This document shows, piece after piece, positions 1-64,000 of a stretch of DNA of 64,000 bases. The position numbers were made by a program, and so were the translations under genes. Each line of letters starts with the position of its first letter. The first letter of the stretch is position 1. The DNA comes from Luteococcus japonicus. Lineage in GTDB: Bacteria > Actinomycetota > Actinomycetes > Propionibacteriales > Propionibacteriaceae. The stretch covers positions 1,488,001-1,552,000 of the forward strand of contig NZ_RKHG01000001.1 in NCBI RefSeq assembly GCF_003752415.1. The letters are read 5' to 3'. The notes under the pieces were generated by a model. The model saw nothing but the letters and a program-made list of their open reading frames with translations, ran no database searches and was not told the origin of the DNA.

Positions 1-1059
1 GAAGGCCTGCAAGGCCGTGGTGACGGCCTGCTGCAGCTTGGCGGACATGGCGTCCAGGTGGCTGTAGACGTCGTCGGTGCACAGCTTGAGGGTGGTGGCT
101 CCCGCCACCGAGGCCACCGGATTCCCGCTCAGGGTGCCGGCCTGGTAGACACCGCCGACGGGAGAAAGGTGCAGCATGTGCTCCGCGGAACCGCCGAAGG
201 CAGCCGTCGGGAAGCCGCCACCCATCACCTTGCCGAAGGTCATCAGGTCCGGTTCGACGCCGTCCTTGCCGAACTGGCCGCTGCGAGTGACGCGGAAGCC
301 GGTCATCACTTCGTCGCTGACGGACAGGGCGCCGTGGGCATGCGCGGTCCGCTTCAGGAAGGCGTTGAAGTGCTCGCCGTTCTCGGTGCCGGGCTCGATG
401 ACGCCCATGTTGCCGGGGCTGGCCTCGGTGATGATGCAGGCGATCTCGTCGCCGTGCTCGGCGAAGATCTTCTCCACGGCCGCACGGTCGTTGTACGGGG
501 CCACCAGCGTGTCCGCGGCCACCGCGTCCGGGACGCCGGGGCCGGCGGGGACGGCGCGGGAAGCGGCATCGCCCAGGGTGGCGACGCCGGAACCGGCGGC
601 CACCAGCAGTGAGTCGACGTGGCCGTGGTAGCAGCCGGCGAACTTCACGATCTTGTTGCGGCCGGTGATGCCGCGGGCCAGGCGGAGCACGCTCATGGTG
701 GCCTCGGTGCCCGAGTTGACCAGGCGCACCATCTCGATGGGTGTGCGCTCGACGATGAGTTCGGCGAGTTCCACCTCGGCCTGGGTGGGGGCACCGAAGG
801 AGGTGCCCCGGGCGGCGGTGGCCTGGACGGCGTCCAGCACCTGCGGGTGGGCGTGGCCCAGGATCATCGGCCCCCAGGAACCGACCAGGTCGACGAGCTC
901 GTTGCCGTCGGCATCGGTGACGAAGGCTCCCTTGGCGGAGGTGATGAAGCGCGGCGTGCCTCCGACGGCACGGTAGGCGCGGACCGGGGAGTTCACTCCC
1001 CCGGGGATGACCCTCTGCGCGCGGGCGAACAGGTCTTCGGAGGCAGGCACGGGTTGCAT
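1..1059 (-). CDS. hemL: Glutamate-1-semialdehyde 2,1-aminomutase, C-terminus cut by window edge
   Basis: This PLP enzyme converts glutamate-1-semialdehyde to 5-aminolevulinate, the last step of the C5 route that HemA begins. The visible 353 residues start at ATG 1059 with [20 protein letters not shown]. They include the substrate loop [10 protein letters not shown] near residue 20, [15 protein letters not shown] near 115, CYHGHVDS near 143, and the Schiff-base lysine in [10 protein letters not shown] at about K277. The frame stays open to base 1, so only the last part of the protein (families usually run about 430 residues) is missing. It has the direction of the rex-hem operon but is separated from hemB by 596 bp holding a nuclease gene and repeats. 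The family assignment is secure. Confidence 0.96.
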
Positions 1060-1149
1060 GGCCGCCAGCCTATGCGCCCAGCCAAGGAAGGCCGAATCCG
1101 TGGACCGGAGGGTGGGCACCGGGCACAGAATCGACCGAGCCCGCTCAAC

Positions 1150-1168
1150 CCCTCGACAAGCTCGGGGA
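1150..1168 (+). repeat. CTCGACARGCTCGGG dispersed repeat, unit 1
   Basis: The sequence ccctcgacaagctcgggga is a clean copy of a repeat found at several other places in the window (1556, 1616, 12614, 16387, 25500). It lies downstream of the GIY-YIG gene and pairs with the inverted copy at 1213. Confidence 0.8.
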
Positions 1169-1212
1169 CCAAGGTGGAGACACGCGCGAGGACCAGGGCC
1201 CACACCCGACGG

Positions 1213-1227
1213 CCGAGCCTGTCGAGG
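1213..1227 (-). repeat. Inverted copy of the CTCGACARGCTCGGG repeat
   Basis: ccgagcctgtcgagg is the reverse complement of the repeat core. With the direct copy at 1150-1168 it could form a stem of about 15 bp around a 44-nt loop, an arrangement like a REPIN (two inverted REP units). It ends 2 bp from the stop codon of the GIY-YIG gene. Confidence 0.75.
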
Positions 1228-1229
1228 CC

Positions 1230-1511
1230 TCAGCGTTGCGACGGAGGCTTGGCGAGCCGCTTGATCTCTCCCCAGCCGCGAATCAGAGCCTCGCGCTTTT
1301 GGGCACCCCAGCCATGCAGCTTGCGCTCCCTGCGCCACGCGTCCCCGACATTGGAGAACTCCTGGAACCAGACGAGCTGGATCGGCAAGCGTTCCGCCGT
1401 ATGGCTGGCGCGGTGTCCGGATGCATGCTGGTGCAGCCGGTTCTCCAAATTCTTCGTCCTCCCGACATAGAGCGTGCCATCGCTGCAGCGATGCATGTAG
1501 TCCCATGTCAT
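1230..1511 (-). CDS. Solitary GIY-YIG nuclease-domain protein
   Basis: This 93-residue protein is essentially a bare GIY-YIG domain. The first motif is degenerate (MTWDYMHRC in place of the usual YVYIL), but [16 protein letters not shown] carries the second tyrosine-glycine and the catalytic arginine. The later stretch [11 protein letters not shown] holds the metal-binding glutamate. The start at ATG 1511 fits where such proteins normally begin; an upstream in-frame start at 1565 would add residues with no family match and run into a repeat. The gene sits alone between hemB and hemL, with repeats on both sides. Small GIY-YIG proteins (YhbQ/UPF0213 type) are known as nucleases, but their physiological substrate is unclear. 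Its role here is unknown. Confidence 0.85.
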
Positions 1512-1555
1512 GCGGCGATCATTCGCCGTCCGGCCAGTTATGACCACCAGCAGAG

Positions 1556-1633
1556 CCCTCGACAAGCTCGGGCAGCGAGAAGGGTGCGGCCTCTGGACAG
1601 GCTCGGGTCACCCAGCCCTCGACAGGCTCGGGG
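1556..1633 (+). repeat. Three direct copies of the CTCGACARGCTCGGG repeat
   Basis: Copies lie at 1556-1572 (ccctcgacaagctcggg), 1593-1607 (degenerate, ctggacaggctcggg) and 1616-1633 (ccctcgacaggctcgggg), all in the same orientation. They fill the gap between the GIY-YIG start and the hemB stop. They therefore bracket the nuclease gene together with the pair at 1150-1227. Confidence 0.8.
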
Positions 1634-1655
1634 CCGGGGCACGGGCGGCGTCGCG

Positions 1656-2630
1656 TCAGCGCGCCTGGCGCTGGGCCCACTCCAGGGCCCAGTAGCTCAG
1701 GGTGATGTCGGCACCGGCGCGACGGATGGCCAGCAGGCTCTCGTCGATGGTGCGCTCCCGGTCCAGCCAGCCATTGGCAGCGGCGGCCTCCACCATGGAG
1801 TACTCACCGGAGACGTTGTAGGCGGCCACCGGGATGTCCACCGCGTCGGCCACCTGGCGCAGGATGTCCAGGTAGGGCAGGGCCGGCTTGACCATCACGA
1901 TGTCCGCACCCTGTTCCACATCGGCGAAGACCTCGCGCAATGCTTCGCGGGCATTGGCCGGGTCCTGCTGGTAGGTCTTGCGGTCGCCCTGCAGCGAACT
2001 GCCGACGGCCTCCCGGAAGGGGCCGTAGAAGGCGCTGGCGTACTTGGCTCCATAGGCCATGATCGCGACGTCGTCATGGTCCGCGTCGTCCAGCGCCTCG
2101 CGGATGGCCAGCACCTGGCCGTCCATCATGCCGCTCGGGGCCACCATGTGCGCGCCGCACTCGGCGTGGATCCGGGCCATCTCCGCGTACAGCAGCACCG
2201 TCAGGTCGTTGTTGACCACGCCGTCGGGGTTCAGCACACCGCAGTGACCGTGGTCGGTGAACTCGTCGAGGCAGACATCGGTCATCACCAGCAGCCCGTC
2301 ACCCACCTCGTCGCGCACCTCACGGATCGCGCGGTTCAGGATGCCGTCTGGGGCCAGGGCCTTGGTGCCATTGGCGTCCTTGTCCTCGGGCTTCGGCACG
2401 CCGAAGAGCATGATGCCCGCAAGCCCTGCCTCGGCACACTCGTTGGCCAGCTTCTTGATGCCGTCCAGCGTGTGCTGGAACTGCCCGGGCATCGAGCTGA
2501 TCGGGCGGGCCTCGTCAATCCCGTCGGCCACGAAGGCCGGCAGCACGAGGTGACGGGCCTCAACCCTGTTCTCACTCACCATGCCTCGCATGGCCGGGTT
2601 TGTACGCAGACGACGAGGACGATTGATCAT
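1656..2630 (-). CDS. hemB: Porphobilinogen synthase (5-aminolevulinate dehydratase)
   Basis: This enzyme condenses two 5-aminolevulinate molecules to porphobilinogen. At 324 residues it is full length. The Schiff-base lysines are visible as K196 (YGAKYAS) and K248 (MVKPALPYLDI). The metal-site segment reads DVCLDEFTDHGHCG at 118-131. Classical zinc enzymes have three cysteines here and magnesium types have an Asp-rich version, so C120/D122/C130 is a mixed pattern. The gene lies 9 bp downstream of hemD and is the last gene of the rex-hemACDB run. Its 3' side faces the GIY-YIG/repeat insertion that separates it from hemL. Confidence 0.97.
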   Translation of the reverse strand: MINRPRRLRTNPAMRGMVSENRVEARHLVLPAFVADGIDEARPISSMPGQFQHTLDGIKKLANECAEAGLAGIMLFGVPKPEDKDANGTKALAPDGILNRAIREVRDEVGDGLLVMTDVCLDEFTDHGHCGVLNPDGVVNNDLTVLLYAEMARIHAECGAHMVAPSGMMDGQVLAIREALDDADHDDVAIMAYGAKYASAFYGPFREAVGSSLQGDRKTYQQDPANAREALREVFADVEQGADIVMVKPALPYLDILRQVADAVDIPVAAYNVSGEYSMVEAAAANGWLDRERTIDESLLAIRRAGADITLSYWALEWAQRQAR

Positions 2631-2639
2631 TGGGCCAGT

Positions 2640-4274
2640 CTAGGCCGTGACCACCTTGCGACGCCTCCGCGTCTCGCTCGGCTTGGTCACGGGACGCCCC
2701 TCCGCCAAGAGCTCGGCACGACGCTCCACGGCGAAGGCCGCCAGGGCATCCACCAGCTCCAGCGCCCCGGGCTGCGGGGCCACGACGTCGACGCGCAGAC
2801 CGTGCTCGGTGCAGGCCGTCGAGGTCTGCGGACCGATCGCCGCGATCACCGTGTGGCTGTGCGGCTTGCCGGCAATTCCCACCAGGTTGCGCACGGTCGA
2901 CGACGAGGTGAAGACCGCCGCGTCGAACTTGCCGGTCTTGATCGCCTCGCGGGTCTCCGCGGGCGGCGGGGCGGCACGCACCGTGCGGTAGGCGGTGACG
3001 TCGTCCACCTCCCAGCCGAGCTCCACCAGGCCGGCCACCAGCACCTCGGTGGCGATGTCGGCACGCGGCAGGAAGACCCGGTTGATGGGGTCCAGGACCT
3101 CGTCATAGGCGGGGAACTCGGCGGCCAGCCCGGCCGCAGAGTGCTCGTGCACCGGCACCAGGTCCGGCACGATGCCCCAGGCCCGCAGCGCCTTGGCCGT
3201 GGCATTGCCGACGGCGGCGATCCGCAGTCCGCTGAAGGCGCGGGCGTCCAGCCCGTACTCCTCGAGGCGTTCGCAGACGGCCTTGACCGCATTGACGCTG
3301 GTGAAGGCCACCCACTCGTAACTGCCCTCCACCAGGCCACGCACGGCCTTGTCCATCTGCTGGGGTGTGCGCGGGGGTTCCACGCTGATGGTCGGCACTT
3401 CGTCGGCGTGGGCCCCGTACATCTCCAGGCGGGCCACCATCTCCCCTGCCTGGTCCTTGGTGCGCGGCACCAGGACTCGCCAGCCGAACAGGGGCTTGCT
3501 CTCGAACCAGTCGAGCTCGTCGCGGGGACTGTCCTCGACGGCGGTGCCGATCATCACGTGGATGCCGGCTTCGGGATCGAGGGTGCGGGCCACGCGAGGC
3601 AACTCGCCCAGCTTCGCCTGCCGGGAGTTCTGCTGGGTGCTGCCACCGGAGAAGGTCAGCAGGACCGGTTCGTCATTGGCGCGGCCCGAGGCCACGGCGT
3701 GCTGGTGCACGTCGACGAGCTGCGCGGCGGTGGCGTGCACCACCAGGGTTCCGTGATTGGCCCACAGGTGCGCGCTGCCCAGTTCCGAGGCGTCACCCGT
3801 GCTGGGGACGACATTGATCAGGTGCACCCCACCGCGGTCCAGCGCTACGCCCGCGTACTCGGGGATGGCGGTCATGGCGGAGATACCTGGCACGATCTCG
3901 ATGTCCAGGCCGGCCTGCACGCAGGCGGAGGCCTCGCGGGAGACCCGGCCGTCGAGGAAGGGATCACCCGCGACGAGCCGCACGACGTGCGCGCCACTGG
4001 CTGCGGCGGTGCGAATGGCACGCACCCGCGCTTCCAGGGGGGCTTCCGGAGCCTGCTCCGTGGAGGCGAAGCTGGCGATGGTCGCCTCCGGGTCCACCGT
4101 GACCTGATGGTGGTCGAGCAGCCTTCGCAACTCGTCACTGTCCACCAGGACCGCGCCCGCCTCTTCCAGCGCGCCGAGGGCGGCAAGGGTCAGGAGATTG
4201 GGGTCACCGGGGCCGGCGCCCACGAAGAGCACCCGGCCCGGAGCGATGCCGGGCGCGAGATCGTCGTTGTTCAC
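2640..4274 (-). CDS. hemD: Fused uroporphyrinogen-III C-methyltransferase / uroporphyrinogen-III synthase
   Basis: This 544-residue fusion has two halves. The N-terminal half is an SUMT/CobA-type tetrapyrrole methyltransferase: VGAGPGDPNLLTLAALGAL near residue 18, VRLVAGDPFLDGR in the middle and EIVPGISAMTAIPEYAGV after it. The C-terminal half, from about residue 270 (WRVLVPRTKDQAGEMVARL), is HemD, which closes the linear tetrapyrrole made by HemC. The fusion is common in actinobacteria and feeds both heme and siroheme/B12 precursors. Several SUMT positions differ from textbook enzymes (a short, acidic 45-90 segment), so methyltransferase activity is less certain than the HemD activity. It overlaps hemC by 4 bp (ATGA), indicating translational coupling. 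Confidence 0.93.
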   Translation of the reverse strand: MNNDDLAPGIAPGRVLFVGAGPGDPNLLTLAALGALEEAGAVLVDSDELRRLLDHHQVTVDPEATIASFASTEQAPEAPLEARVRAIRTAAASGAHVVRLVAGDPFLDGRVSREASACVQAGLDIEIVPGISAMTAIPEYAGVALDRGGVHLINVVPSTGDASELGSAHLWANHGTLVVHATAAQLVDVHQHAVASGRANDEPVLLTFSGGSTQQNSRQAKLGELPRVARTLDPEAGIHVMIGTAVEDSPRDELDWFESKPLFGWRVLVPRTKDQAGEMVARLEMYGAHADEVPTISVEPPRTPQQMDKAVRGLVEGSYEWVAFTSVNAVKAVCERLEEYGLDARAFSGLRIAAVGNATAKALRAWGIVPDLVPVHEHSAAGLAAEFPAYDEVLDPINRVFLPRADIATEVLVAGLVELGWEVDDVTAYRTVRAAPPPAETREAIKTGKFDAAVFTSSSTVRNLVGIAGKPHSHTVIAAIGPQTSTACTEHGLRVDVVAPQPGALELVDALAAFAVERRAELLAEGRPVTKPSETRRRRKVVTA

Positions 4275-5248
4275 CGTGCTTCTTCCACCTTCTGGTCAAT
4301 CCCGGTGCCGGTGAGCAGGGGCAGCACCTCGCGTGCGAGGGCGGCTCCCAGATTCCCAGCATCCTGCGGAGAACCGGCAACACGGGCAACGTGCAGTTGC
4401 TCGTTGTTGGACGATTGTTCCCCAGCAACCACACGCAGCGTCAAATCCTCGCCCACGGCGGCGTGTGCACCCACGGGCGCCAGGCACCCCGCCTCCAGCG
4501 TGTTGAGGAAGGTCCGCTCCGCGGTGATGGCGGCACGAGTGGCCGCGTGGTCCAGCTCCGCGAGGGCCTGAAGGACCTCGTCGGGCGCATCGCTGCGGCA
4601 CTCCACCGCCAGGGCTCCCTGGCCTGCGGCCGGCAGCAAGACGTCGAGCGACAACAGGCGTGCGGGAAGGTCCCCGATCATCACGTCCTGGTCCTCGTCG
4701 ACGCCGGTGGTGACCGCCTCGGGCGACAGCCGTCCCAGCCGGAGCAGTCCGGCGGCGGCCAACAGGGTGGCGTCCACCTCGCCGTCGCGCACCAGGCCAA
4801 GGCGGGTGTCCACATTGCCGCGGATCGGCACCACCTCGACGGCGACGCCGCGTTCACGAGCGATGCGTTCCACCTGCACCGCGCGACGCGGGGAGCCGGT
4901 GCCGACGCGGGTGCCGTCACGCCACTGGTCGATGTCCAGCCCCACCAGCACGTCGCGGACGTCCTCACGTTCGGGGATGGCGGCGACGACCAACCCCGGC
5001 GCAGGCGCCACGGGCAGGTCCTTGAGGGAGTGGACGGCGACGTCGATCCGGTCTGCCAGCAGCTGTTCGCGCACGGCAGTGGCGAAGATTCCCGTACCGC
5101 CGATCTCGGTCAGCCTGCGACGGTCCACGTCACCCAGCGAATCGATGCCCAGCAACTCGCACGGATGACCGAGTTCCGCCAGCCGGGCTGCCACCCATTC
5201 GGCCTGGGCGACGGCGAGCGGGGAACGGCGGGCGCCGATGCGGATCAT
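4271..5248 (-). CDS. hemC: Hydroxymethylbilane synthase (porphobilinogen deaminase)
   Basis: HemC polymerises four porphobilinogens into hydroxymethylbilane. The 325-residue protein begins MIRIGARRSPLAVAQAEWVA. It has HSLKDLP near 73-79, GTGSPRRAVQ near 117, and the dipyrromethane-cofactor cysteine C255 in LEAGCLAPVGAH. The start overlaps the hemA stop by 4 bp and the stop overlaps the hemD start by 4 bp. This places it inside a tightly coupled rex-hemA-hemC-hemD-hemB transcription unit. Confidence 0.97.
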   Translation of the reverse strand: MIRIGARRSPLAVAQAEWVAARLAELGHPCELLGIDSLGDVDRRRLTEIGGTGIFATAVREQLLADRIDVAVHSLKDLPVAPAPGLVVAAIPEREDVRDVLVGLDIDQWRDGTRVGTGSPRRAVQVERIARERGVAVEVVPIRGNVDTRLGLVRDGEVDATLLAAAGLLRLGRLSPEAVTTGVDEDQDVMIGDLPARLLSLDVLLPAAGQGALAVECRSDAPDEVLQALAELDHAATRAAITAERTFLNTLEAGCLAPVGAHAAVGEDLTLRVVAGEQSSNNEQLHVARVAGSPQDAGNLGAALAREVLPLLTGTGIDQKVEEAR

Positions 5249-6606
5249 GCAGTGGCCTCTTCCTGAAGGTCGGCGGGACGAACGGCAAGGCTGCCCGGAA
5301 TCCCCTCGGGGCTCTCGCTGACGGCCCGACGGGCCTCCGGCGGGCAGTCGTCGGGATCACTGAGGGCGACATTTTGACCCTCCAGGGCAAACAGGGCCCG
5401 GAGGGCAGCGGCATAGTCAACGGGGCTGTCGTCCCCGGCGAACTCCCGGACCCGCACCGTGGGCGAATGGATCAGCTTCTCCGCCACCCGGTTGAGGGCA
5501 TTGTGGACCTCCTTGGCGACGCACTCGTCGAAGCCACCGACCCGGCGCTCCAGGCGGGACATCTCGCTGTCCACGACGCCGGTCGCCATCCGTCGCAGTG
5601 CCACGACGGTGGGCGTCACGGCCTGGGCGCGCTGGCGGGCCAGGAATGCCGTCACCTCGGAGCCGACCAGGCGCCTGGCGGCTTCGACGTCCACCTCATC
5701 GGTGCGGTCCCCCGCCTCGCGCAGGCTGGCCAGGTTGACCAGCCGCACGCCGCGGTCCACCACATCGTCGGAGACATCCGGTGGCAGGGCCAGATCAATG
5801 ATCACCCGGGGGGCCGGACCGTCACCGAGCGTCTCGGCGCTGACCAGGCTGCCGGAGGCACCCGTGCAGGTGACCACCACGTCGTGGCCGGCGACGGCCT
5901 GGGCCAACTGCTCCATCGGGACGGCCACGCCGCCCACCTCGGTAGCCAGCCGCTCGGCCTTGGCCAGCGTGCGGTTGGCGCAGTCGACGTGAGCGCCCTT
6001 GGCGGCGAGGCTGCGCGCGGCCACACCGGCCATGGCGCCCGCACCGACGACCAGTACGGAACTGCCGACGGGCTCGAACTCGCCTTCCAACTGGGTCAGG
6101 GCGGCGGTCAGCACCGAACGTCCCGCGGCACCGATCGAGGTCTCGGACTGCACCCGCTTGCCCACCCGCAGGGCGGTCTGGAAGAGCTGGTTCAGGGCGG
6201 GGCCGCTGGTGGCCTCCTCCTGCGCCGAGGACAAGGCCTCTCGCACCTGGCCGAGGATCTGGTTCTCCCCCACCACGAGCGAATCGAGTCCAGCAACCAG
6301 ACCGAAGCAGTGGGTCACGGCCGCCTCGTCGTAGTAGACACGGCACAGATCGGGCAGGGCCGCCCGGTCGACGCCAGCGCGAGCCGCCAGCGGCTGGGCG
6401 ACGGCCTCGAGCCCGGCGTGGAACTTGTTCGTGTCCAGGTAGACCTCGGTGCGATTGCAGGTGGACAGCACCAAGGCCTCGCTGACGTGTGCGGCGCCCA
6501 CCAAGCTGTGGGCGAGCTCACGGCTGGCGTCGTGGTCCATCGACGTGCGCGCCAGCAGGTCGAGCCCTGCTGTGCGGTGGTTGATGCTGATGGCGAGCAG
6601 AGTCAC
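5245..6606 (-). CDS. hemA: Glutamyl-tRNA reductase
   Basis: GtrR reduces Glu-tRNA to glutamate-1-semialdehyde with NADPH, the committed step of C5 tetrapyrrole synthesis. The 453-residue protein has the catalytic cysteine C50 in LSTCNRTEVY, the signature GENQILGQV near 113-121, and a Rossmann segment VLVVGAGAMAG. A dimerisation helix follows toward the C-terminus. The start overlaps the rex stop by 4 bp. Coupling the first committed heme enzyme to a redox-sensing repressor suggests that heme synthesis follows the NADH/NAD+ ratio. Confidence 0.97.
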   Translation of the reverse strand: MTLLAISINHRTAGLDLLARTSMDHDASRELAHSLVGAAHVSEALVLSTCNRTEVYLDTNKFHAGLEAVAQPLAARAGVDRAALPDLCRVYYDEAAVTHCFGLVAGLDSLVVGENQILGQVREALSSAQEEATSGPALNQLFQTALRVGKRVQSETSIGAAGRSVLTAALTQLEGEFEPVGSSVLVVGAGAMAGVAARSLAAKGAHVDCANRTLAKAERLATEVGGVAVPMEQLAQAVAGHDVVVTCTGASGSLVSAETLGDGPAPRVIIDLALPPDVSDDVVDRGVRLVNLASLREAGDRTDEVDVEAARRLVGSEVTAFLARQRAQAVTPTVVALRRMATGVVDSEMSRLERRVGGFDECVAKEVHNALNRVAEKLIHSPTVRVREFAGDDSPVDYAAALRALFALEGQNVALSDPDDCPPEARRAVSESPEGIPGSLAVRPADLQEEATA

Positions 6607-7289
6607 GGCTGATACTCCTGCGCAGACTGGGTGGTGGCGGAGCCGGCCTGCTCGGCTGTCCGTCGCGCCTCATGGAAGGCGAGGATGTGCAGCTCCTGCG
6701 AGAGGTCGACCGTGCGGACGGTCGCTCCGGCGGGCGCCACGATGGTGGTGGGAGCAAAGTTCAGGATGCTGGTCACGCCGGCCTCGAAGACGCGGTTGCA
6801 GACCTCTTGGGCGGCGCTGGCCGGGGTGGCGACGATCGCGATCCGCGCGTGGGTGCGGTGGATGCTGTCCTCGAGCTCCCCATCGGAGACGACGCGAATG
6901 CCGGCGACGGTGGTCCCCACCACGGCCGGATTGCTGTCGACGAGGGCGGCGAGCCTGAAGTCCCTGCCCAGCATGCTCTCATTGCGGGCCAGGGCACGGC
7001 CGAGGTTGCCGACGCCGATCACGACGACGGGCCACTTGATGCCGCTTCCGACGTGCTCACCGATCTCTCGGACCAGCACGGGCACCTCGTAGCCGACGCC
7101 ACGGGTGCCGTAGCTGCCGAAATGGGACAGATCCCGGCGCAGCAGGGCGGACTGCACTCCGGCCGCGTCGGCCAGCTCCGTGGAACTCACCCGGGTCACG
7201 CCCTCGGCATCGAGTGCGCTGAGCACGCGCAGGTACCCGGGAAGGCGCGCAATGGTCGCCTCCGGGATCTGGTCTGCGGGGCTCGTCAT
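6603..7289 (-). CDS. rex: Redox-sensing transcriptional repressor Rex
   Basis: Rex binds DNA when NADH is low and leaves it when NADH is high. The 228-residue protein has an N-terminal winged helix (IPEATIARLPGYLRVL, then LRRDLSHFGSYGTRGVGY at about 45-65). A Rossmann NADH domain follows (VVVIGVGNLGRALA near 85). The ATG at 7289 is preceded by a clear AGGAG 6 bp upstream; the longer frame reaching 7418 would run across the promoter and operator and is rejected. Directly upstream is a near-perfect Rex site, so autoregulation together with hemA is likely. Confidence 0.95.
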   Translation of the reverse strand: MTSPADQIPEATIARLPGYLRVLSALDAEGVTRVSSTELADAAGVQSALLRRDLSHFGSYGTRGVGYEVPVLVREIGEHVGSGIKWPVVVIGVGNLGRALARNESMLGRDFRLAALVDSNPAVVGTTVAGIRVVSDGELEDSIHRTHARIAIVATPASAAQEVCNRVFEAGVTSILNFAPTTIVAPAGATVRTVDLSQELHILAFHEARRTAEQAGSATTQSAQEYQP

Positions 7290-7348
7290 CACACTCCTGG
7301 CGTGGTCTCGAATACCGGTGCGAGGCGGATGCCCTCGGTTCGATATGC

Positions 7349-7377
7349 ACTGTATCCACTGGTGAAAATGTTCACAA
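7349..7377 (-). promoter_or_regulatory. Promoter of the rex-hem operon
   Basis: On the minus strand TTGTGA (7372-7377) and TACAGT (7349-7354) are separated by exactly 17 bp and lie about 60 bp upstream of the rex start. Both boxes match sigma-70-type consensus well for a GC-rich genome. The -35 box is part of the Rex operator. Confidence 0.7.
7360..7377. promoter_or_regulatory. Rex operator (ROP)
   Basis: tggtgaaaatgttcacaa matches the Rex consensus TTGTGAANNNNTTCACAA at all but one arm position. It covers the -35 box and most of the spacer of the rex promoter, so bound Rex would block polymerase. The consensus is established for Gram-positive Rex; its use here is inferred from position. Confidence 0.82.
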
Positions 7378-7414
7378 TGCACCGTTCGCCGTGGTGGGAC
7401 GAGCTTTCGGCCTG

Positions 7415-7804
7415 TCACAACGCCGGCGGCGGCGCGACGGCCCTTACGTCAAGGGCGTCATGGAGACGCCCCTCGTCAACCCGCCAGTAGTCGAGCAACG
7501 CGCCGCGCACGAAGAGCACCGGCACGTGGTCCGTGAAACGGGCACGCAGACCCTCGTCGGAGTCCACCTCCAGCACGCGCAGTCCGGAGCCATGCCGTTC
7601 GCAGGCCGAGGCCACGATGGGCTCCGCCTCCTGGCACAGGTGACACCCCGTGCGGGTCAGGAGTACGACCTCCGCACTCGACACGAGCGCGTCCACCTCA
7701 CCGTCGCTCACCTCATGGTGCGAAGCAGACGAGGACATGCCGACGTCCGCAGTCTCCGAAGACACTGCGGACGGACGGTTCCCACCCCGCGGCCACAGAC
7801 GCAT
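7415..7804 (-). CDS. Glutaredoxin-like (DUF836-type) thioredoxin-fold protein
   Basis: The core segment VVLLTRTGCHLCQEAEPIV carries a CxxC redox motif (CHLC) at the start of a thioredoxin fold. VPVLFVRGALLDYWRVDEG, with the cis-proline of the fold, follows. Such proteins reduce disulfides or bind clusters; the partner is unknown. I chose ATG 7804 because it has GGGAGG 6 bp upstream. Starts at 7825 and 7738 are possible but have weaker ribosome sites. It follows the bS22 gene by 40 bp and ends just before the rex promoter, so it may be co-transcribed with bS22. Confidence 0.82.
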   Translation of the reverse strand: MRLWPRGGNRPSAVSSETADVGMSSSASHHEVSDGEVDALVSSAEVVLLTRTGCHLCQEAEPIVASACERHGSGLRVLEVDSDEGLRARFTDHVPVLFVRGALLDYWRVDEGRLHDALDVRAVAPPPAL

Positions 7805-7844
7805 CGTCAACCTCCCACGACGCACCGCGCCGCGGGACCAGGAC

Positions 7845-7946
7845 TTACTTGCCTGCGCGACGACGCTGGATACGCGTCTTCTTCAGCAGCTTGCGGTGCT
7901 TCTTCTTGGCCATCCGCTTGCGACGCTTCTTGATGACAGAACCCAC
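7845..7946 (-). CDS. Small ribosomal protein bS22 (AURKAIP1/COX24 domain)
   Basis: This is a 33-residue, extremely basic protein with the characteristic core [20 protein letters not shown]. bS22 is a small-subunit protein described in mycobacterial ribosomes and conserved across actinobacteria. The start is GTG 7946 (GTG GGT TCT GTC ATC), preceded by GAGG and AAAGG. The frame is too short for most ORF callers. It sits downstream of proC, in the same direction. Confidence 0.92.
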
Positions 7947-8097
7947 AGTGGAGCCTTTCCTCGATGGGACTGAGGACTTCCCCAGCCAAGTCTTGTTACC
8001 TCCCCGTCCGGCGGTGTCCCTCGACGAACTCGAGAACCACCGATGACAGGGCGACCCCCCAACCTTACCGTCAGGCAACGATCGGGCGAAATCGCGG

Positions 8098-8883
8098 TCA
8101 ACCCATGGCCGCCGAACGATCGTGACAGGCCTGCATCGCCTCAGCGAAGGCGGCCCGCACGGCACGCTGGTCAAGCACCTTCAGCGCCTGAGCCGTCGTG
8201 CCACCGGGGCTGGTGACGTTCTCGCGCAGGATGCTGGGATGGGTGCCGGACTCGGTGAGCATGGTGCCCGCGCCGAGGATCGTCTGGTTGGCGAGCACCG
8301 TGGCCACGTCCCGAGGCAGACCGAGCTGCACACCCGCCTCGATCATCGCCTCCGCGATGGCGAAGATGTAGGCCGGGCCGGAACCGGACACGGCGGTGAC
8401 GCCATCCTGCTGGTCCTCGGGTACGACGATGGCCTTGCCACAGGCCGCGAGCACCTCGAGCACCCGCTGCAACTGTTCGTCGTCGACGTGCTCTCCGGGG
8501 GAGGCGGCGCTCATCCCCTGGCCCACCAGCGACGGGGTGTTCGGCATTGCCCGCACCGCGGCGGCACCCGCGGGCAGGTGTTGCTGCATCGTCTGCAGGG
8601 TGATCCCAGCCGCCAGGCTGACCACCACGGCCTGCTGGGTCAGGGCGGGTGACAGCTCGTCGAGCATTCCGGGGACGTCCTTCGGCTTCACCGCAACCAC
8701 CACGACGTCACTGCCGGCCACGGCTTCGGACAGGGTGGCCGCCGTCACGCCGTAGCGCTGCACCAGTTCCGCGTCGCGTTCGGCGCGGCGGTTGACCACC
8801 ACCACCTGATGGACGCCGACGGCTGCGAGACCCGCAAGCACGGCCTCCCCCATCTTGCCGACGCCAACCAGGGCGATCCGCAT
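8098..8883 (-). CDS. proC: Pyrroline-5-carboxylate reductase
   Basis: ProC makes proline from 1-pyrroline-5-carboxylate with NAD(P)H. The 261-residue protein begins with the dinucleotide motif [19 protein letters not shown]. It contains [17 protein letters not shown] and the family signature [14 protein letters not shown] through [16 protein letters not shown]. It starts 2 bp after the asd stop and is therefore probably expressed with it. A proline dehydrogenase of the opposite pathway is encoded 2 kb away. Confidence 0.96.
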
Positions 8884-8885
8884 CG

Positions 8886-10025
<1,140 letters not shown>

Positions 10026-10048
10026 TCATACACTGTCAGGAGAAGGGC

Positions 10049-10807
10049 TCAGAGCCAGGAGAGCCTGTCAGCGAGCAGTGCGTAGCCCACGAAACTGGCG
10101 ACGTCGAGCAGGAAATGGGCCACCACCAGGGGCCACAAGCGACGGGTGCGGGTGAACCACAGCCCGAAGGCGATGCCCATCACCAGGTTGCCGACGAAGC
10201 CCCCGAAGCCCTGGTAGAGGTGGTAGCTGCCCCGCACCACCGCGGAGAAGAGCAGGACGTGCAGCATCGTGAAACCGGCCTGGCGGCCACGCACGAACAG
10301 GTAGCCCACCATCACCACCTCCTCCAGCACGGCATTGCCCAGGGCGGCCAGCACCAGCAGCGGTACCGTCCACCAGTATTGCCCCAGGTTCGCGGCCTGC
10401 ACCGTGGTGTTCAGCCCCATCGCCCGGGCGCCCAGGTACAGCCCCAGACCCGGGATCCCAATGGCTGCGAAGATCGCCGCGCCATGGAGGAGGTCCTGGC
10501 GCCACCCTTCCCGGGTCAGCCCCAGGGCCTGGGCCACCCCCACGCGTGGGCGCGCCACGGTGGCCAGCAGATGGACTGCCAGCAGCGCCGCCATGGGGAG
10601 GAAGACCACGTCCGCCAACTGGAAGAGGGCGCTGAGCCACGGCCGGTCCGGCGTCGCCGCCTGGTTCAGGGAGCTGGTCTGCTGGTTCAGCGCCACCCTG
10701 CGAGTGAGGCGCTCGATGATGCGCAGCACCGAGTAGACGGCCGACTGGCCCAGCGAGAGCGCAAGCACCAGCCCCATCTCGACCAGCAGGATTCTGCGGA
10801 ACTTCAT
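10049..10807 (-). CDS. CPBP-family intramembrane glutamic protease
   Basis: This 252-residue polytopic protein has about seven hydrophobic segments. It carries the CPBP motifs: a glutamate pair in NAVLEEVVMVGYLFVRGR (motif 1), RGSYHLYQGFGG (motif 2, with His) and VVAHFLLDVASF (motif 3). These residues form the active site in Rce1-type proteases. Substrates of bacterial members are mostly unknown, though some process bacteriocin or regulatory peptides. It overlaps the proline dehydrogenase stop by 4 bp and closes that operon. Confidence 0.85.
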   Translation of the reverse strand: MKFRRILLVEMGLVLALSLGQSAVYSVLRIIERLTRRVALNQQTSSLNQAATPDRPWLSALFQLADVVFLPMAALLAVHLLATVARPRVGVAQALGLTREGWRQDLLHGAAIFAAIGIPGLGLYLGARAMGLNTTVQAANLGQYWWTVPLLVLAALGNAVLEEVVMVGYLFVRGRQAGFTMLHVLLFSAVVRGSYHLYQGFGGFVGNLVMGIAFGLWFTRTRRLWPLVVAHFLLDVASFVGYALLADRLSWL

Positions 10808-11766
10808 CGTCGCGTCACCAGGGCGCGCAGCAAGGGCATCACATTGGCGGGTCGTTCCGCCACGCGTCGCACCAGATAGCCGTACCAGTCCCTGCCCACC
10901 GGAAGGTGCACCCGCACCCGGTGTCCCGTGTCCACCAGCCGACGGTGCTCCCAGGGCCTGACCCCGTAGTACATCTGGAACTCGTAGCCGTCCAGCGAGC
11001 GCCCGTGGGCCCGGGCCTGCTCGTCCGCTATGGAGACCAGCCGGGGGTCATGTGTCGCGATCATGGGGTAGCCCTTGCCCGCCATCAGCAGGTCCATGCA
11101 GGCCACGAAGTTCGCGTCGACACCCTCCTGGTTGTCCACGCTGACCCGGCGTGGTGCGGTGTATCCGCCCTTGCACAGCCGCACCCGCGCGGGCATCGTG
11201 GCAAGCCAACGGCTGTCCGCCAGGCTGCGGCGCAGTTGGCTCTGCACCGTGACCCCCAGCCAGGGAAAGTCTTGGTGGAGGGCGGTGAAGGCGGCGAAGG
11301 TGGCATCGGTGGTGCTGTGCTCCTCCAGGTCCAGACTGACCTGGGTGCCGGCATTGCGCGCCGCGGCACACACCTCCGCCAGGTGCGTGGTGCTCAGCGC
11401 CGCGCCGTCCCGGCCGATCCGCTGGCCCAGGGTGGACAACTTGACCGTCACCTCGGCCAAGGGGCCCAGTCCGGCGGCGCCCAGCGCCCGGACCATCTCG
11501 AGGTGCGTCCGCCGTGCAATGGCGGCCTGCTCCCGGTCCCGGGCCACGGGCAGCAGCGGCTCCAGCGTCGCCATCAGGCCCTTCGCCTGGTCTCGACGCA
11601 CCAGGTCCAGCGCCTCGTCCACGTCCTCGGCTGCGATGAACCTACGGGCCACGTCACGGGCCGCCGGGGTCTGGGTGACGAGCCGGTGTGCACGTTCGGA
11701 GTCCCCGAGCCGCAACAGTCGCGCATTGAGCCGCCCGTAGGGACGGGTGAGTTCGTCGTCGGTCAC
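10804..11766 (-). CDS. Proline dehydrogenase (monofunctional PutA/PRODH)
   Basis: PRODH oxidises proline to pyrroline-5-carboxylate with FAD. The 320-residue TIM-barrel protein has the family motifs [12 protein letters not shown] (normally RLVKGAY) near 197, [10 protein letters not shown] and [20 protein letters not shown] near the C-terminus. The last two bind proline and flavin. Length matches the monofunctional PRODH of Gram-positives; the partner P5C dehydrogenase is not in the window. It lies 2 bp behind the TIM-barrel gene at 11769 and overlaps the CPBP gene by 4 bp. Confidence 0.93.
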
Positions 11767-11768
11767 CG

Positions 11769-12596
11769 TCAGGCCTGCCCGAGGTGCTTGCGCAGGTCAG
11801 CCAGGACGGTGCCCAGCATCTCCTCCCGGGCCGCGCGGGAGCCGGCCTTGCGGGTGTTGACCTCCAGCACCACATGCCCATCGAAGCGTCGCTCCGCCAG
11901 CCGGTGCAGCAGTTCGACCGCCTCCTGGTCCCCTTCCCCGGGCAGCAGGTGCTCGTCCTTGAGGGAGCCGGAGCCGTCGGTGATGTGCACGTGGCGAAGC
12001 CGGGGCCCCCACTCCTCCAGGTAGTCCAGGGAGCGCTTCTTGGCCGTGGAGGCGTGCGAGAGGTCCAGGGTCAGGTGCTCATAGGGGAGTTCGGTGGGAT
12101 CCCAACTGGGTACATAGGCCTGGAAGGGCGTTCCCGGGGTTCGCCACGGGTACATGTTCTCCACGGCGAAGATCACGCCGGTCTCCGCGTTCAGGCGTCG
12201 AATGCCCTCGACGAAGGTGCGGGCATAGCTTGGCTGCCATCGGAAGGGCGGATGCACGACGACGACCTCGGCGCCGAGCCGTTGCGCCGCCTCGGCGGAA
12301 CGTTCCAGCTTGTCCCACGGGTCGGTACCCCAGGTGGCCTGGGTGACCAGCAGCGTCGGGGCGTGGATGCTGAGCACCGGTACCTGGTGGAAGTCGCGCA
12401 GCGCTTCTACACGGTCGATGTCCGCGGCCAGCGGGTCGATCCCCACCATCACTTCCACGCCGTCCCAGCCCAGGGCCGCCGCCACCTCGAAACCCGATGC
12501 GGTGGACTCGGGGTAGACCGAGCTGGTGGACAGCCCAAGCTTCGCCGGGCTCATGGCAGGGCTCTGGTCGCTCGCGCCGTCACTGGTCAGGTCCAC
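11769..12596 (-). CDS. Sugar-phosphate isomerase/epimerase-like (xylose-isomerase-type TIM barrel)
   Basis: This 275-residue AP-endonuclease-2/xylose-isomerase-like barrel shows [41 protein letters not shown] and LEVNTR. These motifs supply the His/Glu/Asp metal ligands of the fold. The exact substrate cannot be told. The start may be the GTG at 12596 or the ATG at 12554 ([14 protein letters not shown]); the second begins where family homology begins. It heads the operon with proline dehydrogenase and the CPBP protease. Repeat units lie just upstream, in the divergent promoter region. Confidence 0.82.
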
Positions 12597-12613
12597 GTTC
12601 CAAAACTAGCCCA

Positions 12614-12664
12614 CCCCTCGACGGGCTCGGGGAACGTGGGCCCGACGTGCTCGGGGAACGTGGG
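12614..12664 (+). repeat. CTCGACARGCTCGGG repeat, tandem pair
   Basis: A copy cccctcgacgggctcgggg (12614-12632) is followed by a degenerate one (12642-12664). Both are followed by the same gaacgtggg, so the two units form a 28-bp tandem duplication. The pair lies in the divergent gap between the isomerase-like gene and the cysteine-rich gene. Confidence 0.7.
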
Positions 12665-12740
12665 TCCCATGGCCCGGAGAAGGCGGGGCGAGGAGCACGA
12701 GAAGGCGAGCGGGAGGCTGGCGCGGGTAGGGTGCGTGGGC

Positions 12741-13523
12741 GTGAATGCCGTGAGCGTGGAGATCACCCGCCCCTTCCCCCGAACCTGGGTGGAATTCGTC
12801 GACCCAGCCGATGAACAGCAGGTCCTGCGCTGCGACCTGACCTGGTTGACCTCCTCCTACCGCTGCATCTTCGGCGCAGGCTGCCGGGGCATCGACGCGT
12901 CGCGCCCCGATGACGGCTGCTGTGTGCTGGGCGCCCATTTCAGCGAACCCGCCGACGAGCAGCGCGTCGCCGGACACGTCGCACGCCTGACCCCCGAGAC
13001 CTGGCAGAACCACGAGTTGGGCAAGGACAGCTGGGTCATCGATGACCCGGATGCCGAACCCGAAGAGGACGACGAGGACGCCCTTCCCGGCCGCAAGACA
13101 CGCATCCACGACGGGGTCTGCATCTTCCAGAACCCCCCTGGCTTCCCGGGCGGCACCGGTTGCGCCCTGCACGGCCTCGCGCTGGAGGAGGGCATCAGCC
13201 CGATCGAGACCAAACCCGACGTCTGCTGGCAACTGCCGATCCGCCGCAGCTATCGGCACATGGAACATGCCGACGGCACGCCGTGGCTGGAGATCACCAT
13301 CGGGGAGTACACCAGGGAGGGATGGGGGCCGGGCGGTGCGGACCTCGACTGGTACTGCACGTCGAATCCCGAGGCCCACCGCGGAGGAGACCCGCTCTAC
13401 CTCACCAGCCGCGACGAGCTGGTGGAACTGATGGGGCCGCTGGCCTACCAAGAGCTCTGCCGGCTGGCCGAGATCCATCTGACCAGAGGAGCCATGCCCC
13501 ACCCGGCAGGCGGAAAGCCGTAG
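12741..13523 (+). CDS. Cysteine-rich conserved protein, possible metal or iron-sulfur binder
   Basis: This 260-residue protein is of a type I recognise as widespread in actinobacteria but whose function I do not know. It has many cysteines in short motifs: C31, CIFGAGC (42-48), the pair CC at 60-61, [25 protein letters not shown] and YCTS. This recalls YkgJ/DUF3109-type cysteine clusters that bind zinc or Fe-S. An acidic stretch lies in the middle ([16 protein letters not shown]). No in-frame ATG fits, so the start is probably GTG 12741 or the GTG four codons on. It stands alone, 61 bp ahead of the VOC gene. Confidence 0.72.
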
Positions 13524-13584
13524 TCAGAAGAGGTTTTGCCATCCCGGTTTCGCGTTGGGCCCTCCGGCCCGCAAGAATGATGCC

Positions 13585-14226
13585 ATGCATGTCGACCATC
13601 TCGTTTTTGCAGCTGGACCCGCAGGCCTCAAGGCAGAGGCCGAACGTCTGGGCGAGCTTCTTGGTGCCGAATTCAAGGATGGTGGATTCCATCCCCGCTT
13701 CGGTACCCGCAACCACATCCTGCCACTGGCGGACGACCGTTACCTGGAGGTGGTGGAGGTGCTGGAGCACCCCGCCGCAGACAAGGCGCTCTTCGGCCAG
13801 GCCGTGCGCGTCCGCACGGAGATGGGCGGCGGCTGGCTGTCCTGGGTGCTGAGCGTGGAGGACATCATCCCCTTTGGCGAACGCGTCCAGCGCACCCCCG
13901 TCGACGGTTCGCGCCACTTCCCTGACGGCCGCCTGCTGGAGTGGAAGCAGGTCGGCATCAAGGGCCTGCTCGCCGATCCCCAGCTGCCCTACTTCCTGCA
14001 GTGGACCTCCCAGGACCACTCGGTGCTGCCGAGCGCACTGCCCGGCGACATCGATGTCCTGGAGATCGACATCGCCGGTTCCCGCCCCCGCATCGAGGAA
14101 TGGATCGGACAGGAGCTCGGTGAGGAGTTCGACGGTGTGAAGCTCAACTTCACCGCCCCGAACGGCCAGCCTGGCATGGACGCCGTCACGTTCAACACGC
14201 CCAACAAGGGCATCGTGCGCATCTGA
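13585..14226 (+). CDS. VOC/glyoxalase-like domain protein
   Basis: This 213-residue protein begins MHVDHLVFAAGPAGLKAEAE, typical of the glyoxalase-like (PF13468-type) branch of the vicinal-oxygen-chelate superfamily. FHPRFGTRNHILPL and YLEVVEVLEHP supply a likely metal His and Glu. The C-terminal half repeats the fold (DIDVLEIDIAGSRPRIEEW). The reaction is unknown. A strong rho-independent terminator follows 23 bp after the stop, so it is the end of a transcript. Confidence 0.83.
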   Translation: MHVDHLVFAAGPAGLKAEAERLGELLGAEFKDGGFHPRFGTRNHILPLADDRYLEVVEVLEHPAADKALFGQAVRVRTEMGGGWLSWVLSVEDIIPFGERVQRTPVDGSRHFPDGRLLEWKQVGIKGLLADPQLPYFLQWTSQDHSVLPSALPGDIDVLEIDIAGSRPRIEEWIGQELGEEFDGVKLNFTAPNGQPGMDAVTFNTPNKGIVRI

Positions 14227-14248
14227 CACACCACCACCGACGTGCTGC

Positions 14249-14281
14249 GGCGCGGCCCCATCCGGGGCCGCGCCGTTTTTT
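14249..14281 (+). terminator. Rho-independent terminator after the VOC gene
   Basis: An 11-bp perfect stem (ggcgcggcccc / ggggccgcgcc) with a 4-base loop is followed by gtttttt. This is the only textbook U-tract terminator in the window. Confidence 0.95.
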
Positions 14282-14367
14282 GTGGTGCCTTCCCCGGGTG
14301 CCCTCCCGGCCCAGCCGTCGTCGGACGCGCAGCTTCCAGGCCCCGGCGGCGAACCGACCCAGCAGGC

Positions 14368-14437
14368 GCTCCGACCCCCGACATGCTGCTTCGACCCCCA
14401 TGGGCAGGGGTCGAAGCAGCACCGCGAGGGTCGGAGC
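14368..14437. repeat. Nested palindrome upstream of radA
   Basis: Inner arms tgctgcttcgacccc and ggggtcgaagcagca are perfect over 15 bp around an 8-base loop (14384-14421). Outer arms gctccgaccc and gggtcggagc pair over 10 bp (14368-14377, 14428-14437) with 6-base internal loops. The element lies 57 bp before the radA start and has no U-tract, so it is not an obvious terminator. No second copy was seen in the window. Confidence 0.8.
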
Positions 14438-14494
14438 CGACGACTCGAGACCAGGCTCCATCTTTTGTCAGTGGCGGCGTCTAGGGTCATCGAC

Positions 14495-15892
14495 GTGGCA
14501 AAGACCAAGCAGGACCAGTGGGTGTGCACCGAGTGTGGATGGACCTCGGTGCGCTGGGTGGGCAAGTGCGGCGAGTGCCAGGCCTGGGGCAGCGTCGCGG
14601 AGCGGGGCGCCCCGAAACTGACGGAGGTGGCCTCCAACATCCCCGCCGCCAAGGCCATCCCGATCAACCAGGTCCCGACGAACTCCACCGTGCGCCACCT
14701 GACCGGAATCGGCGAACTGGACCGGGTGTTGGGCGGCGGGCTGGTACCGGGCGTCGTCGTCCTGTTGGCAGGAGAACCCGGGGTGGGCAAGTCGACGCTC
14801 CTGCTGGAGGTGGCCTCCAAGTGGTCCGCCGGCGGCCACCGCACCCTGTACGTGACGGGCGAGGAGTCCGCCGCCCAGGTGCGGCTGCGAGCGGACCGCA
14901 CCGGAGCACTGGGCGACGAGCTCTACCTGGCGGCGGAGACGGACCTGGGCACGGTGCTGGGCCACATCGAGGAGGTGGAGCCCACCCTGTTGGTGCTGGA
15001 CTCGGTGCAGACCATCGGCACTGCGCAGGCCGACGGCTCCCCCGGTGGCGTCACCCAGGTGCGCGAGGTGACCGGAGCCCTGGTCCGGGTGGCGAAGCGT
15101 CGCGGGATGGCAGTGGTGATCGTCGGCCATGTCACCAAGGACGGCAACATCGCGGGCCCACGGACCATGGAGCACCTGGTGGACGTGGTGCTCAACTTCG
15201 AGGGTGACCGGCACTCCGGTTTCCGGATGGTGCGGGCCGCGAAGAACCGTTTCGGCCCGGCCGACGAGGTGGGCTGTTTCGAGATGGGTGAGAAGGGCAT
15301 CGTGGAGGTTCCGGATCCGTCGGGACTGTTCACCACCCACCACGAGGAACCCGTGCCCGGCACTTGTGTGACGGTGACGATGGAGGGTCGACGGCCACTG
15401 CTGGCCGAGATCCAGGCGCTGGTGGCACCGTCGCCCAATGAGAAGAATCCGCGACGCACCACCAATGGTGTCGAGAGCTCCCGGGTGGCGATGATCCTCG
15501 CGGTACTGGAGACCAAGGCCCGCATCGGGTTGAGCGCGAAGGACGTGTACGTGGCGACGGTGGGTGGCGCCAAGGTCGCCGATCCGTGCGCCGATCTGGC
15601 GATCGCCGTGGCCGTCGCCTCCGGTCAGCTGGGGGTGAACTTCCCCAAGCGGGTACTGGCCGTCGGCGAGGTGGGCCTGGCGGGAGACCTGCGGCGCACC
15701 CCCGGCCTGGAACGACGACTGCAGGAGGCGGGTCGGCTGGGCTTCGAATTGGCGATCGTCCCGGCCCGCTCGCGTGACACCACGCAGAAGGTGCCCAATC
15801 TGGGCGCGCTGAAGGTGGTGGAGGTGGCCAGCGTCGAGGAGGCGCTGGGCGTGCTCGGCCTCAAGCACCGCCCCCGCCGCACCGGGGGATGA
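14495..15892 (+). CDS. radA: DNA repair protein RadA
   Basis: RadA (Sms) is a RecA-like helicase that processes recombination intermediates. The 465-residue protein shows the whole family layout. It has a zinc finger with C11/C14 and C25/C28, Walker [10 protein letters not shown] near 93, and the RadA-specific KNRFG motif in AAKNRFGPADEVG. A Lon-protease-like C-terminal domain follows (KDVYVATVGGAKVADPCADL). The start is GTG 14495. radA and disA are neighbours in many actinobacteria; here 3.5 kb of other genes separates them. A scrap of a second radA 3' end lies 540 bp downstream. Confidence 0.97.
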   Translation: MAKTKQDQWVCTECGWTSVRWVGKCGECQAWGSVAERGAPKLTEVASNIPAAKAIPINQVPTNSTVRHLTGIGELDRVLGGGLVPGVVVLLAGEPGVGKSTLLLEVASKWSAGGHRTLYVTGEESAAQVRLRADRTGALGDELYLAAETDLGTVLGHIEEVEPTLLVLDSVQTIGTAQADGSPGGVTQVREVTGALVRVAKRRGMAVVIVGHVTKDGNIAGPRTMEHLVDVVLNFEGDRHSGFRMVRAAKNRFGPADEVGCFEMGEKGIVEVPDPSGLFTTHHEEPVPGTCVTVTMEGRRPLLAEIQALVAPSPNEKNPRRTTNGVESSRVAMILAVLETKARIGLSAKDVYVATVGGAKVADPCADLAIAVAVASGQLGVNFPKRVLAVGEVGLAGDLRRTPGLERRLQEAGRLGFELAIVPARSRDTTQKVPNLGALKVVEVASVEEALGVLGLKHRPRRTGG

Positions 15893-15945
15893 CCCCCCCG
15901 CGCCCCCTTCGGTCCTCCCCGGATGGGATCGGGACGTGGACTGTC

Positions 15946-15970
15946 CAGCGCCCCTTGACTGAGGGGGCTG
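15946..15970. terminator. Possible bidirectional hairpin between radA and the DoxX gene
   Basis: cagcgcccct and agggggctg form an imperfect stem around ttgactg in the convergent gap. There is no U-tract on either strand, so its terminator role is only suggested by position. Confidence 0.4.
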
Positions 15971-15976
15971 CGGTCG

Positions 15977-16345
15977 TCAGCCGCGCGCCACGGTCCGGGC
16001 CCGCGCCACCAGGTCCAGCTGCAGCGGCAGGCGCCCCAGCGCGATCGCGCGCTTCGCCGGGGACTCACCACGCCAGTCCCAGGCCATCTTGAGGTTGCCC
16101 GGGAAGACCCCGACGAAGAGGGCCTCTGCGGCCCTGCCGCCGACACTGCGCGTGGCCGGGTTGGCCAGCAGCCCTGCGACAGCCAGCTCCGCCACACCCG
16201 AGCCCAGCGTCCAGGCACGTGCAGTGCCGGGCAGCTGTGAGGGGATCAGCCCGTCGAACGGCTCAGGCCTCACCAGGTGCAGGACGCCGGCGCCGGCCAG
16301 CAGCGCAGTGAGGAAACGGGCCTGGTTCTTCGGGTCGCGTGACAT
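15977..16345 (-). CDS. DoxX-like membrane protein
   Basis: This 122-residue protein has about four hydrophobic helices: FLTALLAGAGVLHLV, TLGSGVAELAVAGLL, EALFVGVFPGNLKMAW and the C-terminal segment. The GVLHLVRPEPFD start and FPGNLKMAWDW segment are typical of the DoxX/DoxD-like small membrane proteins linked to redox or thiosulfate functions in some bacteria. The role here is unknown. It lies convergent to radA. A CTCGACARGCTCGGG repeat and a radA 3' remnant follow its 5' end, which suggests that this roughly 550-bp block was inserted at the radA end. Confidence 0.75.
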   Translation of the reverse strand: MSRDPKNQARFLTALLAGAGVLHLVRPEPFDGLIPSQLPGTARAWTLGSGVAELAVAGLLANPATRSVGGRAAEALFVGVFPGNLKMAWDWRGESPAKRAIALGRLPLQLDLVARARTVARG

Positions 16346-16386
16346 GCTCCGATCCTAGTCGTGGCCCACGACGAGGGCCCGCCAGT

Positions 16387-16403
16387 CCTCGACAAGCTCG
16401 GGA
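16387..16403 (+). repeat. CTCGACARGCTCGGG repeat copy beside the radA remnant
   Basis: cctcgacaagctcggga lies 41 bp upstream of the DoxX start and 28 bp before the radA-tail remnant. It marks the edge of the inserted block. Confidence 0.75.
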
Positions 16404-16430
16404 AATACCCCTGGCGCGGGCGACTGCGAT

Positions 16431-16517
16431 CCGCTGGTCGCACAGAGGGTGGTGGAGGTGTCCAATGTCGCCGAGGCGCTGGGCATGCTCGGGTTGAAGC
16501 GCCAGCCGCGCGGGTGA
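16431..16517 (+). pseudogene. Remnant of a second radA 3' end
   Basis: The frame ending at TGA 16517 reads VVEVSNVAEALGMLGLKRQP, which aligns with the last residues of RadA (VVEVASVEEALGVLGLKHRP). Similarity extends back to about 16431 (PLVAQR against NLGALK). Nothing upstream resembles more of radA and there is no start codon. It is in the same orientation as radA and carries several synonymous and amino-acid differences. It is therefore either an old duplicate or the displaced original tail of radA. Confidence 0.8.
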
Positions 16518-16520
16518 CCA

Positions 16521-16555
16521 AACGACCCGCCGCGGTGGCTGCGCGACGGGTCGTT
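16521..16555. terminator. Hairpin after the radA remnant / downstream of hcr
   Basis: aacgacccg and cgggtcgtt form a perfect 9-bp stem around a 17-base loop. It may be the original radA terminator, now shared with the convergent hcr gene, whose stop is 41 bp away. Confidence 0.5.
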
Positions 16556-16595
16556 CAGTGAGTCCTTGCTGACAGGGCAGGAGATTGTGGGAGGA

Positions 16596-17648
16596 TCAGT
16601 TGGCGGCGATCCGTTCGGAGTGGACGAGCTCCGGGTCGACGCCGGCGGCTGCCGTCGCCTCCTCGAGCGCGGTGACCATCCCGGGCGGGCCACAGACGTA
16701 GATGTCCGGGACCAGCTCCGGGTCGTCGATTTGGGCCAGCGCCGCGGTGAGCACGTCGACGGAAGACCCGGCGACGCACTCGAAGCGCTCGTCGGCGGGT
16801 TGGAGACCGGCCTCGGGACGCCAGACGGCGGTGGTGACCTGCAGCTCGGGGAGCTGGTCCAGCACCTCCCCGATCTCGGCGGCGCCGAACATGTCGGCCG
16901 CGGTGTTGACCCCCAGGATGAGGCGTGACTCCTGCGGGTCGCCCCACTCGGCCATCCGTCGCAGCATGGACAGCAGCGGCGCCAGACCGCAGCCGCCGCC
17001 CACGAACCAGCGCGGGCGCATCCCGTTCTCCACCAGGCCGAAGGTGCCCTGAGGACCCACCAGGTTGAGGATGTCGTCCTCCCGGGCCTGGGTGTCCAGG
17101 TAGGTGGAGAAGAGCCCTCCCTCGCGGATGTGGATCAGGAATTCCAGCGTGCCGTCCCAGTTGGAGACATTGCTCATCGAGTAGGCGCGCAGCTCTCCCC
17201 TGCCGGGCACCTCGATCTGCATGTACTGCCCGGCCTCGAACTCGGCGGCCGAGCCCAGCTCGTCGTCGGGCTCCAGCTGCAGTGTGAGCTTCACGATGTG
17301 CGGGGTCAGCCGCTCGATCGAGACGATGCCCGCCTCGCGTCGGTTGGGCGCCTGTTCCACCAGCTTGGTGGAGTCGAAGGGCAGGGCTACGTCCAGGTCC
17401 GAGGTCGGCTCGGTGCAGCACAGCAGCACCGCGTCCTGCTTGCCGCCCAGGGCGTCATCCTCGAAGGGGCGCATGTCGTAGCTGCCCGCCTCCACCCGGC
17501 CGACGCAGGTGCCGCAGGTCCCCTTGCCACACAGCGACGGCAGGATGATGCCGGCCTGCTTGGCGGCCTCCACCACGGACTGCCCGGGCTCGGCGTGGAC
17601 GACGCGTTGGTCACCGTCGGCGGTGACCAACCTCACCTGGCAGCTCAT
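16596..17648 (-). CDS. hcr: NADH oxidoreductase for hybrid-cluster protein (Hcr-like)
   Basis: This 350-residue electron-transfer protein has three parts. An N-terminal [2Fe-2S] ferredoxin domain has C40, C45 and C48 ([10 protein letters not shown]) and a CC pair at 77-78. An FAD domain follows ([10 protein letters not shown]), then an NAD domain ending in YVCGPPGMV. The order ferredoxin-FAD-NAD is that of BenC-type reductases, the reverse of E. coli Hcr. The stop-to-start junction with hcp overlaps by 4 bp, so the pair is translationally coupled. That supports a role as the electron donor to Hcp. Confidence 0.88.
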
Positions 17649-19309
17649 GCGCCGGCCATCGCGTTGGCGAGGTCCTCGGTGGGATCGCCCAGCGGCTTGA
17701 GCGCGAACTTGTCCACCAGCACGTCGACGACGGCCGGGGTGAGGAAGGCGGGCAGCGTCGGGCCGAGGCGGATGTTCTTGATGTCGAGCGCCAGCAGGGT
17801 CAGCAGCACGGCGGCGGCCTTCTGCTCGAACCAGCTGACGAACATGCTCAGCGGCAGGTCGTTGACGCCGCAGTCGAAGGCGTCGGCCAGGGCCAGGGCG
17901 ATCTTGACGGCGGTGAAGGAGTCATTGCACTGGCCGATGTCGAGCAGGCGCGGCAGGCCGGCGACGGTGCCGTAGTCGTGGCCGTTGATGCGGAACTTGT
18001 TGCAGCCCATGGTGAGCAGGATGGTGTCGTCGCCCGACTTCTCGGCGATCTCGGTGTAGTAGTTGCGGCCGGGCTTGGCGCCGTCGCAGCCACCGATCAC
18101 CAGGAATCGGCTGATGTCGCCGGCCTTGACGGCCTCGACGATGGCGTCGGCATTGGCCAGCACCGAGTCGTGCCCGAAACCGACGGTGATGCTGCGGGCC
18201 GGGTCCGTGGTGGCGAAGCCGGGCAGCGCCTGGGCGGCCTTGACCAGCAGGCCGAGGTCCTTGTGCTCCAGGTGGCGCACGCCGGGCCAACCCACCGGGC
18301 CCATGGTGAAGATGCGGCTGCGGTAGCTGGGCTGCGGTTCGATCAGGCAGTTCGAGGTCATCACGATCGGGCCGGGGAAGGCGGCGAACTCGGCGTGCTG
18401 GTTCTGCCAGGCGCTGCCGTAGTTGCCGGCCAGGTGCTCGTACTTGTTCAGGCCCGGGTAGCCGTGGGCGGGCAGCATCTCGCCGTGCGTCCACACCGTG
18501 ATGCCGGTGTCCTTGGTGGCTTCGAGGATGGCCGCCAGGTCGCCGAGGTCGTGGCCGCTGACCAGGATGGCCTTGCCCTCGACGGGGGTGACGCGCACCT
18601 GGGTGGGCACGGGGGTGCCGTAGACGCCGGTGTTGGCCGCGTCGAGCATCTCCATCACCTTGAGGTTCAGGCTGCCCAGTCCGAGGGCGTGGCCCAGCAG
18701 GCTGTCGAGGTCGGTGGGCGGGTCGCCGAGGAAGGCGAGCGCCTTCTCGATGCCGGCGTCGGTCTCGTCGGTGCGGTGACCCAGTGCGTGGGCGTGGTGG
18801 GCGTAGGCGCACAAACCCTTGAGGCCGTAGAGGTTGAGGTTGCGGACGCCGACCACGTCGGCGCCCAGCACGTCGATGTTCACGTCGACGCGCACCAGCG
18901 GCGCCTGCTTGAGCAGACCGGCCATGCCGGGGTCGGGCACGAACTGGGCGGCTCCCTCGGGCACGACGGGCGTCTCGCCGGCCTCGGTGCAGGCGGCTTC
19001 GTAGCGGGCCTTGAGCTCGTCGCGCAGGACGATCGCGTCGGCGATCATGCGCTGGAAGACGGTGGCGTTGAAGTTCACATTGGTGAGGGTGGTGAAGACC
19101 CAGTAGGAGGCGCGGTGGGCCCATGTCGGGTCGACGACGCCCTTCTCGCGCAGCAGCACGGCGTACTGGCCGATGCCTTCACAGATGACGATCAGGACGT
19201 CCTGCAGCGTGGCGGTGCGGTCATCCTTTCCGCAGTTGCCCTTCACGCTGTGGCAGCCCAGCAGCAGGTTGTCGCTCCGGTCGGTCTGTTCGCACTGGTA
19301 GCAGAACAT
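17645..19309 (-). CDS. hcp: Hybrid-cluster protein (hydroxylamine reductase / NO-related)
   Basis: Hcp carries a 4Fe cluster plus a 4Fe-2S-2O hybrid cluster. It reduces hydroxylamine in vitro and acts on NO in vivo. The 554-residue protein begins [11 protein letters not shown] with cluster cysteines C3, C6, C19 and C26. Later motifs include [25 protein letters not shown] and [12 protein letters not shown], which provide hybrid-cluster ligands. I chose ATG 19309 because GGAG lies 6 bp upstream; ATG 19321 is also possible. It heads an operon with hcr and is divergent from disA. The presence of Hcp implies that anaerobic or nitrosative conditions are met. Confidence 0.95.
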
Positions 19310-19345
19310 GGGGTGCTCCATCCGTGGGATCCGTTGTTTGTCACG

Positions 19346-19359
19346 GACACTAGCGTGTC
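19346..19359. promoter_or_regulatory. Inverted repeat between hcp and disA
   Basis: gacac-tagc-gtgtc is a perfect 5-bp dyad in the 103-bp divergent region, 37 bp upstream of hcp. A minus-strand TAGTGT that could be the hcp -10 box overlaps it. The cognate regulator is not known. Confidence 0.4.
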
Positions 19360-19412
19360 TATTGGTTGGTGTCATCCAAGGCAGACCTCGCCCACCCACT
19401 ACCATCGAACCC

Positions 19413-20489
19413 ATGGCACTGTCCCCCGCTGAGATCCAGGCCCGGCCCCGTCGTTACCAGGCACTGCTGGCGCCGGGCACGCCACTTCGCGAGGGGCTCG
19501 AACGCATCCTGCACGGACGGACCGGCGCGCTGGTCGTGCTCGGCAGCAACCGGAAGGTGGACCGAGTCTCCACCGGCGGCTTTGCCCTGGACGTGCAGTT
19601 CACCCCCACGGCGCTGCGGGAACTGGCGAAGATGGACGGGGGGATCATCCTGTCCAGTGACTTCGAGCGCATCCTCGCCGCCGGGGTGCACTTCGTTCCC
19701 GACGGCTCCATCCCCACCGTCGAGACCGGCACCAGGCACCGCACCGCGGACCGGATCGCCCAGCAGACCGGAATGCCGGTGGTCACCGTCTCCGCGTCGA
19801 TGTCCACCATCGCGCTCTTCCTCGACGGCCAGCGCCACCCCATCGAGACCTCCGAGGCTATCCTCTCGCGCGCCAACCAGGCCCTGGCCACCCTCACCCG
19901 CTACCGGGAGCGCCTCAGCGGCACCACCCGATCCCTGTCCACCCTCGAGGTGCATGACCAGGTGAGCGTGAAGGACGTCGCCCTGGTGGCGCAGCGGATC
20001 GAGATGATCCGACGGCTGGACCGCGAGCTACGTGCCTATGTCGCTGCACTCGGCGTCGACGGGCGGCTGCTGGAGATGCAGCTCTACGAGCTGACCCTCG
20101 GCGTCGACGACCTGGCCACCCTGCTCGAGCTGGACTACCGACCCGAGGAGCAGGAGGAGATGACCTTCCGGGTTGGTGCCTTGGAGCACCTGGACTCCAC
20201 CGAGCTGCTGGATCCGCACGTCGTCGCCCGCCAGATGGGCTTCGGCGAGGGGATGCACCTGGAGACCCGGCTGGAGCCGCGCGGCCACCGGCAGGTGGCG
20301 CAGTTGACGCGGATCCCGGGCAGTCTCGGCCGCCGCTTGGTGGACCACTTCGGCACCCTGCAGGCCCTGTTCGGGGCCTCGACGGCGGACCTGCTGGAGG
20401 TGGAGGGCTTCGGCGAGGGCCGTGCCCGCCTGGTCCGCGAGGGACTCGCCCGCCTTGCCGAGGCCGCCTTCAGCGAGCGCCTGGACTGA
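19413..20489 (+). CDS. disA: Diadenylate cyclase / DNA integrity scanning protein DisA
   Basis: DisA makes c-di-AMP from two ATP while scanning DNA and is inhibited by recombination intermediates. The 358-residue protein has the N-terminal DAC domain with MDGGIIL (normally DGA; the third residue is Gly here) and [12 protein letters not shown] central helical spine and a C-terminal helix-hairpin-helix region follow ([40 protein letters not shown]). ATG 19413 gives the family start. It belongs with radA functionally. Downstream it converges on the DUF559 gene across a long palindrome. Confidence 0.96.
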
Positions 20490-20493
20490 GGCA

Positions 20494-20572
20494 AGTATTC
20501 GGAACAGATCCCAATCCGCTCCCCAACGCAATAGATGCACTGGGGAGCGGATTGGGATCTGTCCTGAATACT
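20494..20572. repeat. Long palindrome, copy 1 of a 66-bp duplicated element
   Basis: Two 32-base arms (20494-20525 and 20541-20572) pair with only two mismatches around the 15-base loop acgcaatagatgcac. The inner 66 bp (20503-20568) recurs at 21510-21575. It sits between the convergent stops of disA and the DUF559 gene, whose stop codon begins inside the right arm. It may serve as a terminator, but its duplication suggests a mobile element. Confidence 0.9.
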
Positions 20573-21426
20573 CATGCGGCGGGTTTGGTTCCCCGTCGCG
20601 CTCCCCACCACTGGTCTCCGCGGCGAATCATCGCCAGCAAGGCCTGCTCCGTGGCCGGACAGTCGTGAACGACCTGCTGGTAGGTCAGCCGAACGACGAT
20701 GTAGCCCATGGAGCGCAGTTCCAGGTCTCGTCGGCGATCCGCCTGATAGCGCTCCTCCCCGGTGTGGTGCTCCCGGCTGTCCACCTCGATCACCAGTCGC
20801 TCTCCCACCAGGAAGTCCACCCGGGTGTCCTTGCGCAGCCAGACCTGGGGTTTCAGCTGGACACCCTTGGCACGCAACCGGAGCCGGACCATGGTCTCCG
20901 TCCCGGACTCCGCCGCGTCGATCAGGGCCAAGCTGTCCTCCCGGCCACGCACCCACCCCCACGCGCTGCGAATGTCCCCCACCGTGCAGATCTTGCGATG
21001 GACCAAGGAGTCGCACACGACGATCAGGTCCTCCCGGTCCAGACAGCGCCAGGCCGCAGAGAGCGCCGTCGCCAAGTCATCGACGGCTTGGGCCGGTGCC
21101 ACCTCAAATCGGGACGACAAGGCATGACATCGTTTGAGTCCGGCGGGCAAGGGCATCGTCCGGTTGTGATCGCGGCGCACGTGCAGGACCCCTGCGGTGA
21201 CGTCCCAGCCGCCATGGAAGGCGATTGCGGAAGCGCAGGTCAGCGCCCCACCGGAACGGACGGCCCGCTTCACGGACTCGTCGGCGCCCACCGTCGCGTA
21301 CCAACCGGGCCGTAGCCGTTCCAGGGTTCCCGAGGCCACGGCCCTCGCGATCAGGTTGCCGTCGATGCCCTGTTCCTTGAGATCTCGCGTGCGGGCGATG
21401 CCGCCCGTGAACTGATTGCTCTCCAT
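20572..21426 (-). CDS. AbiEi-like / DUF559 (PD-(D/E)XK-fold) nuclease-domain protein
   Basis: This 284-residue protein has an N-terminal winged-helix-like region (TRDLKEQGIDGNLIARAVAS, LERLRPGWYATVGA), a middle segment seen in AbiEi-type antitoxin-like proteins, and a C-terminal DUF559 domain related to Vsr. The nuclease motif reads TRVDFLVGERLVIEVDSREHH (Asp, then ExD), followed by QADRRRDLELRSMGYIVVRL. These are the expected catalytic and helix residues. No toxin partner is adjacent. The gene is a single cassette between two copies of a 66-bp palindrome and separates disA from mutY. Function is unknown; DNA cleavage is inferred from the fold. Confidence 0.82.
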   Translation of the reverse strand: MESNQFTGGIARTRDLKEQGIDGNLIARAVASGTLERLRPGWYATVGADESVKRAVRSGGALTCASAIAFHGGWDVTAGVLHVRRDHNRTMPLPAGLKRCHALSSRFEVAPAQAVDDLATALSAAWRCLDREDLIVVCDSLVHRKICTVGDIRSAWGWVRGREDSLALIDAAESGTETMVRLRLRAKGVQLKPQVWLRKDTRVDFLVGERLVIEVDSREHHTGEERYQADRRRDLELRSMGYIVVRLTYQQVVHDCPATEQALLAMIRRGDQWWGARRGTKPAA

Positions 21427-21509
21427 GCCCCTTCAGTTTCGAAATCGGGGGGCCAGAATTTTCACCTGTCCACAGGCTCGTCCGCCTCCTGTCCCTGTGG
21501 AAAAGTCGA

Positions 21510-21575
21510 AACAGATGCAGATCCGCTCCCCAACGCAATGGATGCACTGGGGAGCGGATTGGGATCTGTCCTGAA
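21510..21575. repeat. Long palindrome, copy 2 of a 66-bp duplicated element
   Basis: This copy has the same length as copy 1, with the loop acgcaatggatgcac and about four to six differences confined to the left arm and loop. It lies 84 bp upstream of the DUF559 start and 9 bp after the stop of the next minus-strand gene. The two copies are 1,007 bp apart in direct orientation. Confidence 0.9.
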
Positions 21576-21583
21576 CAGCCGGG

Positions 21584-22300
21584 TCAGGCCTTGGGCATGA
21601 CCACCATCGTGTCAGGCTCGGCCCCGTCCATCGTGGCGCTGACCCGGTAGGTGCCGGGACGCAGCACCTGGGCGTCGAGCTTGCAGCCGTCGTGGGAACG
21701 CTTGCCCTGCCAGGTCACCTTGGCGGCGAAGGACTTGCCGCCGGTCAGGTCGGCCTTGCCCTTGGGCGCCCAGGCGGGGCAGTGCACGGTGGTCCAGATC
21801 CGGTCGCTACCCGAGGTGACGGCCAGCTGCACCGGGGTCTTGGCCAAGTCCAGCGTGCAACCCTTCTCGCTCTTCATCGTGATGGTGTAGGCGGCGCCGG
21901 CACCGATCTTCGGTGACCGGGAACCGTCGAGGGACAGGCTCACGTCGCCGCCCTGGCACTCGGCAGGCGCGCTGGGTGTGGGGGTGGGCGTCGGGCTCTG
22001 GCTGGGGGTCTGGCTGGCACTGGCCGACGGCGTGCTCGACGCACTCGCACTCGCCGAAGGACTCGCGGAGGCCGACGCGCTCGGGGAGGCCGATGGGCTG
22101 GGCGTAGCCTCGGCGCTGGCCAGCGACGACGGGTTCTGCGGCGTGGCAGCGACGGTGGAACGGTCGTCACCGCCGAACAGGCCGGACAGCACCCACCAGA
22201 TCAGCCCGAGGGCCAGCAGGAAGGCCACGACGAAGATGCCGCGTCGCAACCAGTAGGTGTTCTCAGGCTCCGGGCCGGACGGGTGGATCACCGAGTTCAT
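21584..22300 (-). CDS. Membrane-anchored protein with Ser/Pro/Ala-rich linker and extracytoplasmic domain
   Basis: This 238-residue protein has a short cytosolic N-terminus (MNSVIHPSGPEPENTYWLRRG) and one transmembrane helix (IFVVAFLLALGLIWWVLSGLF). A low-complexity linker of about 70 residues follows, made of SPSASPSASA and TPTPTPS runs. The C-terminal domain of roughly 110 residues has four cysteines (ECQGGD, KGCTLD, VHCPAW, DGCKLD) and a beta-rich, Ig-like character. I do not recognise the family. Orientation suggests the domain is outside the cell on a cell-wall-spanning stalk. Divergent from mutY. Confidence 0.75.
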   Translation of the reverse strand: MNSVIHPSGPEPENTYWLRRGIFVVAFLLALGLIWWVLSGLFGGDDRSTVAATPQNPSSLASAEATPSPSASPSASASASPSASASASSTPSASASQTPSQSPTPTPTPSAPAECQGGDVSLSLDGSRSPKIGAGAAYTITMKSEKGCTLDLAKTPVQLAVTSGSDRIWTTVHCPAWAPKGKADLTGGKSFAAKVTWQGKRSHDGCKLDAQVLRPGTYRVSATMDGAEPDTMVVMPKA

Positions 22301-22337
22301 GCACCGATCGTAGGGTTGGTGGGCGGCTTTGCCTACC

Positions 22338-23234
22338 ATGGCTCGCGTGATCCAGGACAACGAACTCACCGAAGACGCACGCCGCCGCATCGTGGCCCGG
22401 GTGGGTGACTGGTTCGACGAGCACCGCCGGGACCTGCCCTGGCGCCGCTCCACGCCGTGGGGCGTCATGGTCAGCGAGTTCATGCTGCAGCAGACGCCCG
22501 TCTCCCGGGTCCTCGGCCCCTGGCAGGAGTGGATGGAGCGTTGGCCCGCCCCCGACGACCTGGCCAGCGAGCAAGCCGGTGCCGCGGTGGCAGCCTGGGG
22601 CCGGCTCGGCTACCCCAGGCGCGCGCAGCGGCTGCACCGCGCCGCCACCGTGATCAGCGAGCAGCACGCCGGCCGAGTGCCCGGGACCCTGGAGGAGTTG
22701 CGGGCCCTGCCCGGCGTCGGGCAGTACACGGCGGCCGCCATCCTGTCCTTCGCCTTCGGCGGGCGCGCGGTGGTGCTGGACACCAACATCCGTCGCCTGC
22801 TCTGCCGCGTGGAGGACGGCCGGGAGTTCCCGCCGGACTCGGCCACCGCCTCGGAATGGCGCCGGGCGGAAGACTGGCTGCCCGACACCGACGAGCGCGC
22901 GGCGCACTGGGCGGCCGCGTCGATGGAGCTGGGAGCGCTGGTCTGCACGGCCCGCAGTCCGCGCTGCGAGGACTGCCCCGTCAAGGATTCCTGCCGCTGG
23001 CGGGCCGCCGGACACCCGCGGCACGACGGACCCCCGCGTCGCACCCAGGCCTGGCACGGAACCGACCGCCAGTGTCGCGGGGTGCTGCTTGACCTGGTCC
23101 GCCAGAACCCCGAGGGCGTCACCGTCGAGGTGGCGCTTGGGGCCTGGGCGGAACGGGTTCAGGCGGAGCGCTCACTGGCCGGGCTGCTGGCCGACGCGCT
23201 GGTCCGCGACGACGGTGGCCTGCTGCGGCTGTGA
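22338..23234 (+). CDS. mutY: A/G-specific adenine glycosylase MutY
   Basis: MutY removes adenine mispaired with 8-oxoguanine. The protein is about 298 residues. It has the catalytic glutamate in SEFMLQQTPVSRV, the helix-hairpin-helix LPGVGQYTAAAIL, the catalytic Asp in VVLDTNIRRLL, and a C-terminal [4Fe-4S] loop CTARSPRCEDCPVKDSC. ATG 22338 is the likely start; an in-frame TTG lies three codons upstream. The C-terminal MutT-like domain is short compared with E. coli, as is usual in actinobacteria. Its last 63 bases overlap the 3' end of the convergent DUF998 gene. Confidence 0.95.
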   Translation: MARVIQDNELTEDARRRIVARVGDWFDEHRRDLPWRRSTPWGVMVSEFMLQQTPVSRVLGPWQEWMERWPAPDDLASEQAGAAVAAWGRLGYPRRAQRLHRAATVISEQHAGRVPGTLEELRALPGVGQYTAAAILSFAFGGRAVVLDTNIRRLLCRVEDGREFPPDSATASEWRRAEDWLPDTDERAAHWAAASMELGALVCTARSPRCEDCPVKDSCRWRAAGHPRHDGPPRRTQAWHGTDRQCRGVLLDLVRQNPEGVTVEVALGAWAERVQAERSLAGLLADALVRDDGGLLRL

Positions 23235-23894
23235 TCCCCACCAACGCCAGGCCAGCACCATCAACAGCGCGGTGGTGAGCAGCAACTGGCCGCGTTGGAC
23301 GAGGCCCATCATGTCCATCCGGACGCCGGGCAGGTGGGCGGCGAGGGTTGCCGCCAACAGGCCCAGCCACAGCACGAAGAGCGCGCCGAGCACCATGCGG
23401 CCCTCCCACCCGATCCAGCAGCGCACCCGCTGACGACGCCACAGCAGAACCGCGAAGGCCACGCCGAGGGCCGTGACCGCCACCGTGCTTGTGCCGGTGT
23501 GCGCCAGGTGGGTCCACGGCACCTGCCAGCTGGCCTCCCGGGCGGCGCATTCGGCGTCGCGGGTGGCCACACAGCTCATCGGACACAGGGAGTCGGCGAC
23601 GGTGGCCAGCCCGAAGAGCGCCAACAACCGGAAGGCCCAACGCTCGTGACGCCAGCTCGGGCTCCTGCGCAGCAGGAGCAGGGCCACCAGGCCGGCCACC
23701 GTCATGCTCACTCCCGCCAGGGTGTCGCCCATGCGGAAGAGCAGGGCGTGGGGTTCACCGTTGGCCCCCAGCTCGCTGACATAGGAGGTCCGGGGCGAGA
23801 GCTTCGTCGGCAGCAGGAGTTCCAGCAGCCACACGGAATAGAACAGGCCGCCCAGCATCATCAGCCCGGCCGAGACCCGTCGCGCGCTCCTCAT
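23172..23894 (-). CDS. DUF998-type polytopic membrane protein
   Basis: This 240-residue protein has about six or seven transmembrane helices. It shows the DUF998 pattern YVSELGANGEPHALLFRMGDTLAG after the first helix, a cysteine pair region SLCPMSCVATRDAEC in a loop, and HLAHTGTSTVA. DUF998 proteins have no assigned biochemical role. ATG 23894 is preferred over 23927. The 3' end overlaps mutY by 63 bp tail to tail. Confidence 0.8.
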   Translation of the reverse strand: MRSARRVSAGLMMLGGLFYSVWLLELLLPTKLSPRTSYVSELGANGEPHALLFRMGDTLAGVSMTVAGLVALLLLRRSPSWRHERWAFRLLALFGLATVADSLCPMSCVATRDAECAAREASWQVPWTHLAHTGTSTVAVTALGVAFAVLLWRRQRVRCWIGWEGRMVLGALFVLWLGLLAATLAAHLPGVRMDMMGLVQRGQLLLTTALLMVLAWRWWGSQPQQATVVADQRVGQQPGQ

Positions 23895-23978
23895 GCCAGC
23901 AACGCTAGGAGTCTGTCGGGTCAGCATCCGTCCACCATAGGGCCTGTCCGGGGGAAACCCGGGTCGTAATGACTGCTA

Positions 23979-24079
23979 GCCTCATGGGTGCACACGGGAG
24001 TCCGGAGCACCGGGCTGAGAGGAAGGTTTCGCACCTTCGACCGTCGAACCTGATCTGGATCATGCCAGCGCAGGGAGGC
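23979..24079 (+). promoter_or_regulatory. TPP riboswitch (THI box)
   Basis: The aptamer is unmistakable. It contains gggctgagagg, then gaacctgatctggat and catgccagcgcaggga, the conserved thiamine pyrophosphate pocket. gcctc at 23979 and gaggc at 24075 can close helix P1. It lies 60 bp before ykoE and would lower expression of the transporter when TPP is plentiful. Confidence 0.97.
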
Positions 24080-24111
24080 CTCTTGCGGCAACCGAAGGCC
24101 GGCTGCCACCC

Positions 24112-24134
24112 GTGCCCATTCCTCGAGAGGGCAC
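24112..24134 (+). promoter_or_regulatory. Putative Shine-Dalgarno sequestering hairpin of the TPP riboswitch
   Basis: gtgccc (24112-24117) pairs with gggcac (24129-24134). The second arm contains most of the ykoE ribosome-binding site gagaggg. This suggests that the switch controls translation initiation. The pairing is seen in the sequence; its switching role is inferred. Confidence 0.6.
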
Positions 24135-24138
24135 ACGA

Positions 24139-24759
24139 ATGAGCACCATCACCGAAGACCCCACCCGTCCCCGCAGCAGTTCCGGCTGGCGCGTGGTGGA
24201 CATCGTCGTCGCCGCCATCCTGGGCGTTGCGGTCGGCGTCATCTTCTGGGCCTTCAACAACACCGTCGCCACCGTCTGGGGGCCGCTGGAGGCTGTGCTG
24301 CCCGGCCTGGCCGGTCTGATCACTGGCGTCTGGTTCCTGGGCGGAACGCTGGGCGGTCTGGTCATCCGCAAGCCGGGCGCCGCCCTGCTGGTGGAACTGT
24401 TGGCCGCCACCGTCTCCGTGCTGCCCGGCAACCAATGGGGCATCACCACGCTCTACTCCGGCCTCGCCCAGGGAATTGGCGCGGAGATCGTCTTCGCGAT
24501 CTTCGCCTGGAAGCGCTGGAGCCTGCCGGTGGCAGCCTTCGCCGGAATCGGCTCGGCACTGGGCGCCTTCGTCAACGAGTACTTCCTGATGGGCAACCAT
24601 GCGAAGAGCTTGGCCTTCAACGCCACCTATCTCGTCTGCCTGGTCATCTCCGGTGTGCTGCTGGCCGGAGGACTGGCCTGGGTGCTGATGAAGGCCCTGG
24701 CATCGGCCGGGGCGCTCGATCGCTTCGAGTCCGGCCGCGAGACCCGTCGCGCGGTCTGA
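24139..24759 (+). CDS. ykoE: ECF transporter S component, YkoE family (thiamine or precursor)
   Basis: This 206-residue membrane protein is the substrate-binding subunit of an energy-coupling-factor importer. YkoE homologs follow TPP riboswitches and are assigned to thiamine/hydroxymethylpyrimidine uptake. Hydrophobic helices include VVDIVVAAILGVAVGVIFWAF and GLAGLITGVWFLGGTLGG, with the YkoE-like stretch TVSVLPGNQWGITTLYSG. The start ATG 24139 lies 8 bp after gagaggg. It is followed 5 bp later by the double ATPase gene and then ykoC. Confidence 0.93.
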   Translation: MSTITEDPTRPRSSSGWRVVDIVVAAILGVAVGVIFWAFNNTVATVWGPLEAVLPGLAGLITGVWFLGGTLGGLVIRKPGAALLVELLAATVSVLPGNQWGITTLYSGLAQGIGAEIVFAIFAWKRWSLPVAAFAGIGSALGAFVNEYFLMGNHAKSLAFNATYLVCLVISGVLLAGGLAWVLMKALASAGALDRFESGRETRRAV

Positions 24760-24764
24760 CGCCG

Positions 24765-26276
24765 ATGATCGTCGCCGAGGGTTGGGGTTGGCGCCACGCG
24801 AGCCGACGCGACTGGGCGGTACGCGGGGCCAGCTTCACCATTGGCGACGGTGAGCGGGTCCTGCTGCTGGGGGCCTCCGGCGCCGGCAAGTCGACGCTGA
24901 TGCACGCCATGGCGGGCGTGCTGGGCGGCGCCGATGAGGGCGAGGAGGAAGGGCGTCTGCTCGTCGACGGAGCCCATCCCACCCGACGCCACGGCCACGT
25001 CGGGCTGGTGATGCAGGATCCGGAGACCCAGGTGGTGCTGGCCCGGGTGGGCGACGACGTCGCCTTCGGCGCGGAGAACCTGGGCGTGGCTCGCGACGAG
25101 ATCTGGCGACGGGTGGACGAGGCCCTGGACGCAGTTGGTCTGGACGTCGGCCGTGACCGACCCACCACTGCCCTGTCCGGCGGCCAGAAGCAGCGGCTGA
25201 CCATCGCCGGAGCCCTGGCGATGCAGGCGAAGGTCCTGCTGCTGGACGAACCCACCGCCAATCTGGACCCCGAGGGTGCCCGCGAGGTGCGCGACGTGGT
25301 GGCCCACCTCAGCCGGGAGCGCGGGACCACCCTGGTGGTGGTGGAGCACCGGGTGGAGTTGTGGGCGGACCAGGTGGACCGGGTGATCGTGCTCGCTCCG
25401 GGCGGGGGGATCCTTGCGGACGGTGCGCCCGGCAGGGTCTTCGTCGAGCAGCGTGAGGCCCTGTTGGCCGCGGGCGTCTGGGTGCCGGGCGTGGACATCC
25501 CCTCGACAGGCTCGGGGAACGGAGAAGGAAGCACGGCCGGGCCTGCCGAGGCCCCCTGGGCCCTGCGCGGCGAAGCACTGGCCATCGGCCACGACCCGCA
25601 ACATGTCGTGCAGCACGCGCTCGATGTCACCATCCCCGCAGGACGCTCGACGATGATCACCGGCCCGAACGGCGCCGGGAAGTCCACCCTGGCACTTACC
25701 CTGGCCGGTCTGCTCCCCCGGCTCGACGGCCGCGTGGTGGCGGCCGGGGAGCTGCGTCCCGCCCGCGTCCTGGGCCCACGGCACTGGGGCAGGCGCAGGC
25801 CGGTGGATTCCTCTGACCCCGGCACCTGGTCCTCGCGGGACCTGATCACCCGGATCGGGACGGTCTTCCAGAGCCCGGAGCACCAGTTCGTCGCCACCAC
25901 GGTGCGCGACGAGCTCGCCGTGGGCCTGCGAGCCCTGGCCGCCGTCGACCCGCAGTGGACCACCCAGCGCATCGACGAGCGCGTCGACGAACTGCTGGCA
26001 ATGCTGCACCTGTCGCGGATTGCCGGGGCCAATCCCTTCACGCTGTCCGGCGGCGAGAAGCGCCGCCTCAGCGTGGGGACCGTGCTCGCCACCGGGCCAC
26101 GGGTGATCTTCCTCGACGAACCCACCTTCGGGCAGGACCGCAACACGTGGCTGGACATGGTGGCGCTGGTGCGGGCCATGCTGGACCAGGGGCGCGCGGT
26201 GGTCAGCATCACCCACGACGCGGACTTCATCACGGCCCTGGCCCAGCACCGGATCCATCTGGAGCCGCAGCGATGA
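24765..26276 (+). CDS. ykoD: ECF transporter double ATPase, YkoD family
   Basis: This 503-residue protein has two fused ABC ATPase domains. The first has Walker A GASGAGKST (about 36-44), signature LSGGQKQR and Walker B VLLLDEPTANLD. The second, from about residue 265, has GPNGAGKST, LSGGEKRRLSVG and VIFLDEPTFGQD. It powers the YkoE/YkoC complex. Residues about 245-251 (PSTGSGN) in the linker are encoded by a copy of the dispersed CTCGACARGCTCGGG repeat, in frame. The stop overlaps the ykoC start. Confidence 0.95.
   Translation: MIVAEGWGWRHASRRDWAVRGASFTIGDGERVLLLGASGAGKSTLMHAMAGVLGGADEGEEEGRLLVDGAHPTRRHGHVGLVMQDPETQVVLARVGDDVAFGAENLGVARDEIWRRVDEALDAVGLDVGRDRPTTALSGGQKQRLTIAGALAMQAKVLLLDEPTANLDPEGAREVRDVVAHLSRERGTTLVVVEHRVELWADQVDRVIVLAPGGGILADGAPGRVFVEQREALLAAGVWVPGVDIPSTGSGNGEGSTAGPAEAPWALRGEALAIGHDPQHVVQHALDVTIPAGRSTMITGPNGAGKSTLALTLAGLLPRLDGRVVAAGELRPARVLGPRHWGRRRPVDSSDPGTWSSRDLITRIGTVFQSPEHQFVATTVRDELAVGLRALAAVDPQWTTQRIDERVDELLAMLHLSRIAGANPFTLSGGEKRRLSVGTVLATGPRVIFLDEPTFGQDRNTWLDMVALVRAMLDQGRAVVSITHDADFITALAQHRIHLEPQR
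25498..25517 (+). repeat. CTCGACARGCTCGGG repeat inside the ykoD coding sequence
   Basis: tcccctcgacaggctcgggg is a full copy of the repeat within the inter-domain linker. It is read as IPSTGSG without breaking the frame. Its flank gaacgg resembles the flank of the 12614 copy. Confidence 0.85.
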
Positions 26277-27040
26277 GCCGTCCCCGAACCCTGCTGGAGC
26301 GGCTCAATCCCGCGACGCTGCTGTTGCTCGCGGTCATCCTCTCCGTGCCCTTGGTGGTGACCCTGGACTGGGTGAGCGCCAGCGTGGCACTGGCTCTGGA
26401 GGTGGTGGCGCTGGTGGCCTGCCGGGTTTCCCTGCGGCGGATCCTGCGCAGGCTGGCCCCGCTGTTGCTGATCGCCCCGCTGGGGGCGATCAGCATGCTG
26501 CTCTACGGCCAGACGTCCGGCCGCATCTGGTGGCACTGGGGGCCAGTGGTGGTCAGCGACGGTTCGATCAGCCTGGCCGTGGCCCTGTTCATCCGCATCT
26601 TCGCGCTGGCTCTGCCGGCCGTGATGCTCTTCGCGGACATCGACGCCACCCGGATGGCCGACGGCCTGGCCCAGGTGGTGCGGCTTCCGGCCCGGTTCGT
26701 GCTGGGCTCCCTGGCGGGCTTCCGGATGCTGGCCCTGTTCACCTCGGACTGGCGGGTGCTCGGGCAGGCACGGCGGGCCCGCGGGCTGGGCGACGACGGG
26801 CGGCTGCGGCGCTGGGCACTGATGAGCTTTTCCCTGCTGGTCCTGGCCCTGCGACGAGGCGGGCGGCTGGCCACCGCCATGGAGGCCAAGGGTTTCGGGG
26901 CACCGGTCGAACGCACCTGGGCCCGGCCCTCGCGCGTGGGTGCCGCCGATGCCCTGGCGGTGTTGGTCTGCCTGGCCATCGCGGCGGCATCCCTTGCCGC
27001 GGCAGCACACTTCGGGACCCTGATGACAGTCCTGTCATGA
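26273..27040 (+). CDS. ykoC: ECF transporter transmembrane T component, YkoC family
   Basis: This 255-residue integral membrane protein has the EcfT pattern. N-terminal helices (ATLLLLAVILSVPLVVTL) are followed by the coupling motifs SDWRVLGQARRARGLGD and TAMEAKGFGA, whose Ala-Arg-Gly cores contact the ATPases. It starts inside the ykoD stop codon (ATGA). The downstream P-loop gene overlaps its own stop in the same way, so all four genes form one coupled unit under the TPP riboswitch. Confidence 0.93.
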   Translation: MSRPRTLLERLNPATLLLLAVILSVPLVVTLDWVSASVALALEVVALVACRVSLRRILRRLAPLLLIAPLGAISMLLYGQTSGRIWWHWGPVVVSDGSISLAVALFIRIFALALPAVMLFADIDATRMADGLAQVVRLPARFVLGSLAGFRMLALFTSDWRVLGQARRARGLGDDGRLRRWALMSFSLLVLALRRGGRLATAMEAKGFGAPVERTWARPSRVGAADALAVLVCLAIAAASLAAAAHFGTLMTVLS

Positions 27041-27537
27041 GCGGACCGGTGCGCAGGATCATTGTCGACGGCGGCTCCGGGGCGGGCAAGACCACCTTCG
27101 CCCGGCGACTGGTGGAGCGCTGGGGCGTGCTGTGCGGTGAGTCGGTGCAGTTGGTCAGCCTGGATGACTGCTACCCGGGGTGGCATGGACTCGCGGCGGC
27201 CTCCCGGATGGTGGTGGCCGACATCCTGCGCGCCCATGATCCCGGTTACCGACGCTGGGACTGGGAACGTCGGGAACCGGCGGACTGGGTGGCGCTGGAT
27301 CCCGGGCTGCCGATGGTCGTCGAGGGATGCGGGGCACTGACCCACGATTCGGCCCGGTTGGCGGATCTGTCCTTCTGGTTGGACATGCCCGCCGACGAGC
27401 GTCGCAGCCGCGCGTTGGCCCGCGACGGTGCGAGCTACGAACCGTGGTGGGAGGTCTGGGCCGCCCAGGAGGCCGAGCACTGGCGACGCCACGAGCCGCA
27501 GCGCCTCGCCTGCATGGTCGTGATCCCCCCGCACTGA
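27037..27537 (+). CDS. Uridine-kinase-like P-loop NTPase
   Basis: This 166-residue P-loop protein has Walker A GGSGAGKTT at about 12-20. SLDDCYPGWHGL resembles the DDFY substrate region of uridine/pantothenate-type kinases, and VVEGCGAL sits at Walker B. LDMPADERRSRALARDG is a lid-like Arg-rich segment. It overlaps ykoC by 4 bp and is therefore under the same riboswitch. A kinase acting on an imported thiamine precursor would make sense, but that is inference; the family also occurs without thiamine genes. Confidence 0.8.
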   Translation: MSGPVRRIIVDGGSGAGKTTFARRLVERWGVLCGESVQLVSLDDCYPGWHGLAAASRMVVADILRAHDPGYRRWDWERREPADWVALDPGLPMVVEGCGALTHDSARLADLSFWLDMPADERRSRALARDGASYEPWWEVWAAQEAEHWRRHEPQRLACMVVIPPH

Positions 27538-27767
27538 AGACCTGCTGAGGCCCATGCCCTCCGCGCCCACGTGGACTAGGACTTTCATCGGCTCCGTCGG
27601 GGCCCGTGCCGAGCCACCCCTGTACCGGGACAGCTGGAGCCCGTGGCGGAGGCCGCGGGATGGTCTAGCCTCCTGCCCGGTGGCCGCTACGGCCGGCCGC
27701 CGCGCGGGCGGGGGTCCGCGTGCTCTCGGGGGGAGCGTCTCGCCACCCAGACCCAAGGATCCCCCAC

Positions 27768-28253
27768 ATGTCCTCCCCCATTGCCCGGCTCGTACTGGCC
27801 AGCTGCATTGCCGGCAGCCTCTCCGCCGTCGCCCCCGCCGATGCAGCCACCGCATCGTCCGTGAAGTGCCAGATCGTCCGGTCCCCGGTCGTCGGCGGCT
27901 TTGCGTGGCGCGGGATGCCCACCCGTCGCACCAGCAACACCGCGGTGGCCAAGGCGACGGTGCACGAGCTGACCCACCACGTCGAGTACCGCACCACCGC
28001 CCGACAGCGGGCACGCCTCTACGCGGACCTCGGCATTCGCAATCCCAGCGGCAACTACTTCGCCTTCAACGATGGCTACTACTACTCCGGATCGCTGGCC
28101 CGTTGGAAGGCCTCGCCGCGTGAGCGGCTGGCCGAATCGGTGGTGAACTGCACCTACGGGTCACCGAACCACAAGGGCATGAAGCAGGTCCCGCGCGGCA
28201 AGTGCAAGCCCTTCCTGTCACACTTCCGCCAGGCTCTGGCACAGGCCCGCTGA
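27768..28253 (+). CDS. Small secreted protein with HExxH motif
   Basis: This 161-residue protein has a signal peptide (MSSPIARLVLASCIAGSLSAVAPADAATA would be cut near 24-27) and a mature domain with HELTHHVEY. That matches the HExxH zinc-protease signature. Two or three cysteines follow (VKCQ, VVNCTYG, GKCKPF). The family is not recognised and the domain is short for a protease, so activity is not assured. ATG 27768 is preceded by aagg. The 230 bp upstream contain no recognisable element. The convergent membrane gene begins 20 bp after its stop. Confidence 0.7.
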   Translation: MSSPIARLVLASCIAGSLSAVAPADAATASSVKCQIVRSPVVGGFAWRGMPTRRTSNTAVAKATVHELTHHVEYRTTARQRARLYADLGIRNPSGNYFAFNDGYYYSGSLARWKASPRERLAESVVNCTYGSPNHKGMKQVPRGKCKPFLSHFRQALAQAR

Positions 28254-28272
28254 CCCGCGGGCACCGGCTGCG

Positions 28273-28881
28273 TCAGGCCGTGGGGTCGAGCCGCGGCCGG
28301 AGCCAGGGCCGGCCATCAAGTCGAAAGCAGAAGACTGCCAGGGCACCGTAGGCAGCCAGTTCGACCAGTGCACCCAGGAGCCGCAGAGCCACCCAGCCGG
28401 ATGTCCCGCCCAGCGTGGCGTCATGACCGGCGATGGCGGCGCTGAGGCTCCAGCCTGCTGCCATGGCGCGCCCCACCAGCACTCCCGCCATCAGCACGGC
28501 GAGCCGCCGCGCCATGTGCACCAGGTGCTGATCGCGCCCTGTCGAGGCCGCCGCGACGCCCATCAACATCCACCAGGTGGCGGCGAGCGCCGCGAGCCCT
28601 TCGCCCAGGCCCACAGCGTGGAGCAGCACGTCCCACGACTGTTCGCTGAAGAAGAGCGCCATCGTGATGCTGCCGAGGATGCCTGCCAGCAGGGCCGCCT
28701 GCTTGGCGCGCGTGAAATCCACCGAGGCCTCCGGGTGCGCGAGCGCCTGCTCCTCGACGACGGCATAGGCAATGGCCCAGCCCGCGACGTCAGGAAGCAC
28801 GTCGAAGCCGTTGAGGCTGGGATCCAGCCCCACCAGGAGCATCGCCCAGCCGAGTAGGCGCATCGTCATGACAGTGACCAT
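28273..28881 (-). CDS. Polytopic membrane protein of unknown function
   Basis: This protein of about 202 residues has five or so hydrophobic segments (LLGWAMLLVGL, AALLAGILGSITMALFF, GLAALAATWWMLMGVAAAS, LAVLMAGVLVGRAM, LLGALVELAAYGALAVFCF). No family signature was seen. Three nearby starts (28881, 28869, 28863) are possible and none has a clear ribosome site. It is convergent with the secreted HExxH gene and divergent from the glycosyltransferase. Confidence 0.65.
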   Translation of the reverse strand: MVTVMTMRLLGWAMLLVGLDPSLNGFDVLPDVAGWAIAYAVVEEQALAHPEASVDFTRAKQAALLAGILGSITMALFFSEQSWDVLLHAVGLGEGLAALAATWWMLMGVAAASTGRDQHLVHMARRLAVLMAGVLVGRAMAAGWSLSAAIAGHDATLGGTSGWVALRLLGALVELAAYGALAVFCFRLDGRPWLRPRLDPTA

Positions 28882-29024
28882 ATTGCCTGACGTGCGGTTC
28901 CGGACCGGGGCGCACCAGAAGTTGATGCCCTTCGTGTCCCGTGCGCCTCCAGAGCGGCATCTGCTCAGGCGACACCGTACCCAAGACGCATGGGATACAT
29001 GCTTTCGACTATATCTTTTGGGGT

Positions 29025-30569
29025 GTGACCATTCCTGGACCTGAAGCGCTCCCTGCCCACGCTTTCGCCGAGCCTCCCCCCGTGCGCGGTCGGCGCGGGC
29101 TGGGCCGACGCTGCGGCCGGACGTTGGCGGCCGCGTGGTCGCTCGCCACCTGGCGCTGGCTCGTGGCCGCGGGAGTCCTCCTGGTCATCTTCCCTCGAAC
29201 CGTTCCGAATGCCACGGGCGACCGGTCCGTCTTCCTGGCTGTAGCCGAGAGGCTGCTCCAAGGGGATCGGCTCTACGCAGACGTGTGGGACAACAAGGAT
29301 CCACTGTTCTTCTGGTCGCTGTCCCTCGAGCGGCTGGTGTGGCCGGAACAGTGGGACGTGCTGGGAGAGATCGCATGGATCGGCCTCGCATGCCTCGGCG
29401 TCTGGCACTGGTCCCGGGCACTGGGTTCGGACCAGTTGCCGGCATGGTGGGCAGCATGTGTCGCAGCACCGCTCATCATCACCGGCGACTCGTACATTGC
29501 CGGAATGACCTCATTGCCCGGCACGGCGCTGGGGATCCTCGCCCTGGGCCTCGCCGCCCGCGAACGATGGACCGCCGCTGGCACCGTGGGAGCCCTGCTG
29601 TGCTTCACAAAGATGGTCGTCGCCCCGATTGCCCTCGTGGGCGCGCTACTGGTGATCCAAGGCCGCTGGCGCAAGGCTCGGGGCTTCTTCTCTGCGGCTG
29701 TCCTGGTAGGGCTGACAATTCTGGCGGCCCTGGCCGCCACGGGCAGCCTGGGTCCCTGGATCACGACCCAGGGGAAGAATTCCGCCTACGCGAACGGGAT
29801 GATCAGCCACGGCTTCCTACCCGGTGTCGCCGCCCAACTGGCCGCGGACGGGGCCCCGGCATGGGTCATCCACCTGACGCTGGCGCTCACCGCCACCACG
29901 ATGACCATCATCACCACCACGGGCCTGCTGGCCATCTGGGCGCGACACCGCAATCCCCTGGGATCCCGAGTGCTGCTGTGGATGACGGTTGCAACTGTGC
30001 TCGTCGCCTCACTCACCACGATCTGGCCCCACCATCGCCAGATCTTCTACCTCCCCGCACTCGTGGCCCTGGGAGTGGCCACGGCCCTGGTCCCGGCCGG
30101 AAATCGACGAATCCTGGCAGCCACCATGGCCGCCGCGACGGTCCTGAGCGGATTCAACCCCCAACTCCTCGTGCATGACCGCTACGAGTTCAGGGGTCGA
30201 CTGGCGGTAGCCGCCTCACAGCCTGCCGAGGGCCGGGCCCTGGCGAGCCTGGGACCCACGGGAACCTTCGCGCGAGTGGGAGGACCTCGACGGGCTGACT
30301 TCCGTGGAGCGGAGGGATGGCACCTTGCCTGCCCCCAGTTCCACCACTATCCATTCACCCCACCAGCAGATCTTGACGCCACGGTGGCCTGCCTCCCATC
30401 CGCCGATGTCATCATCGTGGCCTCCAACATCGCCATCAGCCCCCGCAACAATCCAGTCTGGAACAAGTTCTCCACCGACGTAGGCGCTCTCCTCTCGCGT
30501 GACTACACGTGCTCCCCCCTCATCGTGGAGGGCGAGAACGTGGAACGGTTGTGCGTCCGTGGACGGTGA
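29025..30569 (+). CDS. GT-C-fold membrane glycosyltransferase-like protein (PMT/ArnT type)
   Basis: This 514-residue protein has about ten transmembrane helices. The first extracytoplasmic loop carries GDRLYADVWDNKDPLFFW, the Asp-containing loop typical of polyprenyl-phosphate-sugar-dependent glycosyltransferases. The C-terminal part is a soluble extracytoplasmic domain with cysteines (HLACPQ, TVACLP, YTCSPL, RLCVRG). The likely start is GTG 29025. TATATC at 29010 ends 9 bp before it, so the mRNA may be leaderless; the longer frame lacks a better start. The glycan acceptor is unknown. Confidence 0.78.
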   Translation: MTIPGPEALPAHAFAEPPPVRGRRGLGRRCGRTLAAAWSLATWRWLVAAGVLLVIFPRTVPNATGDRSVFLAVAERLLQGDRLYADVWDNKDPLFFWSLSLERLVWPEQWDVLGEIAWIGLACLGVWHWSRALGSDQLPAWWAACVAAPLIITGDSYIAGMTSLPGTALGILALGLAARERWTAAGTVGALLCFTKMVVAPIALVGALLVIQGRWRKARGFFSAAVLVGLTILAALAATGSLGPWITTQGKNSAYANGMISHGFLPGVAAQLAADGAPAWVIHLTLALTATTMTIITTTGLLAIWARHRNPLGSRVLLWMTVATVLVASLTTIWPHHRQIFYLPALVALGVATALVPAGNRRILAATMAAATVLSGFNPQLLVHDRYEFRGRLAVAASQPAEGRALASLGPTGTFARVGGPRRADFRGAEGWHLACPQFHHYPFTPPADLDATVACLPSADVIIVASNIAISPRNNPVWNKFSTDVGALLSRDYTCSPLIVEGENVERLCVRGR

Positions 30570-30594
30570 GCGCGCAACGGGGCCTCAACAGGAT

Positions 30595-30636
30595 GGACCG
30601 CCACCCGAAGCCTGTGGGGGCCTCTGGTGGCGGTCC
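30595..30636. terminator. Inverted repeat after the glycosyltransferase
   Basis: ggaccgccacc and ggtggcggtcc form a perfect 11-bp stem around a 20-base loop, 25 bp after the stop codon. There is no U-tract; the terminator role is inferred from position. Confidence 0.5.
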
Positions 30637-30678
30637 AGTGGTGTCGGGCTTCAGCCTGCCCGACGGTGAGCGGTTGGT

Positions 30679-30887
30679 TCAGGCGACCTTGCTGGCGTTG
30701 ACATCCTTCAGCTGCCCAGCCGGTGCGAACCGCGTCGAAGCCGTCGGTTTCCATGATCTGCTCGTCCGACGCGAGCGCGGCGTTGACTGCCATCGAGGTG
30801 TCGCCCGAGAGGGCGATCACTGCAAAGGCGCCCAGCCACAGGGCTGCGAGTTGCGACTGCGACGATCATGATGTGCTCCGGCTTCAT
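30679..30887 (-). pseudogene. Possible decayed small secreted or membrane protein gene
   Basis: An ATG at 30887 opens MKPEHIMIVAVA. After a frame change the hydrophobic stretch LAALWLGAFAVIALSGDTS continues to DGFDAVRTGW, and a second frame change gives QLKDVNASKVA before a stop at 30679. The three pieces would make a plausible peptide of about 70 residues with a signal-like helix. No homology was recognised. It could equally be noncoding. Confidence 0.3.
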
Positions 30888-31037
30888 TCGGGGGATTCGT
30901 GCGGTTGGCCCGGGGGAGCCACCTGCGACACCAAGAACTCTGCCATCCGTGCGACACCAAATGACTATGTATGACGGTTTAGTTCAGGTGACCGTCAGCA
31001 TTACTTGAATATTTGACTAATTCGCTTCAGCTGGACT
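30888..31037. other. AT-rich intergenic stretch with short direct repeat
   Basis: This is the least GC-rich stretch of the window, clearly AT-rich from about 30960 to 31025. tgcgacaccaa occurs twice, 26 bp apart (30924 and 30950). No coding signal was found. Lsr2 favours such DNA, and it may hold the end of an older insertion. Confidence 0.5.
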
Positions 31038-31739
31038 TCAGGCGCTGGTCAGGGCGTACTTCGCCAGCAGCGACAGGATGAGCGCGAGACCCACCAGCGC
31101 CAGCCACGGCCAGGTTCGGTTGGGCTTTCCGCGCCATGTCTCCCGGACAGCCACCATCATCAGCTGACCCACCAGCAGACCGGTCAGGAAGCCACCGAGA
31201 TGTGCCTGCCAGGCGATGTTGGGCAGAGTGAAGGAGATCGCGGCATTGATGGCCAGGACACCCCACATCGAGCGCGACGAGGCTCCGATGTGCTTGTACA
31301 TGGGAAGGGTGGCCCCGAACAGCCCGAAGACGGCGCCGGAGGCACCGACCACTCCGGTCACCCAGCCCCGGCTTCCGGGATTCGCCAACAGCACGAATCC
31401 GACGCCGCCACCCAGGGCGCTCAACAAGTACAGCGCGGCATAGCGGGCCCGCCCCAGGGCGGGCTCCATCCACTGGCCCACCGACCACAGCGCAAGCATG
31501 TTGAAGGCAATGTGCATGATGCTGTACCGGTCGTGGGCAAAGGCCGAAGTGAGGAAGCGCCAGGGCTCGTGGCGGCCGATCGCGGGACTCAGGGCCACCT
31601 GCTCGTAGAAGCCGGGCAGCATCAGCTCGCCCAGCCACACCGCCGCACACACGGCAATGATCGTCCAGGTCACCACGGCCAGCTGCGGCCGGAGTCGTCG
31701 CACCTGCGGGGGATGGTGCTCGGTCCACTGTTCAGTCAC
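31038..31739 (-). CDS. Rhomboid-family intramembrane serine protease
   Basis: This 233-residue membrane protein shows the rhomboid layout. It has an N-terminal helix, HIAFNMLALWSVGQWMEPALG (HxxxN-type loop), the catalytic serine in GVVGASGAVFGLFGA, and the catalytic histidine in IAWQAHLGGFLTGLLVG. Rhomboids cleave substrates within or near the membrane. The start is GTG 31739 (VTEQWTEHH), with no strong ribosome site. The 76-bp gap to the divergent phosphotransferase-like gene must hold both promoters. Confidence 0.9.
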   Translation of the reverse strand: MTEQWTEHHPPQVRRLRPQLAVVTWTIIAVCAAVWLGELMLPGFYEQVALSPAIGRHEPWRFLTSAFAHDRYSIMHIAFNMLALWSVGQWMEPALGRARYAALYLLSALGGGVGFVLLANPGSRGWVTGVVGASGAVFGLFGATLPMYKHIGASSRSMWGVLAINAAISFTLPNIAWQAHLGGFLTGLLVGQLMMVAVRETWRGKPNRTWPWLALVGLALILSLLAKYALTSA

Positions 31740-31815
31740 TCGCACAAGGCTAGGCGGACCAGCCAAGAGTTTGCTGTGGGCACGGCTACGCTGGGCGCAC
31801 ACCTCGAAGGGAGCA

Positions 31816-32787
31816 GTGGACACCATCACAATCCACCTGGACGCCGCCGACATGCGTCGGATGCTCCGCCACGCCTACGGGCCACACCTGGCTCCCGTCG
31901 GCGAGGACTTCGCTCGCCCGCTGCCCACCGACGGGCCGGAACAGGGCACCAGTCACCTGGCCACCCTGCGCACCGGTCAGCGCATCGTCCTGCGCACCGC
32001 CCCGTCGCCCGAGGTGGACCTGCTCACCCAGGAGACGGACCTGCTGGGCGCCGAGGTGGAAGCCCTGCAGATGATTCCCGAACACACCGACGTGCCGGTC
32101 CCCGCCATGCACCACCATGACGAGAGCCAGGAGCTGGTGGACGTGGAGTGGTTCTGCCGGGAGCACGTCGAGGGAACCAGCCTGGGCCATGCCGTGCTGG
32201 ACCATGCGGCCCGGCTACAGGTCACGCGTGACCTGGGACGCCAGTTGCGCGCCCTGCACACCATCGAGGGGGAATCCTTCGGCCGCTTCCAGCAACCCTT
32301 GATGGACTCGTGGCAGGACGCCTTCAGCGGCATCTTCGAGGACGTGCTGCGCGATGCACAACGCTTCGGCGCAGACCTTGGAGTCGACCTGGACCGGGTG
32401 CATGGGCGATTCCTGGACCACTCCCCCGCGCTCGACGCGGTCAGGACTCCGGTCTTCTGCCTGTGGCGCACCCCGAAGTCCACGATTGTCGTCGACGAGG
32501 GCTGGATCGTGGGCCTGGTGCGTCCGGCCAAGACCTTCTGGGCGGACCCCCTGCTCGAGTCGGCCTTCTCCATCTGCCTGGACGCCGACTCACCGGCGTC
32601 CTCGGCGCTGCTGTCGGGCTACGGGCGTGGCCCGCTGGAGCCCGACGAGGTGGAGCGGCGTCGGCTCTACGACCTGTACGACGCCCTCGTCCGGGCCACG
32701 GAAGCGGCGCTGCGCCACCCGCAGGACCTGGGCGCGCGGCGCCAGGACCTGACAGCGGCGATGGCCCGTCTGGACCACCGCCGCTGA
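31816..32787 (+). CDS. Aminoglycoside-phosphotransferase-fold protein lacking catalytic residues
   Basis: This 323-residue protein has the APH/choline-kinase-like outline: an N-lobe with GTSHLATLRTGQRIVLRTA, hinge WFCREHVEGTSLGHAV, and C-lobe helices. Where active members have the catalytic loop HGDxxxxN it reads TPVFCLWRTPKSTIVVDEG. Where they have the metal-binding IDF/IDW Asp it reads GLVRPAKTFWADPLLE. Both key Asp residues are therefore absent and the usual N-lobe lysine is Arg. It is probably a pseudokinase or a ligand-binding protein. GTG 31816 has aagggag just upstream. Confidence 0.75.
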   Translation: MDTITIHLDAADMRRMLRHAYGPHLAPVGEDFARPLPTDGPEQGTSHLATLRTGQRIVLRTAPSPEVDLLTQETDLLGAEVEALQMIPEHTDVPVPAMHHHDESQELVDVEWFCREHVEGTSLGHAVLDHAARLQVTRDLGRQLRALHTIEGESFGRFQQPLMDSWQDAFSGIFEDVLRDAQRFGADLGVDLDRVHGRFLDHSPALDAVRTPVFCLWRTPKSTIVVDEGWIVGLVRPAKTFWADPLLESAFSICLDADSPASSALLSGYGRGPLEPDEVERRRLYDLYDALVRATEAALRHPQDLGARRQDLTAAMARLDHRR

Positions 32788-32801
32788 TTGACCACGCCGC
32801 C

Positions 32802-34469
32802 TCAGCTGAAGACGGTCACGCTGCCGAAGCCCGAGCCGGCCGCAACCGCAGATCCCACTGTCGTTCCCGTGTTCAGGCGGGTGGACAGGGTGCCATCCGG
32901 GCGGCGTCCCATCAGGTCCAGACGTCCGTCACCGTTGAAGTCACCGGGGGTGAACAGCTTGGTCCATGTCCCCCAGCCCGAGGAGAGTTCCTTGCCCCAC
33001 ATCGGCTGTCCGGAGCTGTTGCTGGCGTAGAGCATCAGCTTGCCGTCGGTCCGCAGGCCCACGATGTCCGCCCGGGCATCCCCGTTGAGCGAGCCCAACC
33101 CCACCATGTGCACCACACCGTTCCAGCGCGGTGAGATCACCACGCCCTTGGACAAGCTGGTGGTCAGGCCGTAGCGCCGCAGTTTCCCGTCGCTGGTGCG
33201 CGCGACGATGTCCGTGACACCGTCGGCATTCATGTCGCCCACGACGGTGATGTTGCCCAGCCCGCCCCAGCCATAGCCGAGCCGCCGTCCACCGTCCAGG
33301 ACGCCCACGCCCTTGGAATAGTAGAGCCACATGCTGCCATCGCTGCGCCGCGCGAGGACGTCAGACCTGCCGTCCTTGTTCACGTCACCGGCAAGCGACA
33401 ACCAGTTGGTTGTGCTCCATCCCCGTCCGACGCGCCACCCATGCCCCAGGGACCCGTTGCTACGCCCCTTGTAGAACCACAGTTCACCGTTCTTCACCAT
33501 GAAGAGGTCTGCCGCCTTGTCGCCCGTCTGGTCACCCGCGATCCGGGTGGCGGGCGCCGCCGTGGTGAACTCCACCGGCAGGTTCATTTGTTTGCTACTG
33601 CCACCCAGGGCATTGACGCTGGCCGTGAAGCTCCCCGTGTAGTGGGTACCCGGGCGCAGTGCGGCCGCAGGCACCATGGCCAGGGAGGCGTCGGAGATCT
33701 TGTCGGGCGCCACCGTGCACGTGCTGACTGCCGCACCGTCGGCCAGCAGGCGGCCGCTGCTGGCGGTCACCAGGCCGTACTGTGTGTAGTCCAACCCAGC
33801 GGTCACGGGAAAACCGAGGCCCGTGCAGCCGAAGCTGTCCATCCAGGGGATCCTGTGGGCCAGGGTGGTGTTGTTGACGCCACGGGGGAAGGTGCGCGGA
33901 TAGCCCGTCGGGGGTTCCCCGGTGAACTGCATGGCAAAGACGCGCACCCCTGAGTATGAGCCGAACCCGACAGCGGTCCCGGTCTGTTCCAGGGCCATCG
34001 ACGTACGAAGGTAGGGATCGCCCAGCATGCCGTCCACCAGGCCGCGCAACGTGCTGGTCCACACGGGTTCCGCATAGGGGGCAATCTCCGCGCCGGAAGC
34101 GGTGTACCCCGGCCGGCTGGATTCCTCGGTGTACACGTCATCGTCAGCGTCCGCATTCAGGCTGATGTAACGGGCGTGATTGTTCAGCGCCGTGGTGATG
34201 CCGGTGTCGAGCCTGAGGGCCGGGGTGCCATAGCGCGCTCGCGCCGCATTGATCGTCTGGAGGGCCGTGGTGGGAGTCAGGTCCGTCGTGGTGGCCGCCG
34301 CCCGCACCTCCCCCCGACGCTCGATGCCCTGCGAAGCACTGCCACGATGGGTGGGGCTGCGATAGGGATCGCGCTCCTGTGCTTTCGCGGTTGGGGCCGC
34401 AGCCGAGATCAGACCGATGGCCGTGGCGGCGGCAAGCGCCGCCCGCATCCTCGTGCCGGCAGTGCTCAT
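32802..34469 (-). CDS. Secreted protein with CAP-like domain and VCBS/FG-GAP repeats
   Basis: This 555-residue protein has a signal peptide (MRAALAAATAIGLISAAAPTAKAQ). A CAP/SCP-like domain covers about 55-230 (INAARARYGTPALRLDTGI, HARYISLNADADD). A linker domain with cysteines follows, then about five FG-GAP/VCBS beta-propeller blades from about 310 with calcium-type loops DVNKDGRSD, DMNADGVTD, SLNGDARAD and DFNGDGRLD. Such propellers bind ligands or glycans at the surface. ATG 34469 has aaggag at 7 bp. The canonical CAP His/Glu pair is not obvious, so that domain call is moderate. Confidence 0.78.
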   Translation of the reverse strand: MSTAGTRMRAALAAATAIGLISAAAPTAKAQERDPYRSPTHRGSASQGIERRGEVRAAATTTDLTPTTALQTINAARARYGTPALRLDTGITTALNNHARYISLNADADDDVYTEESSRPGYTASGAEIAPYAEPVWTSTLRGLVDGMLGDPYLRTSMALEQTGTAVGFGSYSGVRVFAMQFTGEPPTGYPRTFPRGVNNTTLAHRIPWMDSFGCTGLGFPVTAGLDYTQYGLVTASSGRLLADGAAVSTCTVAPDKISDASLAMVPAAALRPGTHYTGSFTASVNALGGSSKQMNLPVEFTTAAPATRIAGDQTGDKAADLFMVKNGELWFYKGRSNGSLGHGWRVGRGWSTTNWLSLAGDVNKDGRSDVLARRSDGSMWLYYSKGVGVLDGGRRLGYGWGGLGNITVVGDMNADGVTDIVARTSDGKLRRYGLTTSLSKGVVISPRWNGVVHMVGLGSLNGDARADIVGLRTDGKLMLYASNSSGQPMWGKELSSGWGTWTKLFTPGDFNGDGRLDLMGRRPDGTLSTRLNTGTTVGSAVAAGSGFGSVTVFS

Positions 34470-34625
34470 GGAACGTACTCCTTGTCGATGTTCTCCCCCG
34501 AGCAGACCCATTCTGGCAGGCCGCTCAGGGACGCCCAGACCTGCCCCCCGGAGAGCGGCACACGGCGCGCGATCCAGTGGACCGTGCGCCGCTTCGTCAG
34601 CCGGTAGCTTCCTGCGCAGGAAGGA

Positions 34626-36413
34626 TCAGGCCGCGGGCTTGCCGTCGACCGTGAGCTTCCAGTTGTCCACGAAGAAGGCGTGTGGATCGATCGTCTTGCT
34701 GGCACTGGCCCAGTCGATCAGCAACTGCCGGATCTCCTGCTGCTGCTGGTACACCACCGGTGCCGTCGCGATGTGCGGGAAGTTGCCGCCGCCGCTGCGA
34801 CGGTAGTTGTTCACGGCCACCACCAACTGCTGGTCATCGGCCACGTGGGCCCCGTTGAAGGACAGGCCCTGGATGCGCTGGCCGACGGGCTGCGTGAGCT
34901 CGATCGAATAGTCGAGCCCGGCGATGCTGTCGTAGTTGTAGTCCCAGACGTTCTGTCCGTTGTACTGCACCTGCGTCATGGTCTCCGGGTCGAAGGTGCC
35001 GCCCGAAGGGACCTGGCCGAAGTACTTCGCCGAGTACTCCAGGTAGTCCTTGACCTGCGCACCCGTCATCACGACCGCCTCCAAGGTGTTGTCGTAGATG
35101 TACAGCCCGGCCATGTCACGCACCGTCACGTCACCCTGGGGGAAGAGGGCGGTACGACTGAATGGGGCCGCGATGCTCAGCACTGGCAGGTTGGCGTACT
35201 GACCGCCCTCCATGGCCTTGGCGACGGTCTGGGTCTGCACCATCTGGATGTAGTCCAGGATCGCGGTGTCCTTGTAGCGGCTCTGCGCCGCCGACATCTC
35301 CTGGGTGGACGTGGCGATGACCTGGTTCACGTACGCGACGGTCTTGTCGTGGTACGGCTTGACCACCGCCATGACCTCCGGGTCCGCCTGGTAGTCCTTG
35401 CTGGCCAGCAGCTTCGCCGAAGCCGCCCGCACCTCCCACGTGCCCCTGACCTGCTGCAGGCCGAAGGTCACGTCGGAGACGCTCTGCGCCCAGTTCTTCG
35501 GCTGGGTCAACAGCACCGGCTTGCCGGTCGTCTGATTGGCGACGTACTGCTGGGCAACCTCCTGGTGGGAATGGCCCATGACGACCGCGTCGATCCCCGG
35601 CACCTCGCGGGCGATCCGGTCGGACACGTTCTCCGCACCCAGACCGGCGGCCACCGGGTCATAGGAGCTGAGCCCGCCCTGACCCGAGTGGGACATGACC
35701 ACGACCACGTCGGCACCCGCGGCACGCACCTTGGGCACCCATGTCTTGGCAGAAGTGACCATGTCCTCGATGGTGACCTGGCCGCTGAGGTTGGCCTTGT
35801 CCCAGATCATCGAACCGGGGACCGTCAGGCCCAGGATGCCGATCCGCACCGGCTTGTTTCCCTTCACCTTCTTGGTGACGATCCGGTAGGGCTGGTAGCG
35901 AGGCTGGCCTGTCTTCGCATCCAGCACATTCGCGCCGAGCAGCGGGGAGTCCAGGTCAGCCTTGAACTTGTCCAGCAGCGGCAGTCCGTAGTTGAACTCG
36001 TGATTGCCGATGTTGTTGGCGTCGTAGCCGATGGCGTTGTACGCGGCCGCCATCGGATGGGTGAGACCGCTCGCGGTGACCGGTTCCTGCTTGGCGTAGT
36101 AGTAGCTCAGTGGGGTTCCCTGCAGCGTGTCACCGTTGTCCACGACGACCACTCGGTCAGCCCCGCGCTCCTGGCGGACCTGCTTGATGGCAGTGGCGGC
36201 ATGGGCAAGGCCCACCGCATTGCCCGCCTTGTCCGTGTATCCGGCGTTCTTGAAGTAGTCCCAGTTGGCGACATTGCCGTGCACGTCGGTGGTGGCCAGC
36301 AGCGTGATGTCCAGCTGCTTGCCCCCATCCTTGGGTGCCGCACTCGCCCGGACGCCGCCCAGGGCACTGGCACCGAGCGCGACCGCGAGACTGGCGGCCC
36401 AGATCTTGCGCAT
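34626..36413 (-). CDS. Secreted bifunctional 5'-nucleotidase / 2',3'-cyclic phosphodiesterase
   Basis: This 595-residue protein has a signal peptide (MRKIWAASLAVALGASALGG) and an N-terminal metallophosphatase domain with TTDVHGN, DNGDTLQGTPLSYY, GNHEFNYG, VVVMSHSGQGG and GHSHQE, which are all the two-metal ligands. A C-terminal nucleotide-binding domain follows (NLPVLSIAAPF, YIYDNTLEAVVMTGAQVKDYLEYS, VNNYRRSGGGNFP). It lacks an LPxTG anchor, so it is probably released or non-covalently held. It serves to salvage phosphate and nucleosides outside the cell. Confidence 0.93.
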   Translation of the reverse strand: MRKIWAASLAVALGASALGGVRASAAPKDGGKQLDITLLATTDVHGNVANWDYFKNAGYTDKAGNAVGLAHAATAIKQVRQERGADRVVVVDNGDTLQGTPLSYYYAKQEPVTASGLTHPMAAAYNAIGYDANNIGNHEFNYGLPLLDKFKADLDSPLLGANVLDAKTGQPRYQPYRIVTKKVKGNKPVRIGILGLTVPGSMIWDKANLSGQVTIEDMVTSAKTWVPKVRAAGADVVVVMSHSGQGGLSSYDPVAAGLGAENVSDRIAREVPGIDAVVMGHSHQEVAQQYVANQTTGKPVLLTQPKNWAQSVSDVTFGLQQVRGTWEVRAASAKLLASKDYQADPEVMAVVKPYHDKTVAYVNQVIATSTQEMSAAQSRYKDTAILDYIQMVQTQTVAKAMEGGQYANLPVLSIAAPFSRTALFPQGDVTVRDMAGLYIYDNTLEAVVMTGAQVKDYLEYSAKYFGQVPSGGTFDPETMTQVQYNGQNVWDYNYDSIAGLDYSIELTQPVGQRIQGLSFNGAHVADDQQLVVAVNNYRRSGGGNFPHIATAPVVYQQQQEIRQLLIDWASASKTIDPHAFFVDNWKLTVDGKPAA

Positions 36414-36571
36414 GAGGTTCTCCTTGTGGGGGTCGGCGGCGCCCCAGCGGTGCCGCCACCGGCAGCCTATGGCCGTGGCGGCCGTACGGTCACCCCTTGC
36501 TGAGCCCCCAGCTCGGCAAAGCGGACCGGGTCATACGTCCAAGATTCGTGCTCCTGTGGTCTCCCCGGACT

Positions 36572-36603
36572 TGGACAAGTGCCCCGGACCGAAAAGCCGA
36601 GTT
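36572..36603 (+). repeat. 30-bp repeat, left copy, flanking the broken DUF559 gene
   Basis: tggacaagtgccccggaccg, continuing to gccgagtt, recurs at 37359-37388 in direct orientation with about four differences. It lies 88 bp before the pseudogene start. Confidence 0.75.
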
Positions 36604-36691
36604 GTCCACAGGCAAGCCAAGCGCGGGAATTCATCCCCAGCCCCCAGCGTGGCTGAGAATTCTGGGGCTCGGACCTCGATACTCCCCAGGC

Positions 36692-37322
36692 ATGAGACAG
36701 ACAGAGGAAGCCAGACAGTTGCTGGCCGCCCAAGGGAACCTGTTGAGACGCCGTTCACACCGCCAGCTGAGATCCGGCCTGAACTGGATGGTCAAGAACG
36801 GGGAGCGGGGCCGCGATTGATGACCTCCTGCGCCTTCACAAGGTGTCGCCGGCCACTCTGACCGCGGCGATGGCGGACCTCCGGCCCGCGCCGGGGAACC
36901 CCATCCGCCGCTTCATGGTCCAGAACTCGCGGTCCGAGCCGTGGTCCCAGGCGGAGCGTCGATTCCACATGTTCCTGCGAGCCCACGGCTACGACAGGTG
37001 GCGATCCAATGTCTGGGTGGGCATTGACGGAGACAGCTTTCCGGTTGATGTCCTTTTCGATGACCTTCCCCTTGCCGTCGAGGTGATGTCATGGGCCTTC
37101 CACGGCAATCGTGAGAACTTCCAGCGGGACAACGACAAGATCGCTGGGCTGGTCGGCGCCGGCTGGGTCTACTTCCCCGTCACGTGGCGGATGCTTGACG
37201 ACGACGAACGCTTGACACGGACCTTCGCCCACGCATGGGATTCGGCTGCGCTTGTGTCATTGGATCAGGCACGCCGAGTCCGGGACACGGTCACGGAGCT
37301 CGGCCTGCCGGACCGGGACTGA
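36692..37322 (+). pseudogene. Broken DUF559 (Vsr-like) nuclease gene
   Basis: The 5' part, from ATG 36692, reads MRQTEEARQLLAAQGNLLRR and stops after VKNGE at 36820, matching the N-terminal helix-turn-helix of AbiEi/DUF559 proteins. In another frame the C-terminal domain continues: AAIDDLLRLHKVSPATLTAA, then PWSQAERRFHMFLRAHG, the nuclease motif FPVDVLFDDLPLAVEVMSW and FQRDNDKIAGLVGAGW. The central AbiEi-like portion (100 or more residues) is missing at the junction. So a frameshift plus internal deletion has broken the gene. The nuclease half alone (from an ATG at 36915, MVQNSR) might still be made. Confidence 0.78.
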
Positions 37323-37358
37323 CGTCCAGAAGACCGAACCCTGCACCACTTGCGCGGG

Positions 37359-37388
37359 TGGACAAGTGCCCCGGGCCGGAAGGCCGAG
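37359..37388 (+). repeat. 30-bp repeat, right copy, flanking the broken DUF559 gene
   Basis: tggacaagtgccccgggccg, continuing to gccgagt, lies 36 bp after the pseudogene stop and has the same orientation as the left copy. The two copies bracket 755 bp. Confidence 0.75.
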
Positions 37389-37413
37389 TCCAGCCCCGGC
37401 CGACCACAGACGA

Positions 37414-37447
37414 AGGGCGGGCACCCGGTTTCCCGGATGCCCGCCCT
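37414..37447 (-). terminator. Terminator hairpin downstream of clpC
   Basis: agggcgggcacccgg and ccggatgcccgccct form a 15-bp stem with one mismatch around tttc, 48 bp past the clpC stop. Downstream on the minus strand is ttcgtctgt, a weak T-rich tail. Confidence 0.7.
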
Positions 37448-37495
37448 GTGACCTCTACGGGCTCGGCCGTCGTCTGGCAGCTCGGCCCACTGGCG

Positions 37496-40027
37496 TCAGC
37501 CCTGCTGGGCTTCGCCCTGCTCGCCCTGGGCATCGGCGGCGAAGTCCGTCGGCGGCGAATCGGGCAGCTCGGCCTTCTTCGTTCCGGTGAAGGCGAAGGG
37601 CTCGGTGGAACCCTCACCCGCGACGTCGACCACCACGATCTCCCCGGCCTTCAACTCGCCGAACAGGATCTTCTCGGCCAGCACGTCCTCGATGTCACGC
37701 TGCAGGGCACGACGCAGTGGGCGTGCACCGAGCAGCGGATCGAAACCACGCTTGGCGATCAGCGTCTTGGCGGCAGGTGTCAGCTCGATGCCCATGTCCT
37801 TGTCCTTCAGGCGCCCCTCGATCTGGGCGACCATCAGGTCCACGATGCGCTCGATGTCGGCCTGCGTCAGCTGGTGGAAGACCACGACCTCATCGACACG
37901 GTTCAGGAACTCCGGACGGAAGTGCTGCTTGAGCTCGTCGGAGACCTTCGCCTTCATCTTCTCGTAGCTGGATGCCTCGTCGCCCTGGCGGTTGAAGCCC
38001 AGGCTGACCGCCTTCGAGATGTCGCGCGAACCCAGGTTCGTCGTCATCACGATCACGGTGTTCTTGAAGTCCACCACACGGCCCTGGGCATCGGTCAGAC
38101 GACCCTCGTCCAGGATCTGCAGCAGCGAGTTGAAGATGTCCGGGTGGGCCTTCTCGATCTCGTCGAAGAGGATCACGCTGAAGGGCTTGCGACGCACCTT
38201 CTCGGTGAGCTGTCCACCCTCCTCATATCCAACATATCCGGGCGGGGAGCCGAACATCCGCGAGGCGGTGTGCTTCTCCGAGTACTCGGACATGTCGAGG
38301 GTGATCAGGGCATCCTCGTCGCCGAACAGGAATTCCGTCAGCGCCTTGGTCAGCTCGGTCTTGCCGACACCGGAGGGGCCGGCGAAGATGAACGAACCCG
38401 AGGGACGCTTGGGATCCTTCAGACCCGCACGGGTACGACGGATGGAGCGCGAGAGCGCCTTCACCGCGTCGTCCTGGCCGATGTATCGCTTGCCCAGCTC
38501 TGCCTCCATCTGCAGCAGACGGCTGGACTCCTCCTCGGTCAGCTTGAAGACCGGGATGCCGGTGGAGCTGGACAGCACCTCGGCAATCTCCTCCTCGCCC
38601 ACCATGGCGGGGGCGTCGGAGTCACCGGCCTTCCACTCCTCCTCCTTCTCGGCGCGCTCGGCGAGGAGCTTCTTCTCGTCGTCACGCAGGGAGGCGGCAC
38701 GCTCGAAGTCCTGGCCGTCGATGGCGGCCTCCTTCTCCAGGCGCACGGCGGCGATCTTCTCGTCGAACTCGCGCAGGTCCGGCGGAGCGGTCATCCGACG
38801 GATACGCATCCGTGCCCCGGCCTCGTCGATCAGGTCGATCGCCTTGTCCGGCAGGAAGCGGTCCTGGATGTAGCGCGAAGCCAGGTTGGCGGCCGCGGTC
38901 AGGGCCTCGTCGCTGATGGTGATCCGGTGGTGCGACTCGTAGCGGTCGCGCAGGCCCTTGAGGATGTCCACGGTGAGCGCGATGCTCGGCTCGGCCACCT
39001 GGATCGGCTGGAAACGACGCTCCAGCGCGGCATCCTTCTCGATGTGCTTGCGGTACTCGTCGAGCGTGGTGGCACCGATGGTCTGCAGCTCACCACGGGC
39101 CAGCATCGGCTTGAGGATCGACGCGGCGTCAATGGCGCCCTCGGCGGCACCCGCACCCACCAGGGTGTGGATCTCGTCGATGAACAGCATGATGTCGCCA
39201 CGGGTCTTGATCTCCTTGAGCACCTTCTTCAGGCGCTCCTCGAAGTCACCGCGGTAACGCGAACCGGCCACCAGGGCGCCCAGGTCCAGCGTGTAGATCT
39301 GCTTGTCCCGCAGGGTCTCGGGCACGTCACCGCGCACGATCGCCTGCGCCAGGCCCTCGACGCATGCGGACTTGCCGACGCCCGGCTCACCGATCAGCAC
39401 CGGGTTGTTCTTGGTACGACGGCTGAGCACGACCATCACGCGCTCGATCTCCTTGTCCCGGCCGATGACCGGGTCGAGCTTGCCGTCGCGGGCAGCCTGG
39501 GTCAGGTTGCGGCCGAACTGGTCCAGCACCGTCGCGGAGCTGGGAGCCGGACCGACATCGGGCGCACCGGCCGTGGCGGCCTCCTTGCCCTGGCCACCCG
39601 AGAGCAGCTGCAGGACGGTGTTGCGCACCCGGTTGAGGTCCGCGCCCAGCTTGATCAACACCTGGGCGGCAACGCCCTCACCCTCACGCACCAGCCCGAG
39701 CAGGATGTGCTCGGTGCCGATGTACGAGTGGTTCATCTGCAGGGCCTCACGCAGGCTCAGCTCCAGCACCTTCTTGGCGCGCGGAGTGAACGGGATGTGA
39801 CCCGTCGGCACGGTCTGACCGTGGCCGATGATCTCCTCGACCTCACTGCGCACGGCCTCGAGCGAGATGCCCATCTGCTCCAGGGCCTTGGCGGCAACGC
39901 CTTCACCCTCATGGATGAGGCCCAGCAGGATGTGCTCGGTGCCGATGTAGTTGTGGTTCAGCATCTTGGCTTCGTCCTGGGCGAGCACGACAACGCGCCG
40001 CGCCCGGTCGGTAAACCGCTCAAACAT
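37496..40027 (-). CDS. clpC: ClpC, AAA+ unfoldase of the Clp protease
   Basis: This 843-residue Clp/Hsp100 ATPase feeds substrates to ClpP. It begins [20 protein letters not shown] with two N-terminal Clp repeats (GTEHILLGL occurs twice). The first AAA+ domain has [14 protein letters not shown] (the usual GKTA is GKSA here), a UVR-type coiled region ([20 protein letters not shown]) follows, and the second AAA+ domain has [15 protein letters not shown] ClpP-docking loop and a short acidic tail follow. The start at ATG 40027 has gaggag 6 bp upstream, so the 12-bp longer frame is rejected. It is transcribed alone behind lsr2. Confidence 0.97.
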
Positions 40028-40183
40028 TGGACTCCTCACTACGGGCCCGAGGGGCCCTGTTGCGCATCGCAGTCACCGGTCGGTCCGGCAGGCGTTGCAG
40101 ATGCGTTCAAGTCTAGTAACTCCCACTGACAGCATTGTGTTCCCACGGCCCCCCGCTCGTTCGCTGCAGGCGGACCCATGTGA

Positions 40184-40232
40184 AGGGCCCCCGAAGGGAC
40201 CCGGACACGATGCCCGGCCCCACGGGGGCCCT
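40184..40232 (-). terminator. Possible lsr2 terminator
   Basis: agggcccccg and cgggggccct form a perfect 10-bp stem around a 29-base loop, 18 bp past the lsr2 stop. The large loop and missing U-tract make this weak. Confidence 0.4.
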
Positions 40233-40249
40233 GGAAACCGCACAAGGCG

Positions 40250-40570
40250 TCAGGCGTTGGCCTTCTCGTAGGCCTCGCGAACCTCGGCGGAGACGCGGCC
40301 ACGGGCGCTGACCTGCATGCCCTGGGCCTGCGCCCAGGCACGGATGTCATTGGCGGCGCTGCCCTTGCCTGGCTTCTTGCCGGTGGAGCGACGGCCGCCG
40401 ACGCGACGCGCGTGGCCAACCCAGAGCGCCAACTCGTCGCGCAGCTTGGCGGCATTCTGCTCGCTCAGGTCAATTTCATAGGAAACGCCGTCCAGCGAGA
40501 ACGAAACGGTCTCCGCGGCCTCGGAACCGTCGACGTCATCTTCAAGAACGATGTGCACGCGCTGGGCCAT
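40250..40570 (-). CDS. lsr2: Lsr2, actinobacterial nucleoid-associated xenogeneic silencer
   Basis: Lsr2 bridges DNA and silences AT-rich, horizontally acquired genes. The 106-residue protein begins MAQRVHIVLEDDVDGSEAAE and has the N-terminal oligomerisation sheet (VSYEIDLSEQNAAKLRDEL). A basic linker (RRVGGRRSTGKKPGKG) and the C-terminal DNA-binding domain follow, with the AT-hook-like ARGRVSAEVREAYEKA. ATG 40570 is preceded by aaagga. It is divergent from the NuoD-like gene across 118 bp. Confidence 0.96.
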   Translation of the reverse strand: MAQRVHIVLEDDVDGSEAAETVSFSLDGVSYEIDLSEQNAAKLRDELALWVGHARRVGGRRSTGKKPGKGSAANDIRAWAQAQGMQVSARGRVSAEVREAYEKANA

Positions 40571-40610
40571 CGGTAGTCCTTTCGTAGTGAATGCTCCACA
40601 CGATGCTATC

Positions 40611-40620
40611 GACAATTGTC
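40611..40620. promoter_or_regulatory. Palindrome in the lsr2 / NuoD-like divergent promoter region
   Basis: gacaattgtc is a perfect 10-bp palindrome 41 bp upstream of lsr2 and 69 bp upstream of the NuoD-like gene. It is AT-rich at its centre, and a role as an operator is only suggested. Confidence 0.35.
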
Positions 40621-40688
40621 GGCGCATCAAATCCCTGTCGGACTTTCCGCCCCGCAACACCCCGTCATTGGTTCGATACCATCGACGG

Positions 40689-41846
40689 GTGACATCCCTC
40701 CATCACCTCGCCATTGGAGCGCTGGGCGCCAGCGCTTTGCCGCCCGACGCCAATCAGGAATCCGTGCACGTGCTGGACCTAGGGCCCCAGCACCCGTCTC
40801 GGACCGGCCTATTGTTGATGGATGTCCACACGGAAAATGGCAGCATCTCGGACGTCAGAATTCAGCCCGGATACAACCACCGCAGCGCCGAGAAACTCTT
40901 CGAGGTGCGCGACTACCGCCAGATCCTGATGCTGGCGGACCGCCATGACTGGCATTCACCGTTCACCGGGGAACTGGGGATCGCGCTCGTCTGCGAACAC
41001 CTGATGGGCCTTGTCCCACCCGTTCGGGCCACCTGGCTGCGCACCCTGCTGGCCGAGCAGGCGCGGATCCAGAGTCATCTGGCGCATCTGGGATTCATCG
41101 CCCATCACACGGCGGACGAGGCACTGGGCCGACGCATCAGCGCGGCGCGCAATGGGGGCCGTGACCTGCTGCTGGCCGTCTCCGGCAACCGGGTGCATCC
41201 GATGATGAATCGCCTCGGCGGTCTCGCCTTCGACGTCGACTCCTCCTGGATTGGTCACATTGACCAGTGGGCGAGGCAATGCGCCGATCTGGCCGCCGAC
41301 ATTGCCGCCGTGGTCGAATCAATGAAGATCGGTGTGGGGCTGGGAACCATTGACAGGGCGCTGGTGGACCAGTTCTCCTTGACCGGACCGGTGGCCGCCG
41401 CCACGGGAACACTGCGCCGCACCAGAACCAGCAACCCCCATCTGGGATATCAAGAACTCACGGACGTCTTCGGCGAACCCGCACACACGAACGGAGATGC
41501 GTCCTCGCGATTCCTGACATTGTGTGACGAGGTGGGCGAATCGGCGAAGTTGATCACCCGCTGTCGGGAAATCCTCGCCGGCATTGCGGGCCCAGTGGAC
41601 ACAAGACTCTCAAAGATCGTCAAGGTTCCCGATTCTGAGGCGTATCTCGCCCTGGATGCCCCGTGGGGAATGGCAGGATTCCTGCTCGTCTCGCGCGCGG
41701 AACGGACGCCATGGCGCCTCAAGCTGCGCACTCCCAGCCTGGTCAATGTGCAGGTCATGGAGCAGGCCCTGGTGGGGTGCTCCCTGCGGGACGCGGCCGT
41801 GGTCATTGCCTCCCTCGGGTGGACCGCCGGCGACCTCGACAAGTGA
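40689..41846 (+). CDS. Orphan NuoD-like (49-kDa complex I / hydrogenase large-subunit fold) protein
   Basis: This 385-residue protein matches complex I subunit D along its length: LDLGPQHPSRTGLLLMDV, GYNHRSAEKLFEVRDYRQIL, RHDWHSPFTGELGIALVCEHLMG, and the C-terminal LRTPSLVNVQVMEQALVG and VVIASLGWTAGDLDK. The usual quinone-site residues are changed: the His of STHG is Thr (PSRTG) and the Tyr of MDY is Trp (HDW). No other nuo, hydrogenase or maturation gene is nearby. It is therefore unlikely to be a working quinone-reducing subunit. GTG 40689 is the start. Function is unknown. Confidence 0.85.
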   Translation: MTSLHHLAIGALGASALPPDANQESVHVLDLGPQHPSRTGLLLMDVHTENGSISDVRIQPGYNHRSAEKLFEVRDYRQILMLADRHDWHSPFTGELGIALVCEHLMGLVPPVRATWLRTLLAEQARIQSHLAHLGFIAHHTADEALGRRISAARNGGRDLLLAVSGNRVHPMMNRLGGLAFDVDSSWIGHIDQWARQCADLAADIAAVVESMKIGVGLGTIDRALVDQFSLTGPVAAATGTLRRTRTSNPHLGYQELTDVFGEPAHTNGDASSRFLTLCDEVGESAKLITRCREILAGIAGPVDTRLSKIVKVPDSEAYLALDAPWGMAGFLLVSRAERTPWRLKLRTPSLVNVQVMEQALVGCSLRDAAVVIASLGWTAGDLDK

Positions 41847-41874
41847 TCCTTGAGGGGAAGGCCCCGGACATGAC

Positions 41875-41901
41875 GAAGGGCCCGCCAGAGGCCGGCCCTT
41901 C
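41875..41901. terminator. Hairpin between the NuoD-like gene and the convergent membrane gene
   Basis: gaagggcc and ggcccttc pair over 8 bp, extendable by gcc/ggc, in the 71-bp convergent gap. This is a likely shared terminator, without a long U-tract. Confidence 0.6.
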
Positions 41902-41917
41902 GGAGTCTCCGGGTGGC

Positions 41918-42523
41918 TCAGGCCTGGCGCAGCGCGCCGGCCTCGCTCGGGTAGACCAGCGGGATGTTGGAGACGTCCAAGGTGCGGCGGCCGGCGCCAC
42001 GGCGCGGGAGGCTCATCACGTGCTGCGCCAGCACCACCTCGTCCTCGGCGGCGGACAGTTGCTTCTCCAGGTCGCTGACGATCTTGTTCAGGGCGGAGAT
42101 GCGCGTCTGCTTGGCCTCGGCGTCCAGGCTGACCGCGGCAACATCCGCCGTCAGGCGCTCGATCTCGGCGGTGGCTTCGGCAATCTGCGCCTGGTAGGCC
42201 TCTTGGCGCTTGGTGAAACGAGCGATGGTGGCCATCATCTCGACATGGTGGGCGTGCGCGGCCTCGCGGGCCTCGTCGCGCAATGCCTTCAACTCACCCA
42301 TGTGCTGCAGGACCATGCGATCCATCTCACGCCAAGTCATCCACACGGAGGCGACGGCGGTCAACAGGGCGACGCCGAGACCGACGCGCACCAGCCACTC
42401 AGGACCGAAGGCGCAGCCGACGGCGAGCACGCTCCCGACGCAGAGCAGGATGAAGGTCCGTCGACGAGCGGGGGATGTCTGGGTCTGGTTCTTGGCTGCC
42501 ACGTCCGCAAGTGTAGGCCGCAT
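41918..42523 (-). CDS. Membrane-anchored coiled-coil protein
   Basis: This 201-residue protein has two adjacent transmembrane helices (FILLCVGSVLAVGCAFG, LVRVGLGVALLTAVASVWM). A long heptad-like region follows from about 70 to 175 (LKALRDEAREAAHAH, EIERLTADVAAVSLDAE, ISALNKIVSDLEKQLSAAED). A short basic tail completes it. No family is recognised. It may be a structural or scaffolding protein of the envelope. It ends beside the terminator shared with the NuoD-like gene; the DUF3180 gene lies upstream with a 65-bp gap. Confidence 0.7.
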   Translation of the reverse strand: MRPTLADVAAKNQTQTSPARRRTFILLCVGSVLAVGCAFGPEWLVRVGLGVALLTAVASVWMTWREMDRMVLQHMGELKALRDEAREAAHAHHVEMMATIARFTKRQEAYQAQIAEATAEIERLTADVAAVSLDAEAKQTRISALNKIVSDLEKQLSAAEDEVVLAQHVMSLPRRGAGRRTLDVSNIPLVYPSEAGALRQA

Positions 42524-42588
42524 TCATCTGGGGCTCACACCATCACGCGGCGTGTTCGTCGGGTCTTCAGCCCACCGTCACACCATGG

Positions 42589-43101
42589 TCAGCCCTGCGG
42601 CTCCGTCTCCTCGTCCTCCGGCCCCTCACCGGGAGGTACCAGGCAGGCGCGTTCCAGGGCACGGCCGGACAGCCCACAGATGACGCTGGCGACGATGGCC
42701 GCCGCCCCATGGATGACCCTCTCGCGGGGCGTCGGCACGCTCCAGCTGCCGAGGAAGGCCAGGACGTAGACCAGGTGTCCACCGCCGAGGATCGCGCCGG
42801 TCATCAGCAGCGTCTTGCCCAGCACCAGTGCTCGGACACCACTCTCATGGGGAAGGGCAGCGCGGCTCTCGGCCACCTGTCGTCGCAGCACGCGGGAGTA
42901 GACCCAGGCCGCCGCGCCCAGTGCGCCCATCACCAGCGCGAGGCTCCATGGAGTCACCGGCACGGGCTTCCCCACGGCCTGCAGGGTGCCGACGATGAAC
43001 CAGCCCACCACGGCGCCGACCAGCACCGAGGTGAGCGCCTGCCGTCCGGAGGTCAGCCCCAGACCGTTCTGGGGCTGGTCCGGGTCCTGCTGTGTGTTCA
43101 C
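42589..43101 (-). CDS. DUF3180 membrane protein
   Basis: This 170-residue protein has four transmembrane helices (ALTSVLVGAVVGWFIVGTL, LALVMGALGAAAWVY, LMTGAILGGGHLVYVLAFLG, HGAAAIVASVICGLSGRAL) and the DUF3180 signature region RVLRRQVAESRAALPHESGVRALVLGKT. DUF3180 genes follow folK in actinobacteria; their role is unknown. The start is GTG 43101, which overlaps the folK stop by 4 bp, so it belongs to the folate operon. Confidence 0.88.
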   Translation of the reverse strand: MNTQQDPDQPQNGLGLTSGRQALTSVLVGAVVGWFIVGTLQAVGKPVPVTPWSLALVMGALGAAAWVYSRVLRRQVAESRAALPHESGVRALVLGKTLLMTGAILGGGHLVYVLAFLGSWSVPTPRERVIHGAAAIVASVICGLSGRALERACLVPPGEGPEDEETEPQG

Positions 43102-43649
43102 GGGAGCTCGATGACCTCGTCGCTCCTGACCACGCCGCTGGTGTCGAGACCGGCCAGCAGGTCCTTGACGCTGCCGCGGCCCTCGATCTCCGCCTCCGGG
43201 TCGATCTCCAGCCACGGCACCAGCGCGAAGGCGCGCTCGTGGGCACGCGGGTGCGGCAGCGTCATCTCGTCGGTGTCAACGGTGCGATGGCCGTACATGA
43301 CCAGGTCGATGTCCAGGGTGCGGGGGCCACCGACGATGTCGCGAGTACGCCCCAACCCGGCCTCGATGGCGTGGGCACGCTCCAACAGGATGGACGGCTC
43401 GATCACCGTCTCCGCCACCAGCACCAGGTTCAGGAAGTCCGGCTGGTCCACGACCGCGCCCACGGGCTTGGTGACGTAGACGCTGGACAGGTCGACGGGG
43501 ATCAGGTCCGGGGTGTCGGCCAGCGCCGTGACGGCGCTCTGAAGGATGTCGACGCTGTTGCCCTGGTTGGAGCCCAGGCTGAAGACGACCTTGGAGATGG
43601 GCTTCAGGTTGCCCAGGGTGTCGACGTCGGGAACGAAGGGATTGCTCAT
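43098..43649 (-). CDS. folK: Dihydropterin pyrophosphokinase (HPPK)
   Basis: HPPK activates 6-hydroxymethyl-dihydropterin with ATP for FolP. The 183-residue protein begins MSNPFVPDVDTLGNLKPISK. It has FSLGSNQGNSVDILQSAV, VDQPDFLNLVLVAET, the signature RTRDIVGGPRTLDIDLVMYG and LPHPRAHERAFALVPW. ATG 43649 is inside the end of folB (4-bp overlap), indicating coupling. Order here is folE-folP-folB-folK. Confidence 0.96.
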   Translation of the reverse strand: MSNPFVPDVDTLGNLKPISKVVFSLGSNQGNSVDILQSAVTALADTPDLIPVDLSSVYVTKPVGAVVDQPDFLNLVLVAETVIEPSILLERAHAIEAGLGRTRDIVGGPRTLDIDLVMYGHRTVDTDEMTLPHPRAHERAFALVPWLEIDPEAEIEGRGSVKDLLAGLDTSGVVRSDEVIELP

Positions 43650-44008
43650 TGCTTGCTCCTGGTGATGCTCACCGAGACATCGGTGAAGGTGAAGCCCATG
43701 GGGGCCTGGGGCTTGTGTACACGGACCTTTGCGACGCTGACCAGCGGTTCCGCCAGACAACGGTGCGCGATCCGCCCGGCAAGGGTCTCGATCAGGTCGA
43801 CGGGCTCCCCCGTGATGATCGCCACCACGTCGCCGGCAATCACCGAGTAGTCCACTGTGTCGTGGAGGTCATCGGTGTCGGTGACCACATGCAGGCCGAG
43901 CTCGAGGTCGACGACGAACTGCTGCCCGTCGCGTCGCTCTTCCGGGTAGACGCCGTGGAATCCGGTCGCGCTGAGACCCTGGACGGTGATCCAGTCCAGT
44001 GTCTCCAT
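43646..44008 (-). CDS. folB: Dihydroneopterin aldolase
   Basis: FolB makes 6-hydroxymethyl-dihydropterin from dihydroneopterin. The 120-residue protein has LSATGFHGVYPEERRDGQQF at 13-32, with the catalytic Glu/Tyr region. DTVDYSVIAGDVVAIITGEP and LIETLAGRIAHRCL follow. I chose ATG 44008 over 44023 because GGAGG lies 4 bp before it. A 116-bp gap separates it from folP, the only sizeable gap in the operon; nothing recognisable is in it. Confidence 0.95.
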   Translation of the reverse strand: METLDWITVQGLSATGFHGVYPEERRDGQQFVVDLELGLHVVTDTDDLHDTVDYSVIAGDVVAIITGEPVDLIETLAGRIAHRCLAEPLVSVAKVRVHKPQAPMGFTFTDVSVSITRSKQ

Positions 44009-44124
44009 GCTGCCTCCGGTCATTGTCGAGGGGGTACGGCGCCCCGGGGTGGGTGAGCTCGAACAGGTCAGACAGTACCGGAGCAGGTGTCCGCCTCCGA
44101 ACCGACGCCGAGGTGCCGGACAGG

Positions 44125-44946
44125 TCAGGCCCGGCCCAGTTCCGCGAAGACCCTCGTCACGTCCGCATTGCCCGCCACCTCGTGGGTGCGGACCGCCCAG
44201 ATGCCCTGCTGGGCGCAGAGGGCGGTGATGGCCTGGGTCGCGGCATCCCGGCCCACCGGCTCGCGTCCGTCCAGCAGCTCACCCAGGAAACGCTTGCGGC
44301 TGACCCCCACCAGTTGGCGGTACCCCAGGGCCTCGAAGCGGTCCAGGTGGCGCAGCAGTTCCCAGTTCTGCGCGGCCGTCTTGGAGAAGCCGAGCCCGGC
44401 ATCACTGATCAGTCGCTCGGGAGCGATACCGCCGGCCAGGCAGGCATCCAGGCGCGTCACGAGCTCTGAGAGCACCTCGCCGACGACGTCGTCATAGCTG
44501 GCATTGGTGTCGCCGGTGCCCAGGAAGCCGCGCCAGTGCATGCACACGAAGTCCAAGTCCAGCCCCGCCACGGTGCTGATCATGGCCTCGTCGGCCATCC
44601 CGCCGGAGACGTCGTTGATGATCTTCGCGCCCGCCAGCGCCGTGGCACGGGCCACCTCGGCGCGCATCGTGTCGATGCTCACCACCGCACCCTCGGCGGC
44701 CAGCGCCTCCACCACGGGCACGACCCGGGCCAGTTCCTCCTCGGGACTGGGCCGCAACGCACCCGGCCGGGTGGACTCCCCGCCCACGTCCAGGATGTCG
44801 GCTCCCTGGGCCAGCAGCTCCCGGCCATGGGCAATCGCCTGTTCCGGCGTGGACCAGCGCCCGCCGTCGCTGAAGGAGTCGGGGGTGACGTTCACGACGC
44901 CCATCACCAGGGTCCGGCCGGGCACGCCGGGGACCACGGGCTTCAT
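44125..44946 (-). CDS. folP: Dihydropteroate synthase
   Basis: DHPS joins p-aminobenzoate to dihydropterin pyrophosphate and is the sulfonamide target. The 273-residue TIM barrel has [15 protein letters not shown] near 15, [38 protein letters not shown] (usually MHM/MHW) and [17 protein letters not shown]. It begins 4 bp inside the folE end. It carries the standard motifs, so a housekeeping FolP rather than the inactive FolP2 paralog is expected. Confidence 0.96.
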
Positions 44947-45530
44947 CGATGACCTCCCATGATCAGGGCCATCGCCTCGGCGCGGGTGGCCGATTCACGC
45001 AGGTAGCCACGCACCGCGCTGGTGACGGTCTTCGCGCCGGGCTTGCGGACCCCGCGCATGGTCATGCACAGGTGTTCGCACTCGATCACGACGATCACCC
45101 CGCGAGCGTGCAGGTGCTCGACGATGGCATCCGCCACCTGGGTGGTCAGGCGTTCCTGTACCTGGGGACGCTTGGCGTACAGGTCCACGAGGCGGGCCAG
45201 CTTGCTCAGGCCGGTGACCCGGCCGTCCTTGGCCGGGATGTAGCCGACGTGTGCGACGCCGGTGAAGGGCACCAGGTGGTGCTCACACATGCTCCACAGC
45301 TCGATGTCACGCACCAGCACCATCTCGTCGTGGCTGATGTCGAAGGTGGTGCCGAGCAGCTCGGCCGGGTCCTGCCCCAGCCCGGCGAAGATCTCCGCAT
45401 AGCTGCGGGCCACTCGGGCGGGCGTCTCACGAAGCCCCTCGCGGTCCGGGTCCTCGCCGACGGCGTACAGGATCTCTCGCACGGCTGCGGCGATCCTGTC
45501 CTGGTCGATGTCCTTGCCAATGTCGCTCAC
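44943..45530 (-). CDS. folE: GTP cyclohydrolase I
   Basis: FolE makes dihydroneopterin triphosphate from GTP, the first step of folate synthesis. The 195-residue protein has the zinc ligands in [11 protein letters not shown] and [12 protein letters not shown]. It also has [20 protein letters not shown] and [19 protein letters not shown] 45530 ([14 protein letters not shown]) gives the normal length; the long upstream extension to 45785 runs through the ftsH terminator and is rejected. It heads folE-folP-folB-folK-DUF3180 and follows ftsH, a common actinobacterial order. Confidence 0.95.
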
Positions 45531-45575
45531 CCCGCCATGGTAGGCGCCATCGCCCCTCGTCGCCCGGCACATCGA

Positions 45576-45611
45576 GAAGCCCCCGATCCACGGATGTGGA
45601 TCGGGGGCTTC
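45576..45611 (-). terminator. Terminator hairpin between ftsH and folE
   Basis: gaagcccccgatccac and gtggatcgggggcttc form a perfect 16-bp stem with a ggat loop, 26 bp past the ftsH stop. Its length and perfection indicate a strong hairpin even without a U-tract. Confidence 0.8.
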
Positions 45612-45636
45612 GGCAGTCCAGACAGCCACACAGGGC

Positions 45637-47901
<2,265 letters not shown>

Positions 47902-48137
47902 TGACGGCCTGACGTTGGACGACGGAGCATCCTGCACCATACCAGCGCGTTTCAATCGGAGAGCTGGCGTGGGGACTTCCCGCCATCGAGCCGGCGACCT
48001 TCCAAGACCTGGGCGCGTCCGCTCCACTCACGCGGTGGGTGGGGAAAGGCGCAGCGCCTGCTCGATGACGGGAAGGGCCGCGCCCACTCCTGCGACGCGA
48101 TGGCAGGGATGACAAAGGCGCCGTGCGGGGCCGTGTG

Positions 48138-48689
48138 TCAGCTGTAGATGTGGGGCGACAGCGTCGCGACGTCACGCAGGTTGCGGTACTTGCCGGCGTA
48201 GTCCAGGCCATAGCCGACGACGAACTCGTTGGGAATGTCGAAGCCGACGTACTTGACGTCGACGGGGGCGGTGACAGCCCCCGGCTTGCGGAACATGGCG
48301 GCCACCTCGAGGGTGGCGGGTTCACGGCTCCTGAGGTTCTGCACCAGGTAGCTGAGGGTCAGGCCGGTGTCGACGATGTCCTCGACGATCAGCACGTGCT
48401 TGCCGGAGATGTCGGTGGTGAGGTCCTTGAGGATGCGCACCACGCCGGAGCTCTTGGTGCCGGACCCGTAGGAGCTGATGGCCATCCAGTCCATGGTGCA
48501 GTGACTGTCCATGGCGCGCGCCAGGTCGCTCATCACCATGATCGCGCCGTTCAGGACGCCGATCAGCAGGATGTCACGGCCCTGGTAGTCGGCATCGATC
48601 TGTGCCGCCAGCTCATTCACGCGCTCCTGCACCTGCTCTGCGGTGTAGAGGACTCGGGTCAGGTCATCGGAAATCTCGGCTGCATCCAC
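48138..48689 (-). CDS. hpt: Hypoxanthine phosphoribosyltransferase
   Basis: Hpt salvages hypoxanthine and guanine with PRPP. The 183-residue protein has the PRPP signature VLIVEDIVDTGLTLSYL and the flexible-loop region SSYGSGTKSSG. The base-binding end is PVDVKYVGFDIPNEFVVGYG. It starts 10 bp after tilS and ends ahead of ftsH. tilS-hpt-ftsH is a conserved bacterial gene order. Confidence 0.96.
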   Translation of the reverse strand: MDAAEISDDLTRVLYTAEQVQERVNELAAQIDADYQGRDILLIGVLNGAIMVMSDLARAMDSHCTMDWMAISSYGSGTKSSGVVRILKDLTTDISGKHVLIVEDIVDTGLTLSYLVQNLRSREPATLEVAAMFRKPGAVTAPVDVKYVGFDIPNEFVVGYGLDYAGKYRNLRDVATLSPHIYS

Positions 48690-48698
48690 ACCGCAACC

Positions 48699-49667
48699 CT
48701 ACTCAGGGTCGCCGGACCGGGCCACCAGTGCCCCCTGGATCCGGTGCACCCGCACACCGCCGGGAAGGTCGACTCCGACCTGTCCGTGCCAGTTCTCCAC
48801 CAGGGCCGCGACGCCCTGCACGTGCGCCATCGTCGGGGCCTGTGCCCCGCGTTCGATCATCCAGCGCCGCAGCACCCGCCCCCTCAGCGCCGGGTAGAGG
48901 TGCAGCAGACCGACGGCGTCGAGGCTGTCGCCACGTACCAGGTCACGCTGGGCATCGGCGGCCAACCGTTCCAGCAGGTCATTGTCGTGCCGGGCGAGCG
49001 TCGCGGTCCGTCCCAGGGCCTCCACCACACCGGGGCCCAACACGTCATCCAGCACCGGCAGCAGTTCGTGACGCACCCGCACCCGCAGGTAGGCGGGGTC
49101 GAGGTTCATCGGGTCATCCCAGGGCATCAACCCCCAATCGAGACAGGCCTGCCGCACCTGGCTGCGCCGCAGCCCCAGCAGGGGACGGACCAGGCGCCCG
49201 GACAGGTGGGGCGTGCTGGGCGCCATGGCCTGCAGGGAGGCCGCACCGGACCCGCGGGCCAACCCGAGCAGCACGGTCTCGGCCTGGTCATCCAGGGTGT
49301 GGCCCAGCAGCACCGGACGTTTCCCGTCCCCCACCAGGGCCACCAGTCGTTCCCGTCGAGCGGCGGCCTCGACCCCCTCCCCGGAGGTCGTGTCGACGTG
49401 CACGCTGCGCACCTCGGCGGCGACGCCCAGCCCCCGCACGGCCTCCACCGTCGCATCGGCAATGCGCAGGGAATCCGCCTGCAGGCCGTGCTCGACGACG
49501 ACGGCCAGCACCCGGCTGGCATCGACATTCGCGCAGGCGGCGACCAGTGCCAGCGAATCGGCACCGCCGGAACAACCGATGACCAGCCCCCGTTCAGGGC
49601 CGTCGAAACACGGCCTGACCGCCTGGACGACGGCCAGCTGGGAAGGGCTAAGGGCTCGTCTGGCCAT
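48699..49667 (-). CDS. tilS: tRNA(Ile)-lysidine synthase
   Basis: TilS converts C34 of the AUA-decoding tRNA-Ile to lysidine, which changes its reading from AUG to AUA. The 322-residue protein has the N-type ATP pyrophosphatase loop GCSGGADSLAL near 31. LLGHTLDDQAETVLLGLARG and RPLLGLRRSQVR follow. The C-terminal lysidine domain is short. ATG 49667 shares one base with the dacB stop (TGATG), so the genes are coupled. Confidence 0.95.
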   Translation of the reverse strand: MARRALSPSQLAVVQAVRPCFDGPERGLVIGCSGGADSLALVAACANVDASRVLAVVVEHGLQADSLRIADATVEAVRGLGVAAEVRSVHVDTTSGEGVEAAARRERLVALVGDGKRPVLLGHTLDDQAETVLLGLARGSGAASLQAMAPSTPHLSGRLVRPLLGLRRSQVRQACLDWGLMPWDDPMNLDPAYLRVRVRHELLPVLDDVLGPGVVEALGRTATLARHDNDLLERLAADAQRDLVRGDSLDAVGLLHLYPALRGRVLRRWMIERGAQAPTMAHVQGVAALVENWHGQVGVDLPGGVRVHRIQGALVARSGDPE

Positions 49668-51115
49668 CAGCACCCGCAGGTGACGAGGGTGGAGGCCATC
49701 TGGTCCAGCCAGCTGCGTACATTCCACTCCTGTTTGGGGTTGTTGGACATGAAGGCGAAGACCACCTCGCCTCCCTGCCGGGTGCGGGTGTAGCCGGCCA
49801 GGGTCGAGACCTTGGACAGGGTCCCGGTCTTGGCATTGACCCAGCCGCGGCCCGGTTCGGAGGCCGGGGTGTAGAAGCGCAGGTGCAGGGTGCCGGTGAC
49901 GCCGGCGCTCGGCAACCCCTCCAGCAGGGGCCGCAGCTTCGGGCTTGCCGCGGCCAGGTGCAGGGCCCGGCCCAGGACCCTGGCGGAGACCCGGTTGTTG
50001 CGGCTCAGCCCGGAGCCGTCGGCGATCCGGGTGGAGGCGTCCCAGGCCTTGAGCGTGGTCAGCCGCTGCTGCATGCCCTTGGCACCACCCGTGAAGCTGC
50101 CGCCATTGCCGGTGGCGACGCCGACCTGGCGCAGCAGCACCTCGGCGGCGGCATTGTCCGAGTGCACCAACGTCTCCTGCACGAGGCTGGAGACCGGCAG
50201 CGACTGGACGCTGGCCACCTCCGCGGCGTCGGCGCCTGCCGCGGCGGCGGTGGGCTTTCCGCTGACGGTGATGCCGTTGGCCTTGAGCTGGGCGGCGAAG
50301 ACGGTGGCGGCGGTGGGCGCCGGGGTCTGGCTGGGGGCGGACTTCTCGTCGGGCTTGCCCTTGTCGATCCACAGCGCGGAGAGGTTGGTCACCTGGTCGT
50401 GGTAGCCCTGCGGCCAGCTGGGATGCCAGTTGGGGCCGCTGAACAGCGACTCGTCATAGCCCAGGGTGACCGAGCTCATGCCCTGCTTCTTGAGGGCTGC
50501 CGCGGTCTTCTTCGCCAGGTCCGCGCTGGTGGCCGGGAAGGGATACTCCTTGGCCGGCTTCGACGCGAGATAGGGGTCCCCGCCCCCCACCAGGACGATG
50601 CCCTTGCCCTGCTGCACCACACGGGTACTGAAGGTCTTGTCCGGCCCCAGGACGTCCAGGGCGGTCAGGCAGGTGAGCAGCTTCAACGTGGACGCGGGGA
50701 TCTGGCCGGCATCGGGGCGGCTGCTCCACAGCAGCTCACCGCTGACAGCGTCGAGCACCACGCCCGAGGTGGTGCCCATGTCCTTGGCGGGCACCTTGGC
50801 AAGGGCCGCGGCCAGGGCCTTGGGATCCGGGGTGTGGGTGGGTGTCGCGACGGGAGCCGAGGCGATCACGCCGGATCCGCGCGCCGGCTGGCTCGCGCTG
50901 GGTGAGGCTGAGGGGTCCTCGAAGAGCGTCTGGGAGACGGTGGGTTGGCCACCGTCCACCCACAATCCCGTGGCGTACAAGGCGGGCCGCCAGCAGACCG
51001 CGCCGGCGATGGCCAGCAGTGCGGTGAGCACTGGCCAGATGACCAGCCGCAGCCCGCTGCTCCGACGTGTGCCGCCTTGCGAAACAGGCCGGCGTCGGCT
51101 TCCCTCTGGGCTCAC
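49667..51115 (-). CDS. dacB: D-alanyl-D-alanine carboxypeptidase/endopeptidase (PBP4/DacB type)
   Basis: This 482-residue class C penicillin-binding protein trims peptidoglycan. An N-terminal TM or signal anchor (LVIWPVLTALLAIAGAVCW) is followed by a Ser/Pro-rich stalk. The catalytic domain has SxxK as PASTLKLLT, SxN as VHSDNAAAEVLLRQ, and KTG as NAKTGTLSKVSTLAGY. A PBP4-type insert lies between the first two motifs. Start is GTG 51115. It heads dacB-tilS-hpt and is divergent from ppa across 68 bp. Confidence 0.93.
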   Translation of the reverse strand: MSPEGSRRRPVSQGGTRRSSGLRLVIWPVLTALLAIAGAVCWRPALYATGLWVDGGQPTVSQTLFEDPSASPSASQPARGSGVIASAPVATPTHTPDPKALAAALAKVPAKDMGTTSGVVLDAVSGELLWSSRPDAGQIPASTLKLLTCLTALDVLGPDKTFSTRVVQQGKGIVLVGGGDPYLASKPAKEYPFPATSADLAKKTAAALKKQGMSSVTLGYDESLFSGPNWHPSWPQGYHDQVTNLSALWIDKGKPDEKSAPSQTPAPTAATVFAAQLKANGITVSGKPTAAAAGADAAEVASVQSLPVSSLVQETLVHSDNAAAEVLLRQVGVATGNGGSFTGGAKGMQQRLTTLKAWDASTRIADGSGLSRNNRVSARVLGRALHLAAASPKLRPLLEGLPSAGVTGTLHLRFYTPASEPGRGWVNAKTGTLSKVSTLAGYTRTRQGGEVVFAFMSNNPKQEWNVRSWLDQMASTLVTCGC

Positions 51116-51183
51116 GGTGCTCCCCTGTTAGGCGGTAGTGTGCTGAATAGTTCAGGTGCCCCTAATCATAGAGAGAGCTCACC

Positions 51184-51747
51184 GTGACAGATGACTTCGT
51201 GAAGCCCACCCTCAACAACCTGCCTCCGGGCGTCACGTTCGACGTGACGATCGAGATCCCCAAGGGCACCAAGAACAAGTATGAGATGGACCACAACACC
51301 GGCCGTATTCGCCTGGACCGCACCCTGTTCACGTCCACCCAGTACCCCTACGACTATGGCTATGTCGAGGGCACCCTGGGTGAGGACGGCGACCCGCTGG
51401 ACGCCATGGTGATCGGCAATGAGCCCACCTTCCCGGGCTGCCTGATCGAGTGCCGCGTCATCGCGATGTTCCGGATGACCGACGAGATGGGCGGTGACGA
51501 CAAGCTGCTGTGCATCCCGACCGCTGACCTGCGTCGCAACCACCTGCAGGACATCACCGACGTCCCGGAGTACATGTTGCTGGAGATCGAGCACTTCTTC
51601 ACGGTCTACAAGGACCTGGAGCCGGGCAAGTCGGTCGAGGGCGCCACGTGGACCGGCCGCGCGAACGCCGAGGCCGAGGTCCATGCCTCGTTCGAGCGTG
51701 CCAAGGGCACGGCCTACGAGCACCACACCGTCTTCGTCTCGCACTGA
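51184..51747 (+). CDS. ppa: Inorganic pyrophosphatase
   Basis: Ppa hydrolyses PPi to phosphate and drives biosynthetic reactions forward. The 187-residue soluble family I enzyme has [43 protein letters not shown] (the Asp signature lies within it) and a C-terminal lysine-rich part [14 protein letters not shown]. Start is GTG 51184 behind agagag. taatcat at 51165 may be its -10 box. A strong hairpin follows the gene. Confidence 0.96.
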
Positions 51748-51822
51748 ACACCACCGCAGGCACACTCGCAAGGGTGCGAGCCGGTACCGGGCGCAGTGTT
51801 GCGCTGAAGTACTGCTGAACGC

Positions 51823-51857
51823 AACAAGGGTCCGTTCCCACGGGGACGGACCCCTGT
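51823..51857 (+). terminator. Terminator hairpin after ppa
   Basis: aacaagggtccgttccc pairs with ggggacggacccctgtt over about 17 positions with two mismatches around a very short loop. It lies 76 bp past the ppa stop and has no long U-tract. Confidence 0.7.
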
Positions 51858-51880
51858 TCCATGTCCCGGGCACTGCCCGG

Positions 51881-51937
51881 ACGCTCGGGTTCGCAACACA
51901 CGCTCGGGTTCACAACACACGCTTGGGTTCGCAACAC
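51881..51937. repeat. Three 19-bp tandem repeats
   Basis: Units acgctcgggttcgcaacac, acgctcgggttcacaacac and acgcttgggttcgcaacac lie head to tail, differing at one base each. An inverted partial copy (gaacccgagcg) follows at 51951. The array fills the gap between the ppa terminator and crcB. Confidence 0.9.
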
Positions 51938-52010
51938 ACGCGGATCACAGGAACCCGAGCGCCTTCCACGAAGCCGAGCGAATCCGGGGGCACGAGTGGA
52001 CCGACGAGAC

Positions 52011-52373
52011 TCAGGCGAGCAGGAAGAACCCCAGTGCCGCAGCCGCCAGGCAACAGGCGGCACCCCCCAGCAGGTAGCCCAGGGCCAGTCCGGCTCGCCC
52101 GGCCTGCACCAGCCGGACACATTCCAGGCTGGCTGTGGAGAAGGTGGTGAAGCCCCCGCAGAAGCCGGCGCCCAGGACCAGCCGCACATCGGGGTCCACA
52201 CCCTCGCGCAGCACCAGACCGGTCAGGGCCCCCAACAGCAGGCTGCCCAGCACGTTCACCAGCAGGGTTCCCGACGAGAAGTCTCCGGTGCGGCGGGCGC
52301 GCACCACCGCGTCGATCACGAAGCGGCAGACCGCGCCCAGGCCGCCCAGCACGGCCATCAGCACCAGGTTCAT
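52011..52373 (-). CDS. crcB: Fluoride channel CrcB/Fluc, copy 1
   Basis: This 120-residue protein has four TM helices. It carries the Fluc motifs GGLGAVCRFVID, GTLLVNVLGSLLLG and GFCGGFTTFSTASLECV, whose Asn and Phe/Thr residues line the fluoride path. Fluc channels are dual-topology dimers; adjacent pairs in Gram-positives usually make heterodimers. It overlaps the upstream crcB by 4 bp. No fluoride riboswitch was recognised upstream of the pair. Confidence 0.93.
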   Translation of the reverse strand: MNLVLMAVLGGLGAVCRFVIDAVVRARRTGDFSSGTLLVNVLGSLLLGALTGLVLREGVDPDVRLVLGAGFCGGFTTFSTASLECVRLVQAGRAGLALGYLLGGAACCLAAAALGFFLLA

Positions 52374-52852
52374 GCCGATTCCTCCGCCAGTCGGGAACCC
52401 AGCAGTACGCCACACCAGGCCAGCGCGACGCCGCCCAGCAGGCTCACCGCCAGGTATCCGCCGGCGGCCCACCACTGGGACCGGTCGGCCAGCAGGACCG
52501 CCTCGGTGGCCAGCGCGGACATGGTCGTGAAAGAGCCCAGGAAGCCGGTGCCGAAGTGCAGCCGCGCCAGCCGGGGCCACCCGCGGTCCGGGGCGCGCCG
52601 CAGCAGCGCCTCCAGGAGCAGGCCAAGGCAGAAGGCCCCCACAAGATTCACCAGCAGGGTCGCCCACGGCCAGCTGCCACCACCCCCCAGGAGCTCTCCG
52701 GCGCACCAGCGTGCCAAGGTCCCCAGCACACCGCCGACGAAGACGACGTAGAGGTATCGGGGCCTCAGGTGCAGGGGCCGGAGGTCGCCACCGGCGGTGA
52801 CGGCATCGACTTCGGGATCCAGCAGCACGGGCACGGGTGGGTCTGGGTTCAT
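52370..52852 (-). CDS. crcB: Fluoride channel CrcB/Fluc, copy 2, with N-terminal extension
   Basis: This 160-residue partner has a roughly 30-residue N-terminal tail (DPPVPVLLDPEVDAVTAGGD) ahead of the four helices. The channel motifs are GGVLGTLARWCAGE, ATLLVNLVGAFCLGLL and GFLGSFTTMSALATE. Met replaces the usual second Phe of the FTTF motif. An in-frame start nearer the first helix is not obvious, so the tail may be real. It is the first gene of the pair. Confidence 0.9.
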   Translation of the reverse strand: MNPDPPVPVLLDPEVDAVTAGGDLRPLHLRPRYLYVVFVGGVLGTLARWCAGELLGGGGSWPWATLLVNLVGAFCLGLLLEALLRRAPDRGWPRLARLHFGTGFLGSFTTMSALATEAVLLADRSQWWAAGGYLAVSLLGGVALAWCGVLLGSRLAEESA

Positions 52853-52920
52853 GGGCTTTCCGTGGCGAGGGTCTGGGGCACGACAGGGCCATTCGGCGGC
52901 CCGCGTGGAAGAATGGGCCG

Positions 52921-53952
52921 GTGCCGAACCACGTGATGTTGCTTGCCCCGTCCGCCAACCGAGTGTACGCCGGGGAGTCCGCCGCCCTGGCTGCCGGGGA
53001 ACTGGCGATCAGTGCCCCCTTCGCCAAGGATCCGGCCACCACGACGCTGGCGGGGGTGAACTACCTGGGCTTCGACACCGACGCCCTCGACGACGATGCC
53101 CTGCGCCTGCTTGCCCGGCAGTCCGCGGCGCTCGCCCTGTTCGGTGTGGAGGGTGAGCTGCTGCGTCCCCTCGAGCTGCCGGACGCGTTGACCCTCTCCA
53201 ATGACCTGGTGACCATCCCCAAGTACCCGGGCAAGACCAATGAGCAGTTCACCCAGTTGCTGATGAATGTCACGCTGGCCAGCATCGACACCACGCTGAA
53301 CCCGAAGGCGGCGCAGGGTCCCCTCGCGATCCTGGACCCGTTGTGCGGGCGCGGGACGACGCTGATGGTGGCCTGGATGCTGGGGCACAACGGCTACGGC
53401 GTGGAGGGCGACGAGAAGTCCGTCGAACAGATGGCCGCCTACCTCAAGACCTGGCTGCGCCGAAAGCGTCTCAAGCACACCGCCGACACCACCCCCGTGC
53501 GCCGCGAGGGCCGCGCCATCGGCAAGCGTTTCGACGCGACGCTGAAGGACGAGGCCCTGGAGATGACCGTCTTCACCGGCGACACCCGCCAGTCGCAGTA
53601 CCTGTACGGCAAGAAGAAGTTCGACGCCATCGTCACCGACGCCCCCTATGGCGTGGTGCACGGCGCACACCACGTCACCGACGTGCGTGGGCATGCGGGC
53701 AAGCGGGACCGCTCCCCCTCCGGCCTGATCGGCGAGGCACTGCCGGTCTGGGCCTCCCAGCTGCGCGTCGGCGGTGCCCTGGGCATCAGTTGGAACACCT
53801 TCGGCCTGTCCCGCGAGGACCTGGCCTCCCTGATGAGCGAGCATGGTCTGGAACCGCAGGAGGGCGAGCAGTGGATGGGCTTCGCCCACCGAGTCGACTC
53901 GTCGATCCACCGCGACCTGATGGTCGCCGTCAAGCAGGAGGAAGTGTCATGA
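52921..53952 (+). CDS. TRM11-type SAM-dependent methyltransferase-like protein
   Basis: This 343-residue protein has a SAM-binding loop LDPLCGRGTTLMVAWMLGHN at about 138. The catalytic motif IVTDAPYGVVHG is a DPPY variant of N-methyltransferases acting on RNA or DNA. A specific N-terminal domain precedes these (MLLAPSANRVYAGESAALAA). Such actinobacterial TRM11-like proteins are annotated as putative RNA methylases; the target is unproven. Start is GTG 52921. It is coupled by a 4-bp overlap to the SixA-like phosphatase gene. Confidence 0.83.
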   Translation: MPNHVMLLAPSANRVYAGESAALAAGELAISAPFAKDPATTTLAGVNYLGFDTDALDDDALRLLARQSAALALFGVEGELLRPLELPDALTLSNDLVTIPKYPGKTNEQFTQLLMNVTLASIDTTLNPKAAQGPLAILDPLCGRGTTLMVAWMLGHNGYGVEGDEKSVEQMAAYLKTWLRRKRLKHTADTTPVRREGRAIGKRFDATLKDEALEMTVFTGDTRQSQYLYGKKKFDAIVTDAPYGVVHGAHHVTDVRGHAGKRDRSPSGLIGEALPVWASQLRVGGALGISWNTFGLSREDLASLMSEHGLEPQEGEQWMGFAHRVDSSIHRDLMVAVKQEEVS

Positions 53953-54440
53953 CCCGCACCCTGGTGCTGATGCGCCACGCTGCCGCAGAGGGCTGGTCCG
54001 TCTCCGGAGACAGGGGGCGCAAGCTCAACGAGGGCGGACGACAGGATGCCGCCCAGGCCGGGCAGCAGATGGCCGCGCTGGGCATCCAGCACGTGCTGTG
54101 CTCCACGGCCACCCGCACCCGGGAGACCGTCGAATGCCTGGGCCTCGATGCCCCCGTCGAGTACATGGACGCCCTGTACAACTGCACGATGGACACCCTG
54201 GTGCAGCGGATCGGGGAGATCGAGGACGATGTGACCGCCCTGCTGGTGGTGGCCCACTCCCCGGCCATCCCGTCACTGGCCGCCGAACTGACCTGGGCCG
54301 CGGACCCCTCGGCCGCCGACGACATGCGGTGCTGGTTCCCGACGGCCGCCTTCAGCCAGTTCACTTTGGAGGGCAGCTGGTCCGAGCTGACCGACGACGC
54401 CACCCTGAAGCTGGCCGGCATCAAGCGCGTCGGCCACTGA
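53949..54440 (+). CDS. SixA-like histidine phosphatase
   Basis: This 163-residue protein belongs to the phosphoglycerate-mutase-like superfamily. Its catalytic motif is LMRHAAAEGW (RHG-type, with Ala in place of Gly). Later motifs are CSTATRTRETVECLG (second Arg) and VVAHSPAIPSL (second His). SixA proteins remove phosphate from histidine-phosphotransfer domains in some bacteria; the substrate here is unknown. ATG 53949 overlaps the methyltransferase stop. A tandem repeat array follows its stop. Confidence 0.88.
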   Translation: MTRTLVLMRHAAAEGWSVSGDRGRKLNEGGRQDAAQAGQQMAALGIQHVLCSTATRTRETVECLGLDAPVEYMDALYNCTMDTLVQRIGEIEDDVTALLVVAHSPAIPSLAAELTWAADPSAADDMRCWFPTAAFSQFTLEGSWSELTDDATLKLAGIKRVGH

Positions 54441-54461
54441 TCCCCGCGCGCCCGAGTCTCC

Positions 54462-54529
54462 CAGGCCGAGGCATCAGACAGGCCGAGGCATCAGACAGGC
54501 CGAGGCATCAGACAGGCCGAGGCATCAGA
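54462..54529. repeat. Four perfect 17-bp tandem repeats
   Basis: The unit caggccgaggcatcaga occurs four times without change. The last copy contains the stop codon of the minus-strand zinc-ribbon gene. 17 bp is not a multiple of three and the array lies between convergent genes, so it is noncoding apart from that stop. Confidence 0.97.
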
Positions 54530-55301
54530 TCAGCACGTAGACTTCGGAACCCCGCTCCGTCCTGCAGACCACCATCTCCTTGACCGTGCACCGGAACTGG
54601 TAGCTCGTGCCGCTGGTGGGACTCTTGGCGGTGCGCACGAAGCTGCCCGACGGCGGCTGCGGCAGGGTCAGCGCCAAGGCTCTGGCCAGGCCGCAGGAGG
54701 TCCCCTCGGAGGCACCAACCAGCGCCGTGCAGGCACGGGCATCGGCCGGCAGCCTCAGAGCGTGCGAGGGGGCTGCCTTGCTCGGCATCGGCTTCGCCGC
54801 AGCCGGTGTGGCCGTCACGGTCCTGACCGGAGTGGCGGGTGGCGCCGTCGGCCTGTCCGGTCCGGCCAGGCGCACCGGCCCGCTGGCTCGCAGCATCTGG
54901 GCGAGGACCAGGACGAGCGCCAGCGCCAGCCCGACGGCGGCGAAGCAGACGGTCATCACCAGCTGGTTGCGGCGGTGCAGCGCCAGGCTGTCCCGGGCGG
55001 TGCGGGGCCGGGTGGTGATCTGGCTGAGCGAGGGCAGGGAAGTCAGTGCCGGCATCGCCGGGAGCGCCAGCGCGATGCGCGCGATCGGCGCCGGGGCGGT
55101 GGCCCCGACGGGACCGACCGAGGCGACGGGCTTCTCGGAGGAGACAGGGTTCCGGCCCCCCGGGAAGACATCGGACAGGTGGCGGGCAGGCTCGTGCGGG
55201 CTGGTCAGCCGCAGGGCCCCCGAGCCCCACAGCTCGCGGCCGCATCCGGCGCAGACGTCATCCTGGGCGCCCACCTGGTGGCCGCATCCCGAGCAGTACA
55301 T
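54525..55301 (-). CDS. Zinc-ribbon membrane protein
   Basis: This 258-residue protein begins with a zinc ribbon (CSGCGH and CAGCGREL at 3-22). A linker of about 85 residues, a TM helix near 115-135 (LVMTVCFAAVGLALALVLVL) and an Ala/Pro-rich linker follow. The extracytoplasmic C-terminal domain has cysteines (ARACTALVGAS, TSCGLARAL, FRCTVKE, VVCRTE). Its layout resembles the DUF4333/zinc-ribbon sensor-like proteins of actinobacteria, but function is unknown. Its stop codon lies in the 17-bp repeat array. Confidence 0.8.
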   Translation of the reverse strand: MYCSGCGHQVGAQDDVCAGCGRELWGSGALRLTSPHEPARHLSDVFPGGRNPVSSEKPVASVGPVGATAPAPIARIALALPAMPALTSLPSLSQITTRPRTARDSLALHRRNQLVMTVCFAAVGLALALVLVLAQMLRASGPVRLAGPDRPTAPPATPVRTVTATPAAAKPMPSKAAPSHALRLPADARACTALVGASEGTSCGLARALALTLPQPPSGSFVRTAKSPTSGTSYQFRCTVKEMVVCRTERGSEVYVLI

Positions 55302-55418
55302 GAACTGGTCCCTCCCGGCGAGACCCGGCCGGGGATGACCCGGAACGAGTGTTCGACTGGACCTGCCCCCGCAGAGCCGCTCGCCTGTGGAGTGAGACTA
55401 GCCGACCGAGGAGTCGCC

Positions 55419-55857
55419 ATGAGTGGGATCGTCCGGAAGACGTCTGGGGCACGGTTCAGGGGCCCTCGTGTGCGAGCAGCGTTGGGGGCGGTCACCGCCG
55501 GAGCCGTGAGATCCGCAGCTTGGTCACCACCCTGGAACGCAAGCACCGGGCGCACGTCAGCGTTGCCCTCCTCCCGGTGGGATCCACCGGGGCCCGTGGA
55601 CCACGGGCACCTGCCGCAACGGCCCGGCATGGTCCACGTCGAAGGTTCCGCTGGCCATGGCCGCCCGGCGCAAGTACCCCAGGGGCCCCCTCACCGCCGC
55701 CCGGGTGATCCGCGACGGCCGCGACCGCACCACGACGGTTCCCTCGGTGCGCAAGCGCCGCGGCTTCACGATCTTCGGCCAGACCGCCTGGGCCCCGGCC
55801 AGCCAGGTGCGTTTCGTCGCCAGCCTCCGCCTGCCAAGGCCCACCCGGATCTGCTGA
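55419..55857 (+). pseudogene. Degraded secreted beta-lactamase-like serine hydrolase
   Basis: ATG 55419 has GAGGAG at 5 bp and opens MSGIVRKTSGARF, then VRAALGAVTAGAV. A frame change leads to IRSLVTTLERKHRAHVSVAL. Another frame change gives TGTCRNGPAWSTSKVPLAMA, where STSK is the SxxK active-site motif of this class. The following SxN part is missing and the text resumes at PSVRKRRGFTIFGQTAWAPA, the conserved region near the end. It stops at 55857 without the C-terminal domain. Two frameshifts and an internal deletion make it a pseudogene. Confidence 0.65.
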
Positions 55858-55861
55858 GGCT

Positions 55862-55899
55862 GTGACCTGGCCGTAACACCATCACAACCGTTGTGAAAT
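55862..55899 (+). promoter_or_regulatory. GlnR-type box upstream of amtB
   Basis: Four five-base half-sites GTGAC (55862), GTAAC (55873), ACAAC (55884) and GAAAT (55895) are spaced exactly 11 bp apart. This matches the actinobacterial GlnR pattern gTnAC-n6-GaAAC repeated. It lies 25 bp before the ammonium transporter gene. The pattern is seen; GlnR control is inferred. Confidence 0.65.
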
Positions 55900-55923
55900 C
55901 CGGCCGCTGCAGTGTGTTCTTCC

Positions 55924-57267
55924 ATGAACCTGATCCAGATCAATGCAGGCGACACCGCCTGGGTCATGGTCAGTGCCGCCCTGGTGCTGCTGATGACCCC
56001 GGCGCTGGCCCTCTTCTACGCAGGCATGGTCCGTTCCAAGGGCGTGCTGAACATGATGATGATGTCCGTGCTGAGCATGGGCATCATCGCGGTGCTGTGG
56101 GTGCTCTACGGCTACTCGATGACCTTCGGTGACTCCTGGCACGGGTTGCTCGGCAACCCCTTCCAGTTCGCGGGGATGCGCGGCATGGCGGAGGCTACCG
56201 TGGGCCCCGAGGGCCACCAGATCCCGGCCTTCGCCTTCGCTGGCTTCCAGGCGGCCTTCGCCATCATCGCCGTCGCCCTGATCAGCGGCGCGGTGGCGGA
56301 CCGGATGAAGTTCTCGGCGTGGGTGGCCTTCAGTGTGCTGTGGGCGACGCTGTGCTATTTCCCGGCGGCGCATTGGGTCTTCGCCTTCGACGGCTTCGCG
56401 GCCGAGCACGGCGGATGGATCGCCAATGACGTGAAGGCCTTCGACTTCGCCGGCGGCACAGCCATCCACATCAATGCCGGCGCGGCGGCGCTGGTGCTGG
56501 CCGTCGCCCTGGGGCCCCGGATCGGCTTTCGCACCTCCCCGATGCGTCCGCACAACCTCACACTGGTGATGGTGGGCGCCGGGCTGCTGTGGTTCGGCTG
56601 GTTCGGTTTCAATGGCGGCTCCGCCTTGGCCGCCAATGGTCTGGCCGCCATGGTCTGGGTGAACACCCTGGTGGCCGCCGGCGCAGCGATGCTGGGCTGG
56701 TTGGCCACCGAGCGGCTGCGCGACGGACATGCCACGAGTCTGGGCGCCGCCTCTGGCATCGTTGCCGGCCTGGTGGGCATCACCCCCGCGTGTTCGGTGG
56801 TGACGCCGCTGGGAGCGCTCGCCATCGGTGCCATCACGGGCGTGTGTTGTGCCTGGGCGATCGGCCTGAAGTACCGCTTCGGGATCGATGACTCCCTGGA
56901 CGTCGTCGGGGTTCACCTGGTGGGTGGTCTGGTGGGAACCCTTGCCGCCGGCCTGTTCGCGAAGGGTTCGCTGGCCGGGGGTGCCGCAGGCCTGTTCTAC
57001 GGCGGCGGGCTGGAGCAGCTGGGCCGTCAGGCCGTGGGGGCCGTTGCCGTGCTGCTCTACAGCCTGGTTGTCAGTTACCTGCTGGCCCGGCTTGTCGACG
57101 CCACCGTCGGACTGCGGATCGATCGTCGCGCCGAGGCTGCGGGGATCGATCTGGCCGAGCACGCCGAGAGCGGCTACGACCTGTCCCGTGTGCAGTACTC
57201 CAGCTACAGCAAGTCGCTGGTCGTCCCCCGTCCCGAGAAGTCCCCCAAGGAAGAGGTTGAGGCATGA
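55924..57267 (+). CDS. amtB: Ammonium transporter
   Basis: This 447-residue Amt/Rh protein has eleven predicted TM helices. It includes ALALFYAGMVRSKGVLNMMM, PAAHWVFAFDGFAAEHGGW, DFAGGTAIHINAGAAALVLA (pore His), GWFGFNGGSALAANG and DDSLDVVGVHLVGGLVGTL (second pore His). ATG 55924 is the family start. The last codons overlap glnK by 4 bp, the universal pairing of transporter and PII regulator. A GlnR-like box in front suggests induction by nitrogen limitation. Confidence 0.96.
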   Translation: MNLIQINAGDTAWVMVSAALVLLMTPALALFYAGMVRSKGVLNMMMMSVLSMGIIAVLWVLYGYSMTFGDSWHGLLGNPFQFAGMRGMAEATVGPEGHQIPAFAFAGFQAAFAIIAVALISGAVADRMKFSAWVAFSVLWATLCYFPAAHWVFAFDGFAAEHGGWIANDVKAFDFAGGTAIHINAGAAALVLAVALGPRIGFRTSPMRPHNLTLVMVGAGLLWFGWFGFNGGSALAANGLAAMVWVNTLVAAGAAMLGWLATERLRDGHATSLGAASGIVAGLVGITPACSVVTPLGALAIGAITGVCCAWAIGLKYRFGIDDSLDVVGVHLVGGLVGTLAAGLFAKGSLAGGAAGLFYGGGLEQLGRQAVGAVAVLLYSLVVSYLLARLVDATVGLRIDRRAEAAGIDLAEHAESGYDLSRVQYSSYSKSLVVPRPEKSPKEEVEA

Positions 57268-57602
57268 ACCTGGTCACCGCCATCATCCAGCCCGATGCCG
57301 TCGACGACGTGCAGATTGCGCTGCACCAGCACGGCATCAACGGCATGACACTCACCGAGGTCTCCGGCTATGCCCGCCAGCGGGGGCACACGGAGGTCTA
57401 CCGCGGCGACTCGATCACCATCGACTTCACCGACAAGGTCAAGATCGAGATCCTGTGCGCCGGCGACGAGGCGTGGGCCGTGGTGAAGGTGATCTGCGAC
57501 GCGGCCCGCACCGGCAGCGTCGGGGACGGGAAGGTGTGGATCTCCCCGGTCGAGGACGTGGTGCGGATCCGCACCGGGGAGCGGGGCGACGCCGCCATCT
57601 GA
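57264..57602 (+). CDS. glnK: PII nitrogen regulatory protein
   Basis: This 112-residue PII protein has the T-loop GYARQRGHTEVYRGDS, including the tyrosine of EVYRG that is uridylylated or, in actinobacteria, adenylylated. The B- and C-loop regions are KVKIEILCAGDE and GSVGDGKVWISPVEDVVRIR. It would plug AmtB when nitrogen is sufficient. No glnD follows; a hairpin terminator does, so the operon is just amtB-glnK in this genome. Confidence 0.96.
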   Translation: MNLVTAIIQPDAVDDVQIALHQHGINGMTLTEVSGYARQRGHTEVYRGDSITIDFTDKVKIEILCAGDEAWAVVKVICDAARTGSVGDGKVWISPVEDVVRIRTGERGDAAI

Positions 57603-57624
57603 CGGGCCCACCGGACATACGAAG

Positions 57625-57652
57625 GGGGCGGTGCCAATCGGCACCGCCCCCT
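57625..57652. terminator. Bidirectional terminator after glnK
   Basis: gggggcggtgcc and ggcaccgccccc form a perfect 12-bp stem with an aatc loop, between the convergent glnK and MFS genes. It is followed by tctgtcg on the plus strand. Confidence 0.85.
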
Positions 57653-57670
57653 CTGTCGTCCTCGTCGGCC

Positions 57671-59937
<2,267 letters not shown>

Positions 59938-59948
59938 AAATATTCCCC

Positions 59949-60569
59949 ATGGCTTCTCAGCAAATCCCCACGCTCGACCTGTTCGAGGCATCGAGCGTGC
60001 GTGAACAGAAGAAGCGCTCCACCCGCAGGGCCCTTCACCTCAGTGCCCTGCGCCTGGTGCTGGAGCACGGCCTGGCCGGGGTGACCACGGACGACATCGC
60101 ACGCGCTGCAGGCGTCTCACCCCGCACCTTCTTCAACTACTTCCCCACCAAGGAGGCCTCGCTGGTGGGCATGCCCGAGGTGGTGGTGGAACGCGTGTCC
60201 GAGTACTGCGCCAACCGGCCCGACGACGAGCCCGCCTGGCAGACCGCCCGCTCCGTGGCGGCCCTGCTGCTGCACCTGTCCACCGATGACGATGACCTGA
60301 GGCGCAACCGTCGAACACTGATGGCCCATGATCCCGAGACCGCCGCGCTGATGCTGGGCAGTTCACGGGTGATCGACGCCGGGCTCACCGAGGCCCTGGT
60401 GACCCGCGTCGATGCCGGCCCCGTGACCACGCAACCGTGGCGGGCGCGCATGATGGCGCACACCGCCCTGGACGCGGCGCGGGTCGCCACCGAGTTGGGT
60501 GACGACCCGCACGATGCGATGTCGATCCTGCAGGAGATCCTCGACGCCCACGACGCGCTGTACGCGTGA
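59949..60569 (+). CDS. TetR-family transcriptional regulator
   Basis: This 206-residue protein has an N-terminal HTH (RRALHLSALRLVLEHGLAGV, TTDDIARAAGVSPRTFFNYF, with TFFNYFPTKEAS as the recognition-helix end). A ligand-binding helical C-terminal domain follows (QTARSVAALLLHLSTDDDD, MLGSSRVIDAGLTEALV). ATG 59949 gives a normal length; the upstream in-frame extension to 59853 crosses the operator. It probably represses the divergent MFS gene. Confidence 0.93.
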   Translation: MASQQIPTLDLFEASSVREQKKRSTRRALHLSALRLVLEHGLAGVTTDDIARAAGVSPRTFFNYFPTKEASLVGMPEVVVERVSEYCANRPDDEPAWQTARSVAALLLHLSTDDDDLRRNRRTLMAHDPETAALMLGSSRVIDAGLTEALVTRVDAGPVTTQPWRARMMAHTALDAARVATELGDDPHDAMSILQEILDAHDALYA

Positions 60570-60591
60570 GCCCGGCCTCCTGCCGCAGGCC

Positions 60592-61923
60592 TCAGGCCAG
60601 CAGCTGCTCGGCCACCTGCTCGCCGGAGCGCACGGCACCCTCCATGTAGCCGTTGTACTTGCTGGCGTACTCGGCACCCGCGAAGTGCACCCGGCCCTCC
60701 GCGGCAGCCAGCGCCGGACCGGAGGTGGTCCACACACCGGGCGCGAAGTGGGCACCGTGGCAGCCGCCGGTGTACTCCTCGCGGTACCAGTCGCGGTCGA
60801 CATAGGCGATCGCGGCCGGGTGGTCCGCCCCGAAGGCTGTCTTGATGGTCTCCTCCATGGCCCGCTGGCGCAGGAACTGCGAGCGCTTGCCGATGCTGGA
60901 GTCTCCCTCGAAGAAGCCCATCAGGACACCGTGCTTGTCCACCGGGCCGGAGTTGTCGAAGATGACACGCATGGCGCCCTCGTCGGAGCCCAGCTGCCCG
61001 GACAGCCCCGCGCGACGCCACCAAGGACTCTCGAAGACCAGCGCCGCCTTGATCACATTGCCGGCGGGCACCTTCTCCGCCAGCTCGGAGCGCCAGCCGG
61101 GCAGGATCGGGGTGAAGGCGATCCGGCTCACCAGGCGAGGCGGCAGGGTGATGATGACCTCGCGGGCCTCCACCGTGCTGCCGTCGGCCAGGGTGACGGT
61201 GACGCCCTCGCTGCCCTGCTCGATGGCGGTGACCACGGCGCCCAGCCGCACCGCCTCACCCAGTGCCTCGGCCAGCCGGTCACAGACCTGCACGACGCCA
61301 CCGGCGACGCGCTGCTGCTTGACGCCGCCGTTGACGGCGATCAGGGACTCCATGTCCACGCCATTGTTCACTCGCTGCAGGCCCTCCAGCAGGGTGCTCT
61401 CCGCGGCAGAGACGCCCATCGCGGAGTCGTAGACGTTGGCGAACCACTCGCGGGCACCGGGGGTGCGCAGGTTGGTGGCGGCCCAGGTGGAGACCTCCTG
61501 GTCCAGCCACTTGCTGTTCGCATCGGCCCAGGCGGCGTCCTTGACGACGCGCTCGGCGAGGCGCCGGAAGCGCAGCAGGCCCTGGCCCAGGTCAGCCATC
61601 TCGAAGGGCGACAGGTGCTCCTCGATCTCGTTGCTGGTGGGCACCTTGCGGGAACTCCCGCCCACCCGCACGACGATCTCGCCGTCGGTGGGGTCCACGC
61701 AGGTCAGACCGAAACGGTCCACCAGCTCATACATCCGCTCGTGCTGGGGGGAGATCCACTGACCACCCATCTCCAGCGGCGCCCCCTCGACCACGGCATT
61801 CTCCAGCCGACCACCCACGCGGTCCCGGGCCTCGAGCACGACGACGTCGCGGCCGGCCTCCGTCAGCTTCGTCGCGGCGCACAGGCCAGCCAGCCCCGCT
61901 CCGACAACCACACAGTCCAGCAT
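60592..61923 (-). CDS. Flavin monoamine oxidase family protein (putrescine-oxidase-like)
   Basis: This 443-residue FAD enzyme begins with the dinucleotide motif CVVVGAGLAGLCAATKLTEA and has EARDRVGGRLENAV and MGGQWISPQHERMYEL. AYVDRDWYREEYTGGCHGAH and the C-terminal FAD motif VHFAGAEYASKYNGYMEGAV follow. It is closest in pattern to bacterial putrescine or tyramine oxidases; substrate preference cannot be read. It is convergent with TetR and separate from the subtilase gene upstream. Confidence 0.9.
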   Translation of the reverse strand: MLDCVVVGAGLAGLCAATKLTEAGRDVVVLEARDRVGGRLENAVVEGAPLEMGGQWISPQHERMYELVDRFGLTCVDPTDGEIVVRVGGSSRKVPTSNEIEEHLSPFEMADLGQGLLRFRRLAERVVKDAAWADANSKWLDQEVSTWAATNLRTPGAREWFANVYDSAMGVSAAESTLLEGLQRVNNGVDMESLIAVNGGVKQQRVAGGVVQVCDRLAEALGEAVRLGAVVTAIEQGSEGVTVTLADGSTVEAREVIITLPPRLVSRIAFTPILPGWRSELAEKVPAGNVIKAALVFESPWWRRAGLSGQLGSDEGAMRVIFDNSGPVDKHGVLMGFFEGDSSIGKRSQFLRQRAMEETIKTAFGADHPAAIAYVDRDWYREEYTGGCHGAHFAPGVWTTSGPALAAAEGRVHFAGAEYASKYNGYMEGAVRSGEQVAEQLLA

Positions 61924-62004
61924 CGCGACCTCCAGATCAACCAACACGTCAGCCAGAACTCTACTAAGTCTCTCCAGCCCCCCCGGCGGCGGGTGGGGAC
62001 AAGA

Positions 62005-62036
62005 CAAGGGGGCCCGCCAGGCGGCGAGACCCCTTG
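62005..62036 (-). terminator. Probable terminator of the subtilase gene
   Basis: caagggg and ccccttg pair around an inner gcccgcc/gcggc stem, 66 bp past the subtilase stop. It is followed on the minus strand by tcttgtcc. Confidence 0.5.
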
Positions 62037-62101
62037 CCAAGTGCGTGAAATTGGGTCTTGGAACCCTGTGCGGTCCGGGCCTGAGGAAAGACCCCGACGG
62101 C

Positions 62102-64000
62102 TCAGGACCGGGCCGTGCGGAGCATCCCCGGATCGTTCAGCCGCCCGGCATCGGCGGCCGACGCAGATCCGGTGAAGGTGGCGGCGAAGGCCTCGCTGGT
62201 CCAGGTCTGCCAGTCCGCCTCGACGTCGGGATCACCCAGCGCACGCAGGGCCCGGATCTCGAAGACATAGTCACCGGCGGATGCCTTCGCGACATAGGGC
62301 GAGCTGCCGGTGGTCTGGTAGGTACCGTCCCAGGCCACACCCAGGTCCCCCACCATGCGCCCTTCCTTCTCCAGCTCCAGGGCCGTGCCCAACAGCTCAC
62401 CCTTCGAGCCGTCGGCATTGGCCTTGTGCACCATCAGCTGGAAGGTCTCCACGGGGTACTCGATCCGGAAGACGGCCACCGGCTGGTCACCCTCGGCCAT
62501 CGTGTAGCTGTGCCCCGTCTGCTCGTCGAGGCAGAGCGCCTTCTTGTCCACGATCTCGCCCAGGCAGGGCGCCGCGGAACCGTCGGCGTGCAGGACGTCG
62601 ACGCGCTGGTAGTCCCCCGCCATGCCCTGGTAGGGCACGTTCAGGGTGGCGCCCGTGGCGGACCTCGCGACGATCCAGCCGCCGTAGACATAGCCATTGG
62701 GTGCATCTGCGGGTGCCTGGATGCTGACCTTCACCTTCTTGCTGCCCCTGGGCGGGACGACGACGCGGCCGGGCAGGTCCACCTGCGCATCGAGCAGGTC
62801 GAACTGCGGGTCGCTGGTGCCCACGGTTCCGATGGAGCTGTCATGGGTCAGCTCGTAGACCACGGGACGGGCGGCCTCATTGCGCAGGTTCAGGGTGGTG
62901 GTCACTGCCTTGGCCCGCTGTTCACCCAGGCTGATCTTTGCCGGGGACACGCGCTGCTGGGTGGTGATGGCTCGGTCCACCTGAATCATGCCGGCTCCCT
63001 GACGGATGACCGGCTCCACCAGTCCCAGATCCGGAGCCATGCTCCACAGGGCGTCGTGCCGGGCCGTGTTCATCAGCAGCTGGCGCACCTGGTCCGGATG
63101 CCCCTTGAGCTTGGGACGGGCCTGCAGCAACAATGCCACGGCACCGGTGGTGTGCGGCGCCGCCATCGACGTGCCCGACATGGAACGGTGGGCGCCCTTC
63201 TCCAAGGGGTAGGTGGACCAGATGTTGCCGCCGGGAGCGCCAAGCTCGGGCTTGAGGTCCAGGTTCGCGGCCAGGCCCCAGCTGGAGAAGTCGGAGATCC
63301 GGCCGCCGGCGGGGTCCTTGCTGGAGATCGTGTCGGCGGTCCACTCGATACGGGCGTCCTGGGCCGCGGCCAGTTCGATGCCGTCAGCCTGGCTGACGAT
63401 CACGACGGGGATGGTGATCTTCTCGGCGCCGTCCAGTCCGGGGCTGAGTGTCCCGGGAGCGTTGTTGTAGAGCACGACGGCCGTGGCGCCGGCCTTCTGG
63501 GCGTTGATGGCCTTCTGGTAGAAGGTGCACGTCCCCCGCTGCACCAGCGCGGCGGCGCCCTCGTCGAACAGGGCCTTCTGGGCCTCGGTGTACTCCTCGC
63601 AGCCCTGCGCGGCCGGAGTGCCGGGCTCCCCCAGCTTGACCAGCGGCATGCTGCCGGACTGGGGCGGCAGCGGGGAGGCGTCGGCGGAACCGTAGCCGTA
63701 GAGCTTGCCGTTGGCGGCCAACCGGATGGCGCGCTGCGTGACGTGGGTGTTGTCGAAGGAGGCCACCGCGAGCGTGCCCTTGCCGACGCTGGGAGCGCCG
63801 GAGGTGAAGACGCCGGACTCGCCGGAGTTGCCGGCGGAGGCCACCATCACGGTGCCGCGACGCGCCATGGCGTCGGAGGCCTGGGCCGTCGGGTAGTCCG
63901 GCCAGGTCATCATGTCCGCACCCAGGGACATATTGACCACGTCCATGCCGTCGGCCTCGGCGCGCTCCATGGCCGCCATGATGATCTCGGAGCTGGTGCT
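62102..64000 (-). CDS. Subtilisin-family (S8) secreted protease with PA domain, N-terminus cut by window edge
   Basis: The visible 632 residues lack the signal, propeptide and catalytic Asp and His, which lie beyond base 64000. Present are VVNMSLGADMM, oxyanion Asn in MVASAGNSGESG, an inserted PA domain (ALVQRGTCTFYQKAINAQKA and AVVLYNNAPGTLSPG) and the catalytic serine in MSGTSMAAPHTTGAVALLL. C-terminal beta-sandwich domains follow. The layout is that of Vpr-like or C5a-peptidase-like large extracellular subtilases. The frame is open to the edge. Confidence 0.92.
   Translation of the reverse strand, partial: STSSEIIMAAMERAEADGMDVVNMSLGADMMTWPDYPTAQASDAMARRGTVMVASAGNSGESGVFTSGAPSVGKGTLAVASFDNTHVTQRAIRLAANGKLYGYGSADASPLPPQSGSMPLVKLGEPGTPAAQGCEEYTEAQKALFDEGAAALVQRGTCTFYQKAINAQKAGATAVVLYNNAPGTLSPGLDGAEKITIPVVIVSQADGIELAAAQDARIEWTADTISSKDPAGGRISDFSSWGLAANLDLKPELGAPGGNIWSTYPLEKGAHRSMSGTSMAAPHTTGAVALLLQARPKLKGHPDQVRQLLMNTARHDALWSMAPDLGLVEPVIRQGAGMIQVDRAITTQQRVSPAKISLGEQRAKAVTTTLNLRNEAARPVVYELTHDSSIGTVGTSDPQFDLLDAQVDLPGRVVVPPRGSKKVKVSIQAPADAPNGYVYGGWIVARSATGATLNVPYQGMAGDYQRVDVLHADGSAAPCLGEIVDKKALCLDEQTGHSYTMAEGDQPVAVFRIEYPVETFQLMVHKANADGSKGELLGTALELEKEGRMVGDLGVAWDGTYQTTGSSPYVAKASAGDYVFEIRALRALGDPDVEADWQTWTSEAFAATFTGSASAADAGRLNDPGMLRTARS

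Follow-up and report, generated by a model that had tools for sequence, protein, structure and literature searches.

The DNA analysed here, a window of 64,000 nucleotides from Luteococcus japonicus, contains a DUF559 nuclease gene bracketed by two copies of a long palindrome. This unit is probably the gene-bearing member of a nuclease-palindrome partnership that resembles REP/RAYT systems, in which a non-HUH nuclease recognises, and perhaps spreads, cognate palindromes located at the 3' ends of genes.

The nuclease gene, its palindromes and the empty site

Palindrome copy 1 (20494-20572) is 79 nt long, not 66 nt as stated in the initial annotation. It consists of two 37-nt arms (20494-20530 and 20536-20572, 89% complementary) separated by a 5-nt spacer, and includes a 59-nt conserved core (20504-20562). 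Copy 2 (21506-21575, core 21511-21569) measures about 65 nt as a whole, with 27-nt arms (21511-21537 and 21543-21569) that are 81% complementary. The copies were aligned as a direct repeat (20499-20568 with 21506-21575, starts 1007 bp apart) and were 93% identical over 70 nt, in agreement with the spacing and the common origin claimed earlier. When folded as RNA, the two strands gave z = -11.2 and -13.9 for copy 1 and z = -6.4 and -5.8 for copy 2, and in each case 0/200 shuffles were equally stable. The core 18-mer (up to 3 mismatches) was matched four times in the window (0.15 expected). In copy 2 the left arm is of type B (ACAGATGCAG) and the right arm of type A. Mixed copies, in which the left arm is type B (GCAG), the right arm is type A (CCCR) and an internal mismatch results, occur both at 21506-21575 and at L020:1501-1561; they look as though assembled from one half each of two palindrome types.

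Only one gene lies between the copies, as had been annotated: a minus-strand gene (20572-21426) for a protein of 284 aa. Copy 1, on its 3' side, is 4 nt from the stop codon of disA (19413-20489, plus strand), the 3' end of which forms the conserved edge of the insertion. Beyond copy 2, which is on its 5' side, comes a lipoprotein-like gene that matches no Pfam family (21584-22303, minus strand) and has its stop codon 8 nt from the copy; a mutY-like DNA glycosylase gene (22341-23234, plus strand) follows as part of the conserved neighbourhood. No intron was detected in an Rfam scan of 19000-23500; matches to three microRNA models and one snoRNA model were all under the gathering scores and were taken as chance.

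The protein is an AbiEi-like winged helix fused to an EDxHD/Vsr-like nuclease. The Pfam families AbiEi_4 (residues 6-44), DUF559 and MTES_1575 (both residues 178-266) were all matched above cut-off, which bears out the initial assignment. The AlphaFold2 model (pLDDT 92.7) matched the folds of the AbiEi antitoxin 6y8q (E 8.9e-6) and of 3r3p, the catalytic domain of I-Bth0305I (TM 0.76 of target, E 2.9e-4); Vsr was a weaker fold match (1vsr, E 0.012). Profile searches retrieved 3hrl (2e-8) and 3r3p (3e-5). Residues E177, D204, E214, D216, H221, D230, R233 and D234 are among those invariant in 37 sequences, and we take them to be the counterparts of the Vsr/EDxHD active-site residues. No AbiEii partner was present among the immediate neighbours (disA and the gene without Pfam match). 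Two paralogs in the same genome (L104:3252-4103 and L105:3344-4186) are 65% and 54% identical to the protein, the second with an in-frame TAG, and no palindromes were found near either of them.

DisA was present in 34 of 37 genomes (own genome included), and the lipoprotein-like gene was matched at 16 of the 29 disA loci of relatives. DUF559 matches were found at 0/29 of these loci (up to 1.5 kb on each side). In one genome of the same genus (G001), the lipoprotein-like gene comes immediately after disA, with coding ends about 40 bp apart. The unit is therefore an insertion, at the level of genes, into a conserved gap; the order disA/lipoprotein-like gene/mutY is conserved. The proposed interruption of the disA-mutY neighbourhood is supported, and an empty site was recovered at gene level. 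The covariance models of the palindrome (R1 and R2, see below) had no match in G001, a genome 79% complete.

Dispersal of the palindromes

At least ten palindrome sites were located in the 3.45-Mb L. japonicus genome by BLAST with copy 1 and by the covariance models R1 and R2; the tenth was found by R2 only (40 bits). The models were applied to first-look candidates (150 of 3100 for R1 in the own genome, 23 of 1403 for R2), and weak copies may have been missed. The eight copies outside the unit lie alongside unrelated genes, without a DUF559 neighbour. By names read from translations, these genes encode a formamidopyrimidine-type glycosylase, an SLC13-type transporter, ArgS, LysS, GalE, a dihydroorotate-dehydrogenase-like protein and an M15-type peptidase, and one remained unnamed. 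The nearest stop codon was 2-39 nt from all eight copies according to the heuristic gene caller.

The copies of this genome align over the 59-nt core and end in ACAGAT/ATCTGT, and no GTAG/CGTC tag was seen by eye. Their outer arms look conserved and their inner stem is variable. Stem pairing is kept despite sequence change: 84.6% of cells were paired (33-45% in slid controls), double-change cells numbered 69 (43 in shuffles) and the covariation score was 0.292 (0.180 in shuffles), in counts for which each palindrome was entered on both strands, so that cells are not independent. Two other measures showed no excess over shuffles: the pairs that underwent a double change (15, against 16.6 in shuffles) and the additional pair types (38, against 44). 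Neither R1 (37 genomes) nor R2 (197 genomes) gave a strong match outside the own genome: the best R1 match was in one other genome (G004, 31.7 bits), and R2 matched three other family genomes at 29-31 bits.

Several further observations were made in the own genome. A weak match (18.7 bits) is located at 1639777. All ten sites found lie within G000:C1 1346122-2741026, which represents 40% of the chromosome; for nine independent places, such clustering in one arc has a chance of about 0.006 (uncorrected). ACAGATSC was considered as an uptake-type repeat and rejected, with 109 matches against 60 for the reversed-pattern control, part of them being the palindromes themselves.

In each of three further clades tested, the palindrome was dispersed through the own genome in at least one genome (one query per clade; distinct positions counted after strand merging). 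Enemella dayhoffiae has 15 sites of its own palindrome, 13 of them solo, and this palindrome was absent from four other genomes, including that of E. evansiae. With the palindrome of Mycolicibacterium frederiksbergense as query, 6 sites were found in that genome and 10, 5, 4 and 7 in four other mycobacteria; in the remaining four of the nine mycobacteria, two had the DUF559 flank only and two had none. The six Herbiconiux genomes (L120 and L152 belong to the same genome) have 17, 12, 8, 3, 2 and 0 sites, and the genome with two sites has the bracketing pair only. Herbiconiux ginsengi carries 16 solo copies, a count that includes a 31-nt match and leaves out a 19-nt match. Between two Herbiconiux genomes, five pairs of solo copies share flanks, and 5/10 and 1/6 solo copies do not; these were not counted for movement, as one genome is a MAG and the cut-offs differ.

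The solo copies are located mostly behind genes. The heuristic gene caller placed 45 solo copies from four genomes as follows: 24 between convergent genes, 16 between tandem genes, 2 in divergent gaps and 3 inside genes, with a median distance of 16 nt to the nearest 3' stop codon (n = 40). For 17 mycobacterial sites (duplicate strand rows merged) the classes were 7 convergent, 3 tandem, 3 divergent, 2 inside and 2 unresolved. These assignments are rough: 2 of 11 sites classed twice disagree, and copy c5, read as intergenic, was called inside a gene.

The initial annotation had treated the pair as a private two-copy cassette, from which recombination would excise the gene. The direct-repeat arrangement of the palindromes 1007 bp apart suits such a cassette, as do the similar spacings of bracketing pairs (1011-1104 bp) in five other genomes; eight of the ten copies in the own genome are without the gene, however, and 13 solo copies in E. 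dayhoffiae and 16 in H. ginsengi make a simple excision cassette extremely unlikely. Since the eight extra copies lie after unrelated genes, an outcome that the initial annotation had itself named as counting against its reading, the pair is no private cassette. The link between palindrome and DUF559 gene, for its part, is real and general (45 palindromes within 500 bp of the gene in 80 loci, see below), although eight own copies are without DUF559. By analogy with REPs and RAYT genes, a dispersed palindrome family and a link to the DUF559 gene can both be true.

Association of palindromes with DUF559 genes

DUF559 relatives (E<=1e-8) were present in 41 of 117 family genomes (own genome included), with a single match in 27 of the 41. 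At several of these loci the gene has strong palindromes on at least one side, and their sequences are very dissimilar. For a wider survey, contigs were searched with a 19-protein alignment, after a single-protein query had given no match, and the best 80 of 199 confirmed loci were retained with flanks of up to 5 kb. By record title, 78 of these loci come from Actinobacteria; the other 2 lie on Acidobacteria MAG contigs, and one of the two (L148) shares synteny with Microbacteriaceae loci.

In a strict scan (ungapped, Watson-Crick), the 500 bp on either side of the gene held 45 long palindromes of 49-94 nt, the more distant flanking DNA held 9 (79 and 669 kb, 0.57 vs 0.0135/kb), and the DUF559 gene itself held none. 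Palindromes next to other DUF559 genes, for which the initial annotation had suggested looking, were thus found at 36/80 loci, with 44/80 lacking one; a gapped self-reverse-complement scan (score >=24) gave 50/80 positive and 30/80 negative loci (0.82 vs 0.073/kb). The excess persisted in intergenic DNA as delimited by the heuristic gene caller (1.41/kb near the gene, from 41 palindromes in 29.1 kb, vs 0.039/kb far from it, from 4 in 102.8 kb), and with one vote per synteny cluster (15.3/40 clusters positive vs 0.54 expected). An RNA-fold window scan of the same loci was dropped as too permissive in GC-rich DNA: the first cut-off gave no real excess, and stricter cut-offs gave near/far ratios of 1.7- to 8.5-fold.

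Related palindromes were present across the gene in 21 of the 36 positive loci, a partner being accepted if it outscored the best of 10 far segments by 5 points or more. Twelve loci, including all five mycobacterial ones, had no partner, and three stand outside the partner count: L140 and L147 exceed the null by less than 5 points, and in L111 a third copy inflates the null. This third copy of the flanking palindrome (L111:6697-6769) lies 929 bp beyond the gene. A plainer hairpin-versus-hairpin test gave related pairs in 12/80 loci. Tsukamurella tyrosinosolvens has three DUF559 paralogs: at two (L286 and L287) the inverted repeats 5' and 3' of the gene correspond in sequence, each locus having a sequence of its own, and for the third (L285) no pair was detectable by BLAST, with resemblance by eye only.

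Stem sequences differ among genomes. The tip contains TAT/ATA in 27/45 near palindromes (5.8% of random flank 14-mers, 11% of arm 14-mers; loci partly non-independent) and CTAT/ATAG in 16/45 (1.8%). Among the far hairpins the corresponding values were 3/9 and 2/9, and 3/9 own-genome tips have TAT/ATA. In the 33 clusters for which orientation could be resolved, the genes on either side of the unit were convergent 17 times, tandem 15 times and divergent once.

The position of the solo copies (median 16 nt past stop codons, 24/45 between convergent genes) and the high stability of the hairpins would also suit bidirectional terminators or insulators, with DUF559 genes merely needing strong insulation. 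We consider this unlikely, because 22/45 near palindromes lie 5' of the DUF559 gene, because the sequence is common within a genome and differs between genomes, and because long hairpins were found at 13/29 DUF559 loci against 4/29 disA loci. In addition, a disA-downstream hairpin used as control was not dispersed in two genomes of another family, where it matched its own site and otherwise only 22-29 nt elsewhere (one hairpin; 40/82 and 40/65 candidates scored). An order-level relative carries a hairpin of 93 nt close to disA (L064:1135-1227), which possibly belongs to another dispersed palindrome family.

The median distance from the region of homology is 133 bp for palindromes on the 5' side of the gene (palindrome end to homology start) and 33 bp for those on the 3' side (homology end to palindrome start). 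The former distance, together with the binding of AbiEi antitoxins to palindromes in their own promoters described in PMC11062541, fits operators of the AbiEi-type winged helix, by which the protein would regulate itself and control other genes. This reading is improbable as a full account: an equal share of palindromes (23/45) lies 3' of the gene, solo copies follow stop codons and only 2/45 are in divergent gaps, and a variable yet complementary inner stem is superfluous for an operator. Use as operators could exist alongside the partnership of nuclease and palindrome.

Y1 transposases (PF01797; RAYT/IS200) were found in 0/13 genomes with such palindromes and in 5/14 of the control, which excludes RAYT and IS200 enzymes as the agents of movement in these genomes. 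It is very unlikely that another, unrecognised element moves the palindromes, with the DUF559 gene as a passenger or as one that came to lie next to them. Synteny is frequent among DUF559 genes and many of their loci are without palindrome, as such a scheme would allow, but the palindrome excess centres on the DUF559 gene in the 80 loci and the Y1 transposase (the PF01797 search) is absent from the 13 genomes. The synteny of many loci itself means that the gene rarely moves there. Matches to DUF559 were found in 3/72,556 plasmid records, all of one T. tyrosinosolvens assembly (NZ_LR134468.1, NZ_LR134454.1 and NZ_LR134466.1); these records, deposited as "plasmids", carry pheA and other genes and look chromosomal, and were not counted as plasmid carriage. 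One of 50,697 phage records had a match.

Proposed mechanism and comparison with known systems

We infer the following course. Most likely the nuclease acts as a dimer that binds both of the conserved outer arms of the long palindrome and cuts or nicks at or near the tip. Nuclease-dependent copying would carry the palindrome to other sites, where it lies mainly just 3' of stop codons. The nuclease gene itself sits between two copies and in several lineages has long kept its place. Cutting may drive the spread of the palindromes, homing of the gene into solo copies, or no more than their maintenance. A bolder version is less likely than not: a new mobile system in Actinobacteria without HUH transposase, in which a dimeric AbiEi-EDxHD nuclease would cut the TAT tip of its own palindrome and solo palindromes at gene ends would act as homing sites. 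Break repair using the bracketed copy would place the gene inside a solo palindrome, with a copy on each side, recombination between these two would restore the solo copy, and each nuclease lineage would carry and reshape its own family. If the partnership is true, a non-HUH nuclease has cognate dispersed palindromes and such partnerships arose more than once; a function is suggested for the family that carries the annotation 'AbiEi antitoxin domain' or DUF559; and the spread of the palindromes and their preference for gene ends become testable questions.

The closest likeness is to REPIN/RAYT systems. According to PMC3733652, REPs are dispersed, extragenic and mostly downstream of genes, and RAYT genes are flanked by REPs; the movement of GTAG REPs is ascribed there to the Y1 transposases of RAYT genes, and CGTC REPs lack a transposase of their own. 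A text search of that paper for Actinobacteria and Mycobacteri gave no match. RAYTs are single-copy and inherited vertically, as stated in PMC8049555, a further resemblance. In the present system, too, an enzyme gene is flanked by a dispersed palindrome (own genome and three clades; 36/80 loci) that is extragenic and downstream (40/45 solo copies convergent or tandem, 10/17 mycobacterial sites). Unlike REPIN/RAYT systems, it was found in Actinobacteria, its enzyme is an AbiEi-like winged helix with an EDxHD/Vsr-like nuclease, and no Y1 transposase was detected in 13 genomes; its hairpins are 49-94 nt long, have outer arms that are conserved and frequently show TAT at the tip, whereas REPs are of 20-40 bp with a GTAG/CGTC tag. 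The absence of Y1 transposases (0/13 genomes) equally separates it from IS200/IS605 elements.

The nuclease domain resembles that of I-Bth0305I by profile and fold, and the latter, according to PMC3943268, appears to form a dimer on its target of nearly 60 bp, which is about as long as the palindromes. In contrast, the present gene stands on its own between other genes, encodes an AbiEi-like domain at the N-terminus and has palindromes on its flanks. The N-terminal winged helix is shared with AbiE type IV toxin-antitoxin systems, whose AbiEi antitoxins bind palindromes, but a fused nuclease domain stands in place of an adjoining AbiEii. The palindromes differ from intrinsic terminators in that their sequence is common to ten sites, while the one control hairpin was not dispersed. 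Solo LTRs and MITE-like derivatives arise from elements with a gene-bearing copy between two terminal repeats and solo repeats elsewhere. The present unit has the same layout, but each repeat is a full palindrome and no target duplication was recognised by eye (the transposase search covered PF01797).

No paper among the literature matches listed, from a search with most subscription literature outside it, describes a partnership of this nuclease and palindromes. We take it as new in kind because the defining enzyme of REP-RAYT systems was sought and was absent, while the anatomy resembles theirs; with more weight on anatomy, it may be counted as a variant of REP systems. The comparison points to a partnership unreported so far, which resembles REP elements and their transposase and is built on an unrelated enzyme.
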